A stretch of DNA of 64,000 nucleotides from positions 1-64,000 of the forward strand of contig JAJZUZ010000003.1 in NCBI GenBank assembly GCA_021845965.1, written 5' to 3'. Below the pieces are notes generated by a model. It saw only the letters and a list, made by a program, of their open reading frames with translations, was not told the origin of the DNA and ran no database searches. Positions 1 to 64,000 of the stretch are shown here, piece by piece. How positions within the stretch are numbered: the stretch's first letter is position 1; every line of letters starts with the position of its first letter. A program made the translations under genes and the position numbers. This stretch comes from Pseudomonadota bacterium. GTDB lineage: Bacteria > Pseudomonadota > Gammaproteobacteria > Burkholderiales > Burkholderiaceae_C.

Positions 1-77
1 TGGGGTGGCTGATGGGACTCGAACCCACGACAACCAGAATCACAATCTGGGACTCTACCAACTGAGCTACAGCCACC
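1..77 (-). tRNA. tRNA-His (GTG anticodon), encoded CCA and G-1:C73 pair
   Basis: Reverse complement GGTGGCTGTAGCTCAGTTGGTAGAGTCCCAGATTGTGATTCTGGTTGTCGTGGGTTCGAGTCCCATCAGCCACCCCA folds as a cloverleaf with anticodon GTG. Confidence 0.96.
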
Positions 78-105
78 GTGAGCCTGCGATTATAACCTCA
101 CTCTG

Positions 106-2034
106 TCACGATGCGCTGCGGCCGGTGGTCAAGGGTGCCGGACGCGGTACCTTGATCTGCACCTTCAGGCGCTTTTGCAGCAGCTGGTCGTAGGCTTGGC
201 CCTCGGCCTGCATCCACCACTGGGCGTACTGGGCGCGCTCCTGCTTCTGCACCTCAGGCGCCGGCGCGGCACGCTCGACGCGCTTGGTCACGCGCGCCAC
301 GGCATAGCCCTGCGCGCCCAGGTCCACGCCCAGCAGCTGCGGCAGCTGGCCGGGGTCGGCGCGCAGGACGGCGTCGAGCAAGGCCGGCTGCAGCCCCTGC
401 GGCTGATCGCGCGACACCACCTGGGCGGCGCCCAGGCTGGCACTGGCCGGCGCCGCCTTCCAGGCGGCCAGCTGCTTCTGCCCTTCCTCCCGTGCCAGCT
501 CGGCCGCGCGGGCCTGCACCACCCGCTCACGCACCGCCGGTCGCACCTCGGCCAGCGGCAGCGTGCGCGCCGGCATGTACTGTGTGATGCGCGCGGCCGC
601 CAGCTGGCTGGGGGCCACTTCCACCGCCTCGGTGTTGCGCTTGTTGGTCACCGAGTCGGCGCTGAACACGGCTTCCAGGAACTTGGCGTTGGCCAGCACG
701 CCGGTCGCGCCCGGCTGGGGCTGGCGGCGCACGCCGCTGGCGGTGTGGATCTCCAGCTTGAGCTTGTCGGCCACCGGCTTGAGGCTGTCGGACTGCTCAT
801 AGACGCCGTTGGTGAAGGCTTCCGCCGCCTCGGCATAACGCGCGCGCGCCTGCTGCGTCTTGAGCTCCTCCTCCAGGCTGGGACGCAGTTCGGCAAAGCT
901 CTTCTGCTTGGGGGCCTTGATGTCGGTGAGCTTGATGATGTGAAAGCCGAAATCGGACTCCACCACATCGCTGATCTCGCCCTTCTTCAGGGCGAAGACG
1001 GCATCTTCAAAGGGCTTGACCATGGCACCACGCGTGAAGAAGTCCAGATCGCCCCCCTTGGCAGCGGAACCGGGATCCTGCGAGTTCTTGCGCGCCAGTT
1101 CGGCAAAACGCTCGGGCGCCTTGCGCGCCTCGGCCAGCAGCTGCTGGGCGCGCTCGCGCGCCTTCTGGCGCTCGGCCGCCGGAGCGTCCTTGGCCACGGC
1201 GATCAGGATATGGCTGGCGCGGCGCTCCTCCGGCCCGCTCAGGCGCGCCGTGTTCTGCTCGTAATAGCCGCGCACATCGGCTTCGTTGAGCTTGATCGTC
1301 TTGCGGATGGCGTCGATGTCCAGCACGATGTATTCGATGCTGGCCTGCTCGGGCGCCTGGAACAGCGCCTGGTTGGCCTGATAGAAGGCCTCCAGCTCCG
1401 CGTCCTGCGGCTTGATGCGCGCGGCGTAATCCGCCGTGGCAAAGCGCGCCAGCTGCACTTCGCGCTGCTCATGCAGGGCCCCCAGCGCCAGATCGGCCGG
1501 CGCGCTGGCGATGAAAGCGGTCTGCATGACGCCGGCCTGCACCTGGCGTGCAGCCAGCTCGCGGCGCACGTTGGCCTCGAACATCTCCGGGCTCATGCCC
1601 TGGCTGCCCAGCAACTGGCGGTAGCGCTCCATGTCCAGGCTGCCGTCGGGACGGCGCAGCGCGGCGATGGCGGGAATGGCCTGCAGCTCCTGCGCCAGAC
1701 GTGCGTCGCTGACGGCCAGATGGGACTCATCGGCTGCCATCGCCAGCACGCGCTCGCGCACCAGCCGCTCCAGCGTGGCATAGCGTGCCTGTTCGGAATC
1801 GAGCAGCTTGGCGTCGACGCCGGGCATGAGCTGGCGCATGCGCTCCACTTCCTGGCGATGGGCGTTCTCCCACTCGCCACGCGTGATGTCGGAGCTGCCG
1901 ACCCGGGCCACCGTCTTGTCCTTTTCGAGAAAGCGGTTGTAGCTGTCGATGCCGACCAGCACAAACGAAGGGATGATCAGCAGAAACAGCACGATCATCA
2001 TGATCTTGTTGTGCTTGCGTACGTGTTCAAACAT
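106..2034 (-). CDS. ppiD: Peptidylprolyl isomerase PpiD (SurA N-terminal/parvulin type, N-terminal TM anchor)
   Basis: [28 protein letters not shown] anchor plus parvulin segment [11 protein letters not shown]...[46 protein letters not shown] at 2034 preferred over the ORF start. Confidence 0.93.
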
Positions 2035-2078
2035 GAGCGCGCTCTCCATACTGGGCCTGTACCAGGCAGGCCCGCAAC

Positions 2079-2105
2079 AAAAAAGGCGAACTCATGTTCG
2101 CCTTT
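2079..2105 (-). terminator. Rho-independent terminator-like hairpin
   Basis: AAAGGCGAAC ATGA GTTCGCCTTTTTT on minus strand, downstream of hupB/tRNA-Val. Confidence 0.6.
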
Positions 2106-2113
2106 GCCTGGGT

Positions 2114-2189
2114 TGGTGGGTGCTGAGGGGTTCGAACCCCCGACCTACGCCTTGTAAGGGCGCCGCTCTACCAGCTGAGCTAAGCACCC
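2114..2189 (-). tRNA. tRNA-Val (TAC anticodon)
   Basis: Reverse complement GGGTGCTTAGCTCAGCTGGTAGAGCGGCGCCCTTACAAGGCGTAGGTCGGGGGTTCGAACCCCTCAGCACCCACCA. Confidence 0.96.
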
Positions 2190-2201
2190 CACCGGAACAG
2201 G

Positions 2202-2474
2202 TCAGTTCAGTGCATCCTTCAGGGCCTTGCCCGGACGGAACTTCGGCACCTTGGCGGCCTTGATTTTAATCGCAGCGCCGGTGCGGGGATTGCGGCCGGT
2301 GCGGGCAGCACGCTTGCCCACGGCGAAGGTACCGAAACCCACGAGGGAGACGGAACCGCCCTTTTTCAGCGTGGTCTTGACGGCACCGATGGTGGACTCC
2401 AGTGCGCGGGTAGCCGCGGCCTTGGAAATGTCGGCATGCTTGGCGATGTGTTCGATCAGTTCGGTTTTATTCAC
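2202..2474 (-). CDS. hupB: HU family DNA-binding protein (HU-beta)
   Basis: (V/M)[92 protein letters not shown] start at 2474. Confidence 0.95.
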
Positions 2475-2817
2475 AAAGATCCCCTTGTATGGAAACTGTG
2501 TTGATGGGTCAGCTTGTCTCTTCGATAAATTTCTTGTCCTCCATCCCGGTCGGGCAAACCGGGTGCGGGAGGCTTCGCCTGCAGCTTGCACTGCCGCATG
2601 TGATTAGAGCCACGGATCTTTCCCGTGTCAACAATCCATGCGGCATTACAACAGCGCGGGGGCGAATTCTAGACTTATTTCGTGATCAAATTTTGCGACC
2701 AGCCGACAAAAAATATTTTTCAACTGGTAACTACGTCCCCGTTGAGAAATGCCAATGACAGAGGCGCTGCGACAGCGTGCACAAATGTCGCCCGGCTTGC
2801 AGTTGCCACGCACCACC

Positions 2818-3720
2818 TCAGCGCGCAGACCGCACCACGAGGCTGACGCCCAGGGCCGTCAGCACGGTGCCGGTGATCGTAATGAAAGTGATGGGCTCGG
2901 CAAACAACAGCCAGGCCATCAGTGCCGTCGTCGGCGGCACGAGATAGAGCAGGCTGGTCACACTGGTGGCCGCGCCGCGCTGTATCAGGAGATAGAGCAG
3001 CGAACTGCCTCCCAATGTCAGGCCCAGCACCGACCAGGCCATGGCCGACAGCAGCTCCCAGTTCGGCGCGCCCGTCGGACCGGTCCAGCGCAGCGTTTCG
3101 CTCTCCAGCAGCGCCAGCGGCAAGGTGACGAGCAGCGCGGCCATCAGTTGCACCGCATTGGCGCTGCGCACGTCGCACGGGGCGACAAAGTGCTTCTGGT
3201 ACAGCGTACCGATCGTGATGCTCAGCAGCGCGAGCGTGGCCAGCGACAGATTGGCCAGATCCGCCTCGCCGCCCTGCCCGAACTTGCGCGACACCACCAG
3301 CAGCAGGCCGGCAAACCCGAGCACCAGGCCGGCCCACTGTCGCGCGCTCACGCGGGAACCACGCGCCGACAACCACAGGGCCGTGAGCACCGGCTGCAGC
3401 CCGACGATGAGCGCCACCAGCCCCGAGCCCATGCCGGCCTTGACCGCCGCCCACACGCCCCCCAGATAACCGCCGTGCATGAGGACGCCCGTCACGGACA
3501 GGTGCACCCACTGCGCGCGCGTGGCTGGCCAGGCCACCCGCGCCAGGACGATCCAGGGCACAAAGCAGAGGATGGACAACACGTAACGCCAGGCCAGGAA
3601 ACCCAGCGGCGGCGCATGTGGCATGCCGAAGCGCGCCACGATGAAACCGGTGCTCCAGATGAGCACAAACACCAGGGGCATGGCCCGCAGCAGGGGAGCG
3701 CTCTCGGAACGGAAGTTCAA
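2818..3720 (-). CDS. DMT superfamily (EamA) transporter
   Basis: 300 aa, ~10 hydrophobic segments, EamA-like repeats (LIWSTGFIVARFGMP..., GTLYQKHF...). Confidence 0.85.
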   Translation of the reverse strand: MNFRSESAPLLRAMPLVFVLIWSTGFIVARFGMPHAPPLGFLAWRYVLSILCFVPWIVLARVAWPATRAQWVHLSVTGVLMHGGYLGGVWAAVKAGMGSGLVALIVGLQPVLTALWLSARGSRVSARQWAGLVLGFAGLLLVVSRKFGQGGEADLANLSLATLALLSITIGTLYQKHFVAPCDVRSANAVQLMAALLVTLPLALLESETLRWTGPTGAPNWELLSAMAWSVLGLTLGGSSLLYLLIQRGAATSVTSLLYLVPPTTALMAWLLFAEPITFITITGTVLTALGVSLVVRSAR

Positions 3721-3721
3721 G

Positions 3722-4288
3722 TCACTTCACCCGGGCGCGGATTTCAGGCAGGGCCTTCTGCAGGTAATAGACCATGGACCACACGGTCAGCACGGCCGCG
3801 ACCCAGATCAGCACATTGCCCCAGGCACGCGTATCGATCATTCCGAAGAGCCTGCCGTCATAGAGCAGGAAGGGAATCGCCACCATCTGCACCGTGGTCT
3901 TGACCTTGCCCAGCATGTGCACGGCAACGCTGCGCGAGGCGCCGATCTGTGCCATCCATTCGCGCAAGGCCGAGATGGCGATCTCGCGCCCGATGATGAT
4001 GAGCGCCACAAAGACGTCGGCCCGGTCCAGGTGCACCAGCACCAGCAGCGAGGCGCAGACCAGGAACTTGTCGGCCACCGGGTCGAGGAAGGCGCCGAAG
4101 GACGACATCTGGTTGAGCTTGCGCGCCAGATAGCCGTCCAGCCAGTCGGTCAGCGCGAACACCACGAACATGACGGTGGCGATCAGGTTGCGCGTGACCG
4201 GCTCCAGCGGCAGGTAGAACACGCCCACGATCAGCGGGATCGCGACGATGCGCGTCCAGGTCATGAGGGTGGGGATGGTGAAGAACAT
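3722..4288 (-). CDS. pgsA: CDP-diacylglycerol--glycerol-3-phosphate 3-phosphatidyltransferase
   Basis: CDP-alcohol phosphotransferase motif DWLDGYLARKLNQMSSFGAFLDPVADK. Confidence 0.95.
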   Translation of the reverse strand: MFFTIPTLMTWTRIVAIPLIVGVFYLPLEPVTRNLIATVMFVVFALTDWLDGYLARKLNQMSSFGAFLDPVADKFLVCASLLVLVHLDRADVFVALIIIGREIAISALREWMAQIGASRSVAVHMLGKVKTTVQMVAIPFLLYDGRLFGMIDTRAWGNVLIWVAAVLTVWSMVYYLQKALPEIRARVK

Positions 4289-4339
4289 GGGCGTGATTGT
4301 GGCATGGCCGTCAAGCCGCGCCGTCCGCAGAAATACGCA

Positions 4340-6322
4340 TCAGTGCAGGGCGCGGTAGATGGCCTCAGCCAGCTCGTGCGAAATGCCGTCGACCGAGGCC
4401 AGGTCCTCGACGCTGGCCGAGGCCACACCGCGCACCCCGCCGAAGCGCTGCAGCAGCCGGGCACGACGCTTGGGGCCGACGCCGGGAATCTCCTCGATCC
4501 GGCTGCCACCCACACGCACCCTGGCGCGCGCCGCGCGCATGCCGGTGATGGCGAAGCGGTGCGCCTCGTCGCGGATCTGCGCCACCAGCATCAACGCCGC
4601 CGAGTCCTTGCCCAGGTACACCTTCTCGCGCCCATCGGCGAAGACCAGTTCCTCCAGCCCGACCTTGCGGCCCTCGCCCTTCTCCACGCCGACGATGAGC
4701 GCCAGGTCCAGCCCCAGTTGCTCGAACACCTCGCGCGCCATGGCCACCTGGCCTTTGCCGCCATCGACCAGCACCAGGTCCGGCAGGCGGTCGGTGCCCT
4801 CGGTGGCCATGCCGCCTTCATTGCCCTCGCCATCCTCCCGTCCCTCGCGCAAGGCCTGCGCCAGGCGCGTGTAGCGGCGCGTCAGCACCTGGCGCATGGC
4901 GGCGTAGTCGTCGCCGGGCGTAATGCCGTCGATCTTGTAGCGCCGGTACTCGCCGTTCTGCATCTTGTGGTGGTGGAACACCACGCAGGAGGCTTGGGTG
5001 GCCTCGCCTGCCGTGTGCGAGATGTCGAAACACTCGATGCGCAGCTCGTCCAGCCGGTCCTGCGGCAGGGCCAGCGCCTCGGCCAGCGCGCGCGTGCGCG
5101 CCTGCTGCGAACCCTCCTCGGCCAGCAGGCGGGCCAGCTGCAGACCGGCGTTGGTCTGCGCCATCTCCAGCCAGATGCGGCGCTGCTCGCGCGGCTGGTG
5201 CACGGCGCGGATCTTCACGCCGGTCTGCTCCGACAGGACCTCGATCAGGCGTTTGCTGACCGGCTCACTGGTGATCAGCGTCGGCACGGCCGGCACCTCG
5301 ACATAGTGCTGGGCGATGAAGGCCTCCAGCACCTGCACTTCCACCGGCCGGGCCTCCTCGCCCTCTTCACTCGCCAGCAGCGCCGCCGCGTCGTCCACAT
5401 GGGAGGGGAAGTAGGCCCGGTCGCCCAGATGTCGGCCGCCGCGCACCATGGCCAGGTTGACGCAGGCGCGCCCGCCCTGCACCTTCACGGCCAGGATGTC
5501 GACGTCGCGGTCGTCCACGCTCTCCACCGCCTGCTGGTGCAGCACATTGGACAGGGCGGCGATCTGGTCGCGCAGCTCCGCCGCCTGCTCGAACTCCAGA
5601 CTCGCCGAGTGGCGCAGCATGCGCGCTTCCAGCTCCTGCAGCACCTGCTGCGTCTCGCCGCGCAGGAAGGCCTCGGCGTGCGCCACATCCTGTGCATAGG
5701 CTTCGGGCGTCACCAGCGTCACGCAGGGGCCGGAACAGCGCTTGATCTGGTACAGCAGGCAGGGTCGGGTGCGGTTGGCAAACACCGTGTCCTCGCAGGT
5801 GCGCAGGCGAAACACCTTTTGCAGCAGCTGGATGCCCTCCTTGACCGCCCAGGCGCTTGGATAGGGGCCGAAGTAGTGGTGCTTCTTCTCGACCGCGCCG
5901 CGGTAGTAGGCCATGCGGGGCCATGCCGCCGGCGCCTTGCTGTCGCCGGACCGGGCCGCTGTAATCTTGAGGTAGGGATAGCTCTTGTCGTCGCGAAACA
6001 GGATGTTGTAGCGCGGGTTGAGCGTCTTGATCAGATTGTTTTCCAGCAGCAGCGCCTCGGCTTCGGAGCGCACCACCGTGGTCTCCAGCCGCACGATCTT
6101 GCCCACCATGTGGCCGATGCGCGTGCCGTCGTGGCTCTTCTGGAAGTAGCTGGAGACGCGCTTCTTCAGGTTGCGCGCCTTGCCCACGTAGAGCAGGCCA
6201 CCGTCGGCATCGAAGTAGCGGTAGACCCCGGGCAGCGACGGCAGTGCCGCGACCAGGGCCAGCAGTTCCTCGCTGTGAACGCTGATCGGGCTGGCTTCTT
6301 CCTTGACCTTCTCGCTGGACAT
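4340..6322 (-). CDS. uvrC: Excinuclease ABC subunit C
   Basis: GIY-YIG domain ([29 protein letters not shown]) and C-terminal HhH ([22 protein letters not shown]); ATG at 6322 (MSSEKVKEE). Confidence 0.96.
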
Positions 6323-6347
6323 GCCCCATATTGTGGACAATTCCGGC

Positions 6348-7418
6348 ATGACATTCGGACTGCGCTGGGATATTTTCTGCCGGGTCATCGACAACCACGG
6401 TGACATGGGCGTGTGCTGGCGCCTGGCACGGCAGCTCGCGCGACAGGGCCATGCCGTGCGCCTATGGGTGGACGACGCCAGCGCCCTGGCCTGGATGGCC
6501 CCGCAAGGCTGCCCGGGGGTGGACGTCCATCCCTGGACCGAGCCGCTGGCGCTGCAGGGCCTGGCCCCGGGTGACGTGCTGGTGGAGGCCTTTGGTTGCG
6601 AGATCCCGCCCGCCTTCGTCGAGCTGTCCATGCGCTGGCGCGCGGCGGACCATCGTCACCCCGCCTGGATCAACCTGGAATACCTCTCGGCCGAACGCTA
6701 TGTCGAACGCACCCATGGCCTGCCTTCGCCGGTAATGCACGGGCCAGCGCACGGCGTGAGCAAACGCTTCTTCTACCCCGGCTTCACGCCGCGCACCGGC
6801 GGCCTGCTGCGCGAGCCCGACCTGCTGCAGCAACAGGCGCAGTTCGACCGCGCCGCTTGGCTGGCCGGGCACGGCATCCGCTGGCCGGCTGAGGCGCGCC
6901 TGGTGTCGCTGTTCTGCTACGAACCCGCCGCCCTGCCCAGGCTGCTGCAATTGCTGGCGAGCGAGGCGCAGCCCGTGCATCTGCTCGTGACCGCCGGCCG
7001 CGCGGCCGCCGCGGTGCGGGCCTGCGCGGTGCCGGCCGCCGGCCTGCAGGTGCATTACCTGCCGTACCTGACGCAGGATGACTATGACCACCTGCTCTGG
7101 GCCTGCGACCTGAACTTCGTGCGCGGGGAAGATTCGCTGGTACGTGCCCTGTGGGCCGGGCAGCCCTTCGTCTGGCACCTCTATCCGCAGGACGACGACG
7201 CCCACCACAGCAAGCTGTCTGCCTTCCTGGACTGGCTGGACGCACCCGCCTCGCTGCGGGCGTTCCACGCCACGTGGAACGGGCTGGACACCCATCCTCT
7301 GCAAGCGCCCGAGCTACCGGCCTGGGGACGGTGCGCCACCCAGGCACGCGCTTTGCTGCTGGATCAGCGGGACCTGCTGAGCCAGTTGCAGGCGCTGGTC
7401 AACCACCTGCGCGGCTGA
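6348..7418 (+). CDS. earP: EF-P arginine rhamnosyltransferase EarP
   Basis: [25 protein letters not shown]...RLWVDD; immediately upstream of efp. Confidence 0.95.
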
Positions 7419-7606
7419 CAGGAACGCGCCTGCCGGCGGGAAATGGCGCGGTCTTGCGCTGCATCAACACCCCTGCGGCTAGAAAAAACGTTAAAATTCA
7501 AGGTTTTGCGGAATTGCGCCGGGAATCCCTGGCACGCGTTCCGGACCACCGCCGCACGAACACCGGACAACTCGGGACATGGAGCGGCCCAACCACTGGA
7601 AACACT

Positions 7607-8161
7607 ATGAAAATCGCTCAGGAAATTCGCGCCGGCAACGTGATCATGCACGGCAAGGACCCGATGGTCGTGCTCAAGACCGAATACAGCCGCGGTGGCC
7701 GCAATGCCGCCACCGTGCGCATGAAGCTCAAGAGCCTGATCGCCAACTTCGGCACCGAGGTGGTGTTCAAGGCCGACGACAAGATGGACCAGGTCATCCT
7801 GGACAAGAAGGAGTGCACCTACTCCTACTTCGCCGACCCGATGTACGTCTGCATGGATGCCGACTACAACCAGTACGAAGTCGAAGCCGAAAACATGGGT
7901 GATGCCCTGCACTACCTGGAAGACGGCATGCCGGTCGAAGTGGTGTTCTACGACGGCAAGGCCATCTCGGTGGAACTGCCCACCAGCGTGGTGCGCGAAG
8001 TCACCTGGACGGAACCCGCCGTCAAGGGCGACACCTCGGGCAAGGTGCTCAAGCCGGCCAAGATTGCCACCGGTTTCGAAGTGGCGGTGCCGCTGTTCGT
8101 CGACCAGGGCGACAAGATCGAAATCGACACCCGTACCGGCGAGTACCGCAAGCGCGTCTGA
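7607..8161 (+). CDS. efp: Elongation factor P
   Basis: [44 protein letters not shown]...; Arg at position 32. Confidence 0.97.
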
Positions 8162-8178
8162 GCGTTGGCGATCGCCGC

Positions 8179-8206
8179 AAAAGGCTCCTCCGGGAGCCTT
8201 TTTTGT
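8179..8206 (+). terminator. Rho-independent terminator after efp
   Basis: AAAAGGCTCC TCC GGGAGCCTTTTTTG. Confidence 0.85.
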
Positions 8207-8318
8207 TTTCTGCGGCGCACGAACCAGCCACGATCGTCCGTCATCCCGCCTGGCATGGCGGCGCCAGGGCACGCGGACACGGCCCAGATCCACTGCCAAT
8301 TCGGTGTAGGCTATCCCC

Positions 8319-9911
8319 ATGAACGAAGCTGACACCACGACGCCCGCCATCGGTCCCGGCACCAATGGCCAGCCCTCGCGCCTGGCCCTGCGCCGCGTGT
8401 TGATCGACACCTACCATGAAAACGTGGCCTACATGCACCGTGAGTGCGAGGTATACCGCGCGGAAGGTTTCAAGGCCCTGTCCAAGGTGGAGGTGCGCAC
8501 CAACGGCCATAGCATCCTGGCGACGCTCAATGTGGTCGACGACGAAACCATCGTCGCCTGCGGGGAGCTCGGGCTGTCCAAATCCGCCTTCGACCAGCTC
8601 GAAACACAGGAGGGCCAGACCGTGACGGTGGCGCAGGCGGAGCCGCCCGAGTCCATCAGCGCCCTGCACCGCAAGCTCGCGGGCGAGCGGCTCAGGCTGG
8701 ACGACTTCCGCGCCATCGTGCTCGACATCACGGCGCACCACTACTCCAAGATCGAACTGACGGCCTTCGTGGTCGCCACCAACCGCGACGAGCTCGACCG
8801 CGAGGAAGTGCAGTACCTCACCGAAGCCATGATCGAGGCCGGCCGCCGGCTGGACTGGCGCGAATCGCTGGTGGTCGACAAGCACTGCATCGGCGGCATT
8901 CCCGGCAACCGCACCTCCATGCTGGTGGTGCCCATCGTGGCGGCGCACGGCATGCTCTGCCCCAAGACCTCCTCGCGCGCCATCACCTCGCCCGCCGGCA
9001 CCGCCGACACCATGGAGGTGCTGGCTGACGTCGAGCTGCCGGTCGACCGCCTGCGTGAGATCGTGCACGAACACCGCGGCTGCCTGGCCTGGGGCGGCAC
9101 CGCCAATCTGTCGCCGGCCGACGATGTGCTGATCTCGGTGGAGCGACCGCTGGCACTGGACTCCCCCGGCCAGATGGTGGCGTCCATCCTGTCCAAGAAG
9201 ATCGCGGCCGGATCGAGCCACCTGGTGCTCGACATCCCGATCGGCCCGACGGCCAAGGTGCGCTCGATGCCGGAAGCGCAGCGCCTGCGCCGCCTGTTCG
9301 AATATGTGGCGCGCCACATGAAACTCACGCTGGACGTGGTCATCACCGACGGCCGCCAGCCGATCGGCTTTGGCATCGGCCCCGTGCTGGAGGCGCGCGA
9401 CGTGATGCGCGTGCTGCAGAACGACCCGCGTGCACCCATGGATCTGCGGCAGAAGGCCCTGCGCCTGGCCGGCCGCATGCTGGAGGCCGACCCCGACGTG
9501 CGCGGCGGCGACGGCTTTGCCATCGCGCGCGACATCCTGGATTCGGGACGGGCCCTGCGCAAGATGAACGACCTCATCAAGGCCCAGGGCAGCCGCCACT
9601 TCGACCACAACCACCCGCAGCTCGGCAAGCTCAGCTTCGAGATCCACGCCCGTGGCGCCGGCGTGGTCAGCGGCATCGACAACCACCACCTGGCACGCAT
9701 CGCGCGCTTCGCCGGCGCCCCCAAGGTCAAGGAGGCGGGCGTCGACCTCTGCGCCAAGCTGGGCGACGCGGTGCGGGATGGCGACGTGCTTTACCGCGTC
9801 CACGCCAGCTACCCGGCCGATCTGGAGTTCGCGCGCCAGGCCTGCGCCCGCTCCAGCGGCTTCCGTATCGGCCGCGCTGAAGACGTGCCCCAGGTATACG
9901 TGGAGTTCTGA
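8319..9911 (+). CDS. AMP phosphorylase / putative thymidine phosphorylase (archaeal-type family)
   Basis: 530 aa with nucleoside phosphorylase-family segments: [25 protein letters not shown]...[24 protein letters not shown] and C-terminal PYNP-like domain. Confidence 0.87.
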
Positions 9912-9913
9912 CC

Positions 9914-10789
9914 ATGCGTGTGGAGTTGCTGCTGCATTTCGAGGACGAGGCGGCCAGCGCCGCGCGCATTGCTGCCGCGGCCGGTATGGCGCATGCGCCG
10001 ATTGCGAGCCATCGCTTCCCGGACGGCGAGCTCAAGCTGCGCCTGCCCGCCGCGCTGCCGCCGCACGTGGCGCTACTGCGCTCACTGGCACAGCCCAACG
10101 AGAAGCTGGTCGAACTGCTGCTGGCCGCGCAGACCGCGCGCACGCTGGGCGCTACGCGGCTCACCCTGCTGGCCCCCTACCTGGCCTATATGCGCCAGGA
10201 CATGGCCTTCACCCCGGGCGAGGCCGTGAGTCAGCGCATCGTCGGCCGCTTCCTGGCCGGCCTGTTCGATGCCGTCGTCACCGTCGACCCGCACCTGCAT
10301 CGCGTTGCCACGCTGGACGAAGCCGTGCCGGTGTCACGCGCCGTGGTGCTCAGCGGCGCGCCGCTGCTGGCCGACCTGATCGCGCGCCAGCGCCCAGGAG
10401 CGCTGCTGGTAGGGCCGGACGAGGAGTCGGCGCAATGGGTGGCCCAGGCCGCGGCGCGGCACGGCTTTGACTACACGGTGTGTCGCAAGATACGACACGG
10501 CGACCGGCAGGTCGAGATCGAGCTGCCGGCCTATGACGTGCGCGGCCGTGGCGTGGTGCTGCTGGACGATGTGGCCAGCAGCGGCCACACCCTGGCGCAG
10601 GCGGCGCGCGGCCTGCTGGCGGCCGGCGCAGCCTCGGTGGATGTGGCCGTCACGCACGCCCTCTTCGCCGGCGACGCCGGACAGCTGCTGTGGGACGCCG
10701 GCGTGCGCCACGTCTGGAGCACGGACTGCATCGCCCACCCGAGCAATGCCGTCAGCATGGCCCCTGCCCTGGCGGCCGCACTGGATTGA
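9914..10789 (+). CDS. Ribose-phosphate diphosphokinase (PRPP synthetase) family protein, divergent
   Basis: FPDGELKLRLP, YLAYMRQDMAFTPGEAVSQ, VDPHLHR, and a PRPP-loop-like VVLLDDVASSGHTL. Confidence 0.83.
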   Translation: MRVELLLHFEDEAASAARIAAAAGMAHAPIASHRFPDGELKLRLPAALPPHVALLRSLAQPNEKLVELLLAAQTARTLGATRLTLLAPYLAYMRQDMAFTPGEAVSQRIVGRFLAGLFDAVVTVDPHLHRVATLDEAVPVSRAVVLSGAPLLADLIARQRPGALLVGPDEESAQWVAQAAARHGFDYTVCRKIRHGDRQVEIELPAYDVRGRGVVLLDDVASSGHTLAQAARGLLAAGAASVDVAVTHALFAGDAGQLLWDAGVRHVWSTDCIAHPSNAVSMAPALAAALD

Positions 10790-10796
10790 AACCCTC

Positions 10797-11681
10797 ATGA
10801 AGACGCCACACGACCTCAACGAACGCACCCTGGCCGATGCCTGGGCTGACCTCAAGGCGCACGCCGATGCCGGCCTGCCCTTGCAGGCCGACGCCTTCCG
10901 CCTGGCCTTCGCCGACCCGCAGTTCCTGCTGCGCCGCGAGACCCGCGGCATCCGTTTCCAGCTCGAGTTGATGAAACCCGATCTGGAACAGCAGGAACAG
11001 GGGATTGCCAACACCATCGTCGTATTCGGCAGCGCCCGCTTCCTTGCCCCGGAAGACGCGCGTGCCTTGCACGAGCAGGCGCGTGCCAGCGGTGACCCGC
11101 TTGCCATGAAGCGCGCGGAACGCGAGTTGCGCAATGCCCAGCACTACGAACAGGCGCGCCTGTTCGGCCGCCTGGTGGCCGAGCGCAGCGCCCATCTGCC
11201 GCACGCCGAACGGCTTTACATCTGCACCGGCGGCGGGCCCGGCATCATGGAAGCGGCCAACCGTGGCGCGCACGAGGCCGGCGCGCTCAGCGTGGGGCTG
11301 AACATCGCGCTGCCGCACGAGCAGTTTCACAACCCCTACATCTCGCCCAGCCTGTGCTTCAAGTTCCACTACTTCGCGCTGCGCAAGATGCACTTCATGA
11401 TGCGCGCCAAGGCCTTGGTGGCGTTTCCCGGCGGCTTCGGCACCCTGGACGAGCTGTTCGAGATCCTCACACTGGTGCAGACCGGCAAGTCCGAGGCGGT
11501 GCCGGTAGTCTTGTTCGGCAGCGCCTTCTGGAAGAAGCTGGTCAACTTCGACATGCTGGTCGATGAGGGTGTGATCGCGCCCGATGATCTGGAGCTGTTC
11601 ACGCTGGTCGACAGCCCTGAGGCAGCGTGGGAAGCCATCCAGTCCTTCTACCGTCTGGAAGACGGCAGCAGCCCGCCCTGA
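10797..11681 (+). CDS. LOG family (TIGR00730) nucleotide 5'-monophosphate phosphoribohydrolase-like protein
   Basis: LYICTGGGPGIMEAANRGAHEAGALSVGLNI and ALVAFPGGFGTLDELFEILTLVQTGK (GGGxGxME and PGGxGTxxE motifs). Confidence 0.9.
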   Translation: MKTPHDLNERTLADAWADLKAHADAGLPLQADAFRLAFADPQFLLRRETRGIRFQLELMKPDLEQQEQGIANTIVVFGSARFLAPEDARALHEQARASGDPLAMKRAERELRNAQHYEQARLFGRLVAERSAHLPHAERLYICTGGGPGIMEAANRGAHEAGALSVGLNIALPHEQFHNPYISPSLCFKFHYFALRKMHFMMRAKALVAFPGGFGTLDELFEILTLVQTGKSEAVPVVLFGSAFWKKLVNFDMLVDEGVIAPDDLELFTLVDSPEAAWEAIQSFYRLEDGSSPP

Positions 11682-11685
11682 GGCG

Positions 11686-12894
11686 CTAAGGCGTGTGTGC
11701 CGGCGCCCGCAACCCCCACGCGGTGCGGCTGCCCAGCCCGACCACGCCGCCCACGACCCAGAACACCAGCGACACGCCGATGACGGCGCCGATGCTGCCG
11801 AAGAGCAGCGGCATTACCACGCTGGAGCCGTTGAGCGACATCAGCCGCAGGCCCAGTGCCTCGCCGTGGCGGTCGGCCGGCGTGATCTGGTGCAAGGTAC
11901 TCATGATCATGGGCTGGACCGACCCCAGTACCAGGCCCAGCAGCACCGAGCACAGGCCCATGGTCGCGGCATTCGGCATGAACGGGTAGATTGCAAAGAG
12001 CGCGCTTGTGGCCAGCATCGCTGCCGTGATCACGACCCACTCGCGCAGGCGCGTGGCCAGCCAGGGCATGGCCAGGCGCACCACGGTGGCCGCGATGGCA
12101 AACGAGCCCAGCAGCATGCCGATCGTCGAGGCGCTGTAACCGCGCTCGTGCCCCAGCACCGGCAGCACGAAGGTATGCACGTCCCAGCAGGACGAGAGGA
12201 ACCAGTTCACCAGCAACAGGCGGCGCATCAGCGGTTCGCGCAACAGATCCCAGGCGCGGCGCTTGCCCGGCGCGCTCTTCGACGCGGCAGACGGCAGGTC
12301 GGGTGTGCGCCGCACCAGCAGCCAGGTGATCAGCGGCAGAGCGGCCATGAGCAGGAAAGCGCTGCGGAATCCCGCCAGGTCGCCGGCCGCGCCCCCCAGC
12401 CAGACCCCGGCATGGTCGATCAACAGACCGGCCGCCAGCGGCCCGAGGAAATTGGAGGTGGCCGGCCCGATGGACAGCCAGCTGAAGACGCGTTTCAGCT
12501 CGTTGGCGTCGCGGGCCGCACGCCCCACATGGCGCTGCAAGGCGATCGAAGCCGTGCCGGTGGCACCGCCACTCAACAGCGCGGCCACACAGAGGACCGG
12601 AAAGACCGGAAACAGCACCGCCAAGGCCGTGCCGCCGGTCGCGGCCACCACACTGAAGCGGATGGGGCGGCGCAGACCGTGGCGGTCGGCATACCGGCCG
12701 GCCGGCAGCGCGAGAAACACCTGGGTCAGTGCGAACAGCGCCATCAGCAGGCCCACGGCCAGCGCACTGTAGCCCTGCGTGAGCGCCAGCAGGGGCGCCG
12801 CCATGCGCAAGCCGGCCATGCAGGCGTGCAGGCAGATGTGCCCGCCGATCAGGCGCGCCAGCGCGAAACGCGGCGCGGCAGGGCTCTCACTCAC
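11686..12894 (-). CDS. MFS transporter
   Basis: 402 aa polytopic protein with LPAGRYADRHGLRRPIRFS motif-A-like loop. Confidence 0.88.
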   Translation of the reverse strand: MSESPAAPRFALARLIGGHICLHACMAGLRMAAPLLALTQGYSALAVGLLMALFALTQVFLALPAGRYADRHGLRRPIRFSVVAATGGTALAVLFPVFPVLCVAALLSGGATGTASIALQRHVGRAARDANELKRVFSWLSIGPATSNFLGPLAAGLLIDHAGVWLGGAAGDLAGFRSAFLLMAALPLITWLLVRRTPDLPSAASKSAPGKRRAWDLLREPLMRRLLLVNWFLSSCWDVHTFVLPVLGHERGYSASTIGMLLGSFAIAATVVRLAMPWLATRLREWVVITAAMLATSALFAIYPFMPNAATMGLCSVLLGLVLGSVQPMIMSTLHQITPADRHGEALGLRLMSLNGSSVVMPLLFGSIGAVIGVSLVFWVVGGVVGLGSRTAWGLRAPAHTP

Positions 12895-14246
12895 CCCTCA
12901 TCTGCCTCTTTGTCGACCGGCAACAGCGCCTGCGCCTGCGCGTCGGGCAGCGCCTCGACCTGGCGCAGCGCGCGTCCCATCGCGCGGCTGCGCACCTCGG
13001 CGCTGCTGAGCGTGTTGAGCACCGTCTCGGTCTGCGACTTGACCTTGGCCAGCACGTCGCCGAACTTGCCGAACTCGGTCTTGACCGCGCCCAGCACCTG
13101 CCAGACCTCGCTGGAGCGTTTCTCCAGCGCCAGGGTGCGGAAACCCATCTGCAGCGAGCTGAGCATGGCCAGCAGCGTGGTGGGGCCGGCCAGCGTGACG
13201 CGGTGCTCGCGCTGCAGGGCTTCCATCAGGCCCGGGCGGCGCAGCACCTCGGCATACAGGCCCTCGGTGGGCAGGAAGAGGATGGCGAAGTCGGTCGTGT
13301 GCGGCGGTTCCACGTATTTTTCGGCAATGGATTTGGCCTCCAGCCGGATGCGCGCCTCCAGCGCCTTGGCCGCGGCGTCGGCGGCGGCGGCGTCGGCCCG
13401 CTGCTGGGCATCGAGCAGGCGCTCGTAATCCTCGTTGGGAAACTTGGCGTCGATGGGCAGCCACAGCGGCGCCCCGTCCTCGGTCTTGCCGGGCAGCTTG
13501 ATGGCGAAATCCACCACATTCTTGCTGCCCGGACGCGTGGCCACCTGGGCCGCGTACTGGTCGGCCACGAACACCTGCTCCAGCAGGGCGGCCAGCTGCG
13601 CCTCGCCAAACATGCCGCGCGTCTTGACGTTGCTGAGCAGATGCTTGAGATCACCGACCCCGGCGGCCAGGGTCTGCATCTCGCCCAGGCCCTTGTGCAC
13701 CTGCTCCAGACGCTCGGCCACCTGCTTGAAGCTCTCACCCAGGCGCGTATGCAGGGTGGTGTGCAGCTTCTCGTCCACGGTGGCGCGCATCTCGTCCAGC
13801 TTGGTGGCATTGGTCTGCTGCAACTGGGCCAGCTGCGCCTCCAGGGTCTGGCGCACCTCTGCGATGCGGCGTGCGTTGGACTCGCTCATGGCGGAGATCT
13901 GCAGCGTCAGCGTATCGGACAGGGTCTTCTGCAGCAGCGCCAGCTGCTGCCCGAAGGCGTCGATCTGCGTGTTCTGCGTGCGCGTGGCCTCGGCCGACTG
14001 TTGCACCAGACTCTGCTGGAAGGTCGCCAGGTTCTGCGTCAGCTCCAGCCGCGCGCTGCGGGCCGACTCGCCGATCTCCTGGCGCAGCTCGCGTGCCAGG
14101 CGTTCCTGGCCGCCCTGCAGGTCCGCGCGCAGGATCTGCACCGCTTCGGCGGACTTCGCCTCCTCGCGCCGCAGCACCAGCGCCAGCACAAGCACGAAAT
14201 TCAAGAGGCCCAGCGCCAGCAGGGCCCAGAACAGCACGGGGTTCAA
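12891..14246 (-). CDS. rmuC: DNA recombination protein RmuC
   Basis: N-terminal TM and coiled coil, then RmuC core (LPGKTEDGAPLWLPIDAKFPNEDYERLLDAQ; FAILFLPTEGLYAEVLRRPGL); TTG start at 14246 preceded by GGAGGAAAC. Confidence 0.92.
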   Translation of the reverse strand: MNPVLFWALLALGLLNFVLVLALVLRREEAKSAEAVQILRADLQGGQERLARELRQEIGESARSARLELTQNLATFQQSLVQQSAEATRTQNTQIDAFGQQLALLQKTLSDTLTLQISAMSESNARRIAEVRQTLEAQLAQLQQTNATKLDEMRATVDEKLHTTLHTRLGESFKQVAERLEQVHKGLGEMQTLAAGVGDLKHLLSNVKTRGMFGEAQLAALLEQVFVADQYAAQVATRPGSKNVVDFAIKLPGKTEDGAPLWLPIDAKFPNEDYERLLDAQQRADAAAADAAAKALEARIRLEAKSIAEKYVEPPHTTDFAILFLPTEGLYAEVLRRPGLMEALQREHRVTLAGPTTLLAMLSSLQMGFRTLALEKRSSEVWQVLGAVKTEFGKFGDVLAKVKSQTETVLNTLSSAEVRSRAMGRALRQVEALPDAQAQALLPVDKEADEG

Positions 14247-14503
14247 AGCGGTTTCCTCCAGACCGCTATTGTCAACCAAGCCCGCAGTCCGCCCTCGGGT
14301 CTCTCGGCGGCCGCGGGCCGGAACTGTATTTGTCGCAATATACTTGCGGAAAACCGCCCGGGCATGCTGCATGCATCGCCCATCGCCGTGACCACATCGT
14401 GCCGCCATTGCCGGCCACCCCGGTCGCCCGAGATTCCTCCGAGGAGACGCGCCCCATCCTGCCCGGCGCTGCCTCGTCCGCCCCTGGCGCGAAAGGAGAA
14501 CTG

Positions 14504-15763
14504 ATGATCGATCTGATGCTCAACTGGTCCGAATGGATCAAACCGTCGGCCGGACTGCCCATCGTGCAGTGGTCGCTGCTGCTGGCGCTGGCCGCCGCCG
14601 CAGGCCATCTGCTGCAGCGTTATGCAGGCCTGCCCAAGGTGCTGGGCTACTCGGCCGTCGGCGCACTCGCCGGCTTCTCTGGCTACGCGACGACCCACTG
14701 GCCGCTGGACGGCATCAGCCAGTTCCTGGTCGAGCTCGGTCTGTCCATCATGCTGTTCGAGGCCGGCGGTCGGCTCACGCTGCGCTGGTTCCGGCACAAC
14801 CCCATGCTGCTGCTGCAAAGCCTGGCCGAGGCCTGCGCGACCTACGCGGCCGCCTGGTGGGTCATGCAGCTGTTCGACGTCGACGAAGCGTTGCGCATGC
14901 CGTTGTCCCTGGTGCTGGTGGCCACGTCGCCAGCGGTGCTGATGCGCGTGGCGCACGACATCCGCGCCAGCGGACCGGTCACCGACCGCGTGGTCACGCT
15001 GGCCGCGCTCAATACCCTCTACGTACTCGCGCTGGGTGGGGTCATGGCCCGTCTGCTGGGCCGCAAGCCAGAACTGCTGGCCGATGCGGCCTACCCGGTC
15101 GCACTGCTGCTGGTGGCCTCCGTGCTGATGGGCGCCTTGTTGGCATACGCCTTGCGCAAGGCCCTGCAGCTCATGAGCCCCACGAGCGAGAACACGGCGG
15201 TGCTGCAACTGGCGCTGATTGCCGCCGGCACCACGCTGACCGCCAATTTCGGTGGCTCCGCGCCGCTGGCGGCCCTTCTCGCCGGCATTCTGCTCAAGAC
15301 CTGGCATCCGCGTCCCTGGTCCTGGCCGCGGCAGTTCGGCACGGCCGCGGCCGGACTGACCATCCTGATGTTCGTGCTGGTCTCCATGGCCGCCGCCCAG
15401 GCCGAATGGGGACTGAAAGCCTGGAGCCTGATGGCCGCCCTGATCCTGGCACGCGCCGTAGCCAAGGCCGGGGCCATCGGCCTGACGGGCATCTGGACCG
15501 GCGCCAGCGTGAGCCAGGCCCTGTGGACCGCCGGCGCGATGTGGCCGATGTCGGCCGTCGCCCTGCTGCTGGTTTCGCAATACGCCGAGTTCTCGCCCAG
15601 CATCGGCACGCGGGTGGCTGCCATCGCCCTGCCCCTGCTGCTCTTCATGGAAGTCCTGGGGGCGCTCATGGCCGTGCTGGCCCTGCAGCGCGCGGGTGAG
15701 GCCGGCCGCCCGCTCGCGATACGGCGCACAAAGACCACCGGAGGGAATCCCCATGCCACTTGA
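14504..15763 (+). CDS. CPA2-type (Kef-like) cation:proton antiporter membrane domain protein
   Basis: 419 aa; [41 protein letters not shown]; no obvious RCK/TrkA-N domain. Confidence 0.82.
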
Positions 15764-16877
15764 AGCCTTCAACCACTCTGCCGCCCTGACGCTGGGGGTC
15801 GAGCTGGAGCTTCAGCTTGTCAACACCCACGACTACGATCTCGCCCCCTACGCCGAGGACATGCTGCGCCTGATGGCCCGGCGCAAGTTGCCCGGCAGCG
15901 TGGTGCCGGAGATGACCTCGAGCATGATCGAGATCTCCACCGGCATCTGCGATTCGCCGGCGCAGGTGCTGGAACAGCTGGGCCAGATCCGCGATGCCCT
16001 GGTGCAATGCGCCGACAAGCTCAACATTGCCATCGTTGGGGGCGGCACCCACCCGTTCCAGCAATGGCACGAGCGGCGCATCTACGACAAGCCGCGCTTC
16101 CGGCAGCTGTCGGAGCTCTACGGCTACCTGTCCAAGCAGTTCACCATCTTCGGGCAGCACGTGCACGTGGGCTGCCAGGACGCCGACAGCGCGCTGCTCA
16201 TGCTGCACCGCATGTCGCGCTACATCCCGCACTTCATCGCGCTGTCGGCCTCCTCGCCGTTCGTGCAGGGTCATGACACCGCCTTCGACTCGGCACGGCT
16301 GAACTCGGTGTTCGCTTTCCCGCTCTCCGGCCGCGCGCCTTTTGTGCTGCATTGGGACGAGTTCAACGCCTACTTCGACAAGATGACACGCACCGGCGTG
16401 GTCAAGAGCATGAAGGATTTCTACTGGGACATCCGGCCCAAGCCGGAGTACGGCACGATCGAGATCCGCGTCTTCGACACGCCGCTGAGCGTGGAGCGCG
16501 CCGCCGCGCTGGCCGGCTATGTTCAGGCACTGGCCGCGTGGTTCATCCAGGAGCAGCCCTTCACCCCGGCCGAGGACGACTATCTGGTCTACACCTACAA
16601 CCGTTTCCAGGCCTGCCGCTTCGGACTGGACGCCATCTACGTGGATCCGGCCAGCGGCACGCATCTGCCCCTGAAGGAACATATCATCGCGACGCTGGAT
16701 CGCGTCCAGCCCTATGCCGTCACGGCGGGCTCGGCAGACGCGCTGGAGTTGCTGCGCAACAGTGCCGAGAATGGTCAGAACGATGCCGGCTGGCTTCGGG
16801 ACGTACAGGCCCACGAGCAGCTGCTGGCCGAGGTCACACGTCAGGCCGGCGGACGTTTCCGGGGGAGCGGGCGCTGA
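15753..16877 (+). CDS. YbdK-type carboxylate-amine ligase (GCS2 family glutamate-cysteine ligase-like)
   Basis: [73 protein letters not shown]. Confidence 0.92.
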
Positions 16878-16892
16878 CGGCCCCGGCTCACC

Positions 16893-17576
16893 TCACTGCA
16901 TCGAAGAAACGTAGGCCACCACGGCGTCCAGATCGGCTTCCGACATCGGACGGGTGATGCCGCTCATGATCGGGTTGACGCGAGCGCTGGTGCCGTCGCG
17001 GTAGTGCTGCAGCGTATTGCGCAGGTACACCGGCTGCTGACCAGCGATGCGCGCGAAATGCTCGTTGCCATGGCCATCCTGGCCATGGCACTGGAAACAC
17101 ACCTTGTTGTAGTAGTCGCGCCCGCGCGCAGCCAGGGCTGCATTGGCCGCGGGTTTGTGCGCCACCTTCTCGTTGGCAAAGAACATCACGATGCCGACCT
17201 TCTCGTCGGCGGACATCGCCTTGATCAGGCCTTCCATGAACTCGTTGCGGCGCCGTCCTTCGGCAAACTGTCGCAGTTGCTCGATCAGGTACTCCGGGTT
17301 CTGGCCGGCCAGGTTGGGCACATCGGGCTTGAGGCTGTTGCCACCTTCACCATGGCAGTGTGCGCAAAAGGCTGCCACCTGCCGCCCGGTCCGAATGACG
17401 TTGGCACCGAGCCTGGGGTCGGACTCGACCTCCTTCAACCGCAGCGGAAGATCAACCGGCACTAGCTTGCGCGCCGGCATGGGCTGGGCCGCCGTCGGCG
17501 CAGCCAGACAGACCCCCGCCAGTGCCGCCAGCAAGGCCATGCCCCACCCCGTCGACTTCCCTCTCGCAGTAGCCAC
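16893..17576 (-). CDS. Di-heme c-type cytochrome (cytochrome c4-like)
   Basis: Signal peptide and two heme motifs CAHCH, CFQCH. Confidence 0.9.
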   Translation of the reverse strand: MATARGKSTGWGMALLAALAGVCLAAPTAAQPMPARKLVPVDLPLRLKEVESDPRLGANVIRTGRQVAAFCAHCHGEGGNSLKPDVPNLAGQNPEYLIEQLRQFAEGRRRNEFMEGLIKAMSADEKVGIVMFFANEKVAHKPAANAALAARGRDYYNKVCFQCHGQDGHGNEHFARIAGQQPVYLRNTLQHYRDGTSARVNPIMSGITRPMSEADLDAVVAYVSSMQ

Positions 17577-17748
17577 CGCCGCCCCCTATTGAGTTGCGGC
17601 GATGGTAAGCAGACGCCGCGGATGGGTTCTGACGTGGATCAAAGAATGCCACCACGCCGGGACAGGGTCCGCGGCAGGGCCGCATGAACACGCAACAAGA
17701 CGCCGGCTGCAGCCGGGGCTGTCAGGCGGCCCGGCGCAGATGCGCGGA

Positions 17749-18735
17749 TCAGGCCTTGCCCAGCACCTGCGGATTGAGCGGCGTCAAGGCCTTGCCCTTG
17801 CCGAAAAACTCGACCAGGTTGTCCGCCGCCAGCTTGGCCATGGCCTTTCGCGTGGGCACGCTGGAGCTGGCGATGTGCGGGGTCAGCACGACATTGGGTA
17901 CCGTCAGCAGGTCCGGATGCACCTTCGGTTCGCCTTCGAACACGTCCAGGCCGGCCGCGGCGATGCGCTTCTCACGCAAGGCCTGCGCAAGCGCACCATC
18001 ATCGACGATGCCGCCGCGCGCGATGTTCACCAGCGTCGCCGTGGGCTTCATCTGCGCCAGCTCGGCCGCGCCGATGGCGTGGTGCGATGCGGGTGAATAC
18101 GGCAGCACCAGCACGAGGTGATCCGCCGTCTTCAGCAGCTCCTCCTTGCTGACGTAGCGCGCCTTGCACTCGGCCTCGGTGGCCGCATCGAGGCGCGAGC
18201 GATTGTGGTAGATCACGTTCATGCCGAAGCCAAGGGCGCCGCGCCGGGCAATGCCCTGCCCGATGCGGCCCATGCCCAGGATGCCGAGGGTGGCGCCGTG
18301 GATGTCGGAGCCGGCGAACATGTCGTAGCTCCACTTGGTCCACCGGCCGGCGCGCAGGTAATGCTCGCTCTCGGCCATACGGCGCGCCGTGGCCATCATC
18401 AGCGCGAAGCCGAAGTCGGCGGTGGTCTCAGTCAGCACATCGGGGGTGTTGGTGCCCAGCACCCCACGGGCGGTCATGGCGTCGAGGTCGAAGTTGTTGT
18501 AGCCCACCGCCATGTTGGCGCAGACCTTCAGCTTCGGGCAGGCGGCCAGCACCTCGCCGTCGATGCGGTCGCTGCCGGTGGTGAAGGCGCCGTCCTTGTC
18601 ACGCAGGCGCGCGCTCAACTCGGCCTTGCTCCAGACCACGTCGGCCTGGTTCGACTCGACCTCGAAATGCTGCGCCAGGTAATCGATCGTCTCGGGGAAT
18701 ACGGCGCGGGCCACGAGGATGCGGGGTTTGCTCAT
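17749..18735 (-). CDS. D-isomer-specific 2-hydroxyacid dehydrogenase (glyoxylate/hydroxypyruvate reductase-like)
   Basis: GATLGILGMGRIGQGIARRG Rossmann motif; LVNIARGGIVDDGALAQAL; ATG at 18735 (MSKPRILVARAVFPE). Confidence 0.92.
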   Translation of the reverse strand: MSKPRILVARAVFPETIDYLAQHFEVESNQADVVWSKAELSARLRDKDGAFTTGSDRIDGEVLAACPKLKVCANMAVGYNNFDLDAMTARGVLGTNTPDVLTETTADFGFALMMATARRMAESEHYLRAGRWTKWSYDMFAGSDIHGATLGILGMGRIGQGIARRGALGFGMNVIYHNRSRLDAATEAECKARYVSKEELLKTADHLVLVLPYSPASHHAIGAAELAQMKPTATLVNIARGGIVDDGALAQALREKRIAAAGLDVFEGEPKVHPDLLTVPNVVLTPHIASSSVPTRKAMAKLAADNLVEFFGKGKALTPLNPQVLGKA

Positions 18736-18770
18736 GGATAGTCTCTTTCTCTCTTGTAGCGGGACCAGAA

Positions 18771-20186
18771 TCAACGGAACCAGATGAAGGTCATGGCGAT
18801 GAACAGGGGCAGCAGGATACCCGCCGACCAGGCCATGTAGCCGAAGAAGCTGGGCATGCGCACGCCGCGGTCCTCGGCAATGGCCTTGACCATCAGATTC
18901 GGCGCGTTGCCGATATAGGTGTTGGCCCCCATGAAGACGGCGCCGGCCGAGATCGCGGCCAGCGTCGGCGCCAGCGTGCTCATGAGCAGGGCCGGGTCAC
19001 CACCGGCGGTGTTGAAAAACACCAGATAGGTCGGCGCATTGTCCAGGAAGGAACTCAGCGCACCCGCGGCCCAGAAATACATCGCGGGGTCGGGCGAACC
19101 GTCCGGCCGCGTGACGGCCGTCACGATGGCGCCGAAGGGACCCTGCACGCCCGCCTTGAGCATGGCAATCACCGGAATGATGGTCAGGAAGATGCCGGCG
19201 AACAGCTTGGCCACCTCCTGCATCGGCACCCAGGAAAACTGGTTGTCGACGTGCACGTCCAGCGGCGTGATCTTCAGCGAGACCAGTGTCACGGCAATCA
19301 GGCCCGCATCGCGCAGCAGCCCCGGCAGGCCGACTTCGGTGCCCAGGACGTGGAAGACCACGCTCGATTTCCACAGACCGCTCATCAGGACCAGGCCGAC
19401 GATGGCGCCCAGCAGCCAGAAGTTGACAGCGCCGTCAAAACCGATGCGACGCGTATCAGGCGTGGGGTCGACCGTCATCAGCTCTTCGCGCCGGTGGTAG
19501 TACCAGCTGTCCATGACGAAGAACAGAACCAGCAAGGAGCCAACAAGGAACAGGGTCTCGGGGAAGATGTGGCTGACGGTCCAGAAGAAGTCGACCCCCT
19601 TGAGAAATCCGAGGAACAGCGGCGGATCTCCCAGCGGAGTCAGCGAGCCGCCGGCGTTGGAGACGATGAAGATGAAGAACACCACCACGTGCGCCTTGTG
19701 CTGCCGGTTGTCGTTGGCCCGGATCAGGGGCCGGATCAGCAGCATGGAGGCACCAGTCGTCCCCATGAAGCTGGCCAGCACCGCACCGAGGGCCAGCAGG
19801 GCCGTGTTCAGGCCCGGGCTGCCGTGCAGATTGCCACGGATGTAGATACCACCAGCCACGGTGAACAACGCCGTCAGCAGGATGATGAAAGGGACGTACT
19901 CGGCAAGCAGGGCATGGGCCAGGCTTCCCGCCGCCACGCCGGGACCGAATGCCACCGAAAAAGGCAGCAGAAAGGCCAGCGCCCAGGCGGCGGATACCTT
20001 GCCGAAGTGGTGATGCCAGAAGGTCGGCGCCAGCAAGGGCATGAGGGCGATGGAAAGCAGGATGCCGGCAAAGGGAACGCCCCACAACGCCGACAACTGG
20101 CTGCCATCGAATTCGCCGGCCAGGGCCAGGCCGGGCCAGCTGCACAGAAGAACAACGGCCAGCAGGCCCCAACGATTTGCTTTCAT
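18771..20186 (-). CDS. Sodium:proton antiporter / NhaD-like (IT superfamily) membrane protein
   Basis: 471 aa polytopic; FIFIVSNAGGSLTPLGDPPLFLGFLKGVDFFWT; FLDNAPTYLVFFNTAGG. Confidence 0.85.
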   Translation of the reverse strand: MKANRWGLLAVVLLCSWPGLALAGEFDGSQLSALWGVPFAGILLSIALMPLLAPTFWHHHFGKVSAAWALAFLLPFSVAFGPGVAAGSLAHALLAEYVPFIILLTALFTVAGGIYIRGNLHGSPGLNTALLALGAVLASFMGTTGASMLLIRPLIRANDNRQHKAHVVVFFIFIVSNAGGSLTPLGDPPLFLGFLKGVDFFWTVSHIFPETLFLVGSLLVLFFVMDSWYYHRREELMTVDPTPDTRRIGFDGAVNFWLLGAIVGLVLMSGLWKSSVVFHVLGTEVGLPGLLRDAGLIAVTLVSLKITPLDVHVDNQFSWVPMQEVAKLFAGIFLTIIPVIAMLKAGVQGPFGAIVTAVTRPDGSPDPAMYFWAAGALSSFLDNAPTYLVFFNTAGGDPALLMSTLAPTLAAISAGAVFMGANTYIGNAPNLMVKAIAEDRGVRMPSFFGYMAWSAGILLPLFIAMTFIWFR

Positions 20187-20204
20187 TCGGTCTTGCTCCC
20201 GCCT

Positions 20205-20891
20205 TCAGGACAGCCAGTGGGTGAACTCTTCCGCCGGCACCCGCGGCGTATGGAAGGTGTTGACGACAGCGCCCTCGTCGGCGTAGCCCAGCGCCATGCC
20301 GCAAACCAGCATCTCGTCCGGGCCTGCGCCGATGTGCGGCAGGATGATCTTCGCGAAGCCGTTCCACGCAGCCTGCGGGCAGGTATGCAGACCGCGCGCG
20401 CGCGCCAGCAGCATGATGTTGTCCAGGAACATGCCGTAGTCCAGCAGCGAACCACGTCCCATCACGCGATCCACCGTGAACATCAGGCCCACCGGCGCAT
20501 CGAAGAAGCGGAAATTGCGCTGATGCTGGGCGTGCATCCTGTCCTTGTCACCCTTGCCGATGCCCAGCAGGCCGTACAAGCCCCAGCCGTTCTCGCGCCG
20601 GCGGTCGATGTAGGGACTGACCCATTTCTCCGGGTAGTAGTCGTATTCCTCGCGGTACTCGGCTGCCAGCGCGGCGTCGGCACGCAAGGCGTCGTGCGCG
20701 GCGCAGACCTGCGCGACCAGGCGGTCGCGGGCGTTGCCGCTTAGGACATAGACCTTCCAGGGCTGGGTGTTGGTCCCCGACGGCGCGCGTCTGGCAAGTT
20801 GCAGGATGTCCTTGATCAGTTCGGGCGCAACAGCCTGGGAGGTGAAGGCGCGCACGGACAGGCGCGTCTGGATGGCTTCGTCAACGGTCAT
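20205..20891 (-). CDS. Nitroreductase family protein
   Basis: RLSVRAFTSQAVAPELIKDILQLARRAPSGTNTQPWKVYVLSG. Confidence 0.93.
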   Translation of the reverse strand: MTVDEAIQTRLSVRAFTSQAVAPELIKDILQLARRAPSGTNTQPWKVYVLSGNARDRLVAQVCAAHDALRADAALAAEYREEYDYYPEKWVSPYIDRRRENGWGLYGLLGIGKGDKDRMHAQHQRNFRFFDAPVGLMFTVDRVMGRGSLLDYGMFLDNIMLLARARGLHTCPQAAWNGFAKIILPHIGAGPDEMLVCGMALGYADEGAVVNTFHTPRVPAEEFTHWLS

Positions 20892-20896
20892 GGTGT

Positions 20897-21343
20897 TCAG
20901 GTCAGGGTTTCAAGCGCAGCCCGCAAGGCGGACGGTAGCGTCACAGGCCGGCGTGTCTGGCGATCGACATACACATGGACGAAGTGGCCCTGCGCCGCGG
21001 CAAACTCTTCGCCCTGCGCGTACAGCCCGACCTCGTAACGCACGCTGGAGTTGCCCAGCCGGGCCACGCGGATGCCCGCTTCCACCTGCTGCGGAAAGGC
21101 CAGCGAGGCAAAGTAGTTGCAGTGGGTCTCGATCACCAGCCCGATGGTCTGGCCACCATGGATATCCAGCACGCCGTGCTCGATCAGCCAGGCATTGACG
21201 GCCGTGTCAAACCAGCTGTAATAGACGACGTTGTTGACGTGCCCATAGACGTCGTTGTCCATCCAACGGGTCGTGATGGGACGGAACGCCCGGTAGGCGC
21301 TGCGCGGCAAGGGGCGCGGTTTCTCGTTGTTGCTGGCACTCAT
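20897..21343 (-). CDS. Acyl-CoA thioesterase (4-hydroxybenzoyl-CoA thioesterase-like hotdog fold)
   Basis: [28 protein letters not shown]...; start ATG 21343. Confidence 0.9.
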
Positions 21344-21542
21344 GGCAGGGCCCCGATTTTGCCAGCCCGGCGTCGCCCTCCTCCTAGCGAGAAACCCCGC
21401 CATGCCGGCGGACGATTTCTAGGCGTTCCACCCTAATTTGCTGCATTGCAACAAATAGTGCTTGCATTCTCCATGCCGATACCTAGAATCTGTTTCATGT
21501 TGCACCGCAACATACCATTTAACCCCGTTCAAGGAGATCCGT

Positions 21543-22085
21543 ATGTTGACCGCTGAACAAGTTCTGGCTGCAAACAAAGCCAATGTGGAAACCCTGTTTG
21601 GCCTGACCGGCAAAGCCTTTGAAGGCGTGGAGCGTCTGGTCGAGTTGAACCTGATGACGGCCAAGGCCATGCTGGCTGAAACCGCCAGCCAAGCCCAGGC
21701 AGTGATGGGTGCAAAAGACCCGCAGGAGTTGCTGGCTCTGCAATCGACCCTGTTGCAACCGCTGGGCGAGAAGGCCGCCGGTTATGGTCGCGAAGTCTAT
21801 GACATCACCTCGGCCGCTGGTGCCGAGTTTGGCAAGGCCTTTGAGGCCCAGCTGGCGGAAGCGCAAAAGAAGTTCCTGGATCTGGTGGACAGCACCGCGC
21901 AGAACGCGCCGGCGGGCTCGGAAACGGCCGTGGCCCTGATGAAGAGCGCCGTTGCCACCGCCAACAATGTGCTGGAGACCGCCCAGAAATCCGCCAAGCA
22001 GGCCGTGACCATGGCCGAATCGAATTTCAAGGCCGCCACGGCGACTGCCTTGGACGCTGGCAAGGCGAGCACGAAAAAGCGCTGA
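21543..22085 (+). CDS. Phasin family protein
   Basis: [52 protein letters not shown]; alpha-helical phasin pattern. Confidence 0.93.
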
Positions 22086-22249
22086 ACCCTGGGACCCCAA
22101 TAAACCCCCGGGAGTATAAGGATTTGAAAGAAGCGCTTTACAGCAAGGGAAAACCCTGACACAATTCATTTCATCGAAAGACAAAGACTGTCTTTCACCG
22201 GTTGTCTCCTCGGGTCCTTTCGCAACCAATGGGTTCAAGGATCCCTTCA

Positions 22250-22278
22250 AAGCCCCGTCCCTGACGGGGCTTTTTTTT
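22250..22278 (+). terminator. Rho-independent terminator downstream of phasin
   Basis: AAGCCCCGTC CCT GACGGGGCTTTTTTTT. Confidence 0.9.
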
Positions 22279-23182
22279 ATCTCACTTCCTGCCGCCCGCC
22301 TGCCCCCATGGCGGCGCGCAACTGTGGCAGGACCTGCAACATGGCTCGCCGACCCGCCTGGATGGCGCGGCGCCGTGCACTGAAATCGGCCCCCGACACG
22401 CCGTTGAGCGATGGGCGCACGACGATCAGGTCCGGACCACGCAGTTCCAGTGAGTTGATGCTCTTGCTCATGATGGCGAAGGTCTGCAGCAGGATCTGGA
22501 ACATGTCGGCGGGTGAGTTGGCCTCGGGTGCCTGTGAGATGTCCACGGCGATCACCAGTTCCGCCCCCATCTGGCGCGCCTGCCGAACCGGAACCGGCGC
22601 CACCAGGCCGCCATCCACGTACTCCCGCCCGCTGATTGGCACCGGCTGAAACACCCCAGGCACGGCGCTGGAAGCCCGCACAGCGGTGGCGATATCCCCC
22701 CGCTCGAACAACACGCCCTGGCCGCTTTGCAGATCGGTGGCGAGGATACCCAGCCGCACGGGCAGATCCTCGATGCGCCGCCCCCCGACCTGCTGGTAAA
22801 CGTAGCGCGCCAGTGCATCGCCGCGCAGCATGCCGCGGCTGAACAGGGGCAGCGTCCAGTCGGCGAAAGTGGCCTCGTCCATGGCCTCGGCTATACGCTG
22901 CAACTCGCTGCCGTTGCGGCCGCTGGCATGCAAGGCAGCCACCAGACTGCCCGCCGAAGTACCGACCACGAGGTCCGGTCTGATACCCGCCTCGTCAAGC
23001 ACCTGGATCACCCCGACATGGGCAAAACCGCGTGCAGCGCCCCCGCCCAGGGCCAGGCCCAGCCGTGGCGCCCGCGCCGCACCCGGCATTGTCTCTGCCG
23101 CACTCGGCACGGGTGGCGCGCTGCCGCAGGCCGTCAGCAAGGCCGTCGTCAGACCGAGGAAGCCGCCCCCAAATCGCCACAA
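22277..23182 (-). CDS. Patatin-like phospholipase family lipoprotein
   Basis: GLALGGGAARGFAHVGVIQVLDEAGIRPDLVVGTSAGSLVAALHASG (GxSxG) and YVDGG; lipobox LLTAC. Start uncertain: TTG 23182 with upstream CAGGA is preferred here. Confidence 0.9.
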   Translation of the reverse strand: MWRFGGGFLGLTTALLTACGSAPPVPSAAETMPGAARAPRLGLALGGGAARGFAHVGVIQVLDEAGIRPDLVVGTSAGSLVAALHASGRNGSELQRIAEAMDEATFADWTLPLFSRGMLRGDALARYVYQQVGGRRIEDLPVRLGILATDLQSGQGVLFERGDIATAVRASSAVPGVFQPVPISGREYVDGGLVAPVPVRQARQMGAELVIAVDISQAPEANSPADMFQILLQTFAIMSKSINSLELRGPDLIVVRPSLNGVSGADFSARRRAIQAGRRAMLQVLPQLRAAMGAGGRQEVR

Positions 23183-23196
23183 AATCCTGCGATTAT

Positions 23197-23213
23197 TGCG
23201 AATGATTCGCATT
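23197..23213. promoter_or_regulatory. Candidate Fur box
   Basis: TGCGAATGATTCGCA is a perfect 7-1-7 palindrome, overlapping AATGATTCGCATT; lies upstream of an iron-binding SBP. Confidence 0.65.
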
Positions 23214-23249
23214 AATCGTATGATCCAGGTCCACTTTTCCAGATACATC

Positions 23250-24293
23250 ATGTTCAAGCGCCTTCTTACCGCAGCCTTCCTCGCCCTGCTCGCCTCGGCC
23301 CACGCCGGTGCCGAGGAGCAGGTCCTCAACATCTATTCCGCCCGCCACTACCCGAGCGACGAGGCCCTGTACGGCGAATTCACCCGCAGCACGGGCATAC
23401 GCATCAAGCGTGTGGATGCCGATGATGCCGGCATTCTGGCCCGCCTGCGGGCCGAGGGCGCAGCCTCGCCGGCCGACGTCATCCTGCTGGTTGACGCGTC
23501 CCGCCTGTGGCGCGGCGAGGCGGAGGGCCTGTTCCAGCCCATCAAGTCGCCGGCGCTGGACGCGGCTATTCCAGCCCAGTGGCGCAGCCAGCCCGGCGCC
23601 GACGGCGGCACCGCCTGGTTCGGCTTCTCGACCCGCGCCCGGGTGATCGTCTACGACAAGCTGAAGGTGAGGCGCGAGGACGTGGACAGCTATGAAGAAC
23701 TGGGCGATCCGAAGAACAAGGGCCGCCTGTGCCTGCGCTCGGGCTCCCACCCCTACAACCTCTCGCTGTTCGGTGCCGTGCTCGAACATCTGGGCGAGCA
23801 AAAGACCGAGGTCTGGCTCAGGGGCATGGTGGACAACATGGCCCGTGCCCCGCAAGGTGGCGACACCGACCAGATCCGTGCCGTGGCTGCCGGCGAATGC
23901 GCTGTCGCAGTCACCAACACCTACTACCTTGCCCGCCTGATGCGCTCGACGCGGCCTGAAGACCAGACCGCGGTGGAGCGCATTGGCGTCGTCTTCCCCA
24001 ATCAGGCCAGCTGGGGCACGCATGTCAACGTCGCTGGCGGCGCGGTGGCACGACATGCCAAGCACCCCGCGAATGCCGTGAAGTTCCTCGAATACCTGGC
24101 CAGCTCTGCCGCGCAGGAGCACTTCGCCAACGGCAACAACGAATGGCCGGCCGCCAAGGGCGTGAAGCTGGACAACCCGGCCCTCAAGGCCATGGGCGGC
24201 AACAGTTTCAAGAGTGAAGCCGTGCCGATCAGCGTGGTCGGTCGCAACTCGGTGAAAGTACAACAGTTGCTGGACCGCGCGGGCTTCCGCTAG
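23250..24293 (+). CDS. Fe(3+) ABC transporter substrate-binding protein (FutA/FbpA-like)
   Basis: MFKRLLTAAFLALLASAHAGAEEQVLNIYSARHYPSDEALYGEFTRSTGIRIKRVDADDAGILARL; ...CLRSGSHPYNLSLFGAVLEHLGEQKTEVWLRGMVDNMARAPQGGDTDQIRAVAAGECAVAVTNTYY. Confidence 0.92.
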   Translation: MFKRLLTAAFLALLASAHAGAEEQVLNIYSARHYPSDEALYGEFTRSTGIRIKRVDADDAGILARLRAEGAASPADVILLVDASRLWRGEAEGLFQPIKSPALDAAIPAQWRSQPGADGGTAWFGFSTRARVIVYDKLKVRREDVDSYEELGDPKNKGRLCLRSGSHPYNLSLFGAVLEHLGEQKTEVWLRGMVDNMARAPQGGDTDQIRAVAAGECAVAVTNTYYLARLMRSTRPEDQTAVERIGVVFPNQASWGTHVNVAGGAVARHAKHPANAVKFLEYLASSAAQEHFANGNNEWPAAKGVKLDNPALKAMGGNSFKSEAVPISVVGRNSVKVQQLLDRAGFR

Positions 24294-24311
24294 GCACGCG
24301 GCGCGCACATG

Positions 24312-24349
24312 AAAAAAGCCGGCCGGTCCCGCAGGACAAGCCGGCTTTT
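24312..24349. terminator. Bidirectional terminator-like hairpin between SBP and clpA
   Basis: AAAAAAGCCGG...CCGGCTTTTC. Confidence 0.65.
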
Positions 24350-24368
24350 CCGTAGCGCTCGGTCGGCT

Positions 24369-26684
24369 TCAGTCGGCCGTCGCCTCTTCCGGCTTGGCCT
24401 TGCCTTCCTTCTTGGGCAGCGGCTGGATGTCCAGCGTGACCTCGTCCTTGTCGTCCAGATCCACCGTCAGGCGCCCACCCTCGGTCAGGCGGCCGAACAG
24501 CAGTTCGTCGGCCAGCGCACGGCGGATGGTGTCCTGGATCAGACGCTGCATCGGACGCGCCCCCATGAGCGGATCGAAACCCTTCTTGGCCAGGTGCTTG
24601 CGCAACTTGTCGGTGAAGGTGACCTCCACCTTTTTCTCGGCCAGCTGGGTCTCGAGCTGCAGCAGGAACTTGTCCACCACGCGCAGGATGACCTGCTCGT
24701 CCAGCGGCTTGAAGCTGACGATGGCGTCCAGACGGTTGCGGAACTCCGGCGTGAACAGGCGCTTGATGTCACCCATCTCGTCACCGGCCTGACGCGTCGT
24801 CGTGAATCCGATGGTGGACTTGTTCATGGTCTCGGCGCCCGCATTCGTCGTCATGACGATGATGACGTTGCGGAAATCGGCCTTGCGCCCGTTGTTGTCG
24901 GTCAGCGTGCCGTGGTCCATCACCTGCAGCAGCACGTTGAAGATGTCCGGGTGCGCCTTCTCGATTTCGTCCAGCAACAGCACCGCGTGCGGCTTCTTGG
25001 TGATGGCCTCGGTCAGCAAGCCGCCTTGGTCGAATCCAACATAACCCGGAGGCGCGCCGATCAGGCGGCTCACCGCGTGCCGCTCCATGTACTCCGACAT
25101 GTCGAAGCGGATCAGGTCGATACCGAGGATGTAGGCCAGCTGCTTGGCCGCTTCGGTCTTGCCCACGCCAGTGGGACCGCTGAACAGGAAGGAGCCGATC
25201 GGCTTGTCCGGCTTGCCCAGGCCCGAGCGCGCCATCTTGACCGCTGAGGCCAGCACCTCCAGCGCCTTGTCCTGGCCGAACACCACGCTCTTCAGGTCGC
25301 GCTCGATGGTCTGCAGCTTGCTGCGGTCGTCGTTGGAGACGTTGGCCGGAGGAATGCGGGCAATCTTGGCCACGATTTCCTCGACTTCGCTCTTGCCGAT
25401 GGTCTTCTTGCGCTTGGACGGGGCCAGGATGCGCTGGGCGGCGCCGGCCTCATCGATCACGTCGATGGCCTTGTCCGGCAAGTGACGGTCGTTGATGTAC
25501 TTGGCCGACAACTCGGCCGCTGCCTGCAGCGCTGCGGCGGCGTACTTGACGTTGTGGTGCTCCTCGAAGCGCGACTTCAGGCCCTTGAGGATGTCGATGG
25601 TCTCTTGCACGCTGGGCTCGACCACGTCGACCTTCTGGAAACGGCGCGACAGCGCGGCGTCCTTCTCGAAGATGCCGCGGTACTCGGTGAAGGTGGTGGC
25701 GCCGATGCACTTGAGCTGGCCGCTGGAGAGCGCCGGCTTGAGCAGGTTGGATGCGTCCAAGGTGCCACCGGAAGCCGCACCGGCCCCGATCAGGGTGTGG
25801 ATCTCGTCGATGAACAGGATGGCATTGGGCTTGTCCTTGAGCGACTTGAGCACGCCCTTGAGGCGCTGCTCGAAGTCGCCACGGTACTTGGTGCCCGCCA
25901 GCAGCGCGCCCATGTCCAGTGAATAGACATTGGCCTCGGCCAGGATCTCCGGCACATCCTTCTGCACGATGCGCCAGGCCAAGCCCTCGGCAATGGCCGT
26001 CTTGCCCACGCCGGCCTCACCCACCAGCAGCGGGTTGTTCTTGCGCCGGCGGCACAGGATCTGGATCACGCGCTCGACCTCGTACTCGCGACCGATCAGC
26101 GGATCGATCTTGCCGTCCTTGGCGGCCTGGTTCAGGTTCTGGGTGTACTGTTCCAGCGGCGAGGCCTTGCTGTCGCCCTTCTCGGCGGCGGCACCCTCTT
26201 CCGCCTCCCCCGAACCTTCGCTCGGCTTGCCAGCCTCCGGCGGATCGCTCTTCTTGATGCCGTGCGCGATGAAATTGACCACATCCAGGCGCGTCACGCC
26301 CTGCTGGTGCAGGTAGTAGACGGCGTGCGAATCCTTCTCACCGAAGATCGCGACCAGCACATTGGCGCCGGTGACCTCCTTCTTGCCGCTGCCGGTGGAC
26401 TGCACGTGCATGATGGCACGCTGGATCACGCGCTGGAAACCCAGTGTGGGCTGGGTGTCCACGTCCTCGGTGCCGGCGACCTGCGGCGTGTTGTCCTTGA
26501 TGAAGTTGGACAGCGACTTGCGCAGGTCGTCGATGTTCGCGGCGCAGGCGCGCAGCACCTCCGCCGCGCTGGGGTTGTCGAGCAAGGCCAGCAGCAGATG
26601 CTCCACGGTGATGAACTCATGGCGTTGCTGCCGTGCCTCGACGAACGCCATGTGCAGGCTGACTTCCAATTCCTGGGCAATCAT
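24369..26684 (-). CDS. clpA: ATP-dependent Clp protease ATP-binding subunit ClpA
   Basis: Clp N domain, two AAA+ modules ([30 protein letters not shown]). Confidence 0.97.
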
Positions 26685-26802
26685 GTGACTTCCTTTTGCC
26701 TTGCTTACAAACTTACTTTAATCCGATTCGCCTGACTGTCCAACAGTTCCGACCGTGAAAGATAAGTAACTTTTCACCGCTTACTCCGGCCTATCCACCA
26801 CA

Positions 26803-27165
26803 CTACGATTCCACCGGCTCGCACAGGCATTGCAGCGGATGCCCGGCCTTATGCGCTGCTTCCAGCACCTGATCGACCTTGGTCGCTGCCACGTCCTTGG
26901 TATAGACGCCGCAGACACCTTTGCCATCCAGATGGATCTTGAGCATGATCTGCGTGGCGGTCTCCAGGTCCTTGTTGAAATATTCCTGAATCACGACCAC
27001 GACGAACTCCATCGGCGTGTAATCGTCGTTGAGCATCACCACCTGGTACATCTGAGGTGGCTGGACCTTCTGGGTGCGGCGCTCCAGCACAACCGCACCA
27101 CCGTCATCCCGATTCGGTTGCTGGACAGGCGGCACAGGCGCCTTGGCGGGTGGTTTCGTAGCCAT
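26803..27165 (-). CDS. clpS: ATP-dependent Clp protease adaptor ClpS
   Basis: [62 protein letters not shown]. Confidence 0.97.
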
Positions 27166-27260
27166 GCGTTCATTCTATCGAGCACGCGTCGGACGCGCCC
27201 CGCATGGGGTTGAATTGGAGGCGGTCCGCCTCCGTTCAAGACCTGCCGGCGACCGACAGG

Positions 27261-27293
27261 AAAAAAAAGCCCCCGACGATCTGCCGGGGGCTT
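27261..27293 (-). terminator. Terminator downstream of dimeric-type icd
   Basis: Minus strand AAGCCCCCGGCAGATCGTCGGGGGCTTTTTTTT. Confidence 0.85.
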
Positions 27294-27317
27294 GCGGAGC
27301 GGCCGCGGGCGACGCGC

Positions 27318-28571
<1,254 letters not shown>

Positions 28572-28757
28572 GAATCGAGGTCTCCGTGGTCGTTGCGCGA
28601 GAACACCGCCTCCACCTGATGGATGCCGCGCCTCGCTCTTATAAATTCTAGTCCCAATTATTCTCGCGCCGACCGCGGATCAAGGCCGACCGGGTGCGCC
28701 GGTCATCCTTGCCGAATGACGGACAATCTGATCCTGGCTCATCCTCGCACCCTGCCC

Positions 28758-29213
28758 ATGTACCGACTGTTTGCCTGCCTGTTCAGCCTGCTCCTGCTGG
28801 CCGCCAGCCCCGCCTGGTCCCAACAAGGCCCCCAGCTCGACCTGCCCCGCGTCACGCTCTCAGCCGGCATGCACCTGATCCACGCCCAGGTCGCGGCCGA
28901 TTTCCAGCAGCGCGCGGTCGGCCTCATGTTCCGCAAGGAGATGCCGGCCAACGAGGGCATGCTCTTCGTCTTCGAGCGTCCGGAGCCTCAGTGCTTCTGG
29001 ATGAAGAACACCCTGTTGCCACTGACCGCCGCCTTCATTGCGGATGACGGCACCATCGTCAACCTGGCGGACATGCAGCCACAGACCGAGAACTCGCACT
29101 GCTCCGCCCGGCCGGTGCGCTTCGTGTTGGAAATGAACCGGGGCTGGTTCGCCAGGCGCGGTATCAAGGCGGGCTTTCGCCTGGGCGGCGCGCCGTTCGC
29201 GGCCCGCAGATAA
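28758..29213 (+). CDS. DUF192 family protein (secreted/periplasmic)
   Basis: Signal peptide MYRLFACLFSLLLLAASPAWSQ; RAVGLMFRKEMPANEGMLFVFERPEPQCFWMKNTLLPLTAAFI. Confidence 0.92.
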   Translation: MYRLFACLFSLLLLAASPAWSQQGPQLDLPRVTLSAGMHLIHAQVAADFQQRAVGLMFRKEMPANEGMLFVFERPEPQCFWMKNTLLPLTAAFIADDGTIVNLADMQPQTENSHCSARPVRFVLEMNRGWFARRGIKAGFRLGGAPFAARR

Positions 29214-29247
29214 ACGGCCGGATCCGGCTTTGCGCCGGCCGCCCGCC

Positions 29248-29288
29248 CATGAAAAAGGCGTCCCGGCGATACGTTCGCCGGGACGCCT
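29248..29288 (-). terminator. Terminator downstream of monomeric icd
   Basis: AGGCGTCCCGGCGA ACGTA TCGCCGGGACGCCTTTTTC on minus strand. Confidence 0.85.
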
Positions 29289-29330
29289 GTCAGCAAAGCT
29301 GCGGCGCGGACCGCAACCGCGCTCCGCCCC

Positions 29331-31568
<2,238 letters not shown>

Positions 31569-31749
31569 TTCTCTCGTATCTCCAAGGTCAAGGAACTGTC
31601 GAAAACCCGCCGCTCAATTGTGCCGACCGGCGAATCGCTGGGATAGTCCGAGATTTTGCTTGCAGTGCTCGGCATCCGGCCTCATTTTTTGAATCAAAAT
31701 ACCACAATGCGAAATTTCCATCAAGAAAAAAACAATTTTTTTGATGTAA

Positions 31750-31777
31750 GTCTTATAAAAGAGGTCTTATAGAAGAT
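31750..31777. repeat. Tandem 14-bp operator-like repeat upstream of monomeric icd
   Basis: GTCTTATAAAAGAG GTCTTATAGAAGAT: two adjacent, imperfectly palindromic 14-mers. Confidence 0.6.
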
Positions 31778-31843
31778 ATCAGTGCGCGGCGACCACCTGC
31801 CGCCTGGCCGCGGGCATGGTCCCTCCGGGCCGCCGGTGCAAAC

Positions 31844-31879
31844 AAAAAGGGCCCGGAGGTCTCCCTCCGGGCCCTTTTT
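31844..31879. terminator. Perfect bidirectional terminator downstream of sodB
   Basis: AAAAAGGGCCCGGAGG TCTC CCTCCGGGCCCTTTTT (16-bp stem). Confidence 0.93.
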
Positions 31880-31894
31880 GCCGTCGCGGATCGA

Positions 31895-32476
31895 TCAACC
31901 GAAGTTCTTGCCCACGAAGTCCCAGTTCACCAGCTTGTCGAGGAAAGTCTCGACGAACTTCTGGCGCAGGTTGCGATAGTCGATGTAGTAGGCGTGCTCC
32001 CACACGTCCACGGTCAGCAGGGCCTTGTCGCCGGTGGTCAGCGGGGTGCCGGCGGCGCCCATGTTGACGATGTCCACCGAGCCGTCGGCCTTCTTCACCA
32101 GCCAGGTCCAGCCGGAGCCGAAGTTGCCCACGGCCGACTTCACGAAGGCTTCGCGGAAGGCGGCATAGCTGCCCCACTTGGCCGTGATGGCCTGCGCGAG
32201 CGCGCCGGTCGGCTCACCGCCGCCGTTGGGTTTCATGCAGTTCCAGAAGAAGGTGTGGTTCCAGATCTGGGCGGCGTTGTTGTAGACGCCACCGCTGGAC
32301 TTCTTGACGATGGACTCGAGGTCCATGTTCTCGAACTCGGTGCCCTTCTGCAGGTTGTTCAGGTTCACCACATAGGCGTTGTGGTGCTTGCCGTGGTGGA
32401 ACTCCAGCGTTTCCTTGGAGTAGTGCGGCGCCAGGGCGTCAAGCGCGTAAGGCAGGGGAGGCAGGGTATGTTCCAT
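31895..32476 (-). CDS. sodB: Superoxide dismutase (Fe type)
   Basis: [54 protein letters not shown]. Confidence 0.97.
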
Positions 32477-32523
32477 GGTGTTGTCCTCGATGGGTTGTTG
32501 TTTGCGAGCGCCGATTGTAGGAA

Positions 32524-33822
32524 CTAATTCCGTGATCGGGGGGTGACAGTCAGATCAACCTTGCCGTCCGCAAGGGTGGCCTGCAGGGCCTGGCCCGCGC
32601 GGGTCTGGCCCACCCGGGTGACGGTGTGGCCGTCCCCGTCCGTCAGCCAGGCGTAGCCGCGTTGCAGCACCAGCGAGGGATCGAGCAGTTGCAGACGCAG
32701 GCCGGCGCGCTCCAGCCGCCGCTGCCTCGCCTGCAGGTCGCGCTGCACGGCCTGGGGCCAGGTGGCGGCACGCTGTCGCAGATCGCGCTGGTTCGCCGTC
32801 AGGGCGTGGGTCAGTGCGTAGCGCAGGCGCTGGGCCTGTGTCGTCAGCGCCAGGCGCTGGCGGGCCACCAGAGCCGAGGGACGCCCCAGGCGGCTCGCGA
32901 CCAGATCCAGGCGCTGGCTCTGGGCGTCCAGCTGCTGCTGCACGGCATCGCGCAAGCGCTCCTGCAGCAGGTCCAGGGCGCCGAGCCAGGTGCTGCGCGG
33001 CTCGGCCACCAGCTCGGCGGCGGCCGTCGGCGTGGGGGCGCGCAGGTCGGCCACAAAATCGGCGATGGTGAAATCCGTTTCGTGCCCCACGCCGCAGACC
33101 ACCGGCACGGGGCTTTGCGCCAGCGTACGCGCCAGCCGCTCGTCGTTGAAGGCCCACAGATCCTCGATCGAGCCGCCCCCGCGCACCAGCAGGATGGCAT
33201 CCAGCGGGCTGGGCTGCTGGTTCGCCAGCTGATAGAGCCGTTGCAGCGCGGCGACCAGCTCGGCCGGCGCGCCCGCGCCCTGCACCGACGCCGGCGCCAC
33301 GATCACGGGTATATGCGGTACGCGCCGCTGCAGTGCCGTCACGACATCGTGCAGCGCCGCGGCCCCCAGGGATGTCACCACCCCGAGGCCGCGCGGCATC
33401 AGCGGCAACGCCCGCTTGCGCGCCGCATCGAACAGCCCCTCGGCTTCCAGCTTGGCCTTCAGACGCAGGAACTGCTCGAACAAGGCCCCCTGCCCGGCCC
33501 GTGTCATGGACTCGACGATGAGTTGCAGGTCGCCGCGCGGCTCATAGACGCCCAGACGTCCACGCACTTCCACCAGCTCCCCATCGCGCGGCGCAAAGTC
33601 GAGCAGCGTGGCGGCGCGCCGGAACATGGCGCAACGAATCTGGCCGGATTCGTCCTTCAACGCAAAGTAGCAATGCCCGCTGGCTGCGCGCGAGAAGCCC
33701 GAAACCTCGCCGCGCACCGCAACCGGATTGAAGCGCGCGTCCAGCGCATCAGCAATGGCGCGGCATAGCGCGCCAACCTGCCAGATACGCGGCATGCCGA
33801 CGGAGGATTCGAGCTCAGACAT
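32524..33822 (-). CDS. xseA: Exodeoxyribonuclease VII large subunit
   Basis: OB-fold ([33 protein letters not shown]) and catalytic domain ([19 protein letters not shown]...[27 protein letters not shown]). Confidence 0.96.
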
Positions 33823-34037
33823 CAGCATTCATGCGGTCTGCCTCAGAGGGCGTGCGCCTTGCTACTCCACAGCGGGTTACATTGCGGCCAAAACTGTCGC
33901 GGACAACGTCCGAAGCCGATTTTCCCGTGCAAGCCTTTGATTTCATTGACCTTTTACCTGCCTTTTTTGTCATCGTTCTGTTGCCGATCCGCATGAATGC
34001 ACGCTTTGGCCGCGCTGCCCAGAACTTCTGCACAAAG

Positions 34038-34046
34038 TTATCCACA
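34038..34046 (+). promoter_or_regulatory. Consensus DnaA-box sequence TTATCCACA
   Basis: Exact 9-mer match in the xseA/exbB-like divergent intergenic region. Confidence 0.4.
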
Positions 34047-34171
34047 TAAATTGTGAGTCTGTGCGCAGACACGATCTGTTGCATGCCGGCGCGACCGAGG
34101 CGCCGCTGACGGGCGATGCCCGCGCTGGCGTCAGTCATAATCGCAACGCATTTTTTGCGTGGAGGATCCCC

Positions 34172-34804
34172 TTGTTTTCCATCATACAAGCCGCCGGCTG
34201 GCCGATCTGGCCCCTGATCATCTGCTCCGTCCTTGGACTGGCCCTGGTCATCGAACGTTTCATGAGCCTCAAGACGGCCAAGGTCGCCCCCCCGCAATTG
34301 CTGGATGAAGTGCTGAAGGCCTCCCGCACCGCCTTGCCGGGGCCCGAGGTCATCGAGCAGTTGGAGAAGAATTCGGTGCTGGGCGAGGTGCTGGCCAGCG
34401 GTCTGCGCGCCATGCAGGCCCAGCCCGGCATCAGCGACGAGGAACTGCACGCCGCCCTGGACAGCACCGGCCGCGTTGTCACGCACCGCCTGGAGCGCTA
34501 CCTCAGCGCCCTGGCCACCATCGCCTCCGTGGCCCCGCTCATGGGTCTGTTCGGCACCGTGATCGGCATGATCGAGATCTTCGGCTCGCAGTCGCCCGCG
34601 GCCGGCAGCGGCGCCAACCCCGCCCAGCTCGCGCATGGCATCTCGATTGCCCTGTACAACACCGCCTTCGGCCTGATCATCGCCATCCCGGCCCTGATCT
34701 TCTGGCGCTACTTCCGCGCCCGCGTGGACGAGTACCTGCTCACACTGGAGCTGGCCGGCGAGCGACTGCTGCAACACCTGGCGACCCTGCGCACACCGTC
34801 ATGA
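34172..34804 (+). CDS. MotA/TolQ/ExbB proton channel family protein
   Basis: TTG start with GGAGG upstream; SVAPLMGLFGTVIGMIEIFG...GISIALYNTAFGLIIAIPALIFWRYFRARVDEYLL. Confidence 0.93.
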   Translation: MFSIIQAAGWPIWPLIICSVLGLALVIERFMSLKTAKVAPPQLLDEVLKASRTALPGPEVIEQLEKNSVLGEVLASGLRAMQAQPGISDEELHAALDSTGRVVTHRLERYLSALATIASVAPLMGLFGTVIGMIEIFGSQSPAAGSGANPAQLAHGISIALYNTAFGLIIAIPALIFWRYFRARVDEYLLTLELAGERLLQHLATLRTPS

Positions 34805-35235
34805 AGCTGCATTTCCGCCGCACCGGCCGCGAGGAACCGGAGATCAACCTGATCCCCTTCATCGACGTGCTGCTGGTCATCCTGATTTTCCTGATGCTGT
34901 CGACCACCTACAGCAAGTTCACCGAGATGCAGCTGCGCCTGCCGGTGGCGGACACCGACGCCCAGCGCGACTACCCGAAGGAAGTCATCGTGGCTGTCGG
35001 CAGCGACGGTGCCTTCTCGGTCAACCGCAATGTGCTGGAAGACCGCAGCGTGGAGGCCGTGGCGGCGGCCCTGCAACAGGGCGCCAAGGGTGGCAAGGAC
35101 ACGGTGGTCATCATCAGCGCCGACGCCAACGCGCGCCACCAGTCCGTCGTCACGGTCATGGAAGCGGCGCGGCGCGCCGGTCTGACGCAGATCACCTTCG
35201 CCACCCAGTCCTCCGCCCACGCCAACGGCCGCTGA
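34801..35235 (+). CDS. ExbD/TolR family biopolymer transporter
   Basis: [43 protein letters not shown]; overlaps upstream gene by 4 bp. Confidence 0.94.
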
Positions 35236-35236
35236 C

Positions 35237-36277
35237 ATGGTGCAGCCGCCAACGCCCCGCTGGCAGGCCAGCCTGACCGACAACTGGCAACGGCGCGGCC
35301 CTCTGGCCTGGCTGCTGTGGCCGCTGTCCCTGCTGATGCGGATCCTGGTGCACCTGCGCCAGGGCTTGTACCTCAGTGGCCTGCTGCGCCAGCACAGTGT
35401 GCCGGTGCCGGTCATCGTGGTCGGCAACGTCGTGGCCGGCGGGGCCGGCAAGACGCCGGTGGTCATGGCCCTGGTGCAGCACCTGCGCGGGCGTGGCCTG
35501 CATCCCGGCGTGATCTCGCGCGGCTATGGCCGCCGCACGCTCGACTGCCTCGAAGTGCACCCCGACAGCGCACCTCACGAAGTGGGCGACGAGCCGGCCC
35601 TGATACGGCGCCGCAGCGGCGTGCCGGTCTTCGTGGCGCGTCGCCGCATCGAGGCCGCGCGTGCCCTGCTGCAAGCCCATCCGGACATCGACGTGATTGT
35701 GAGCGACGACGGCCTGCAGCACCTGGCCCTGGCACGCGACATCGAAATCTGCGTCTTCGACGATCGTGGCGTCGGCAACGGCCTGCTGCTGCCCGCCGGG
35801 CCGCTGCGCGAACCCTGGCCGCGCCATGTGGACCTGGTGCTGCACACCGGCAGCCGGCCGGCCTTCACCGGCTACATCTCGCAGCGCGCCCTCGCGCCGC
35901 AGGCGGTGCGCAGCGACGGCAGCCGCGTCAGCCTGCTCTCCCTGACGCTCGACGGCCGCCCCCTGCTGGCTGTGGCCGGCACGGCACGGCCGCAGGCCTT
36001 TTTCGACATGCTGCAGACGCTGGGCCTGCCGCTGTCGCTCACCATCGCGCGCCCGGATCACGACGACTACGCCAGCTGGCAGCGCCCGCGCGACCGCGAC
36101 TACACCCTGCTATGCACCGAGAAGGACGCGCTCAAGCTGTGGACCCTGCACCCCGACGCCCTGGCCGTGCCACTGGAGTTCGCACCCGAGCCGGCCTTCT
36201 TCAATGCGCTGGACCGTCTGCTCGCCGAGGCCAGGCACGCGCGGCTATCATCGCCCCATGGACACCCGACTCCTTGA
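35237..36277 (+). CDS. lpxK: Tetraacyldisaccharide 4'-kinase
   Basis: [82 protein letters not shown]. Confidence 0.96.
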
Positions 36278-36440
36278 ACTGCTGGTCTGCCCCGTGACCA
36301 AGGGCCCGCTCGAATACAACCGCGAAAAGCAGGAACTGATCTCGCGCAGCGCGCGGCTGGCCTATCCGATCCGCGACGGTATCCCCGTGCTGCTGGAAAA
36401 CGAGGCGCGGATGCTGAGCGACGAAGAACTGGCACGATGA
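36258..36440 (+). CDS. Trm112 family protein
   Basis: [60 protein letters not shown]. Confidence 0.95.
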
Positions 36441-37198
36441 GCTACACCGTGCTCATCCCGGCACGGCTGGCCTCGACCCGCCTGCCCAACAAGCCGCTGG
36501 CCGACATCGCCGGCCTGCCCATGGTGGTGCGTGTGGCCCGGCGCGTCGGCAGCGGACTGCCGGCCGGCACGCGCGTGGTGGTGGCGGGGGACAGCCCCGA
36601 GATCCTGCAAGCCTGCCGCCAGCACGGCGTCGAAGCCATCCTGACGCGGCTGGACCACCCCAGCGGCAGCGACCGCCTGGCCGAGGCCTGTGAGCTGCTG
36701 CGACTGGCGGACGATGCCGTCGTGGTCAATGTGCAGGGCGACGAACCGCTGATCGATCCGGCCCTGGTCTCGGCTGTGGCGGACTTGCTGCGCCAGCGCC
36801 CCGAGGCAAGCATGAGCACAGCCGCGCATCCCATCCACGAGGTGGCCGACTTCACCAACCCGAATGTGGTCAAGGTCGTGCTGGATGCGCGCGACCTGGC
36901 CCTGTACTTCAGCCGCGCCCCCATCGCCTGGTGGCGCGACGGCTTCGCCCAGGGTATCCAGTCCCTGCCCGATCCGGCGCCGCTGCGCCATATAGGCATC
37001 TACGGCTACCGCGTCGGCTTCCTGCGCCAGTTTCCCCGGCTGGCCCAGGCCCCCATCGAGCTCACGGAAGCGCTGGAGCAGTTGCGCGCCATGTGGCACG
37101 GGCATCGTATTGCCGTGCACGTCACGCCGCGTGCCCCGGGCGCCGGCGTGGACACCCCGGAGGACCTGGAGCGGGTGCGCCGGCTCTTCGATACATAA
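36437..37198 (+). CDS. kdsB: 3-deoxy-manno-octulosonate cytidylyltransferase
   Basis: [50 protein letters not shown]. Confidence 0.97.
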
Positions 37199-37296
37199 GC
37201 CGCGACTGGCCCGTCTGTAAGTTTCAGGCCGGTTACGGCATGCTATCCTCGCTGCAGCAAGGTCGATGCACCGCCATGGTGCCGTCGCCGACCTGA

Positions 37297-37977
<681 letters not shown>

Positions 37978-37996
37978 GCCCATCCCCCGCGTATCC

Positions 37997-38020
37997 AGGC
38001 CGCCTCGTGCGGCCTTTTTT
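37997..38020 (+). terminator. Terminator after adk
   Basis: AGGCCGC CTCGT GCGGCCTTTTTT. Confidence 0.85.
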
Positions 38021-38036
38021 CATGCCTGCGGCGGAC

Positions 38037-39104
38037 TCAGAAGAGTTCGACGCCGCCGTCGCGCACATCGGCCTGCAGCTGGCCCTGGCGGACCAGGTCA
38101 TCGTAGCTGCACACGCGGTTGCGACCGTGACGCTTGGCGTAGTAAACCGCCTGGTCGGCCCGGTTGCAGACGACGTCCGGTGCGTCACCGCCCTGGATGC
38201 CACTCAAACCTACGCTCACCGTGATGCGCCCCACCTGCGGAAACCGGTACTGCTCCATCTTGAGGCGAAAGCGCTCCACCGTGCGCACCGCGGCCGCGTG
38301 ATCCGGGCCGCGCATCAGGACCACGAATTCCTCGCCGCCAAACCGGTAGACCCGGTCATAGCCGCGGAAGGTGTTGCGCAGGATGCGGCCGACGAGGATC
38401 AGCACCTCGTCGCCGATCTGGTGCCCGAACTGGTCGTTCACCTGCTTGAAGTGGTCGACATCGACCATCGCCAGCCAGAACTGCTGGCCCGGCCTGCCCC
38501 GTCGCTGCGGATGCCCGTCCGTTGCGTCGGCTGGCACCGGATCGGGCCGCACGGCCTCCTCGCCCAGTGAGCGGTAGAACGTCTCCTCGAAGGATTTGCG
38601 GTTGAGCAGCCCGGTCAGCGCGTCGCGCTCGCTGTACATGAACATGCTGTGCATGTTGCGGTAGACGCGCAACACGCGCTCGATGCTGGCCAGTGCCACC
38701 GCGTCGAGCCGGACGCCGGAGCGGATCTCGACCACACCCGTCTCACCCGCGTCATAGACCGCAAAGAGCGGCAGACAGGTCAGGCAGGCGTCGCCGCCTC
38801 CATCGACGCCCTCGATCACCACCGGCAGATTGACTTCGAGGCACCGCTGGCGCGGGCTATCGTTCTCGACCCGGTCCAGATGGTGGAAGTCCGCGTGCAT
38901 CGGATCGTTCACCTGCGGCGGCTGCCCCCGCGGCAGCACCACATGGGCGAGCCAGCGCTGATCGTTCTGGTCGCTCATCAGCAGGTACAAGGTCACGCTG
39001 GCGGGCTGGAGCAGTCCCATCAACACGCGGGCCAGCGCGACATCCAGCGACGGCCGGTCCCGCTGGTCGGTCAACGTGGCGATCTGGTCAATGAGCTGGA
39101 ACAT
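38037..39104 (-). CDS. GGDEF domain diguanylate cyclase
   Basis: C-terminal GGDEF with active-site [13 protein letters not shown] and [21 protein letters not shown]; no obvious TM. Confidence 0.93.
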
Positions 39105-39148
39105 GCGCGCGCGAGCTAGCTGGAGACATTGTGACAAGAAACCCGGCC

Positions 39149-40141
<993 letters not shown>

Positions 40142-40152
40142 TTCCCGAAAAA

Positions 40153-40168
40153 CTGGTTAAAAATACAG
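40153..40168. promoter_or_regulatory. LexA/SOS box 1
   Basis: CTGGTTAAAAATACAG = CTG-N10-CAG. Confidence 0.85.
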
Positions 40169-40171
40169 CTA

Positions 40172-40187
40172 CTGGATATCAAGACAG
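40172..40187. promoter_or_regulatory. LexA/SOS box 2
   Basis: CTGGATATCAAGACAG = CTG-N10-CAG. Confidence 0.82.
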
Positions 40188-40231
40188 TATCAAACACGCG
40201 CCGTTGTGCCCAGGCCAAACCAGGAGTCGCC

Positions 40232-40918
40232 ATGATGGATCTGCCGCAGTACCCGATCAAGCTGACCGCCCGTCAGCAACAGATTCTGGACCTGATCCAG
40301 AGCGCGATCGCGCGCACCGGCGCTCCTCCCACGCGGGCCGAGATCGCCGCCGAGCTCGGTTTCAAGTCCGCCAATGCTGCCGAGGAACATCTGCAGGCCC
40401 TGGCGCGCAAGGGTGTAATCGAGCTCGTCAGCGGCACGTCGCGCGGCATCCGCCTGCAGGGCGATGCGCTGCGCTCCATCAACGAATCGCGCATCAAACA
40501 ATTCTCCCTGCCCATGCCGGACCTGGCGCAGCTCGCGCTGCCCCTGGTCGGGCGCGTGGCGGCAGGGTCGCCCATTCTCGCGCAGGAACATGTGGACCAG
40601 ACCTATTACGTCGAGAGCTCGCTGTTCCAGCGCAAACCCGACTACCTGCTCAAGGTGCGCGGCATGTCCATGCGTGATGCCGGCATCATGGACGGCGACC
40701 TGCTCGCCGTGCAGGCCACCAAGGACGCCAAGAACGGGCAGATTGTGGTCGCGCGCCTGGGCGACGAAGTCACGGTCAAGCGCTTCCGCCGCAACAAGCA
40801 CCTGATCGAACTGCTGCCAGAGAACCCGGACTACCAGACCATCGTCGTTGAACCCGGTGACCCCTTCGAGATCGAGGGCCTGGCCGTCGGCCTGATCCGC
40901 AACACCATGCTCATGTGA
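40232..40918 (+). CDS. lexA: Transcriptional repressor LexA
   Basis: [64 protein letters not shown] cleavage region; [19 protein letters not shown]. Confidence 0.98.
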
Positions 40919-40946
40919 GCGCAACGCGAATCGAGAGAGGTTGGTC

Positions 40947-41249
40947 ATGAACATCGTCTGGTCCGCCATACTGGCACTCCGGTCGTCACTGCAGAACCTG
41001 CGGCGCGGGCCGCTGGCCGTCGCGCAGATCGTCGCCCTGCCCCGCACGTCCAAGCAGCGGCCCCTTGCAGTCACGGCTGCACCAAGGTTGCGCGTTGAGC
41101 GCGCGCACTTGACGCCGCGCCCGCTGCGGGTGGTCCGGGTGATGGAGGCCGGCCAGCCCCGGACCCAGGTGGGCCGCATGGTGATCTCCGGCCGCATGGC
41201 CGATGTGTGCGCCGAGCTCGACCGCCTGGCCGCCTGCGAAGCGGCCTGA
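40947..41249 (+). CDS. Hypothetical protein (100 aa) immediately downstream of lexA
   Basis: ATG with AGAGAGG upstream, 28 bp after lexA stop, same strand; MNIVWSAILALRSSLQNLRRGPLAVAQIVALP...RMVISGRMADVCAELDRLAACEAA. Confidence 0.65.
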   Translation: MNIVWSAILALRSSLQNLRRGPLAVAQIVALPRTSKQRPLAVTAAPRLRVERAHLTPRPLRVVRVMEAGQPRTQVGRMVISGRMADVCAELDRLAACEAA

Positions 41250-41338
41250 GCGGCCTCGCAGCGGCAGCCGTGTAAGCAGTTGCAAGCTGCGTCGTGTTCG
41301 GGTTTTTCCTGAGTACGCGCAGGGCACAATAGCGTGCC

Positions 41339-42349
41339 ATGAATATCGTGATTCTGGACGACTACCAGGACGTCGTGCGCAAGCTCGATTGCGCCGCCAA
41401 GCTGGCCGACTACCCGTTCAAGGTCTTCAACAACACCGTCAAAGGCCTGGGCCAGCTCTCGGTGCGCCTGCGCGACGCCGACGTCGTGGTCCTGATCCGG
41501 GAACGCACCCCGATCACGCGCCAGCTGGTTGAAAAGCTGCCTCGCCTCAAGCTCATTGCACAGACCGGTCGCATCGGCAGCCATGTCGATCTCGCTGCGT
41601 GCACGGCGCGCGGCATTGCCGTGGCCGAGGGTGTGGGTTCGCCAATCGCACCGGCCGAGCTGACCTGGGCCCTCATCATGGCCGCCATGCGCCGGCTGCC
41701 CCAGTACATCGGCAACCTCAAACATGGTGCTTGGCAGCAATCGGGCCTGAAGTCCGCTGCCATGCCGCCCAACTTCGCCATGGGTACGGTGTTGCGCGAG
41801 AAGACCTTGGGCATCTGGGGCTATGGCAAGATCGGGCAGCTGATCGCGGGCTACGGCCGCGCCTTCGGCATGCGCGTGCTGGTCTGGGGTCGCGACGCCT
41901 CGCAGGAGAAGGCGAAGCAGGACGGCCACCAGGTCGCCGCGAGCCGCGAAGACTTCTTCCAGCACAGCGACGTGCTCACCCTGCACCTGCGTCTGAACGA
42001 TGCCACGCGCGGCATCGTCACGGCCGCCGACCTCGCGCGCATGAAACCCACCTCGCTGCTGGTGAACACCTCGCGCGCCGAGCTGATCGAACCCGATGCC
42101 CTGCTCAACGGCCTGAACCGCGGCCGTCCCGGCATGGCCGCGGTCGACGTCTTCGAATCCGAGCCCATCCTGCAGGGGCACGCCCTCTTGCGGCTGGAGA
42201 ATTGCATCTGCACGCCGCACATCGGCTATGTCGAGCAGGAGAGCTACGAGCTGTACTTCGGCTCCGCCTTCGACAACGTGCTCAACTTCATCCGCGGCAC
42301 ACCCACCAACATCGCCAACCCCGACGCCTTGCAGGTGCAGCGCCGCTGA
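41339..42349 (+). CDS. D-2-hydroxyacid dehydrogenase family protein
   Basis: KTLGIWGYGKIGQLIAGYGRAFGMRVLVWGRD; LLVNTSRAELIEPDALLNGL. Confidence 0.92.
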   Translation: MNIVILDDYQDVVRKLDCAAKLADYPFKVFNNTVKGLGQLSVRLRDADVVVLIRERTPITRQLVEKLPRLKLIAQTGRIGSHVDLAACTARGIAVAEGVGSPIAPAELTWALIMAAMRRLPQYIGNLKHGAWQQSGLKSAAMPPNFAMGTVLREKTLGIWGYGKIGQLIAGYGRAFGMRVLVWGRDASQEKAKQDGHQVAASREDFFQHSDVLTLHLRLNDATRGIVTAADLARMKPTSLLVNTSRAELIEPDALLNGLNRGRPGMAAVDVFESEPILQGHALLRLENCICTPHIGYVEQESYELYFGSAFDNVLNFIRGTPTNIANPDALQVQRR

Positions 42350-42360
42350 TGCGGCCGGCT

Positions 42361-43026
42361 TCAGGCCGGCTTTTTCGACCGCATCGCCAGCATCTGCTCG
42401 GTGCTGCTCTTGCGGTCTGTGTTGACCTTCTGCAGGGTCGGGCGCTCGCCCATTTTCTTCAGGTATTCACGCACCGGCAGCGCAGCCAGCACGTCCTCGC
42501 CGTAGATGATCTTGCTGGCGCTGGACACCAGCGGCAGGTGGACCACCACGGCGCAATCGGCCAGCGTGAACTCGGCCCCCGCCACGTAGGGCGCGAACTT
42601 CGCCAGCTTGGCAAAGCTGTGCGCCCCCTTGACGAGCAGCTTGTGGGTACGTTCCTTGACCTCGTCGGAGACCTTGCCGCCAAAGAATGCCTCCGGGTAC
42701 AGATTGCGCGCCACCAGCTCCAGGTGCAGCTCGCTGTGCAGGATGATCTCGCGCACCTTGGCCGCCGCATAGGGATCGGCAGGCAACAGTGGTGTTTGCG
42801 GATAGGCGGCCTCGATGTACTCCGCACAGGCGCCCGATTCGGAAATCGGCCCCTGCGGCGTATCCAGGAACGGCACCTTGCCCATGGGCGAGCGCTCCAC
42901 CAGCAGCGGGTGGGTGTTGCCGGTCCAGACCAGCTCCTCGACGAAGGGCACCCCCTTCTCCATCAGCTGCAGCTTGATCTTGTTGTAGTAGTTGCTGGCC
43001 GAGAAGCCGCACAGTTTCAGCGTCAT
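42361..43026 (-). CDS. Glutathione S-transferase family protein
   Basis: MTLKLCGFSASNYYNKIKLQLMEKGVPFVEELVWTGNTHPLLVERSPMGKVPFLDTPQGPISES. Confidence 0.92.
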   Translation of the reverse strand: MTLKLCGFSASNYYNKIKLQLMEKGVPFVEELVWTGNTHPLLVERSPMGKVPFLDTPQGPISESGACAEYIEAAYPQTPLLPADPYAAAKVREIILHSELHLELVARNLYPEAFFGGKVSDEVKERTHKLLVKGAHSFAKLAKFAPYVAGAEFTLADCAVVVHLPLVSSASKIIYGEDVLAALPVREYLKKMGERPTLQKVNTDRKSSTEQMLAMRSKKPA

Positions 43027-43143
43027 GTTGTCTCCTTGTGAATCGGGCGTCAGGCCCTGGCGCGCAGTCTGACAGAGCGCCCGTGGCGGCACAGTCCGGC
43101 AGGTGACTCGCCGCAGCCGTGAGGGCCGGGGATAATGCCGGCC

Positions 43144-44670
43144 ATGAAACCCGTCTACGCACACATTGCCGTCGTCGGCACAGGCGCCATGGGCCGCGGC
43201 ATCGCCCAGATCGCCGCGCAGGCCGGCAGCACCGTCACCCTCTACGACAGCCAGGCCACCGCCGTGGCGGCGGCGAAGCAGTCCATCGCCGAGCAGTGGG
43301 ACAGACTGGTCGAAAAAGGCCGCATGGAAGCCGCCGCGGTGGCGGCCTGCAAAGGGCGCTTGCAGACGGCGGCCAGTTTGCAGGACCTGGCCGATTGCGA
43401 CCTGGTGGTGGAGGCCATCGTCGAAAAACTGGAGGTGAAGGCGGCCCTGTTTGCCGAGCTGGAGGGCATCGTCGGCGCGAACGCCGTGCTGGCCAGCAAC
43501 ACCTCCTCGCTGTCCATCACGGCCATCGCCGCCAAGCTCAGGCGCCCGCAGCGCGTGGCCGGCTACCACTTCTTCAACCCGGTGCCGCTGATGAAGGTGG
43601 TCGAGGTCATTGCCGGCCTCAAGACCGAACCGGCGGTCTGCGCCGCGCTGTCCGAGTACGCACGCCAGATGGGCCACACGCCCGTCACGGCGCAGGACAC
43701 CCCCGGCTTCATCGTCAACCACGCCGGCCGCGGCTACGGCACCGAGGCGTTGCGCATCGTCAGCGAGGGCGTGGCCGACTTCGCCACCATCGATCGCATC
43801 CTCAAGGACCAGGCCGGCTTCAAGCTCGGCCCCTTCGAACTGATGGACCTCACCGCGCTGGACGTGTCGCACCCGGTGATGGAATCCATCTACCACCAGT
43901 ACTACGAGGAGGCGCGCTACCGCCCGAGCGTCATCACCGCGCAGCGCCTGGCCGGTGGCGTGCTGGGCCGCAAGACGGGCGAAGGCTTCTACCGCTACGA
44001 CAAGAACGTGGCCCAGGTGGCCCCCGAGCCGCCGGTGCCGCAGGTGGCCGAGCTGCCACCGGTCTGGGTCTCGCCGCGTGCATCCCGCCGCGCCGAGTTG
44101 TACCAGCTGCTCAAGGACCTGGGCGCGAAGATCGAAACCGGCCAGTCGCCTTCCGCCGCAGCGCTCACGTTGGTGGCGCCCCTGGGCTTTGACGTCACCA
44201 CGGTGGCCGTGGTCGAACGCCTGGACCCGGCACGCACCGTGGGTATCGACCTGCTGATCGACGACGCGGCCACCAAGCGCCGCGTGCTGGCCACCAACCC
44301 GGCCACGCGCGCCGACATGCGTGATGCGGCCCATGCGCTCTTTGCGCGCGACGGCAAGGCGGTGAGCGTGATCCGCGACAGCGGCGGCTTCGTCACCCAG
44401 CGCGTGGTGGCCACCATCGTCAACATCGCGGCCGACATCTGCCAGCAGCGCATCTGCACGCCCCAGGATCTGGAAACCGCCGTCACCCTCGGCCTGGGCT
44501 ATCCGCTGGGCCCGCTGGCCATGGGCAACCTCTACGGTCCGACCAATGTGCTGGAGGTGCTGTTCAACCTGCAGACGGTCTATGGTGACCCGCGCTACCG
44601 CCCCAGCCCCTGGCTGCGCCGGCGCGGCGCCATCGGCCTGTCCCTGCTGCACGAGGAAGAATCAGCATGA
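43144..44670 (+). CDS. 3-hydroxyacyl-CoA dehydrogenase (PaaH/PaaC-like, two C-terminal domains)
   Basis: HIAVVGTGAMGRGIAQIAAQAGSTVTLYD; VAGYHFFNPVPLMKVVEVIAGLKT; DTPGFIVNHAGRGY. Confidence 0.93.
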   Translation: MKPVYAHIAVVGTGAMGRGIAQIAAQAGSTVTLYDSQATAVAAAKQSIAEQWDRLVEKGRMEAAAVAACKGRLQTAASLQDLADCDLVVEAIVEKLEVKAALFAELEGIVGANAVLASNTSSLSITAIAAKLRRPQRVAGYHFFNPVPLMKVVEVIAGLKTEPAVCAALSEYARQMGHTPVTAQDTPGFIVNHAGRGYGTEALRIVSEGVADFATIDRILKDQAGFKLGPFELMDLTALDVSHPVMESIYHQYYEEARYRPSVITAQRLAGGVLGRKTGEGFYRYDKNVAQVAPEPPVPQVAELPPVWVSPRASRRAELYQLLKDLGAKIETGQSPSAAALTLVAPLGFDVTTVAVVERLDPARTVGIDLLIDDAATKRRVLATNPATRADMRDAAHALFARDGKAVSVIRDSGGFVTQRVVATIVNIAADICQQRICTPQDLETAVTLGLGYPLGPLAMGNLYGPTNVLEVLFNLQTVYGDPRYRPSPWLRRRGAIGLSLLHEEESA

Positions 44671-45446
44671 GCGCGCAGATCCTGAGTACCAGCCAGGGCC
44701 GCACCATGGTGCTGACCCTCTCCAACCCCGGCCAACGCAATGCCCTGGGGCCGGACATGTACGCTGCCGGCATCGAGGCACTGAACGCCGCCGAGACCAA
44801 CCCGGACGTACGCAGCGTCATCATCACCGGCGAGGGCTCGACCTTCTGCGCCGGTGGCGACCTGAACCGCCTGCAGGCCAACCGCCAACAGGAACCGGCC
44901 GTCCAGGCGCAGAGCATCGAGAACCTGCACAACTGGATCGAGGCCATCCGCACCTTCCCCAAGCCGGTGATTGCCGCCGTCGAGGGTGCGGCTGCCGGGG
45001 CGGGCTTCTCGCTGGCCCTGGCCTGCGACTTCATCATCGCTGCCAGCGACGCCGTCTTCATCATGGCCTACAGCAACGTCGGACTGTCACCCGACGGTGG
45101 TGCCAGCTGGAGCCTGGCACGTGCGCTGCCGCGCCAGCTCACCAGCGAACTGCTGATGGCGGGCGAGCGCATCGGCGCATCACGCCTGAACGAACTGGGA
45201 CTGGTGAATCGCCTCAGCGATCCTGGCCGCGCGCTGGACGCAGCGCTGGCTCTGGCAGACAACCTCAATGCGCGCGCACCCAACGTGCTGGCCAGCATCA
45301 AGGAGCTGATCAACGACGCGCCGCAGGCCGCGCTCTCCGAGCAGTTGGCCCAGGAACGGACGCACTTCGTGCGCAACCTGCACCACCCCAACGCGGGCAT
45401 CGGCATTGCGGCCTTCCTCGCGAAGCGCAAGCCGGACTATCAGTAG
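44667..45446 (+). CDS. Enoyl-CoA hydratase/isomerase family protein
   Basis: GEGSTFCAGGDLNRL; KPVIAAVEGAAAGAGFSLALACDFIIAASDAVF; 4-bp overlap with the upstream gene. Confidence 0.93.
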   Translation: MSAQILSTSQGRTMVLTLSNPGQRNALGPDMYAAGIEALNAAETNPDVRSVIITGEGSTFCAGGDLNRLQANRQQEPAVQAQSIENLHNWIEAIRTFPKPVIAAVEGAAAGAGFSLALACDFIIAASDAVFIMAYSNVGLSPDGGASWSLARALPRQLTSELLMAGERIGASRLNELGLVNRLSDPGRALDAALALADNLNARAPNVLASIKELINDAPQAALSEQLAQERTHFVRNLHHPNAGIGIAAFLAKRKPDYQ

Positions 45447-45553
45447 CCGCTGCGACCGGCAGACGCTGCAGACACCCAGGTGACAACCCCCTGGCGTGAG
45501 TGGCGTCCCTCGGGTGACAATCTGTGCAGATTCAGTCTCGCACAAGACAGCCC

Positions 45554-46273
45554 ATGGACGAACCCATTCTTACCATCGAGGAACGCTCGGCAATCAATGC
45601 CGGGCGCTGGTTTTCCACCCTGTCACCCTCATTGCGCCACGACATCCTGCGATGTGCCTACGTCAGACGCTACAAGGACGGCGAACTCATCTGCGCCCGC
45701 GGCGAACCGCCCGAGGAATGGGTCGCCTGCGCCAAGGGCGCGGTGCGCGTGAGTTCGACCTCCATCTCGGGCAAGCAGGTCACGCTGACCTATGTGGAGC
45801 CGGGCGTCTGGTTCGGCGATGTGGCCATCTTCGACGGCGACCGGCGCACGCACGATGCCTACGCGCATGGCGACACCACCACCCTGTGCGTGGCCAAGGC
45901 CGATTTCAAGAAGATCCTGGCCAGCCACGTGGAGCTGTACGAGGCCATGCTGCGCCTGCACGCACGGCGCATCCGCCAGCTCTATGGCCTGGTGGAGGAC
46001 CTCAACACCCTGCCCTTGCGCGCGCGCCTGGCCAAGCAGCTGCTGCACCTGCTGCGCAGCTATGGTGTGCCCTCACTGAGCGATTGCCGCGAGATGCGCA
46101 TCGGCCTGCAGCTGGCGCAGGAAGAACTGGCCCAGCTGCTGGGCGCTTCGCGCCAGCGCGTGAACCAGGAACTCAAGGCCATGGAGCGCGAGGACGTGAT
46201 CCGCATCGAACCGGGCGGCCTGGTGGTGCGCGACCGCGATGCGCTGTGGCGCATCGTCGAATCCGACCATTGA
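45554..46273 (+). CDS. Crp/Fnr family transcriptional regulator
   Basis: cNMP-like domain (VEPGVWFGDVAIFDGDRRTHDAYAHGDTTTLCV) and wHTH (QEELAQLLGASRQRVNQELKAMEREDVIRIEPGGLVVRD). Confidence 0.93.
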   Translation: MDEPILTIEERSAINAGRWFSTLSPSLRHDILRCAYVRRYKDGELICARGEPPEEWVACAKGAVRVSSTSISGKQVTLTYVEPGVWFGDVAIFDGDRRTHDAYAHGDTTTLCVAKADFKKILASHVELYEAMLRLHARRIRQLYGLVEDLNTLPLRARLAKQLLHLLRSYGVPSLSDCREMRIGLQLAQEELAQLLGASRQRVNQELKAMEREDVIRIEPGGLVVRDRDALWRIVESDH

Positions 46274-46297
46274 GCACGACGCCAACCCTCTGACCCC

Positions 46298-47404
46298 ATG
46301 AGCGAACTCGAACAACAATACACCGGCACCCGCCCCGTTCCCGCCGCCCACGCCTTCGACGTGCCCTCACTGCAGGCGTGGCTGGAACGGAACCTCGACG
46401 GCTTTGCCGGGCCGCTGACGGTGGAGGCCTTCAAGGGCGGCCAGTCCAACCCCACCTACAAGCTCAACACGCCCGCGCGCAGCTATGTCATGCGCGCCAA
46501 GCCGGGCCCGGTGGCCAAGCTGCTGCCGTCGGCACACGCCATCGAACGCGAGTACGCGGTCATGCGCGGCCTGTACGGCACCGCCGTGCCGGTGCCATGC
46601 ATGTACTGCCTGTGCGAGGACGAGAGCATCATCGGCCGCGCCTTCTACGTCATGGAGTACATGGCCGGCCGGGTGCTGTGGGAACAATCCCTGCCCGACC
46701 TGGACCGCGATGCACGCCGCGCCATCTACCTGGAGATGAACCGCGTCATCGCCGCCCTGCACACGGTGAAGTTCGCCGAGCGCGGCCTGGCCGACTACGG
46801 CAAGCCCGGCAATTACGTGGAGCGCCAGATCGGCCGCTGGGGCAAGCAGTACCGCGCCTCCGCGGACGGTGCCGGCCCCATGTCGCAGCCCATCCCCGAG
46901 ATGGAAAAGCTGCTGGAATGGCTGCCCGCCCACCTGCCCGCCAGCGCGAAGGATGAGAGCCTGGTGAGCATCGTGCATGGCGACTACCGCCTGGACAACC
47001 TCATGTTCCACCCCAGCGAGCCACGCGTGATCGCCGTGCTGGACTGGGAGCTGTCCACCCTGGGCCACCCCCTGGCCGACTTTGCCTACCACTGCATGGC
47101 CTGGCACATCCCGCCCGGCATGTTCCGCGGCATCGGCGGCCTGGACCTGGCGGCGCTGGGCATCCCGTCCGAGGATGAGTACATCGGCCTCTATTGCGAG
47201 CGCACCGGCTTGGCCCGACGCGAAGCATTGAAGGCCGACTGGAACTTCTACATGGCCTACAACATGTTCCGTATCGCCGCCATCCTGCAGGGCATTGCCA
47301 AGCGGGTGGAAAACGGCACCGCCTCCAGCGCCCAGGCGCAGAAATCCGCCGCAGGCGCCCGCCCCATGGCGGCTATGGCCTGGCAGTTCGCCCAGCAGGC
47401 CTGA
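46298..47404 (+). CDS. APH-like phosphotransferase family protein (ACAD10/11 kinase-domain-like)
   Basis: GGQSNPTYKLNTPARSYVMRAKPGP; SIVHGDYRLDNLMFHPSEPRVIAVLDWELSTLGHPLADFAYHCMAWH. Confidence 0.92.
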   Translation: MSELEQQYTGTRPVPAAHAFDVPSLQAWLERNLDGFAGPLTVEAFKGGQSNPTYKLNTPARSYVMRAKPGPVAKLLPSAHAIEREYAVMRGLYGTAVPVPCMYCLCEDESIIGRAFYVMEYMAGRVLWEQSLPDLDRDARRAIYLEMNRVIAALHTVKFAERGLADYGKPGNYVERQIGRWGKQYRASADGAGPMSQPIPEMEKLLEWLPAHLPASAKDESLVSIVHGDYRLDNLMFHPSEPRVIAVLDWELSTLGHPLADFAYHCMAWHIPPGMFRGIGGLDLAALGIPSEDEYIGLYCERTGLARREALKADWNFYMAYNMFRIAAILQGIAKRVENGTASSAQAQKSAAGARPMAAMAWQFAQQA

Positions 47405-47434
47405 CCCCCTTCACTTCGCAACCAGGAGATCCGC

Positions 47435-48708
<1,274 letters not shown>

Positions 48709-48709
<1 letters not shown>

Positions 48710-48820
48710 ACCCCCCCAGGCTGCGCGCACTGCGTGGCGCTTCGCCACCCCCCTTGCAGGGGGCAACGCCAGTGGCCCGGCCGAGCCGGTTCCACGGCGT
48801 TCCGCGGTTGCAGGAGTCGG
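48709..48820. repeat. Candidate Comamonadaceae-type structured intergenic repeat
   Basis: CCCCCCCAGGCTGCGCGCACTGCGTGGCGCTTCGCCACCCCCCTTGCAGGGGGCAACGCC contains two short hairpins (GTGGCGcttCGCCAC; CCCCCttgcaGGGGG). Confidence 0.45.
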
Positions 48821-48873
48821 TGCGCCCCATTTCAGCTGATCGGCTGTGGGGCACTTGATAAGCAAGCACAATC

Positions 48874-48898
48874 GGGGCGGAGCGATCCGCCCCTTTTT
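48874..48898 (+). terminator. Rho-independent terminator-like hairpin 14 nt upstream of GST start codon
   Basis: GGGGCGGA GCGA TCCGCCCC TTTTT. Confidence 0.75.
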
Positions 48899-48912
48899 CA
48901 TTGGAGAAACAG

Positions 48913-49605
48913 ATGATTGACGTCTACTCCTGGGCCACACCCAACGGCCACAAGGTTCACATCATGCTGGAGGAATGCGGTCTGCCCTACCGCGTGCATC
49001 CGGTGAACATCGGCGCCGGCGACCAGTTCCAGCCGGAGTTCCTCAAGATCAGCCCCAACAACAAGATCCCGGCCCTCGTCGACTCGCAAGGCCCGGACGG
49101 GCAACCGATCTCCCTCTTTGAATCGGGCGCCATCCTGATCTACCTGGCGGCCAAGACCGGCAAGCTGATGCCGGCCGCGGACCGCGACAAGTACGAGGTG
49201 TTGCAGTGGCTGATGTTCCAGATGGGCGGTGTCGGCCCCATGCTGGGCCAGGCGCACCATTTCCGCATCTACGCGCCGCAGAAGATCGACTACGCCATCG
49301 ACCGTTACACCAACGAGGCCAGACGCCTCTATGGCGTGATGGACAAGCAGGTCACGCAGCACCGCTATATCGCTGGCGAGACCTACACGATTGCCGACAT
49401 CGCCATCTACCCTTGGCTGCGCAGCTGGCAGAACCAGGGCATCGACTGGGCCGACTACCCGCAGCTCAAGCGTTGGTTCGACGAGATCAGCGCGCGGCCC
49501 GCCGTGATCCGCGGCGTGCAGGTGCTGGCCGACCAGCGCAAGCCGCTGCTGGACGACAAGGCACGGGCAAACATGTTCGGCGCCAGGCAGTACCAGCGGC
49601 GCTGA
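48913..49605 (+). CDS. Glutathione S-transferase N-terminal domain protein (YfcG/Ure2-like)
   Basis: MIDVYSWATPNGHKVHIMLEECGLPYRVHPVNIGAGDQFQPEFLKISPNNKIPALVD. Confidence 0.93.
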   Translation: MIDVYSWATPNGHKVHIMLEECGLPYRVHPVNIGAGDQFQPEFLKISPNNKIPALVDSQGPDGQPISLFESGAILIYLAAKTGKLMPAADRDKYEVLQWLMFQMGGVGPMLGQAHHFRIYAPQKIDYAIDRYTNEARRLYGVMDKQVTQHRYIAGETYTIADIAIYPWLRSWQNQGIDWADYPQLKRWFDEISARPAVIRGVQVLADQRKPLLDDKARANMFGARQYQRR

Positions 49606-49614
49606 AGGACGTGT

Positions 49615-50853
49615 CTACCAGGGCTGTCCCGGCAGTCCCGACCAGAGTTCGTCGAGGTCGCGGAACTTCCAGGTGGCTGGGTCCTCGCGACCCGCGATCT
49701 TGTCGCTGCAGGTCGGTGCGGACAGGTCGATGACCTCGGGCGGGATGCGCAGATTGGACTTGGTGGAGAAGAACACCTTGACCAGCGGCATGGTCAGCGA
49801 CTTGGTCGATTGCTCCACCACCACGCCCAGGCGCCCCGAGGCCAGGCGCACGAGGGAACCGATCGGGTAGATGCCCAGGCTCTTCACGAAGGCCTGGAAC
49901 ACCTGCTGGTCGAAGTGGCCTTTGGCCCACTCGGCCATCTTGCGCAGCGACTCGGCCGGGTCCCAGCCATGCTTGTAGGGCCGGTTGGAGGTGATGGCGT
50001 CGTAGACGTCGCACACCGCACCCATCTTGGCGAACAGGCTGATTTGCTCGTCTTTCAGCCCCTTCGGGTAGCCCGAACCATCGGTCTTCTCGTGGTGATG
50101 CAGGCAGACGTCGAGCGCAATCGGGTCCACGTTACCGACGGCCAGCAGCATCTTGTGCCCTTCCACCGGGTGGCTCTTCATGATGGAAAACTCCGCATCC
50201 GTCAGCTTGCCGGGCTTGTTGAGCACCTCCATCGGCATGGCGGCCTTGCCGAGGTCATGCAGCAGCCCCGCGAGGCCGGCCGAGCGCGTCTGCACCTCGT
50301 CCAGGCCGAGCTGGCGCGCCAGCGCGATCATCATCGCGCACACGGCCACGGAATGCATGTAGGTGTAATCGTCAGCGTTCTTCAGCCGCGCCAGGCTGAT
50401 GAGGGCGCTAGCATTGCGGGACACCGAATCGGAAATCTCCTCCACCAGGCGCTGGGCGCCGCTGGCGTCCACGGTCTTGCCCATGCGCGCCTCGCGGAAC
50501 ATGGACACCACCGCCTGCTTGGACTGCCGGCAGATCAGGGCTGCCTTCTGGTATTCGACGTCCAAGGGCACCGGCGCCGTCTGGCGCTGCGCGTCAGCCA
50601 CGGCCCGCAGCTCCTGTTCCACCTGCTCGTCGGACTGCGCCACCGACACGGCCTGCTCCCCCGCGGCCACGTCGAGCCCCTTGGAACTGTCGATCCAGAC
50701 TTCCTTGATGCTGCTGCCCAGGATACGCTCCAGATCCTTGGGATCCTTCAGCACGAAGCCGGTGCGCCAGAAGGGATGCTCCATCCAGGAGCCACAGAAC
50801 TCCTTGATATGCATTCCCAGAATGAGCTGTTCGACGCGAATTCGTTTTAGCAT
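49615..50853 (-). CDS. HD-GYP domain c-di-GMP phosphodiesterase-like protein with N-terminal DUF3391-like region
   Basis: LAGLLHDLGKAAMPMEVLNKPGKLTDAEFSIMKSHPVEGHKML...CLHHHEKTDGSGYPKGLKDEQISLFAKMGAVCDVYDAITSNRPY. Confidence 0.93.
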   Translation of the reverse strand: MLKRIRVEQLILGMHIKEFCGSWMEHPFWRTGFVLKDPKDLERILGSSIKEVWIDSSKGLDVAAGEQAVSVAQSDEQVEQELRAVADAQRQTAPVPLDVEYQKAALICRQSKQAVVSMFREARMGKTVDASGAQRLVEEISDSVSRNASALISLARLKNADDYTYMHSVAVCAMMIALARQLGLDEVQTRSAGLAGLLHDLGKAAMPMEVLNKPGKLTDAEFSIMKSHPVEGHKMLLAVGNVDPIALDVCLHHHEKTDGSGYPKGLKDEQISLFAKMGAVCDVYDAITSNRPYKHGWDPAESLRKMAEWAKGHFDQQVFQAFVKSLGIYPIGSLVRLASGRLGVVVEQSTKSLTMPLVKVFFSTKSNLRIPPEVIDLSAPTCSDKIAGREDPATWKFRDLDELWSGLPGQPW

Positions 50854-50927
50854 GTGTGGTCAGCCCCGACGCGCAGGGCTGCAATTCATTCTACCGAAGC
50901 CCCCTGCGCACCCGGCCCCGGCGCGCC

Positions 50928-52100
50928 TCAACGCAGCGGCACGCCGGCCTGGCGCAAATAGCTCCAGACCTCCTGACTGACCGGCCCCAGTGCGCGTGCG
51001 CTTTCCGCCTGCCGCGCCGCCGCGTCCAGCTGTCCTTGTGCTGCCAGCGAAACGGCTGCGCCCAGCATCCAGCGCGACTCGCCCGGATGCAGCTGCAAGG
51101 CACGTTGATAGGCCTGCACGGCCTCTGCGTGCCGGCCCAGGCGCTGCGCCGCGTTGGCACGCACGGCCCACAGATCGGCCTGGTTCCCCACCAGCGGCTC
51201 CAGGCGCCGCAGCTGAGCCAGGGCCGCATCGGCGCGCCCGAACACGAGGTCCATGCGCACCTGCTCGCGCGCCAGCATGGCCACGGCGGTCGCATCCACG
51301 GGCTGGCTGCGTTCGGCCAGCGCCAGGGCCTCGCTCACCGTGGCCAGCGCCGCCTCGCGCGAGCCGGCGGCCCACAGTCCCTGCGCCTGCGCCAGCGTCT
51401 CGCGGGCGGCCGCCTGTCGACGTTCCGGCGTATTCGACACGGGCTGCTGACTGGACACCGGGGCGCTGGCGGCAGCGCCCGGCGCGCTCGCCGTGGCCGC
51501 AGCCGCCTTTGGCTGGCCCGTGGTTTGCACTGGCGGCGATGGCGCCCGCGATACGGCGGGCGCGCGCACGCGCGGCGCCGCCGGCGCCGGCCTTGCCTGC
51601 GCAAGGTGGTGTTGCTCCTTCGGCGCGGCGGGCTTGTCCGCCACCTGGGCAGGCACACTCTCCGCGCGGGCGGCGATCGCGCCCGCCTTGGGCGCGCCAC
51701 CGGGCGGCGTAGCCTGGGGTGCGGCGCCTGCCGTCGCACCAAGCGGAGCAGCGGCGGGTGCGCTGGCGGGTGCACTGGTCGCCGGCACCATGGGCTCACT
51801 CGGCGCGGCCACCGGAGCCGTGCTCACGACCGACACAACGGGTGTGACCGCGCTCGCAGGCGCAGCCGCAGGCGCCAAGGCCACGTCGTTCCTCAGGACG
51901 TACCAGCCGCCCGCCACCAATACACCTCCGGCCAACAGGCCGGTCAGCCACGCCAGCCGGCGTGAGGAAGCGGATCGCGCGGGCGCCACGCTGTAGGTAC
52001 CCAGCAGCGCGTCGGGGCCGCCGTGCCGCTGGAGATCGGGCAAGGCACCGCCGGCGCGGCGGGCGTCCAGATCGCGCAGCATCTTGTTGATGACGCTCAC
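50928..52100 (-). CDS. mshN: MSHA biogenesis protein MshN-like (TM, Pro/Ala-rich linker, TPR)
   Basis: MSVINKMLRDLDARRAGG start; single TM; C-terminal TPR-like region; position next to MshM. Confidence 0.8.
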   Translation of the reverse strand: MSVINKMLRDLDARRAGGALPDLQRHGGPDALLGTYSVAPARSASSRRLAWLTGLLAGGVLVAGGWYVLRNDVALAPAAAPASAVTPVVSVVSTAPVAAPSEPMVPATSAPASAPAAAPLGATAGAAPQATPPGGAPKAGAIAARAESVPAQVADKPAAPKEQHHLAQARPAPAAPRVRAPAVSRAPSPPVQTTGQPKAAAATASAPGAAASAPVSSQQPVSNTPERRQAAARETLAQAQGLWAAGSREAALATVSEALALAERSQPVDATAVAMLAREQVRMDLVFGRADAALAQLRRLEPLVGNQADLWAVRANAAQRLGRHAEAVQAYQRALQLHPGESRWMLGAAVSLAAQGQLDAAARQAESARALGPVSQEVWSYLRQAGVPLR

Positions 52101-53020
52101 GAGGTCTCTCCTGTCGTGGCCTCATGGCGCAAGCCACGCCGTGCGCGCAGGCGGCGCCACCACAGCGCGGGGGACCAACGCTCCCAGCGCGATGTCGGCG
52201 GCTGCACCCCCGGCGTATCCGCGGCCGCCAGCTCAACGTGGTGCCGCAACACGCGGTGCACGTTCTCTCCATAGGCCAGCAGCAGGCACTTGTGCGCCAG
52301 CACGTTGATGAGGCGCGGCACGCCGCGGCTGTAGCGCGCCAGCGCCGCGGCGGCCGCGGGTTCGAACACGTGCACATCCGTCAGCGCATCCTCCGCAGCC
52401 ACCGCCAACCGGTGCGCCAGATAGGGGCCGACACGTTCCGGGCGCATGCCACCCAGGTACTCGGTGAAGGTGATGCGCTGCAGCAGCTGGCGAATCTGCG
52501 GGCGCGCCAGCACCGCGTCCAGTTCAGGCTGACCGAACAGCACGATCTGCAGCAATTTGCGCTTTTCGGTCTCGAGGTTGGACAGCAGACGCAGGCTCTC
52601 CAGCGTGGCCATGCGCGTGGCCTGGGCCTCGTCGATGCAGACCAGCACCGGCCGGCCGGCCTCGGCGTGCTTCAGCAGGACCTGCTGCAAGCTCGCCAGC
52701 ACCTGATGCCGGCTCAGCGGCGGCACCAGTTCGACATCGAGCTCACGCGCCAGCGCCATCAGCAGGTCGTCCGGACCGAGGTCCGGATTCGGGATGTAGG
52801 CCGTGACGAATTCGTCCTGCAGGGCGCGCAGCAACTGCCGGCACAGCAGCGTCTTGCCGCATCCCACCTCCCCGACGATCTTGAGAAAACCCTCGCCGCT
52901 GCGCAAGGCCACCAGCAGGGTATTTAGCGCTGCCTGCGCGCCCTCGTGCGGGTAGAAAAAGGCCGGGTCCGGTGTGATCGAAAACGGCGGCTCCCGCAGC
53001 GAGAAATGGCGCAGGTACAT
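52097..53020 (-). CDS. mshM: MSHA biogenesis AAA ATPase MshM (ExeA-like)
   Basis: MYLRHFSLREPPFSITPDPAFFYPHEGAQAALNTLLVALRSGEGFLKIVGEVGCGKTLLCRQLLRAL. Confidence 0.92.
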   Translation of the reverse strand: MYLRHFSLREPPFSITPDPAFFYPHEGAQAALNTLLVALRSGEGFLKIVGEVGCGKTLLCRQLLRALQDEFVTAYIPNPDLGPDDLLMALARELDVELVPPLSRHQVLASLQQVLLKHAEAGRPVLVCIDEAQATRMATLESLRLLSNLETEKRKLLQIVLFGQPELDAVLARPQIRQLLQRITFTEYLGGMRPERVGPYLAHRLAVAAEDALTDVHVFEPAAAAALARYSRGVPRLINVLAHKCLLLAYGENVHRVLRHHVELAAADTPGVQPPTSRWERWSPALWWRRLRARRGLRHEATTGETS

Positions 53021-53023
53021 CGC

Positions 53024-54838
53024 TCAGGGCCTGGCTGTCGTGGTCGGCGCGTCCGGCGCCTTGCCGTCGATGCGGATCACGCGGCGGCGGCTGGTGTCGA
53101 AGTCCTCCAGCGCGGCGCGCGCGCGTTCGGTCTGCTCTTCCCAGTCCTGCGCCGTGCGGATAATGGTGGGCTTGATCAGCACCACCAGTTCCTTCTTGCG
53201 CGCCGCATTGGCGCGGTTGCCGAACAGGAAGCCGACCGGATTGGAGGCCCCTGTGGTGCCGGGCACACCCGAGGCCGTCTGGCTGGACGCGAGCTGCATC
53301 AGGCCGCCGATGGCGGCGATGTTGCCGTCCTGCAGGCGCACCATGGTGTCGGTTTCGTTCACCGTGCTGGAAGCCAGTGGCAGCTTGTACAGGCCCACGC
53401 TGCCCAGGTCCACGTCCTTGGTCTTCTCGGTCACCGAGGTGACGGCCGGATGGATGTGCAGCATGATGCCGCTGGCGTCGTCGATCTGCGGCGTCACATC
53501 GAGCGCGATGCCGGAAAAGAAGGGCGTGAGCGTGAGCGTCGGCAGCGTCGTCGTGCCGGCCACGCCGACCACGCCGCTGTAGGTCGTGGTGCCGCCGGTG
53601 ACATTGGTGACGAAATAGTCATCCGAACCCACCTTGAGCACGGCCTTCTGGTTGTTGAGCGTCGCTACACGCGGGCTCGACAAGGTCTGCACATTGCCCT
53701 GAGTCTCCAGGAAGCCCAGCACGGCCGCGAACTGGTTGGTGGCCAGGGCCAGGCCGAACAGGCCGCCGCCGGCCGCAAAGGAAGGCGGCGGCACCACGCC
53801 GGCAATGGCCGTCCCCGACTGCACCACGCTGCTGCCATTGGCCACCGCACTGCCCAGCACGCCAATCGCGCCGGTGCCGTTGGCATCGGTGCCGAAGGCA
53901 CCCCAGTTGATCCCGCTCTGCTGGCCTTCGCGAAGTTCCACCTCCACGATCTTGGCCTCCAGCATCACCTGCCGCTCGATCGCGATCTGCGTGGCCTTGA
54001 GGAAGCGCTCCACCTGGCGCAGCTCATCGGGCATGGCACGCACGGCCATGATGCCGGCCTGCGGGCTGATGACCACGTTGCGCCCCTCGCCCTTGCCGAC
54101 CAGCCCGCGCACGGCGTCGGCCAGCTCAGCCCAGAAGTCGGAACTGGAGTTGGTGGACACCCGGCTGCTCTCGCGCTGCGTGGCCGCGGCGGCGGCAGAG
54201 CCCGTGGGGGCCGTCATCCCCGCCGTCGGCACACCGGCGGCGCCGGGCACACCGCCCACGCCGGGATTGAACGGCGCCGCACCGGACGAGACCCGCACCT
54301 CGCTGCGGCCGATGCGCTGCGTGTGCGGGTAGTTCAGCGTGAACATGCGCGTCTGCAGGGTCGGGGCATAGATGACGATGCGGCGTCCTTCCATGCGGAA
54401 GTCATAGCCATAGACGTCGCGGATCGACTCCAGCGCCTCCTTCACGGTCACGCCGCGCAGCGTCACCGAAATGGTACCGGTCACGTCCGGGTGCATAAGC
54501 ATGCTGTAGCGCGTGTCGGCCACCAGCGCGAGGAACACCTCGCGCGCGCTGGCGTTGTTGACCAGCAGGTCCAGCCGCGGTTCGGGGGGCGGAGTCACGG
54601 CCGGCGGGGCGGGCTCGGCCAGGGCTTCGATCACGCCGGCGGGCACCGCCCCCGGCGCGGACGCCGCCTTGGCGGGCGCAGGCGCCACCTCCGCGCGGAT
54701 GTCGGATTCGACGCCTTTGGCAAACTCGGTGCGCGTGGCGCAGGCGCTCAGCAGCCCCAGGCTGACGAAGATGCTCGCCAGCAGGGCCCCCCGCGTGAAT
54801 CGGGCCGGCGGCCGGGTCGTTGTGCTTGTGCTCGTCAT
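53024..54838 (-). CDS. mshL: MSHA pilus secretin MshL
   Basis: Lipoprotein signal (LGLLSACATRTEF); STN-like region; secretin domain (IERQVMLEAKIVEVELREGQQSGINWGAFG...VGSDDYFVTNVTGGTT...LVVLIKPTII). Confidence 0.93.
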   Translation of the reverse strand: MTSTSTTTRPPARFTRGALLASIFVSLGLLSACATRTEFAKGVESDIRAEVAPAPAKAASAPGAVPAGVIEALAEPAPPAVTPPPEPRLDLLVNNASAREVFLALVADTRYSMLMHPDVTGTISVTLRGVTVKEALESIRDVYGYDFRMEGRRIVIYAPTLQTRMFTLNYPHTQRIGRSEVRVSSGAAPFNPGVGGVPGAAGVPTAGMTAPTGSAAAAATQRESSRVSTNSSSDFWAELADAVRGLVGKGEGRNVVISPQAGIMAVRAMPDELRQVERFLKATQIAIERQVMLEAKIVEVELREGQQSGINWGAFGTDANGTGAIGVLGSAVANGSSVVQSGTAIAGVVPPPSFAAGGGLFGLALATNQFAAVLGFLETQGNVQTLSSPRVATLNNQKAVLKVGSDDYFVTNVTGGTTTYSGVVGVAGTTTLPTLTLTPFFSGIALDVTPQIDDASGIMLHIHPAVTSVTEKTKDVDLGSVGLYKLPLASSTVNETDTMVRLQDGNIAAIGGLMQLASSQTASGVPGTTGASNPVGFLFGNRANAARKKELVVLIKPTIIRTAQDWEEQTERARAALEDFDTSRRRVIRIDGKAPDAPTTTARP

Positions 54839-54861
54839 GGTACGACTCTCGTGCATGAAAC

Positions 54862-55206
54862 TCAGGGTTGGGCCGGCGGCAGGCTGTTGCGCCGCACGCC
54901 GGGAAAGAGCGGGACCTTGCGCAGCTCGCGGCCTTGGCGCAGCCAGACTTCGGTCTCGGTGATGCGCTCGATGCGGGCGCCGCCCAACAGCTGCCCTTCG
55001 GCGTACAGCCGCGTGCCCACCGCCACATGGGGCCGGCCGTCGACCACGATCACCGGCCAGCTGCCACGCGCCGCGGCCGGCCGCGCGGGCGCGCCACCGC
55101 CACCCAGCGGCGGCAGTGTCGGGTCGCGCAAGGCCTGGGCCTGCGCGGGCGCCAGCAGAACGGCCGCCAGGCAGCCGCCACCAACAAGCCAGCGGACCGC
55201 GCTCAT
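54862..55206 (-). CDS. mshK: MSHA biogenesis protein MshK-like
   Basis: Small secreted protein with LRDPTLPP motif, between mshJ and mshL. Confidence 0.75.
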   Translation of the reverse strand: MSAVRWLVGGGCLAAVLLAPAQAQALRDPTLPPLGGGGAPARPAAARGSWPVIVVDGRPHVAVGTRLYAEGQLLGGARIERITETEVWLRQGRELRKVPLFPGVRRNSLPPAQP

Positions 55207-55826
55207 GCGCCGCCTCCGACCAGCCAGACCTGCAGCGTCAACTCCGCCGGCTGGTTCAGGCTGTCCACCTTCATCGCGCCCCAGCGCAAGGCCGGCAAGG
55301 CGCGCTCCAGGGTCTGGACATAGCGGGTCAATTCCGCATAAGGCCCGGCGACGGTCAGTTCCAGTCCCTGGCGCCTGAGCTGCTTGTGCGTTGCCGCGGC
55401 CCCCTCGGCCCCGCGGCTCTCATCGGCCAGCGTCGCCGTGCGCACCAGCACCAGCCCCTCATGGCGGCGCAGGAAGTGCACCAGCACCTTGGTCAAGGGT
55501 ATCTCGCTCTGCCCCTGCGGCATGGCTTCAATCTCTGCGTTGACCGCCACCAGCCGCTCGCGCGCCTGGGCCAGCTCGACGCGCATCTGGCGCGTCGGCC
55601 CGGTCTCGCCACTGCTGTTCTTGAGCTCCTCGCCCAGGCGCTGCAATTCCGCCTGCTGTGCCGCCACGTGTTGCGTGATCTGTCGATGGCGGGTCTGCGC
55701 CGGCGCCAGCCAGAGCACATCGGCCAGCAGCATGCACAAGACCAGCAGCGTCGCGAACAGGAACACGCGCTCGCGCAGACTCAGCGCATCGATGCGCGTC
55801 GACAGCAGGGTCCACCAGCGCTTCAT
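55203..55826 (-). CDS. mshJ: MSHA biogenesis protein MshJ-like (PilO-like)
   Basis: N-terminal TM and coiled coil; position and overlaps with neighbours. Confidence 0.78.
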   Translation of the reverse strand: MKRWWTLLSTRIDALSLRERVFLFATLLVLCMLLADVLWLAPAQTRHRQITQHVAAQQAELQRLGEELKNSSGETGPTRQMRVELAQARERLVAVNAEIEAMPQGQSEIPLTKVLVHFLRRHEGLVLVRTATLADESRGAEGAAATHKQLRRQGLELTVAGPYAELTRYVQTLERALPALRWGAMKVDSLNQPAELTLQVWLVGGGA

Positions 55827-56494
55827 GGTTTGGCCCCCTCTCCTTCAGGTGCACGCGACGTCACCAGCGTGTAGGCCCACAGCGGCACGCCGCCCGCGCG
55901 CGCCAGCACCGCCGGGGGCGGCGCGCCCGCACCGCGCCCATCGGCCGACACCCGCTCCACCTTCACCGCGCTGAGCCGTTGCCCGGCCAGCAGGGGACTC
56001 TGCGCCAACCGGTCCATCCAGCCATTGAGCGCTGCGGGCTCCAGCGTGTAGCCACCAAGCTCCAGCCGCTGTTCGTCCGCGCGAAGGGTCGTGACCCAGG
56101 CCTGCGGCGCAATGGTACGCGCCACCAGCTCCAGCCGCGCCGCGTGGCCATGACCTTCGCGCAGCAGACCGTGCTTGAGTTCGGCCAGCAAGTCCTCGCG
56201 CTGCTGCAGCTCGTCGCGTGCGGCCTGCAATTCCTTCACCAGGGCCGCATCGGCGGGAGCCGCATTCTCCTTGTTCACCTTGATGGCAGCCTGCAGGCGC
56301 GCAATCTCGCGCTGGTTGGCCGTCGTGGCCTGCTCATAGCCGGCGCTGAGGCTCTGCAGCGTCCAGCTCCAGTAGGCCGACAGCCCACCGCCCAGCAACA
56401 CGAAGACGCCCAGCGCATGGGCCATCGTCTGCGCCGAGAAATAGCGCTTCGGCTTCAGGAAGATCGGGGTACACAGATTGATTTGCTGCGGCAT
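55823..56494 (-). CDS. PilN-like MSHA biogenesis protein (MshI2-like)
   Basis: QINLCTPIFLKPKRYFSAQTMAHALGVFVLLGGGLSAYW, TM and coiled coil. Confidence 0.75.
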   Translation of the reverse strand: MPQQINLCTPIFLKPKRYFSAQTMAHALGVFVLLGGGLSAYWSWTLQSLSAGYEQATTANQREIARLQAAIKVNKENAAPADAALVKELQAARDELQQREDLLAELKHGLLREGHGHAARLELVARTIAPQAWVTTLRADEQRLELGGYTLEPAALNGWMDRLAQSPLLAGQRLSAVKVERVSADGRGAGAPPPAVLARAGGVPLWAYTLVTSRAPEGEGAKP

Positions 56495-56509
56495 GGTGCG
56501 TCTTCCCGG

Positions 56510-57514
56510 TCAGAGCCTGCGGTCCTCGCTGCGCAGCAGCACACCCAGCAGCGGCCAGCACCGCTGGCGGTCCTCCTCGCTGCCGCCCTCGAAGCCCGGA
56601 AAGAGCGCCGACACATCCAGCGGCGTCACGGCCTGGCCGAGTTCCCGCCCCAGCCACTGCGCCATCTCCATCGTGCGGACGCCGGCCTGCACGGCAAGAC
56701 GATCCAGCACCAGCGTGGGCCAGGTGCGGTCCCACAGATCCAGGGAACGCTGGATCTCCACCACCAGGCGCTGGGCACGGTCCCCCTCGCCTCCCGGCGC
56801 GGCCAGCGACAGCTCCGACCCGCCGCCCCGCGCCCCTTCGTATCCCGTACCCCAGGCAGCCTGCATGAAACCCGGGCCCAGGTCGATGCGCCGCGTGTAG
56901 AAGAGTTCACCGTTGGCGCAGATGGTCAGCAGGGCCTGGCTGTCGCTCGTCATGACGACCGCCGCGTGGGCTCGTTCGCCTACGCCCGACTCGCGGGCAA
57001 GCGCGGACTGCAGATTGCGCTGCGCGAGATCGTGGATGTCGATGACGCCCACATTGCAGCGCAGAGCCTGTGCGGTCTCCATCACGGCGCGGATCTCGGC
57101 ATTGGGCGCAGCCACGACAAAGAGGCTGCCGCTGGGTCGCAGTTGCTCGTCACCCACCTTGAGCACGTCCAGCGTCAGGTCATCCACATGCTGGCTGACC
57201 ATCTCGCGGATCTGCCAGCGCGCCGCCGTGCGCAACTCTTCCGGCGGCACAGCCGGCGCCTCGATCTGCAGGATCTGGTACTGGGCCGGACGCAGCATGG
57301 CTTGCGCCGCCAGGCCCTTGAATCCCAGGCCGCCCAGCCGCCGGGCAAACGCCTCCGGCGCGTCCTCGCCGCGGCGCTCCACACCGAAGCGTTGCACGTG
57401 CATGCGGCCATGCGCTTCGCGCCGCGCCTGCACGTAGGCCAGCGCGGCGCCATCCCAGGCGACGACCAGGCCGTGGCGCTGCGCTGCGCGTCGTCCGGAC
57501 CAGGGAAGCTTCAC
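56510..57514 (-). CDS. mshI: MSHA biogenesis protein MshI-like (PilM-like actin fold)
   Basis: GLVVAWDGAALAYVQARREAHG...; EIRAVMETAQALRCNVGVIDIHDLAQRNL; position. Confidence 0.78.
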   Translation of the reverse strand: MKLPWSGRRAAQRHGLVVAWDGAALAYVQARREAHGRMHVQRFGVERRGEDAPEAFARRLGGLGFKGLAAQAMLRPAQYQILQIEAPAVPPEELRTAARWQIREMVSQHVDDLTLDVLKVGDEQLRPSGSLFVVAAPNAEIRAVMETAQALRCNVGVIDIHDLAQRNLQSALARESGVGERAHAAVVMTSDSQALLTICANGELFYTRRIDLGPGFMQAAWGTGYEGARGGGSELSLAAPGGEGDRAQRLVVEIQRSLDLWDRTWPTLVLDRLAVQAGVRTMEMAQWLGRELGQAVTPLDVSALFPGFEGGSEEDRQRCWPLLGVLLRSEDRRL

Positions 57515-57718
57515 AGCCCCCTCCCCGCACGGAAAGCGTTCGGTGCGACGGGCAAGGGCAGATCGATGGCCGGATTCATCAGGGCGTTTCGTGTCTTCAG
57601 AATGGGATTGCCGCTATTTTGCTGCTTTTTTCATAGCTAGGACACACGACCCCGAAGACGGGTCTGTAATTTGCGAACAATTTGACAAATTCGATGGCCG
57701 CGCGTCGCCTCGAACCGA

Positions 57719-60700
57719 TCAGTAGTTCTCGCGCATGTAGATCAACGGCGCCTTGTAGAGGCCGAACGCTGCCCGCGCGCCCAGATTCGGCCCAAACCAC
57801 GGCACGTTACCCCCCACGGCATTGGCTTCGCTGGCACTGAGACAGGTCTTGCCGGCGGCCGTAGCGCCCTCATTGACCGAGAGGTCCACGCTGCCGGAGT
57901 TCCCCGCACCCGGCCGGCTCAGGGTCAGCGAGCTCAGCCCGCCAGCGAAAAGCAGAGTCGTGGCCGGAGATATGCGTGTCTCACAGGCGTTCAGATTGCC
58001 CAGATAGTTGCCCATGGCGATGCTGCCGGCCGGCAGGGCCGTGCAACTGTCCAGCGTATTGGTCGCGAAATAGGCGCCCTGCCAGTACTGCGCCGACAGG
58101 CCCAGCGGCAGCGCCAGCAGCTCGGAGCCATAGGCGTTCTGCAGGCGCAGGCGCCCGTAGCGGATTCGGGTCGTACCGGTCTCCTGCTCGGCGGCAGTCC
58201 CGATCAGCGTGGCACCGTCCGTATCATTCACGGCCGCCTTGAGCTTGAACTGATCGTAGGGACCATCGGGCGCCGCCAGCTTCGTGAACGCGTAGGTCTC
58301 GTTGAGCTGGAACACCCCGGCCGACCAGAGCGCGGTGCTCGGCATGCTCGGAAAGGCCGGGCTGGCAAGCCGGTTGACATCGACCGCGGCGCCGTTGTTG
58401 TCGCCGCTGATCGTGACGCCGGCCAGGTTGGTGTAGCCGCTGGTGTAGCGGCTCACCACCGGGTCGCTGGCGGATGGCGCGGCGCCGGTGCTGGCATGCG
58501 CCTTCACCGTCAACGCCACCCCCAGCGCGTCCTGGTCCATGTAGGTGAACCCGCCCGCGCTGCAGCCGGCCGTGAGCGCGCCGCTGAACGAGTAATGGCT
58601 CGGCACCCAGCGCCCGAACCTGCCCGTCGCCGCGCTGCCGATGTTGCAGCCGTAACGCCCCGTACTCAGCGTATTCGAGGTGCTGCCGCTGGTGCAGTCA
58701 CCCATGGCCTGGTCGACCAAGGTGAACTTGTCGTCGACCACCGCATCGGTGCTGAACTGGAGGTTGCCGACATCGAGGTACCTGAACGCACTGCCGCTGG
58801 CCTTGGCGCCGTCGCCATTGCCAAAGGTGCCAGAGAGGGTGCCCGAGGCGATGGCCGCGCCGTTGTGATCAAGGGCCTTGGCCGCATTGAGCACCGGTGC
58901 CGTACCGCTGTAGCCGCTGGCGACATTGGCATCGGCATCCAGCGCAAAGCTGCTGCCCGCCACCGCCTTGGGTGTGCCGGTCAGCCCCGTGTTGGTCAAC
59001 ACCGGCGCCGACACGGTGAACTGCTGCGGACGGATGGCAAAGTTGTCGGTGGAACAGGCTGCCGCCGAGGTACCCGCCTTCATGCGGACCCGGACATTCG
59101 GTGCCGCGTTGGCGTAATTGAACGTCACCTGCTTGCGCCCCTGGTCGGTACTCGCAAATGTCACGGAGGTCGCCGACGTCAGGCCGCTGCCGGAGGGGCA
59201 GGTCGACGCCGAACTGTCCACCAGGTCCACCGCCACCGTGCCGGTATAGGTCGTGTTCACCGTGCTGGCACCACTCAGCGCCAGCACGTCTACATTGAAG
59301 GCGGTGCCGGACAGCTTGGTGTACAGGCGTGACTTCGGGCTGCCACCCACCTCCGCCGCATCGAAGTTGCACGAAGCACTCGCAAAGCTCATGGTGCAAG
59401 ACTCGGTCGAACCGATGAAGCAGCGTGTGCCCGCCGCCGGTATGGGTGACGTGCTCACGGTCCCCAGCGTCACATCCCCGGCGGTGCCCACGCTCAGTTG
59501 CCGCGTGGTCACGCCGCCGGAGAAGGAAAACGTGTCGCCGCCTGCCCAGCCTGTGGGCGACAGGCGCACGGTCACCGCGCCCGTGTACAGCGTCGAGCAG
59601 CTGGCATTGAGGCAGGCCTTGACCGTCACCGTCTCCGGGGTGCAGACCGATGCCGAGCCGTCATGCTCGATCTGGATATGGTCATAGGTACCGGAGCAGG
59701 AGCGGCCCAGCGTCATGTCGGCCTGCACCTCCGCTGCGCTGAGTTCATAGCTGTAGAGCTTGACCTCATCGATCATGCCGCGGAAGTTGCGCGCCGGGAG
59801 CAGGCTGCAGGCGGCGCCCGTGGAGATGTCGCCGCCGATGTAGAAATTGCAGTTGTTCGCCTGCAGGGTACCCTTCCAGTTGTTGGTGTTCGCGTCCTGC
59901 ACGCCGTTGATATAGATGCGCTGCCGCCCGGTCGTCGAATCAAAGGTGATCGCCACATGGGTCCACTGGTTCAGGGGAATGGTGGCGGCCGACGTCAGGG
60001 TCGAGCTGTTCCACCACCAATACAGCTTGCCTTGCGGATTCAGGTGGAACTCGTAGTTCACGTCGTTCGACAGGATCGAATACAGATCACTCGTCGGATA
60101 GGCGGTCGGATAGATCCAGGCCGAGGCGGACAGCTTGGTCGTGTAGTCGAACAGAGGGCTGTCGGCCACCTGCACCACGGCCTTGCCGTCGAAGCTCGCC
60201 GCGTTGCAAAAACCGCCGACGACGGAGGCATGCTGGGACGCTATGGTTGGATTCGGTGCCACGGTGTTGGTGGTTGTCGGCGTCGTCGTGGTCAGGCGTG
60301 TGCCGTTGAGCCCGGTGGTACCGCTGTCGAGCACCTCGCCCGTCGCGCCGGTCCACGAACCCACCGGCTCGTCCAGCCGGAAATGCGTCACGGCACTGGG
60401 CAGCACCAGCACGGACGCGCTGGCCGTGCCGAAGCCGGTCGCCGTCACGGTGTTGGTCAGCACGCCCTGCTGAGTCAGCGATACCGCCAGCGTCAGCGTG
60501 GCACTGCCGTTGCCCGGCAGCGAGGGGATGGTCCACGTGACCTGCTGTCCGGACACCGCCACGCTGCCCAGCGTCGGCGCGGACGCGGAGTAGCTCATCC
60601 CCGCCGGAAGCGTGTCCACGACACTGACGTTGGCGCGGGCCGTGGCATCCGGATTGCTGACGCTGATCGTGAACGTCATCACGTCCCCGAGCAGCGCCGA

Positions 60701-61768
60701 AGAGGCACTGGCCGTCTTGCTGAGCAAGGAAAGCGTCGTGAAGGTCTGGTCGGCCCCGTAGACCGTGCCGGCGCTGCTGCTGGCCTTGACGCGGAAATGG
60801 TAGGTCGTTGCGGCGGTCAGTCCCGAAACCGCGGAATTCACGGTCACACTGGATGTCCCGGCGGGCACGGAGGCGGGTGTCGCCGCCAGCGTGCCGCCAT
60901 AGCTCGTGGTGGTGCCGTACTCGAAGCTGACGGTGGCCGCCGCGTCATTGGCGACCACGGCACCATTGAGCGTTGCGGTTGTCGTGGCGATTGCGGTCGC
61001 GGCGTTCGTTGTTGCGGTCGGTGGCACTGGCGCGTCGGGATAGGTGATGACAAGACGGCCAGGACCACCCGCTCCACCTGCTTGGTCGTTATTGTTCTCG
61101 GCGCAGGCACCGCCGCCGCCACCACCGGCCGCCAAACCCGGGTTGCCCGCACTGCGGGAGTTGGTACCAGCCCCACCGTTGCCACCATTGTTGGCAGTGC
61201 CCGTGCCGGCCACGTTGCCGGTGGCGCTGCCACCGGCACCGGAGCTTCCGGCACCACCGCCGCCGGCTCCGCCGTTGTTGCAGTTCCCGCCGACGGCACC
61301 GGCCGATCCGCTGCCGCCGGCGTAGACCACGTCCCCCACGCCGTTGGCTGCCGACCCCGCACCCGCGGCCCCGGCCGCTGCACCCACACGCCCCCCCGCT
61401 CCACCCTTGGCGACGACCACGCTTGCGCCAAAAATCGTGTCGCCCCCAGCGGTACCGTTGCCGTTGGATCCTGTGCCGCCCGCGCCGACCGTCACCGAGA
61501 CAGTGCTGCCCGCCGTCAGACCAGTGACGACCTTGCGAGCGTACTGCCCGCCCGCTCCCCCCCCCCCTTTGCCGGGGTTGGAAGTCGCGCCGCCCCCCGC
61601 TCCGCCGCCGCCCCAGGACTCCACCGTCACTGCTGTGGTCGACGTAATCCAGGCCGGGACCGTCCACGTGTACGTACCGGGAGTCGTGTAGGAATCGCTA
61701 GCCCCGTAAACCAGCGTGGCCGAGAGCGCCAGCGAGGCAGCAAGGATACGGCGCTTGAGTTGCAGCAT
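57719..61768 (-). CDS. mshQ: MSHA biogenesis protein MshQ-like, large mosaic secreted protein (Gly-rich, Fn3-like, DUF11-like, LamG-like, DUF6701-like C-terminus)
   Basis: 1349 aa; signal peptide; LamG-like ASAWIYPTAYPTSDLYSILSND...QWTHVAITFDSTTGRQRIYINGV...FRGMIDEVKLYSYELSAAEVQ; MshQ-type C-terminus; located after mshP. Confidence 0.87.
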   Translation of the reverse strand: MLQLKRRILAASLALSATLVYGASDSYTTPGTYTWTVPAWITSTTAVTVESWGGGGAGGGATSNPGKGGGGAGGQYARKVVTGLTAGSTVSVTVGAGGTGSNGNGTAGGDTIFGASVVVAKGGAGGRVGAAAGAAGAGSAANGVGDVVYAGGSGSAGAVGGNCNNGGAGGGGAGSSGAGGSATGNVAGTGTANNGGNGGAGTNSRSAGNPGLAAGGGGGGACAENNNDQAGGAGGPGRLVITYPDAPVPPTATTNAATAIATTTATLNGAVVANDAAATVSFEYGTTTSYGGTLAATPASVPAGTSSVTVNSAVSGLTAATTYHFRVKASSSAGTVYGADQTFTTLSLLSKTASASSALLGDVMTFTISVSNPDATARANVSVVDTLPAGMSYSASAPTLGSVAVSGQQVTWTIPSLPGNGSATLTLAVSLTQQGVLTNTVTATGFGTASASVLVLPSAVTHFRLDEPVGSWTGATGEVLDSGTTGLNGTRLTTTTPTTTNTVAPNPTIASQHASVVGGFCNAASFDGKAVVQVADSPLFDYTTKLSASAWIYPTAYPTSDLYSILSNDVNYEFHLNPQGKLYWWWNSSTLTSAATIPLNQWTHVAITFDSTTGRQRIYINGVQDANTNNWKGTLQANNCNFYIGGDISTGAACSLLPARNFRGMIDEVKLYSYELSAAEVQADMTLGRSCSGTYDHIQIEHDGSASVCTPETVTVKACLNASCSTLYTGAVTVRLSPTGWAGGDTFSFSGGVTTRQLSVGTAGDVTLGTVSTSPIPAAGTRCFIGSTESCTMSFASASCNFDAAEVGGSPKSRLYTKLSGTAFNVDVLALSGASTVNTTYTGTVAVDLVDSSASTCPSGSGLTSATSVTFASTDQGRKQVTFNYANAAPNVRVRMKAGTSAAACSTDNFAIRPQQFTVSAPVLTNTGLTGTPKAVAGSSFALDADANVASGYSGTAPVLNAAKALDHNGAAIASGTLSGTFGNGDGAKASGSAFRYLDVGNLQFSTDAVVDDKFTLVDQAMGDCTSGSTSNTLSTGRYGCNIGSAATGRFGRWVPSHYSFSGALTAGCSAGGFTYMDQDALGVALTVKAHASTGAAPSASDPVVSRYTSGYTNLAGVTISGDNNGAAVDVNRLASPAFPSMPSTALWSAGVFQLNETYAFTKLAAPDGPYDQFKLKAAVNDTDGATLIGTAAEQETGTTRIRYGRLRLQNAYGSELLALPLGLSAQYWQGAYFATNTLDSCTALPAGSIAMGNYLGNLNACETRISPATTLLFAGGLSSLTLSRPGAGNSGSVDLSVNEGATAAGKTCLSASEANAVGGNVPWFGPNLGARAAFGLYKAPLIYMRENY

Positions 61769-61770
61769 GA

Positions 61771-62199
61771 TCAACGCTCCAAGGTGGCCGTGAGACTGCG
61801 CTCGACGAAACCGGGATTGCCGGGCGCCCCCACCGTCTGGGCCACTGCCGTGAATTGGAACACCCGCCGGTCCGTGCCGGCCTCGTTGTACGTGGCCGGG
61901 GCACAGGTCACCGCCACAGTGAAGCCGCCATCAAAGCTGGCCGAGCCGCCCGGCAGCGTCGTCGGCGAGGCCGGGCACGTGGCCGTCGCAGCCGGCTGGG
62001 CCGCAATGCTACCGATACCCCAGGCCAAGCCGGCTCGCGCCGCCCAATAGGCGCGCGAGCCCTGGATGTCGGCCGCCGAGTTGAGCTGCTGGGTGTTGGA
62101 GAAGGTCAGCATGAAGGCCCCCAGGGCCGCGAGCACCACCAGCAGGAAGATGGCCGCCATGGCGGCGAAACCGGCGTGTGAGCGGGCGATCGACTTCAT
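61771..62199 (-). CDS. mshP: MSHA biogenesis protein MshP-like
   Basis: GFAAMAAIFLLVVLAALGAFMLTFSNTQQLNSAADIQGSRAYWAARAGLAWG. Confidence 0.88.
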   Translation of the reverse strand: MKSIARSHAGFAAMAAIFLLVVLAALGAFMLTFSNTQQLNSAADIQGSRAYWAARAGLAWGIGSIAAQPAATATCPASPTTLPGGSASFDGGFTVAVTCAPATYNEAGTDRRVFQFTAVAQTVGAPGNPGFVERSLTATLER

Positions 62200-63011
62200 G
62201 GCGTGTTGTTGACGTTGATCTCGTGATACAGGCTCACGGTTTCGCCGCCCTGGCTGATGGCCAGCTCGATCTGCACCAGGCCGTTGCGCTGCAGATCCGA
62301 ACCGTTGTAGATGAATTTGCAGGTCACACCGCTGGCCATCAGGCTGCCGCCGGTCGCGGGACAGGATGACGCATAGGCATAGTTGCTGTTGCGGTAGAGA
62401 TTTCCGCCGGTGCAGACGTAGGAAACAATCGCCTCGTTGCCGGGAATCACCTGGAAGCGGTTGTTCGGTGACGCAAAGGGAAACTTCTTCCCGTTGATGC
62501 GGATCTTGGTCTCGCCCGCCAGCGATCCGGTCTGCACGACCGTCACCCGGGAGGTGTTATCGCCCGCATAGGCGTCCGCCCCGGGGATGCCCAGGTTGTA
62601 GACCGCGATCAGGTCATCCTTGACGATCTGCTGGTCAGCCAGCGCGCTGTTGGCGCCGAACATGTCGAAGCTGTTGTCGGACTTGGAAAAGTCGAGAAAA
62701 TCGCCGTTGCCGCTGGCATCGACATCGGCCCGATAGCGCCCGCCGGTCTTGGTCGGAATGAACTCGATGCACTGGTTGTTGGCCTGCCGCAGGCTGTTGG
62801 GCAGGGCCTTGCGGATGTCGCGCGACATGCGCCGCACCACCGTGTCCGCGGCATCGGACAAGGCCGCGCGCCGCGCCGTGTCGAAGTAGGCATCGATCGG
62901 CTTGCGCATGAACACCGCCACCATGGCGCCGACGATGCCCAGGATCACGATCACCATGATCAGCTCGATCAGGGTAAAGCCGTGTTGCAGGCGGGACGGC
63001 CGGTTCATCAT
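62196..63011 (-). CDS. mshO: MSHA pilin-like protein MshO
   Basis: Prepilin motif HGFTLIELIMVIVILGIVGAMVAVFMRKPIDAYFDTARRAALSDAADTVVRRMSRDIRKALPNSLR. Confidence 0.91.
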   Translation of the reverse strand: MMNRPSRLQHGFTLIELIMVIVILGIVGAMVAVFMRKPIDAYFDTARRAALSDAADTVVRRMSRDIRKALPNSLRQANNQCIEFIPTKTGGRYRADVDASGNGDFLDFSKSDNSFDMFGANSALADQQIVKDDLIAVYNLGIPGADAYAGDNTSRVTVVQTGSLAGETKIRINGKKFPFASPNNRFQVIPGNEAIVSYVCTGGNLYRNSNYAYASSCPATGGSLMASGVTCKFIYNGSDLQRNGLVQIELAISQGGETVSLYHEINVNNTP

Positions 63012-63472
63012 GTCGGATCCTGCGTCCGGAAACCGGTCAGGGTGATGGTTTCATTGCCGCGGTTTACCGTCACGTTGACGCGTTTGGCCGCCACCGTGCC
63101 CAGGGTGGTCGCCGCGACCTGGATCTGGACCGTATAGCCATAGATGCCCGCCGGCATGCCGGTAAACATCGGGCCGGCGACAGACAACGTCTCGTTGATG
63201 CCGTTGTAGTCCTCCACGTCATCGTAGAGCGTCCTGTCGGCCTCGACCACATTGGGCAGGCCATCAGGGTCGTCGTAGGCCTTGAGCAGGACTTCCTCCA
63301 GCAAGGAATCGGCCAGCGCCATGGCCTGCTTGCGCACCATGGGGTCGGCGCTGGATCGCACGGACACGTCCATCACCATCAGGATGCCGGCGACGCCCAC
63401 CGACACCACGACGATGAAGACGATCAGCTCCAGCAGCGTGAAGCCGGCCTGGTCGCGCCTAGTCGTGCACAT
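63008..63472 (-). CDS. mshD: MSHA pilin-like protein MshD
   Basis: Prepilin motif AGFTLLELIVFIVVVSVGVAGILMVMDVSVRSSADPMVRKQAMALADSLLEEVLLKAY. Confidence 0.91.
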   Translation of the reverse strand: MCTTRRDQAGFTLLELIVFIVVVSVGVAGILMVMDVSVRSSADPMVRKQAMALADSLLEEVLLKAYDDPDGLPNVVEADRTLYDDVEDYNGINETLSVAGPMFTGMPAGIYGYTVQIQVAATTLGTVAAKRVNVTVNRGNETITLTGFRTQDPT

Positions 63473-63941
63473 AACCGGTATCCGCTTCAACGGTGATGAC
63501 CGGGCCGGCAGCCACGCCGCCCTGCGTCACTTGCAGGGCCAGGGCCTGGCTGGGCTGGCCCAGCGCGCTGAACCAGAAGGCGCTGGCCGGCACGGTCTGG
63601 TAGGCGACGTCGGCAGGGGCTGTGACCTGCGCCGGCGTTTCACCCTTGGGGCCGGTCAGATTGCCGTCGCAGTTGTTGGAGGCCGGCGCGGTGGCGATGC
63701 TCAGGGTGGCCGAACCGCCGGCAAAGGCGACGCAGACCGTGCGTCGCTGCGCGATGGCCGACTTCTGCGCATAACGCAAAAGCGCGAGAGTTTCATCGTG
63801 GAAACCTCGCGCGTCGAAGTCCTTGGTGTTCAATTGGGGAATCAGAAATGCCGCCATCACCCCCAACAGAACCATCACCGTGATCAACTCGATCAAAGTG
63901 AAACCGCGGACTCCCATAGGTGAACGGATCGTGGAATCCAT
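63459..63941 (-). CDS. mshC: MSHA pilin-like protein MshC
   Basis: Prepilin motif RGFTLIELITVMVLLGVMAAFLIPQLNTKDFDARGFHDETLALLRYAQKSAIAQRRTVCV. Confidence 0.9.
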   Translation of the reverse strand: MDSTIRSPMGVRGFTLIELITVMVLLGVMAAFLIPQLNTKDFDARGFHDETLALLRYAQKSAIAQRRTVCVAFAGGSATLSIATAPASNNCDGNLTGPKGETPAQVTAPADVAYQTVPASAFWFSALGQPSQALALQVTQGGVAAGPVITVEADTGYVHD

Positions 63942-64000
63942 TCAGTTGCCACCATAACGCCCAGCCATTGCAACGGCAACTTTCCTAATCCAGCAAGGCC

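Follow-up and report, generated by a model that had tools for sequence, protein, structure and literature searches.

Near the 5′ end of an mshQ-like gene, the window (the whole stretch of 64,000 nt analysed here) carries a run of 11 G residues (G11), and the question raised by this locus is whether the run is a phase-variation switch of a pilus adhesin, as the initial annotation had proposed, or a product of the composition of the gene. Coordinates of the features are listed in Table 1. The predicted protein possessed an N-terminal Gly_rich_2 domain (residues 30-245 in 1351-aa numbering), followed by DUF11, Laminin_G_3, and a C-terminal DUF6701, and its gene followed the last of the minor pilin genes. 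Prepilin genes were present upstream and MshI/J-like and MshL-like genes downstream, and the contig past the window edge contained MshG-like and MshE-like genes; judged by this gene order, the locus is of the MSHA pilus type, with the gene at the place expected for mshQ. Both the MshQ-like identity and the MSHA setting assigned earlier were thus borne out by DUF6701 and the neighbouring MSHA-type genes. The MshL-like secretin scored 226.7, slightly below the curated cut-off of 250.2; the MshP-like gene, whose stop codon lies 2 bases ahead of the mshQ ATG, gave no match in the family search and was named by position only. The nearest named relatives of the MshQ protein were from Rhodoferax MAGs and R. 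bucti, which makes a Burkholderiales bacterium the probable source.

Table 1. Features of the mshQ region, with positions numbered along the window
Feature	Position	Strand	Remarks
mshQ-like gene	57719..61768	minus	1349 codons from ATG
G11 homopolymer	61557..61567	minus	codons 68-71 of mshQ, K-G-G-G-G-A
Gly_rich_2 (PF21722) module holding G11	61040..61687	minus	E = 2.5e-16
DUF6701 domain, found in MshQ proteins	57728..59428	minus	E = 3.5e-52, residues 783-1349
TGA stop after -1 slip	61516..61518	minus	product 83 aa
Stop codon after +1 slip	61089..61091	minus	product 226 aa
MshP-like small gene	61771..62199	minus	directly upstream of mshQ
Three prepilin-like genes (MshO, MshD, MshC positions)	62196..63941	minus	N-methylation motifs
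MshL-like secretin, one unassigned ORF, PilN-like MshJ, PilM-like MshI	53027..57514	minus	downstream of mshQ

On the plus strand the tract reads as C11, and in the mshQ sense as AAA GGG GGG GGG GGA GCG, beginning at codon 68 of the 1349 counted from the ATG at 61768. It was, as first described, an uninterrupted run of 11 G early in the gene and unequalled in length by any coding homopolymer in the window, where the runner-up G/C runs had 7 residues and the longest A/T run 8. In the draft genome (2,995,228 bases in 281 contigs, 83% complete), only five G/C runs of at least 9 were found (11, 10, 10, 9, and 9), G11 being the longest, and the remaining four look intergenic or located at gene edges. 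A poly-G/C phase-variable locus is expected to carry at least 9 G/C residues in a row, either inside a reading frame or a short way ahead of it, the length threshold being that of phasome surveys (PMC5953494); G11, at codons 68-71, exceeds it. An error of assembly or sequencing is a very unlikely origin of the length of 11. Errors are known to occur in poly-G, and the source is a fragmented, incomplete draft; with 11 residues, however, the frame runs uninterrupted through 1349 codons and connects the signal peptide and Gly-rich module with the conserved domains further downstream.

Other G/C runs were observed outside mshQ. A C10 (L025 7852-7861, G000:C26) lies some 100 bases ahead of an ORF that begins like a signal peptide (MTHRPSVWLFALL...); this ORF might encode an outer-membrane protein, and the C10 is a possible promoter-type tract. 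On the coding strand, a run of nine C (L027 6564-6572, G000:C133) is located at the start of an NrdA-like ribonucleotide reductase gene or immediately ahead of it, and is coding or not according to where that gene truly begins. A genome of the same genus, assembled in 4 contigs, contained a 39-base G run (G007:C1:46127-46165) and several runs of at least 15, far more than in most relatives, and this wealth is either an artefact or the mark of a poly-G-rich genome.

The consequences of slippage were computed from the sequence. Single-base changes would switch the full-length product off, leaving 83 aa (-1) or 226 aa (+1) instead of 1349, that is, 6% or 17% of MshQ, in agreement with the earlier estimate of about a fifth or less; slips of -2 and +2 gave 225 and 84 aa, respectively, while changes of 3 bases in either direction kept mshQ in frame. 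DUF11, Laminin_G_3, and DUF6701 were absent from every frameshift product. In Vibrio cholerae, loss of mshQ significantly reduces surface MSHA, although retraction persists (PMC7096442), so that an MshQ OFF state would plausibly matter here as well.

Related systems are known. In Neisseria, the pilus-associated protein PilC varies in phase through poly-G tracts of G9-20 (PMC5953494). The present tract resembles those of pilC1/pilC2 in that a run of at least 9 G lies inside the coding sequence of a protein associated with type IV pili and changes of one base shift the frame; in contrast, pilC tracts differ in length from isolate to isolate and have been documented to switch (PMC5953494), whereas one sequence is at hand here, and PilC and MshQ (DUF6701) belong to different protein families. 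Another case is V. cholerae, in which an 8C tract of mshQ was among the mutable coding repeats of mutation-accumulation lines, the mutable clusters being found particularly in the mutS-deficient (mismatch-repair-deficient) background (PMC5854121). Like G11, it is a homopolymer within mshQ of an MSHA locus, but it is an 8C in another organism, with clusters particularly in mismatch-repair-deficient lines. That report was the only one retrieved for MshQ and phase variation in the full text of open-licence papers, and because it describes the V. cholerae tract as mutable, homopolymer slippage in mshQ is an already known idea. By analogy, G11 could be a selected contingency locus at which reversible slipped-strand mispairing toggles MshQ, and hence pilus level or adhesion, as in Neisseria pilC. 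Its length of at least 9, its place towards the 5′ end of a gene for a pilus adhesin, the truncations computed above, and the precedents of pilC and the V. cholerae 8C speak for this reading, as does a G11 in a second MshQ of the same family (see below); it is nevertheless rather unlikely, in view of the comparisons that follow.

The nearest available relative with an MshQ of the same domain order (Gly_rich_2, DUF11, Laminin_G_3, DUF6701) was L030, a Rhodoferax MAG, with 881 of 1335 aligned residues identical (66%); for the N-terminal part the figure was 119 of 257. Unlike the mshQ of the window, that of L030 has no G11; its homologous site reads GGC GGC GGC GGT GGC, and an unrelated G9 occurs at another place in its Gly-rich module. 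That a close relative might use mixed Gly codons had been named beforehand as an observation that would tell against a switch, and such codons were indeed seen, in a relative only 66% identical. The lack of a tract at this site argues against a contingency locus, although a lineage-specific switch would still be compatible with a comparison in which L030 is too distant to decide. No second strain of the same species was found in the genome collections searched, and searching the genus with the Gly_rich_2 profile gave no further MshQ with the module, a result of little weight because the window's own copy was missed as well. Homopolymers can provoke slippage in transcription, and on this general knowledge G11 could act at the RNA level, through polymerase slippage or ribosomal frameshifting, to give a fixed mixture of full-length and truncated MshQ with the DNA unchanged. 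Such a role is most improbable, since the shifted frames yield truncated products only and the tract is not conserved in L030.

A survey of 114 MshQ-type ORFs (427 kb), made up of 49 from nearer relatives, 45 class-wide, and 20 from the family, included two (L121 and L199, among the 65 added ORFs) that lacked BLAST confirmation as MshQ-like. Among the 49 from nearer relatives, G runs of at least 9 occurred in four (the G11 of the window, L070 with 11, L030 with 9, and L091 with 9), compared with 1.0 expected from codon shuffles. This excess was not repeated in the two further samples, as no G run of at least 9 was present in the independent class-wide 45 (about 1.2 expected) or in the 20 of the family (about 0.3 expected). 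Over all 114 ORFs, four runs were observed versus about 2.4 expected (Poisson P about 0.23). L030 did not retain the tract at its corresponding site, nor were long tracts common in the 114 ORFs, and good evidence for an accumulation of poly-G tracts in mshQ genes generally is lacking, which again counts against a contingency locus. A broader proposal would be that the MSHA pili of this Burkholderiales lineage are phase-variable through poly-G in a lineage-specific Gly-rich MshQ module, long G tracts having arisen repeatedly at different mshQ places in related genera, namely the four just listed; we regard it as decidedly unlikely.

In L070 (G031:C7:297300-304000), a same-family MshQ, the G11 is at codon 1262 of 1886 (CTG GGG GGG GGG GCA), outside any Gly-rich module and near the start of a DUF6701-like region. 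A decayed MshQ-like gene, L201 (G214:C48:21500-26500), had several frames broken; a homopolymer was considered as the cause and rejected, there being none at the break examined and the decay extending over several frames.

How often a run of this length would arise by chance was estimated in two ways. Within the Gly-rich module, a run of at least 11 appeared in 2.9% of trials when synonymous codons were shuffled, in 1.1% when codons were sampled from the usage of other window genes, and in 3.8% when sampled from that of mshQ itself. For the draft genome, 142 overlapping 7-mers of G corresponded to some 80 runs with 7 residues and 21 with 8, as estimated from the first 100 places listed, and the G/C run counts dropped geometrically with length. 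The fall-off from runs of 7-8 predicts about 7.8 runs of at least 9, versus 5 seen, and about 0.6 of at least 11, versus 1 seen, with a 43% chance of one or more. Thus, with shuffle frequencies of 1-4% and about 0.6 runs expected genome-wide, G11 is mildly unusual for mshQ and ordinary for its genome. A compositional probability that is not very small, together with the paucity of long G tracts in the draft genome, also weighs against a contingency locus.

Taken together, G11 is probably in the main a compositional by-product of a Gly-rich stretch and a likely frameshift hotspot that yields occasional MshQ-off cells. The Gly-rich module follows the MshQ signal peptide, and in one of its Gly-Gly-Gly-Gly stretches three GGG codons and a GGA would have come into line by chance. 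From its length and by precedent, the tract would be slip-prone in replication, as are other G tracts of such length, and would therefore act as a frameshift hotspot, which may give rise to sporadic cells devoid of full-length MshQ. Support for a compositional origin comes from the position of G11 within the PF21722 module and from the protein-preserving shuffles, as well as from the run counts of the genome, the mixed codons of L030, and the survey of MshQ-type ORFs. Against it count the rank of G11 as the longest G/C run of the genome, with the other four runs of at least 9 apparently intergenic or at gene edges; its location near the beginning of a surface-adhesin gene, which is typical of contingency loci; and the nearer-relative sample, with 4 runs of at least 9 versus 1.0 expected, among them the L070 tract outside any Gly-rich module. 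No sign was seen that selection built or maintains G11 as a switch. The case for an evolved phase-variation switch is weak, and the initial proposal of one found no support in the mixed Gly codons of L030, the lack of a clear G-tract excess in MshQ, and the Gly-rich setting.

The module itself was modelled with AlphaFold (N-terminal 345 residues). The Gly-rich part was of low confidence (mean pLDDT 57), and in the model the G11-encoded stretch falls after a predicted strand at 47-52 and before a second at 76-81. The module (window 61040-61687) also matched PHROG 863, a profile of phage tail proteins (E = 1.8e-12), and PHROG 8139, a phage family of unknown function (E = 1.5e-12); pilus and phage adhesins may share a Gly-rich module, and the scores may be inflated by the low complexity of Gly-rich sequence. 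The flank of G11 had no copy among the viral contigs searched.

As the evidence stands, the finding counsels caution, because Gly-rich modules in high-GC genomes yield long G runs by composition and a switch cannot be recognised by the length of a tract alone. If G11 does switch, poly-G phase variation of pilus adhesins, known from host-adapted pathogens, would be extended to an MSHA pilus that is probably environmental, and the tract would provide a handle on heterogeneity in attachment.
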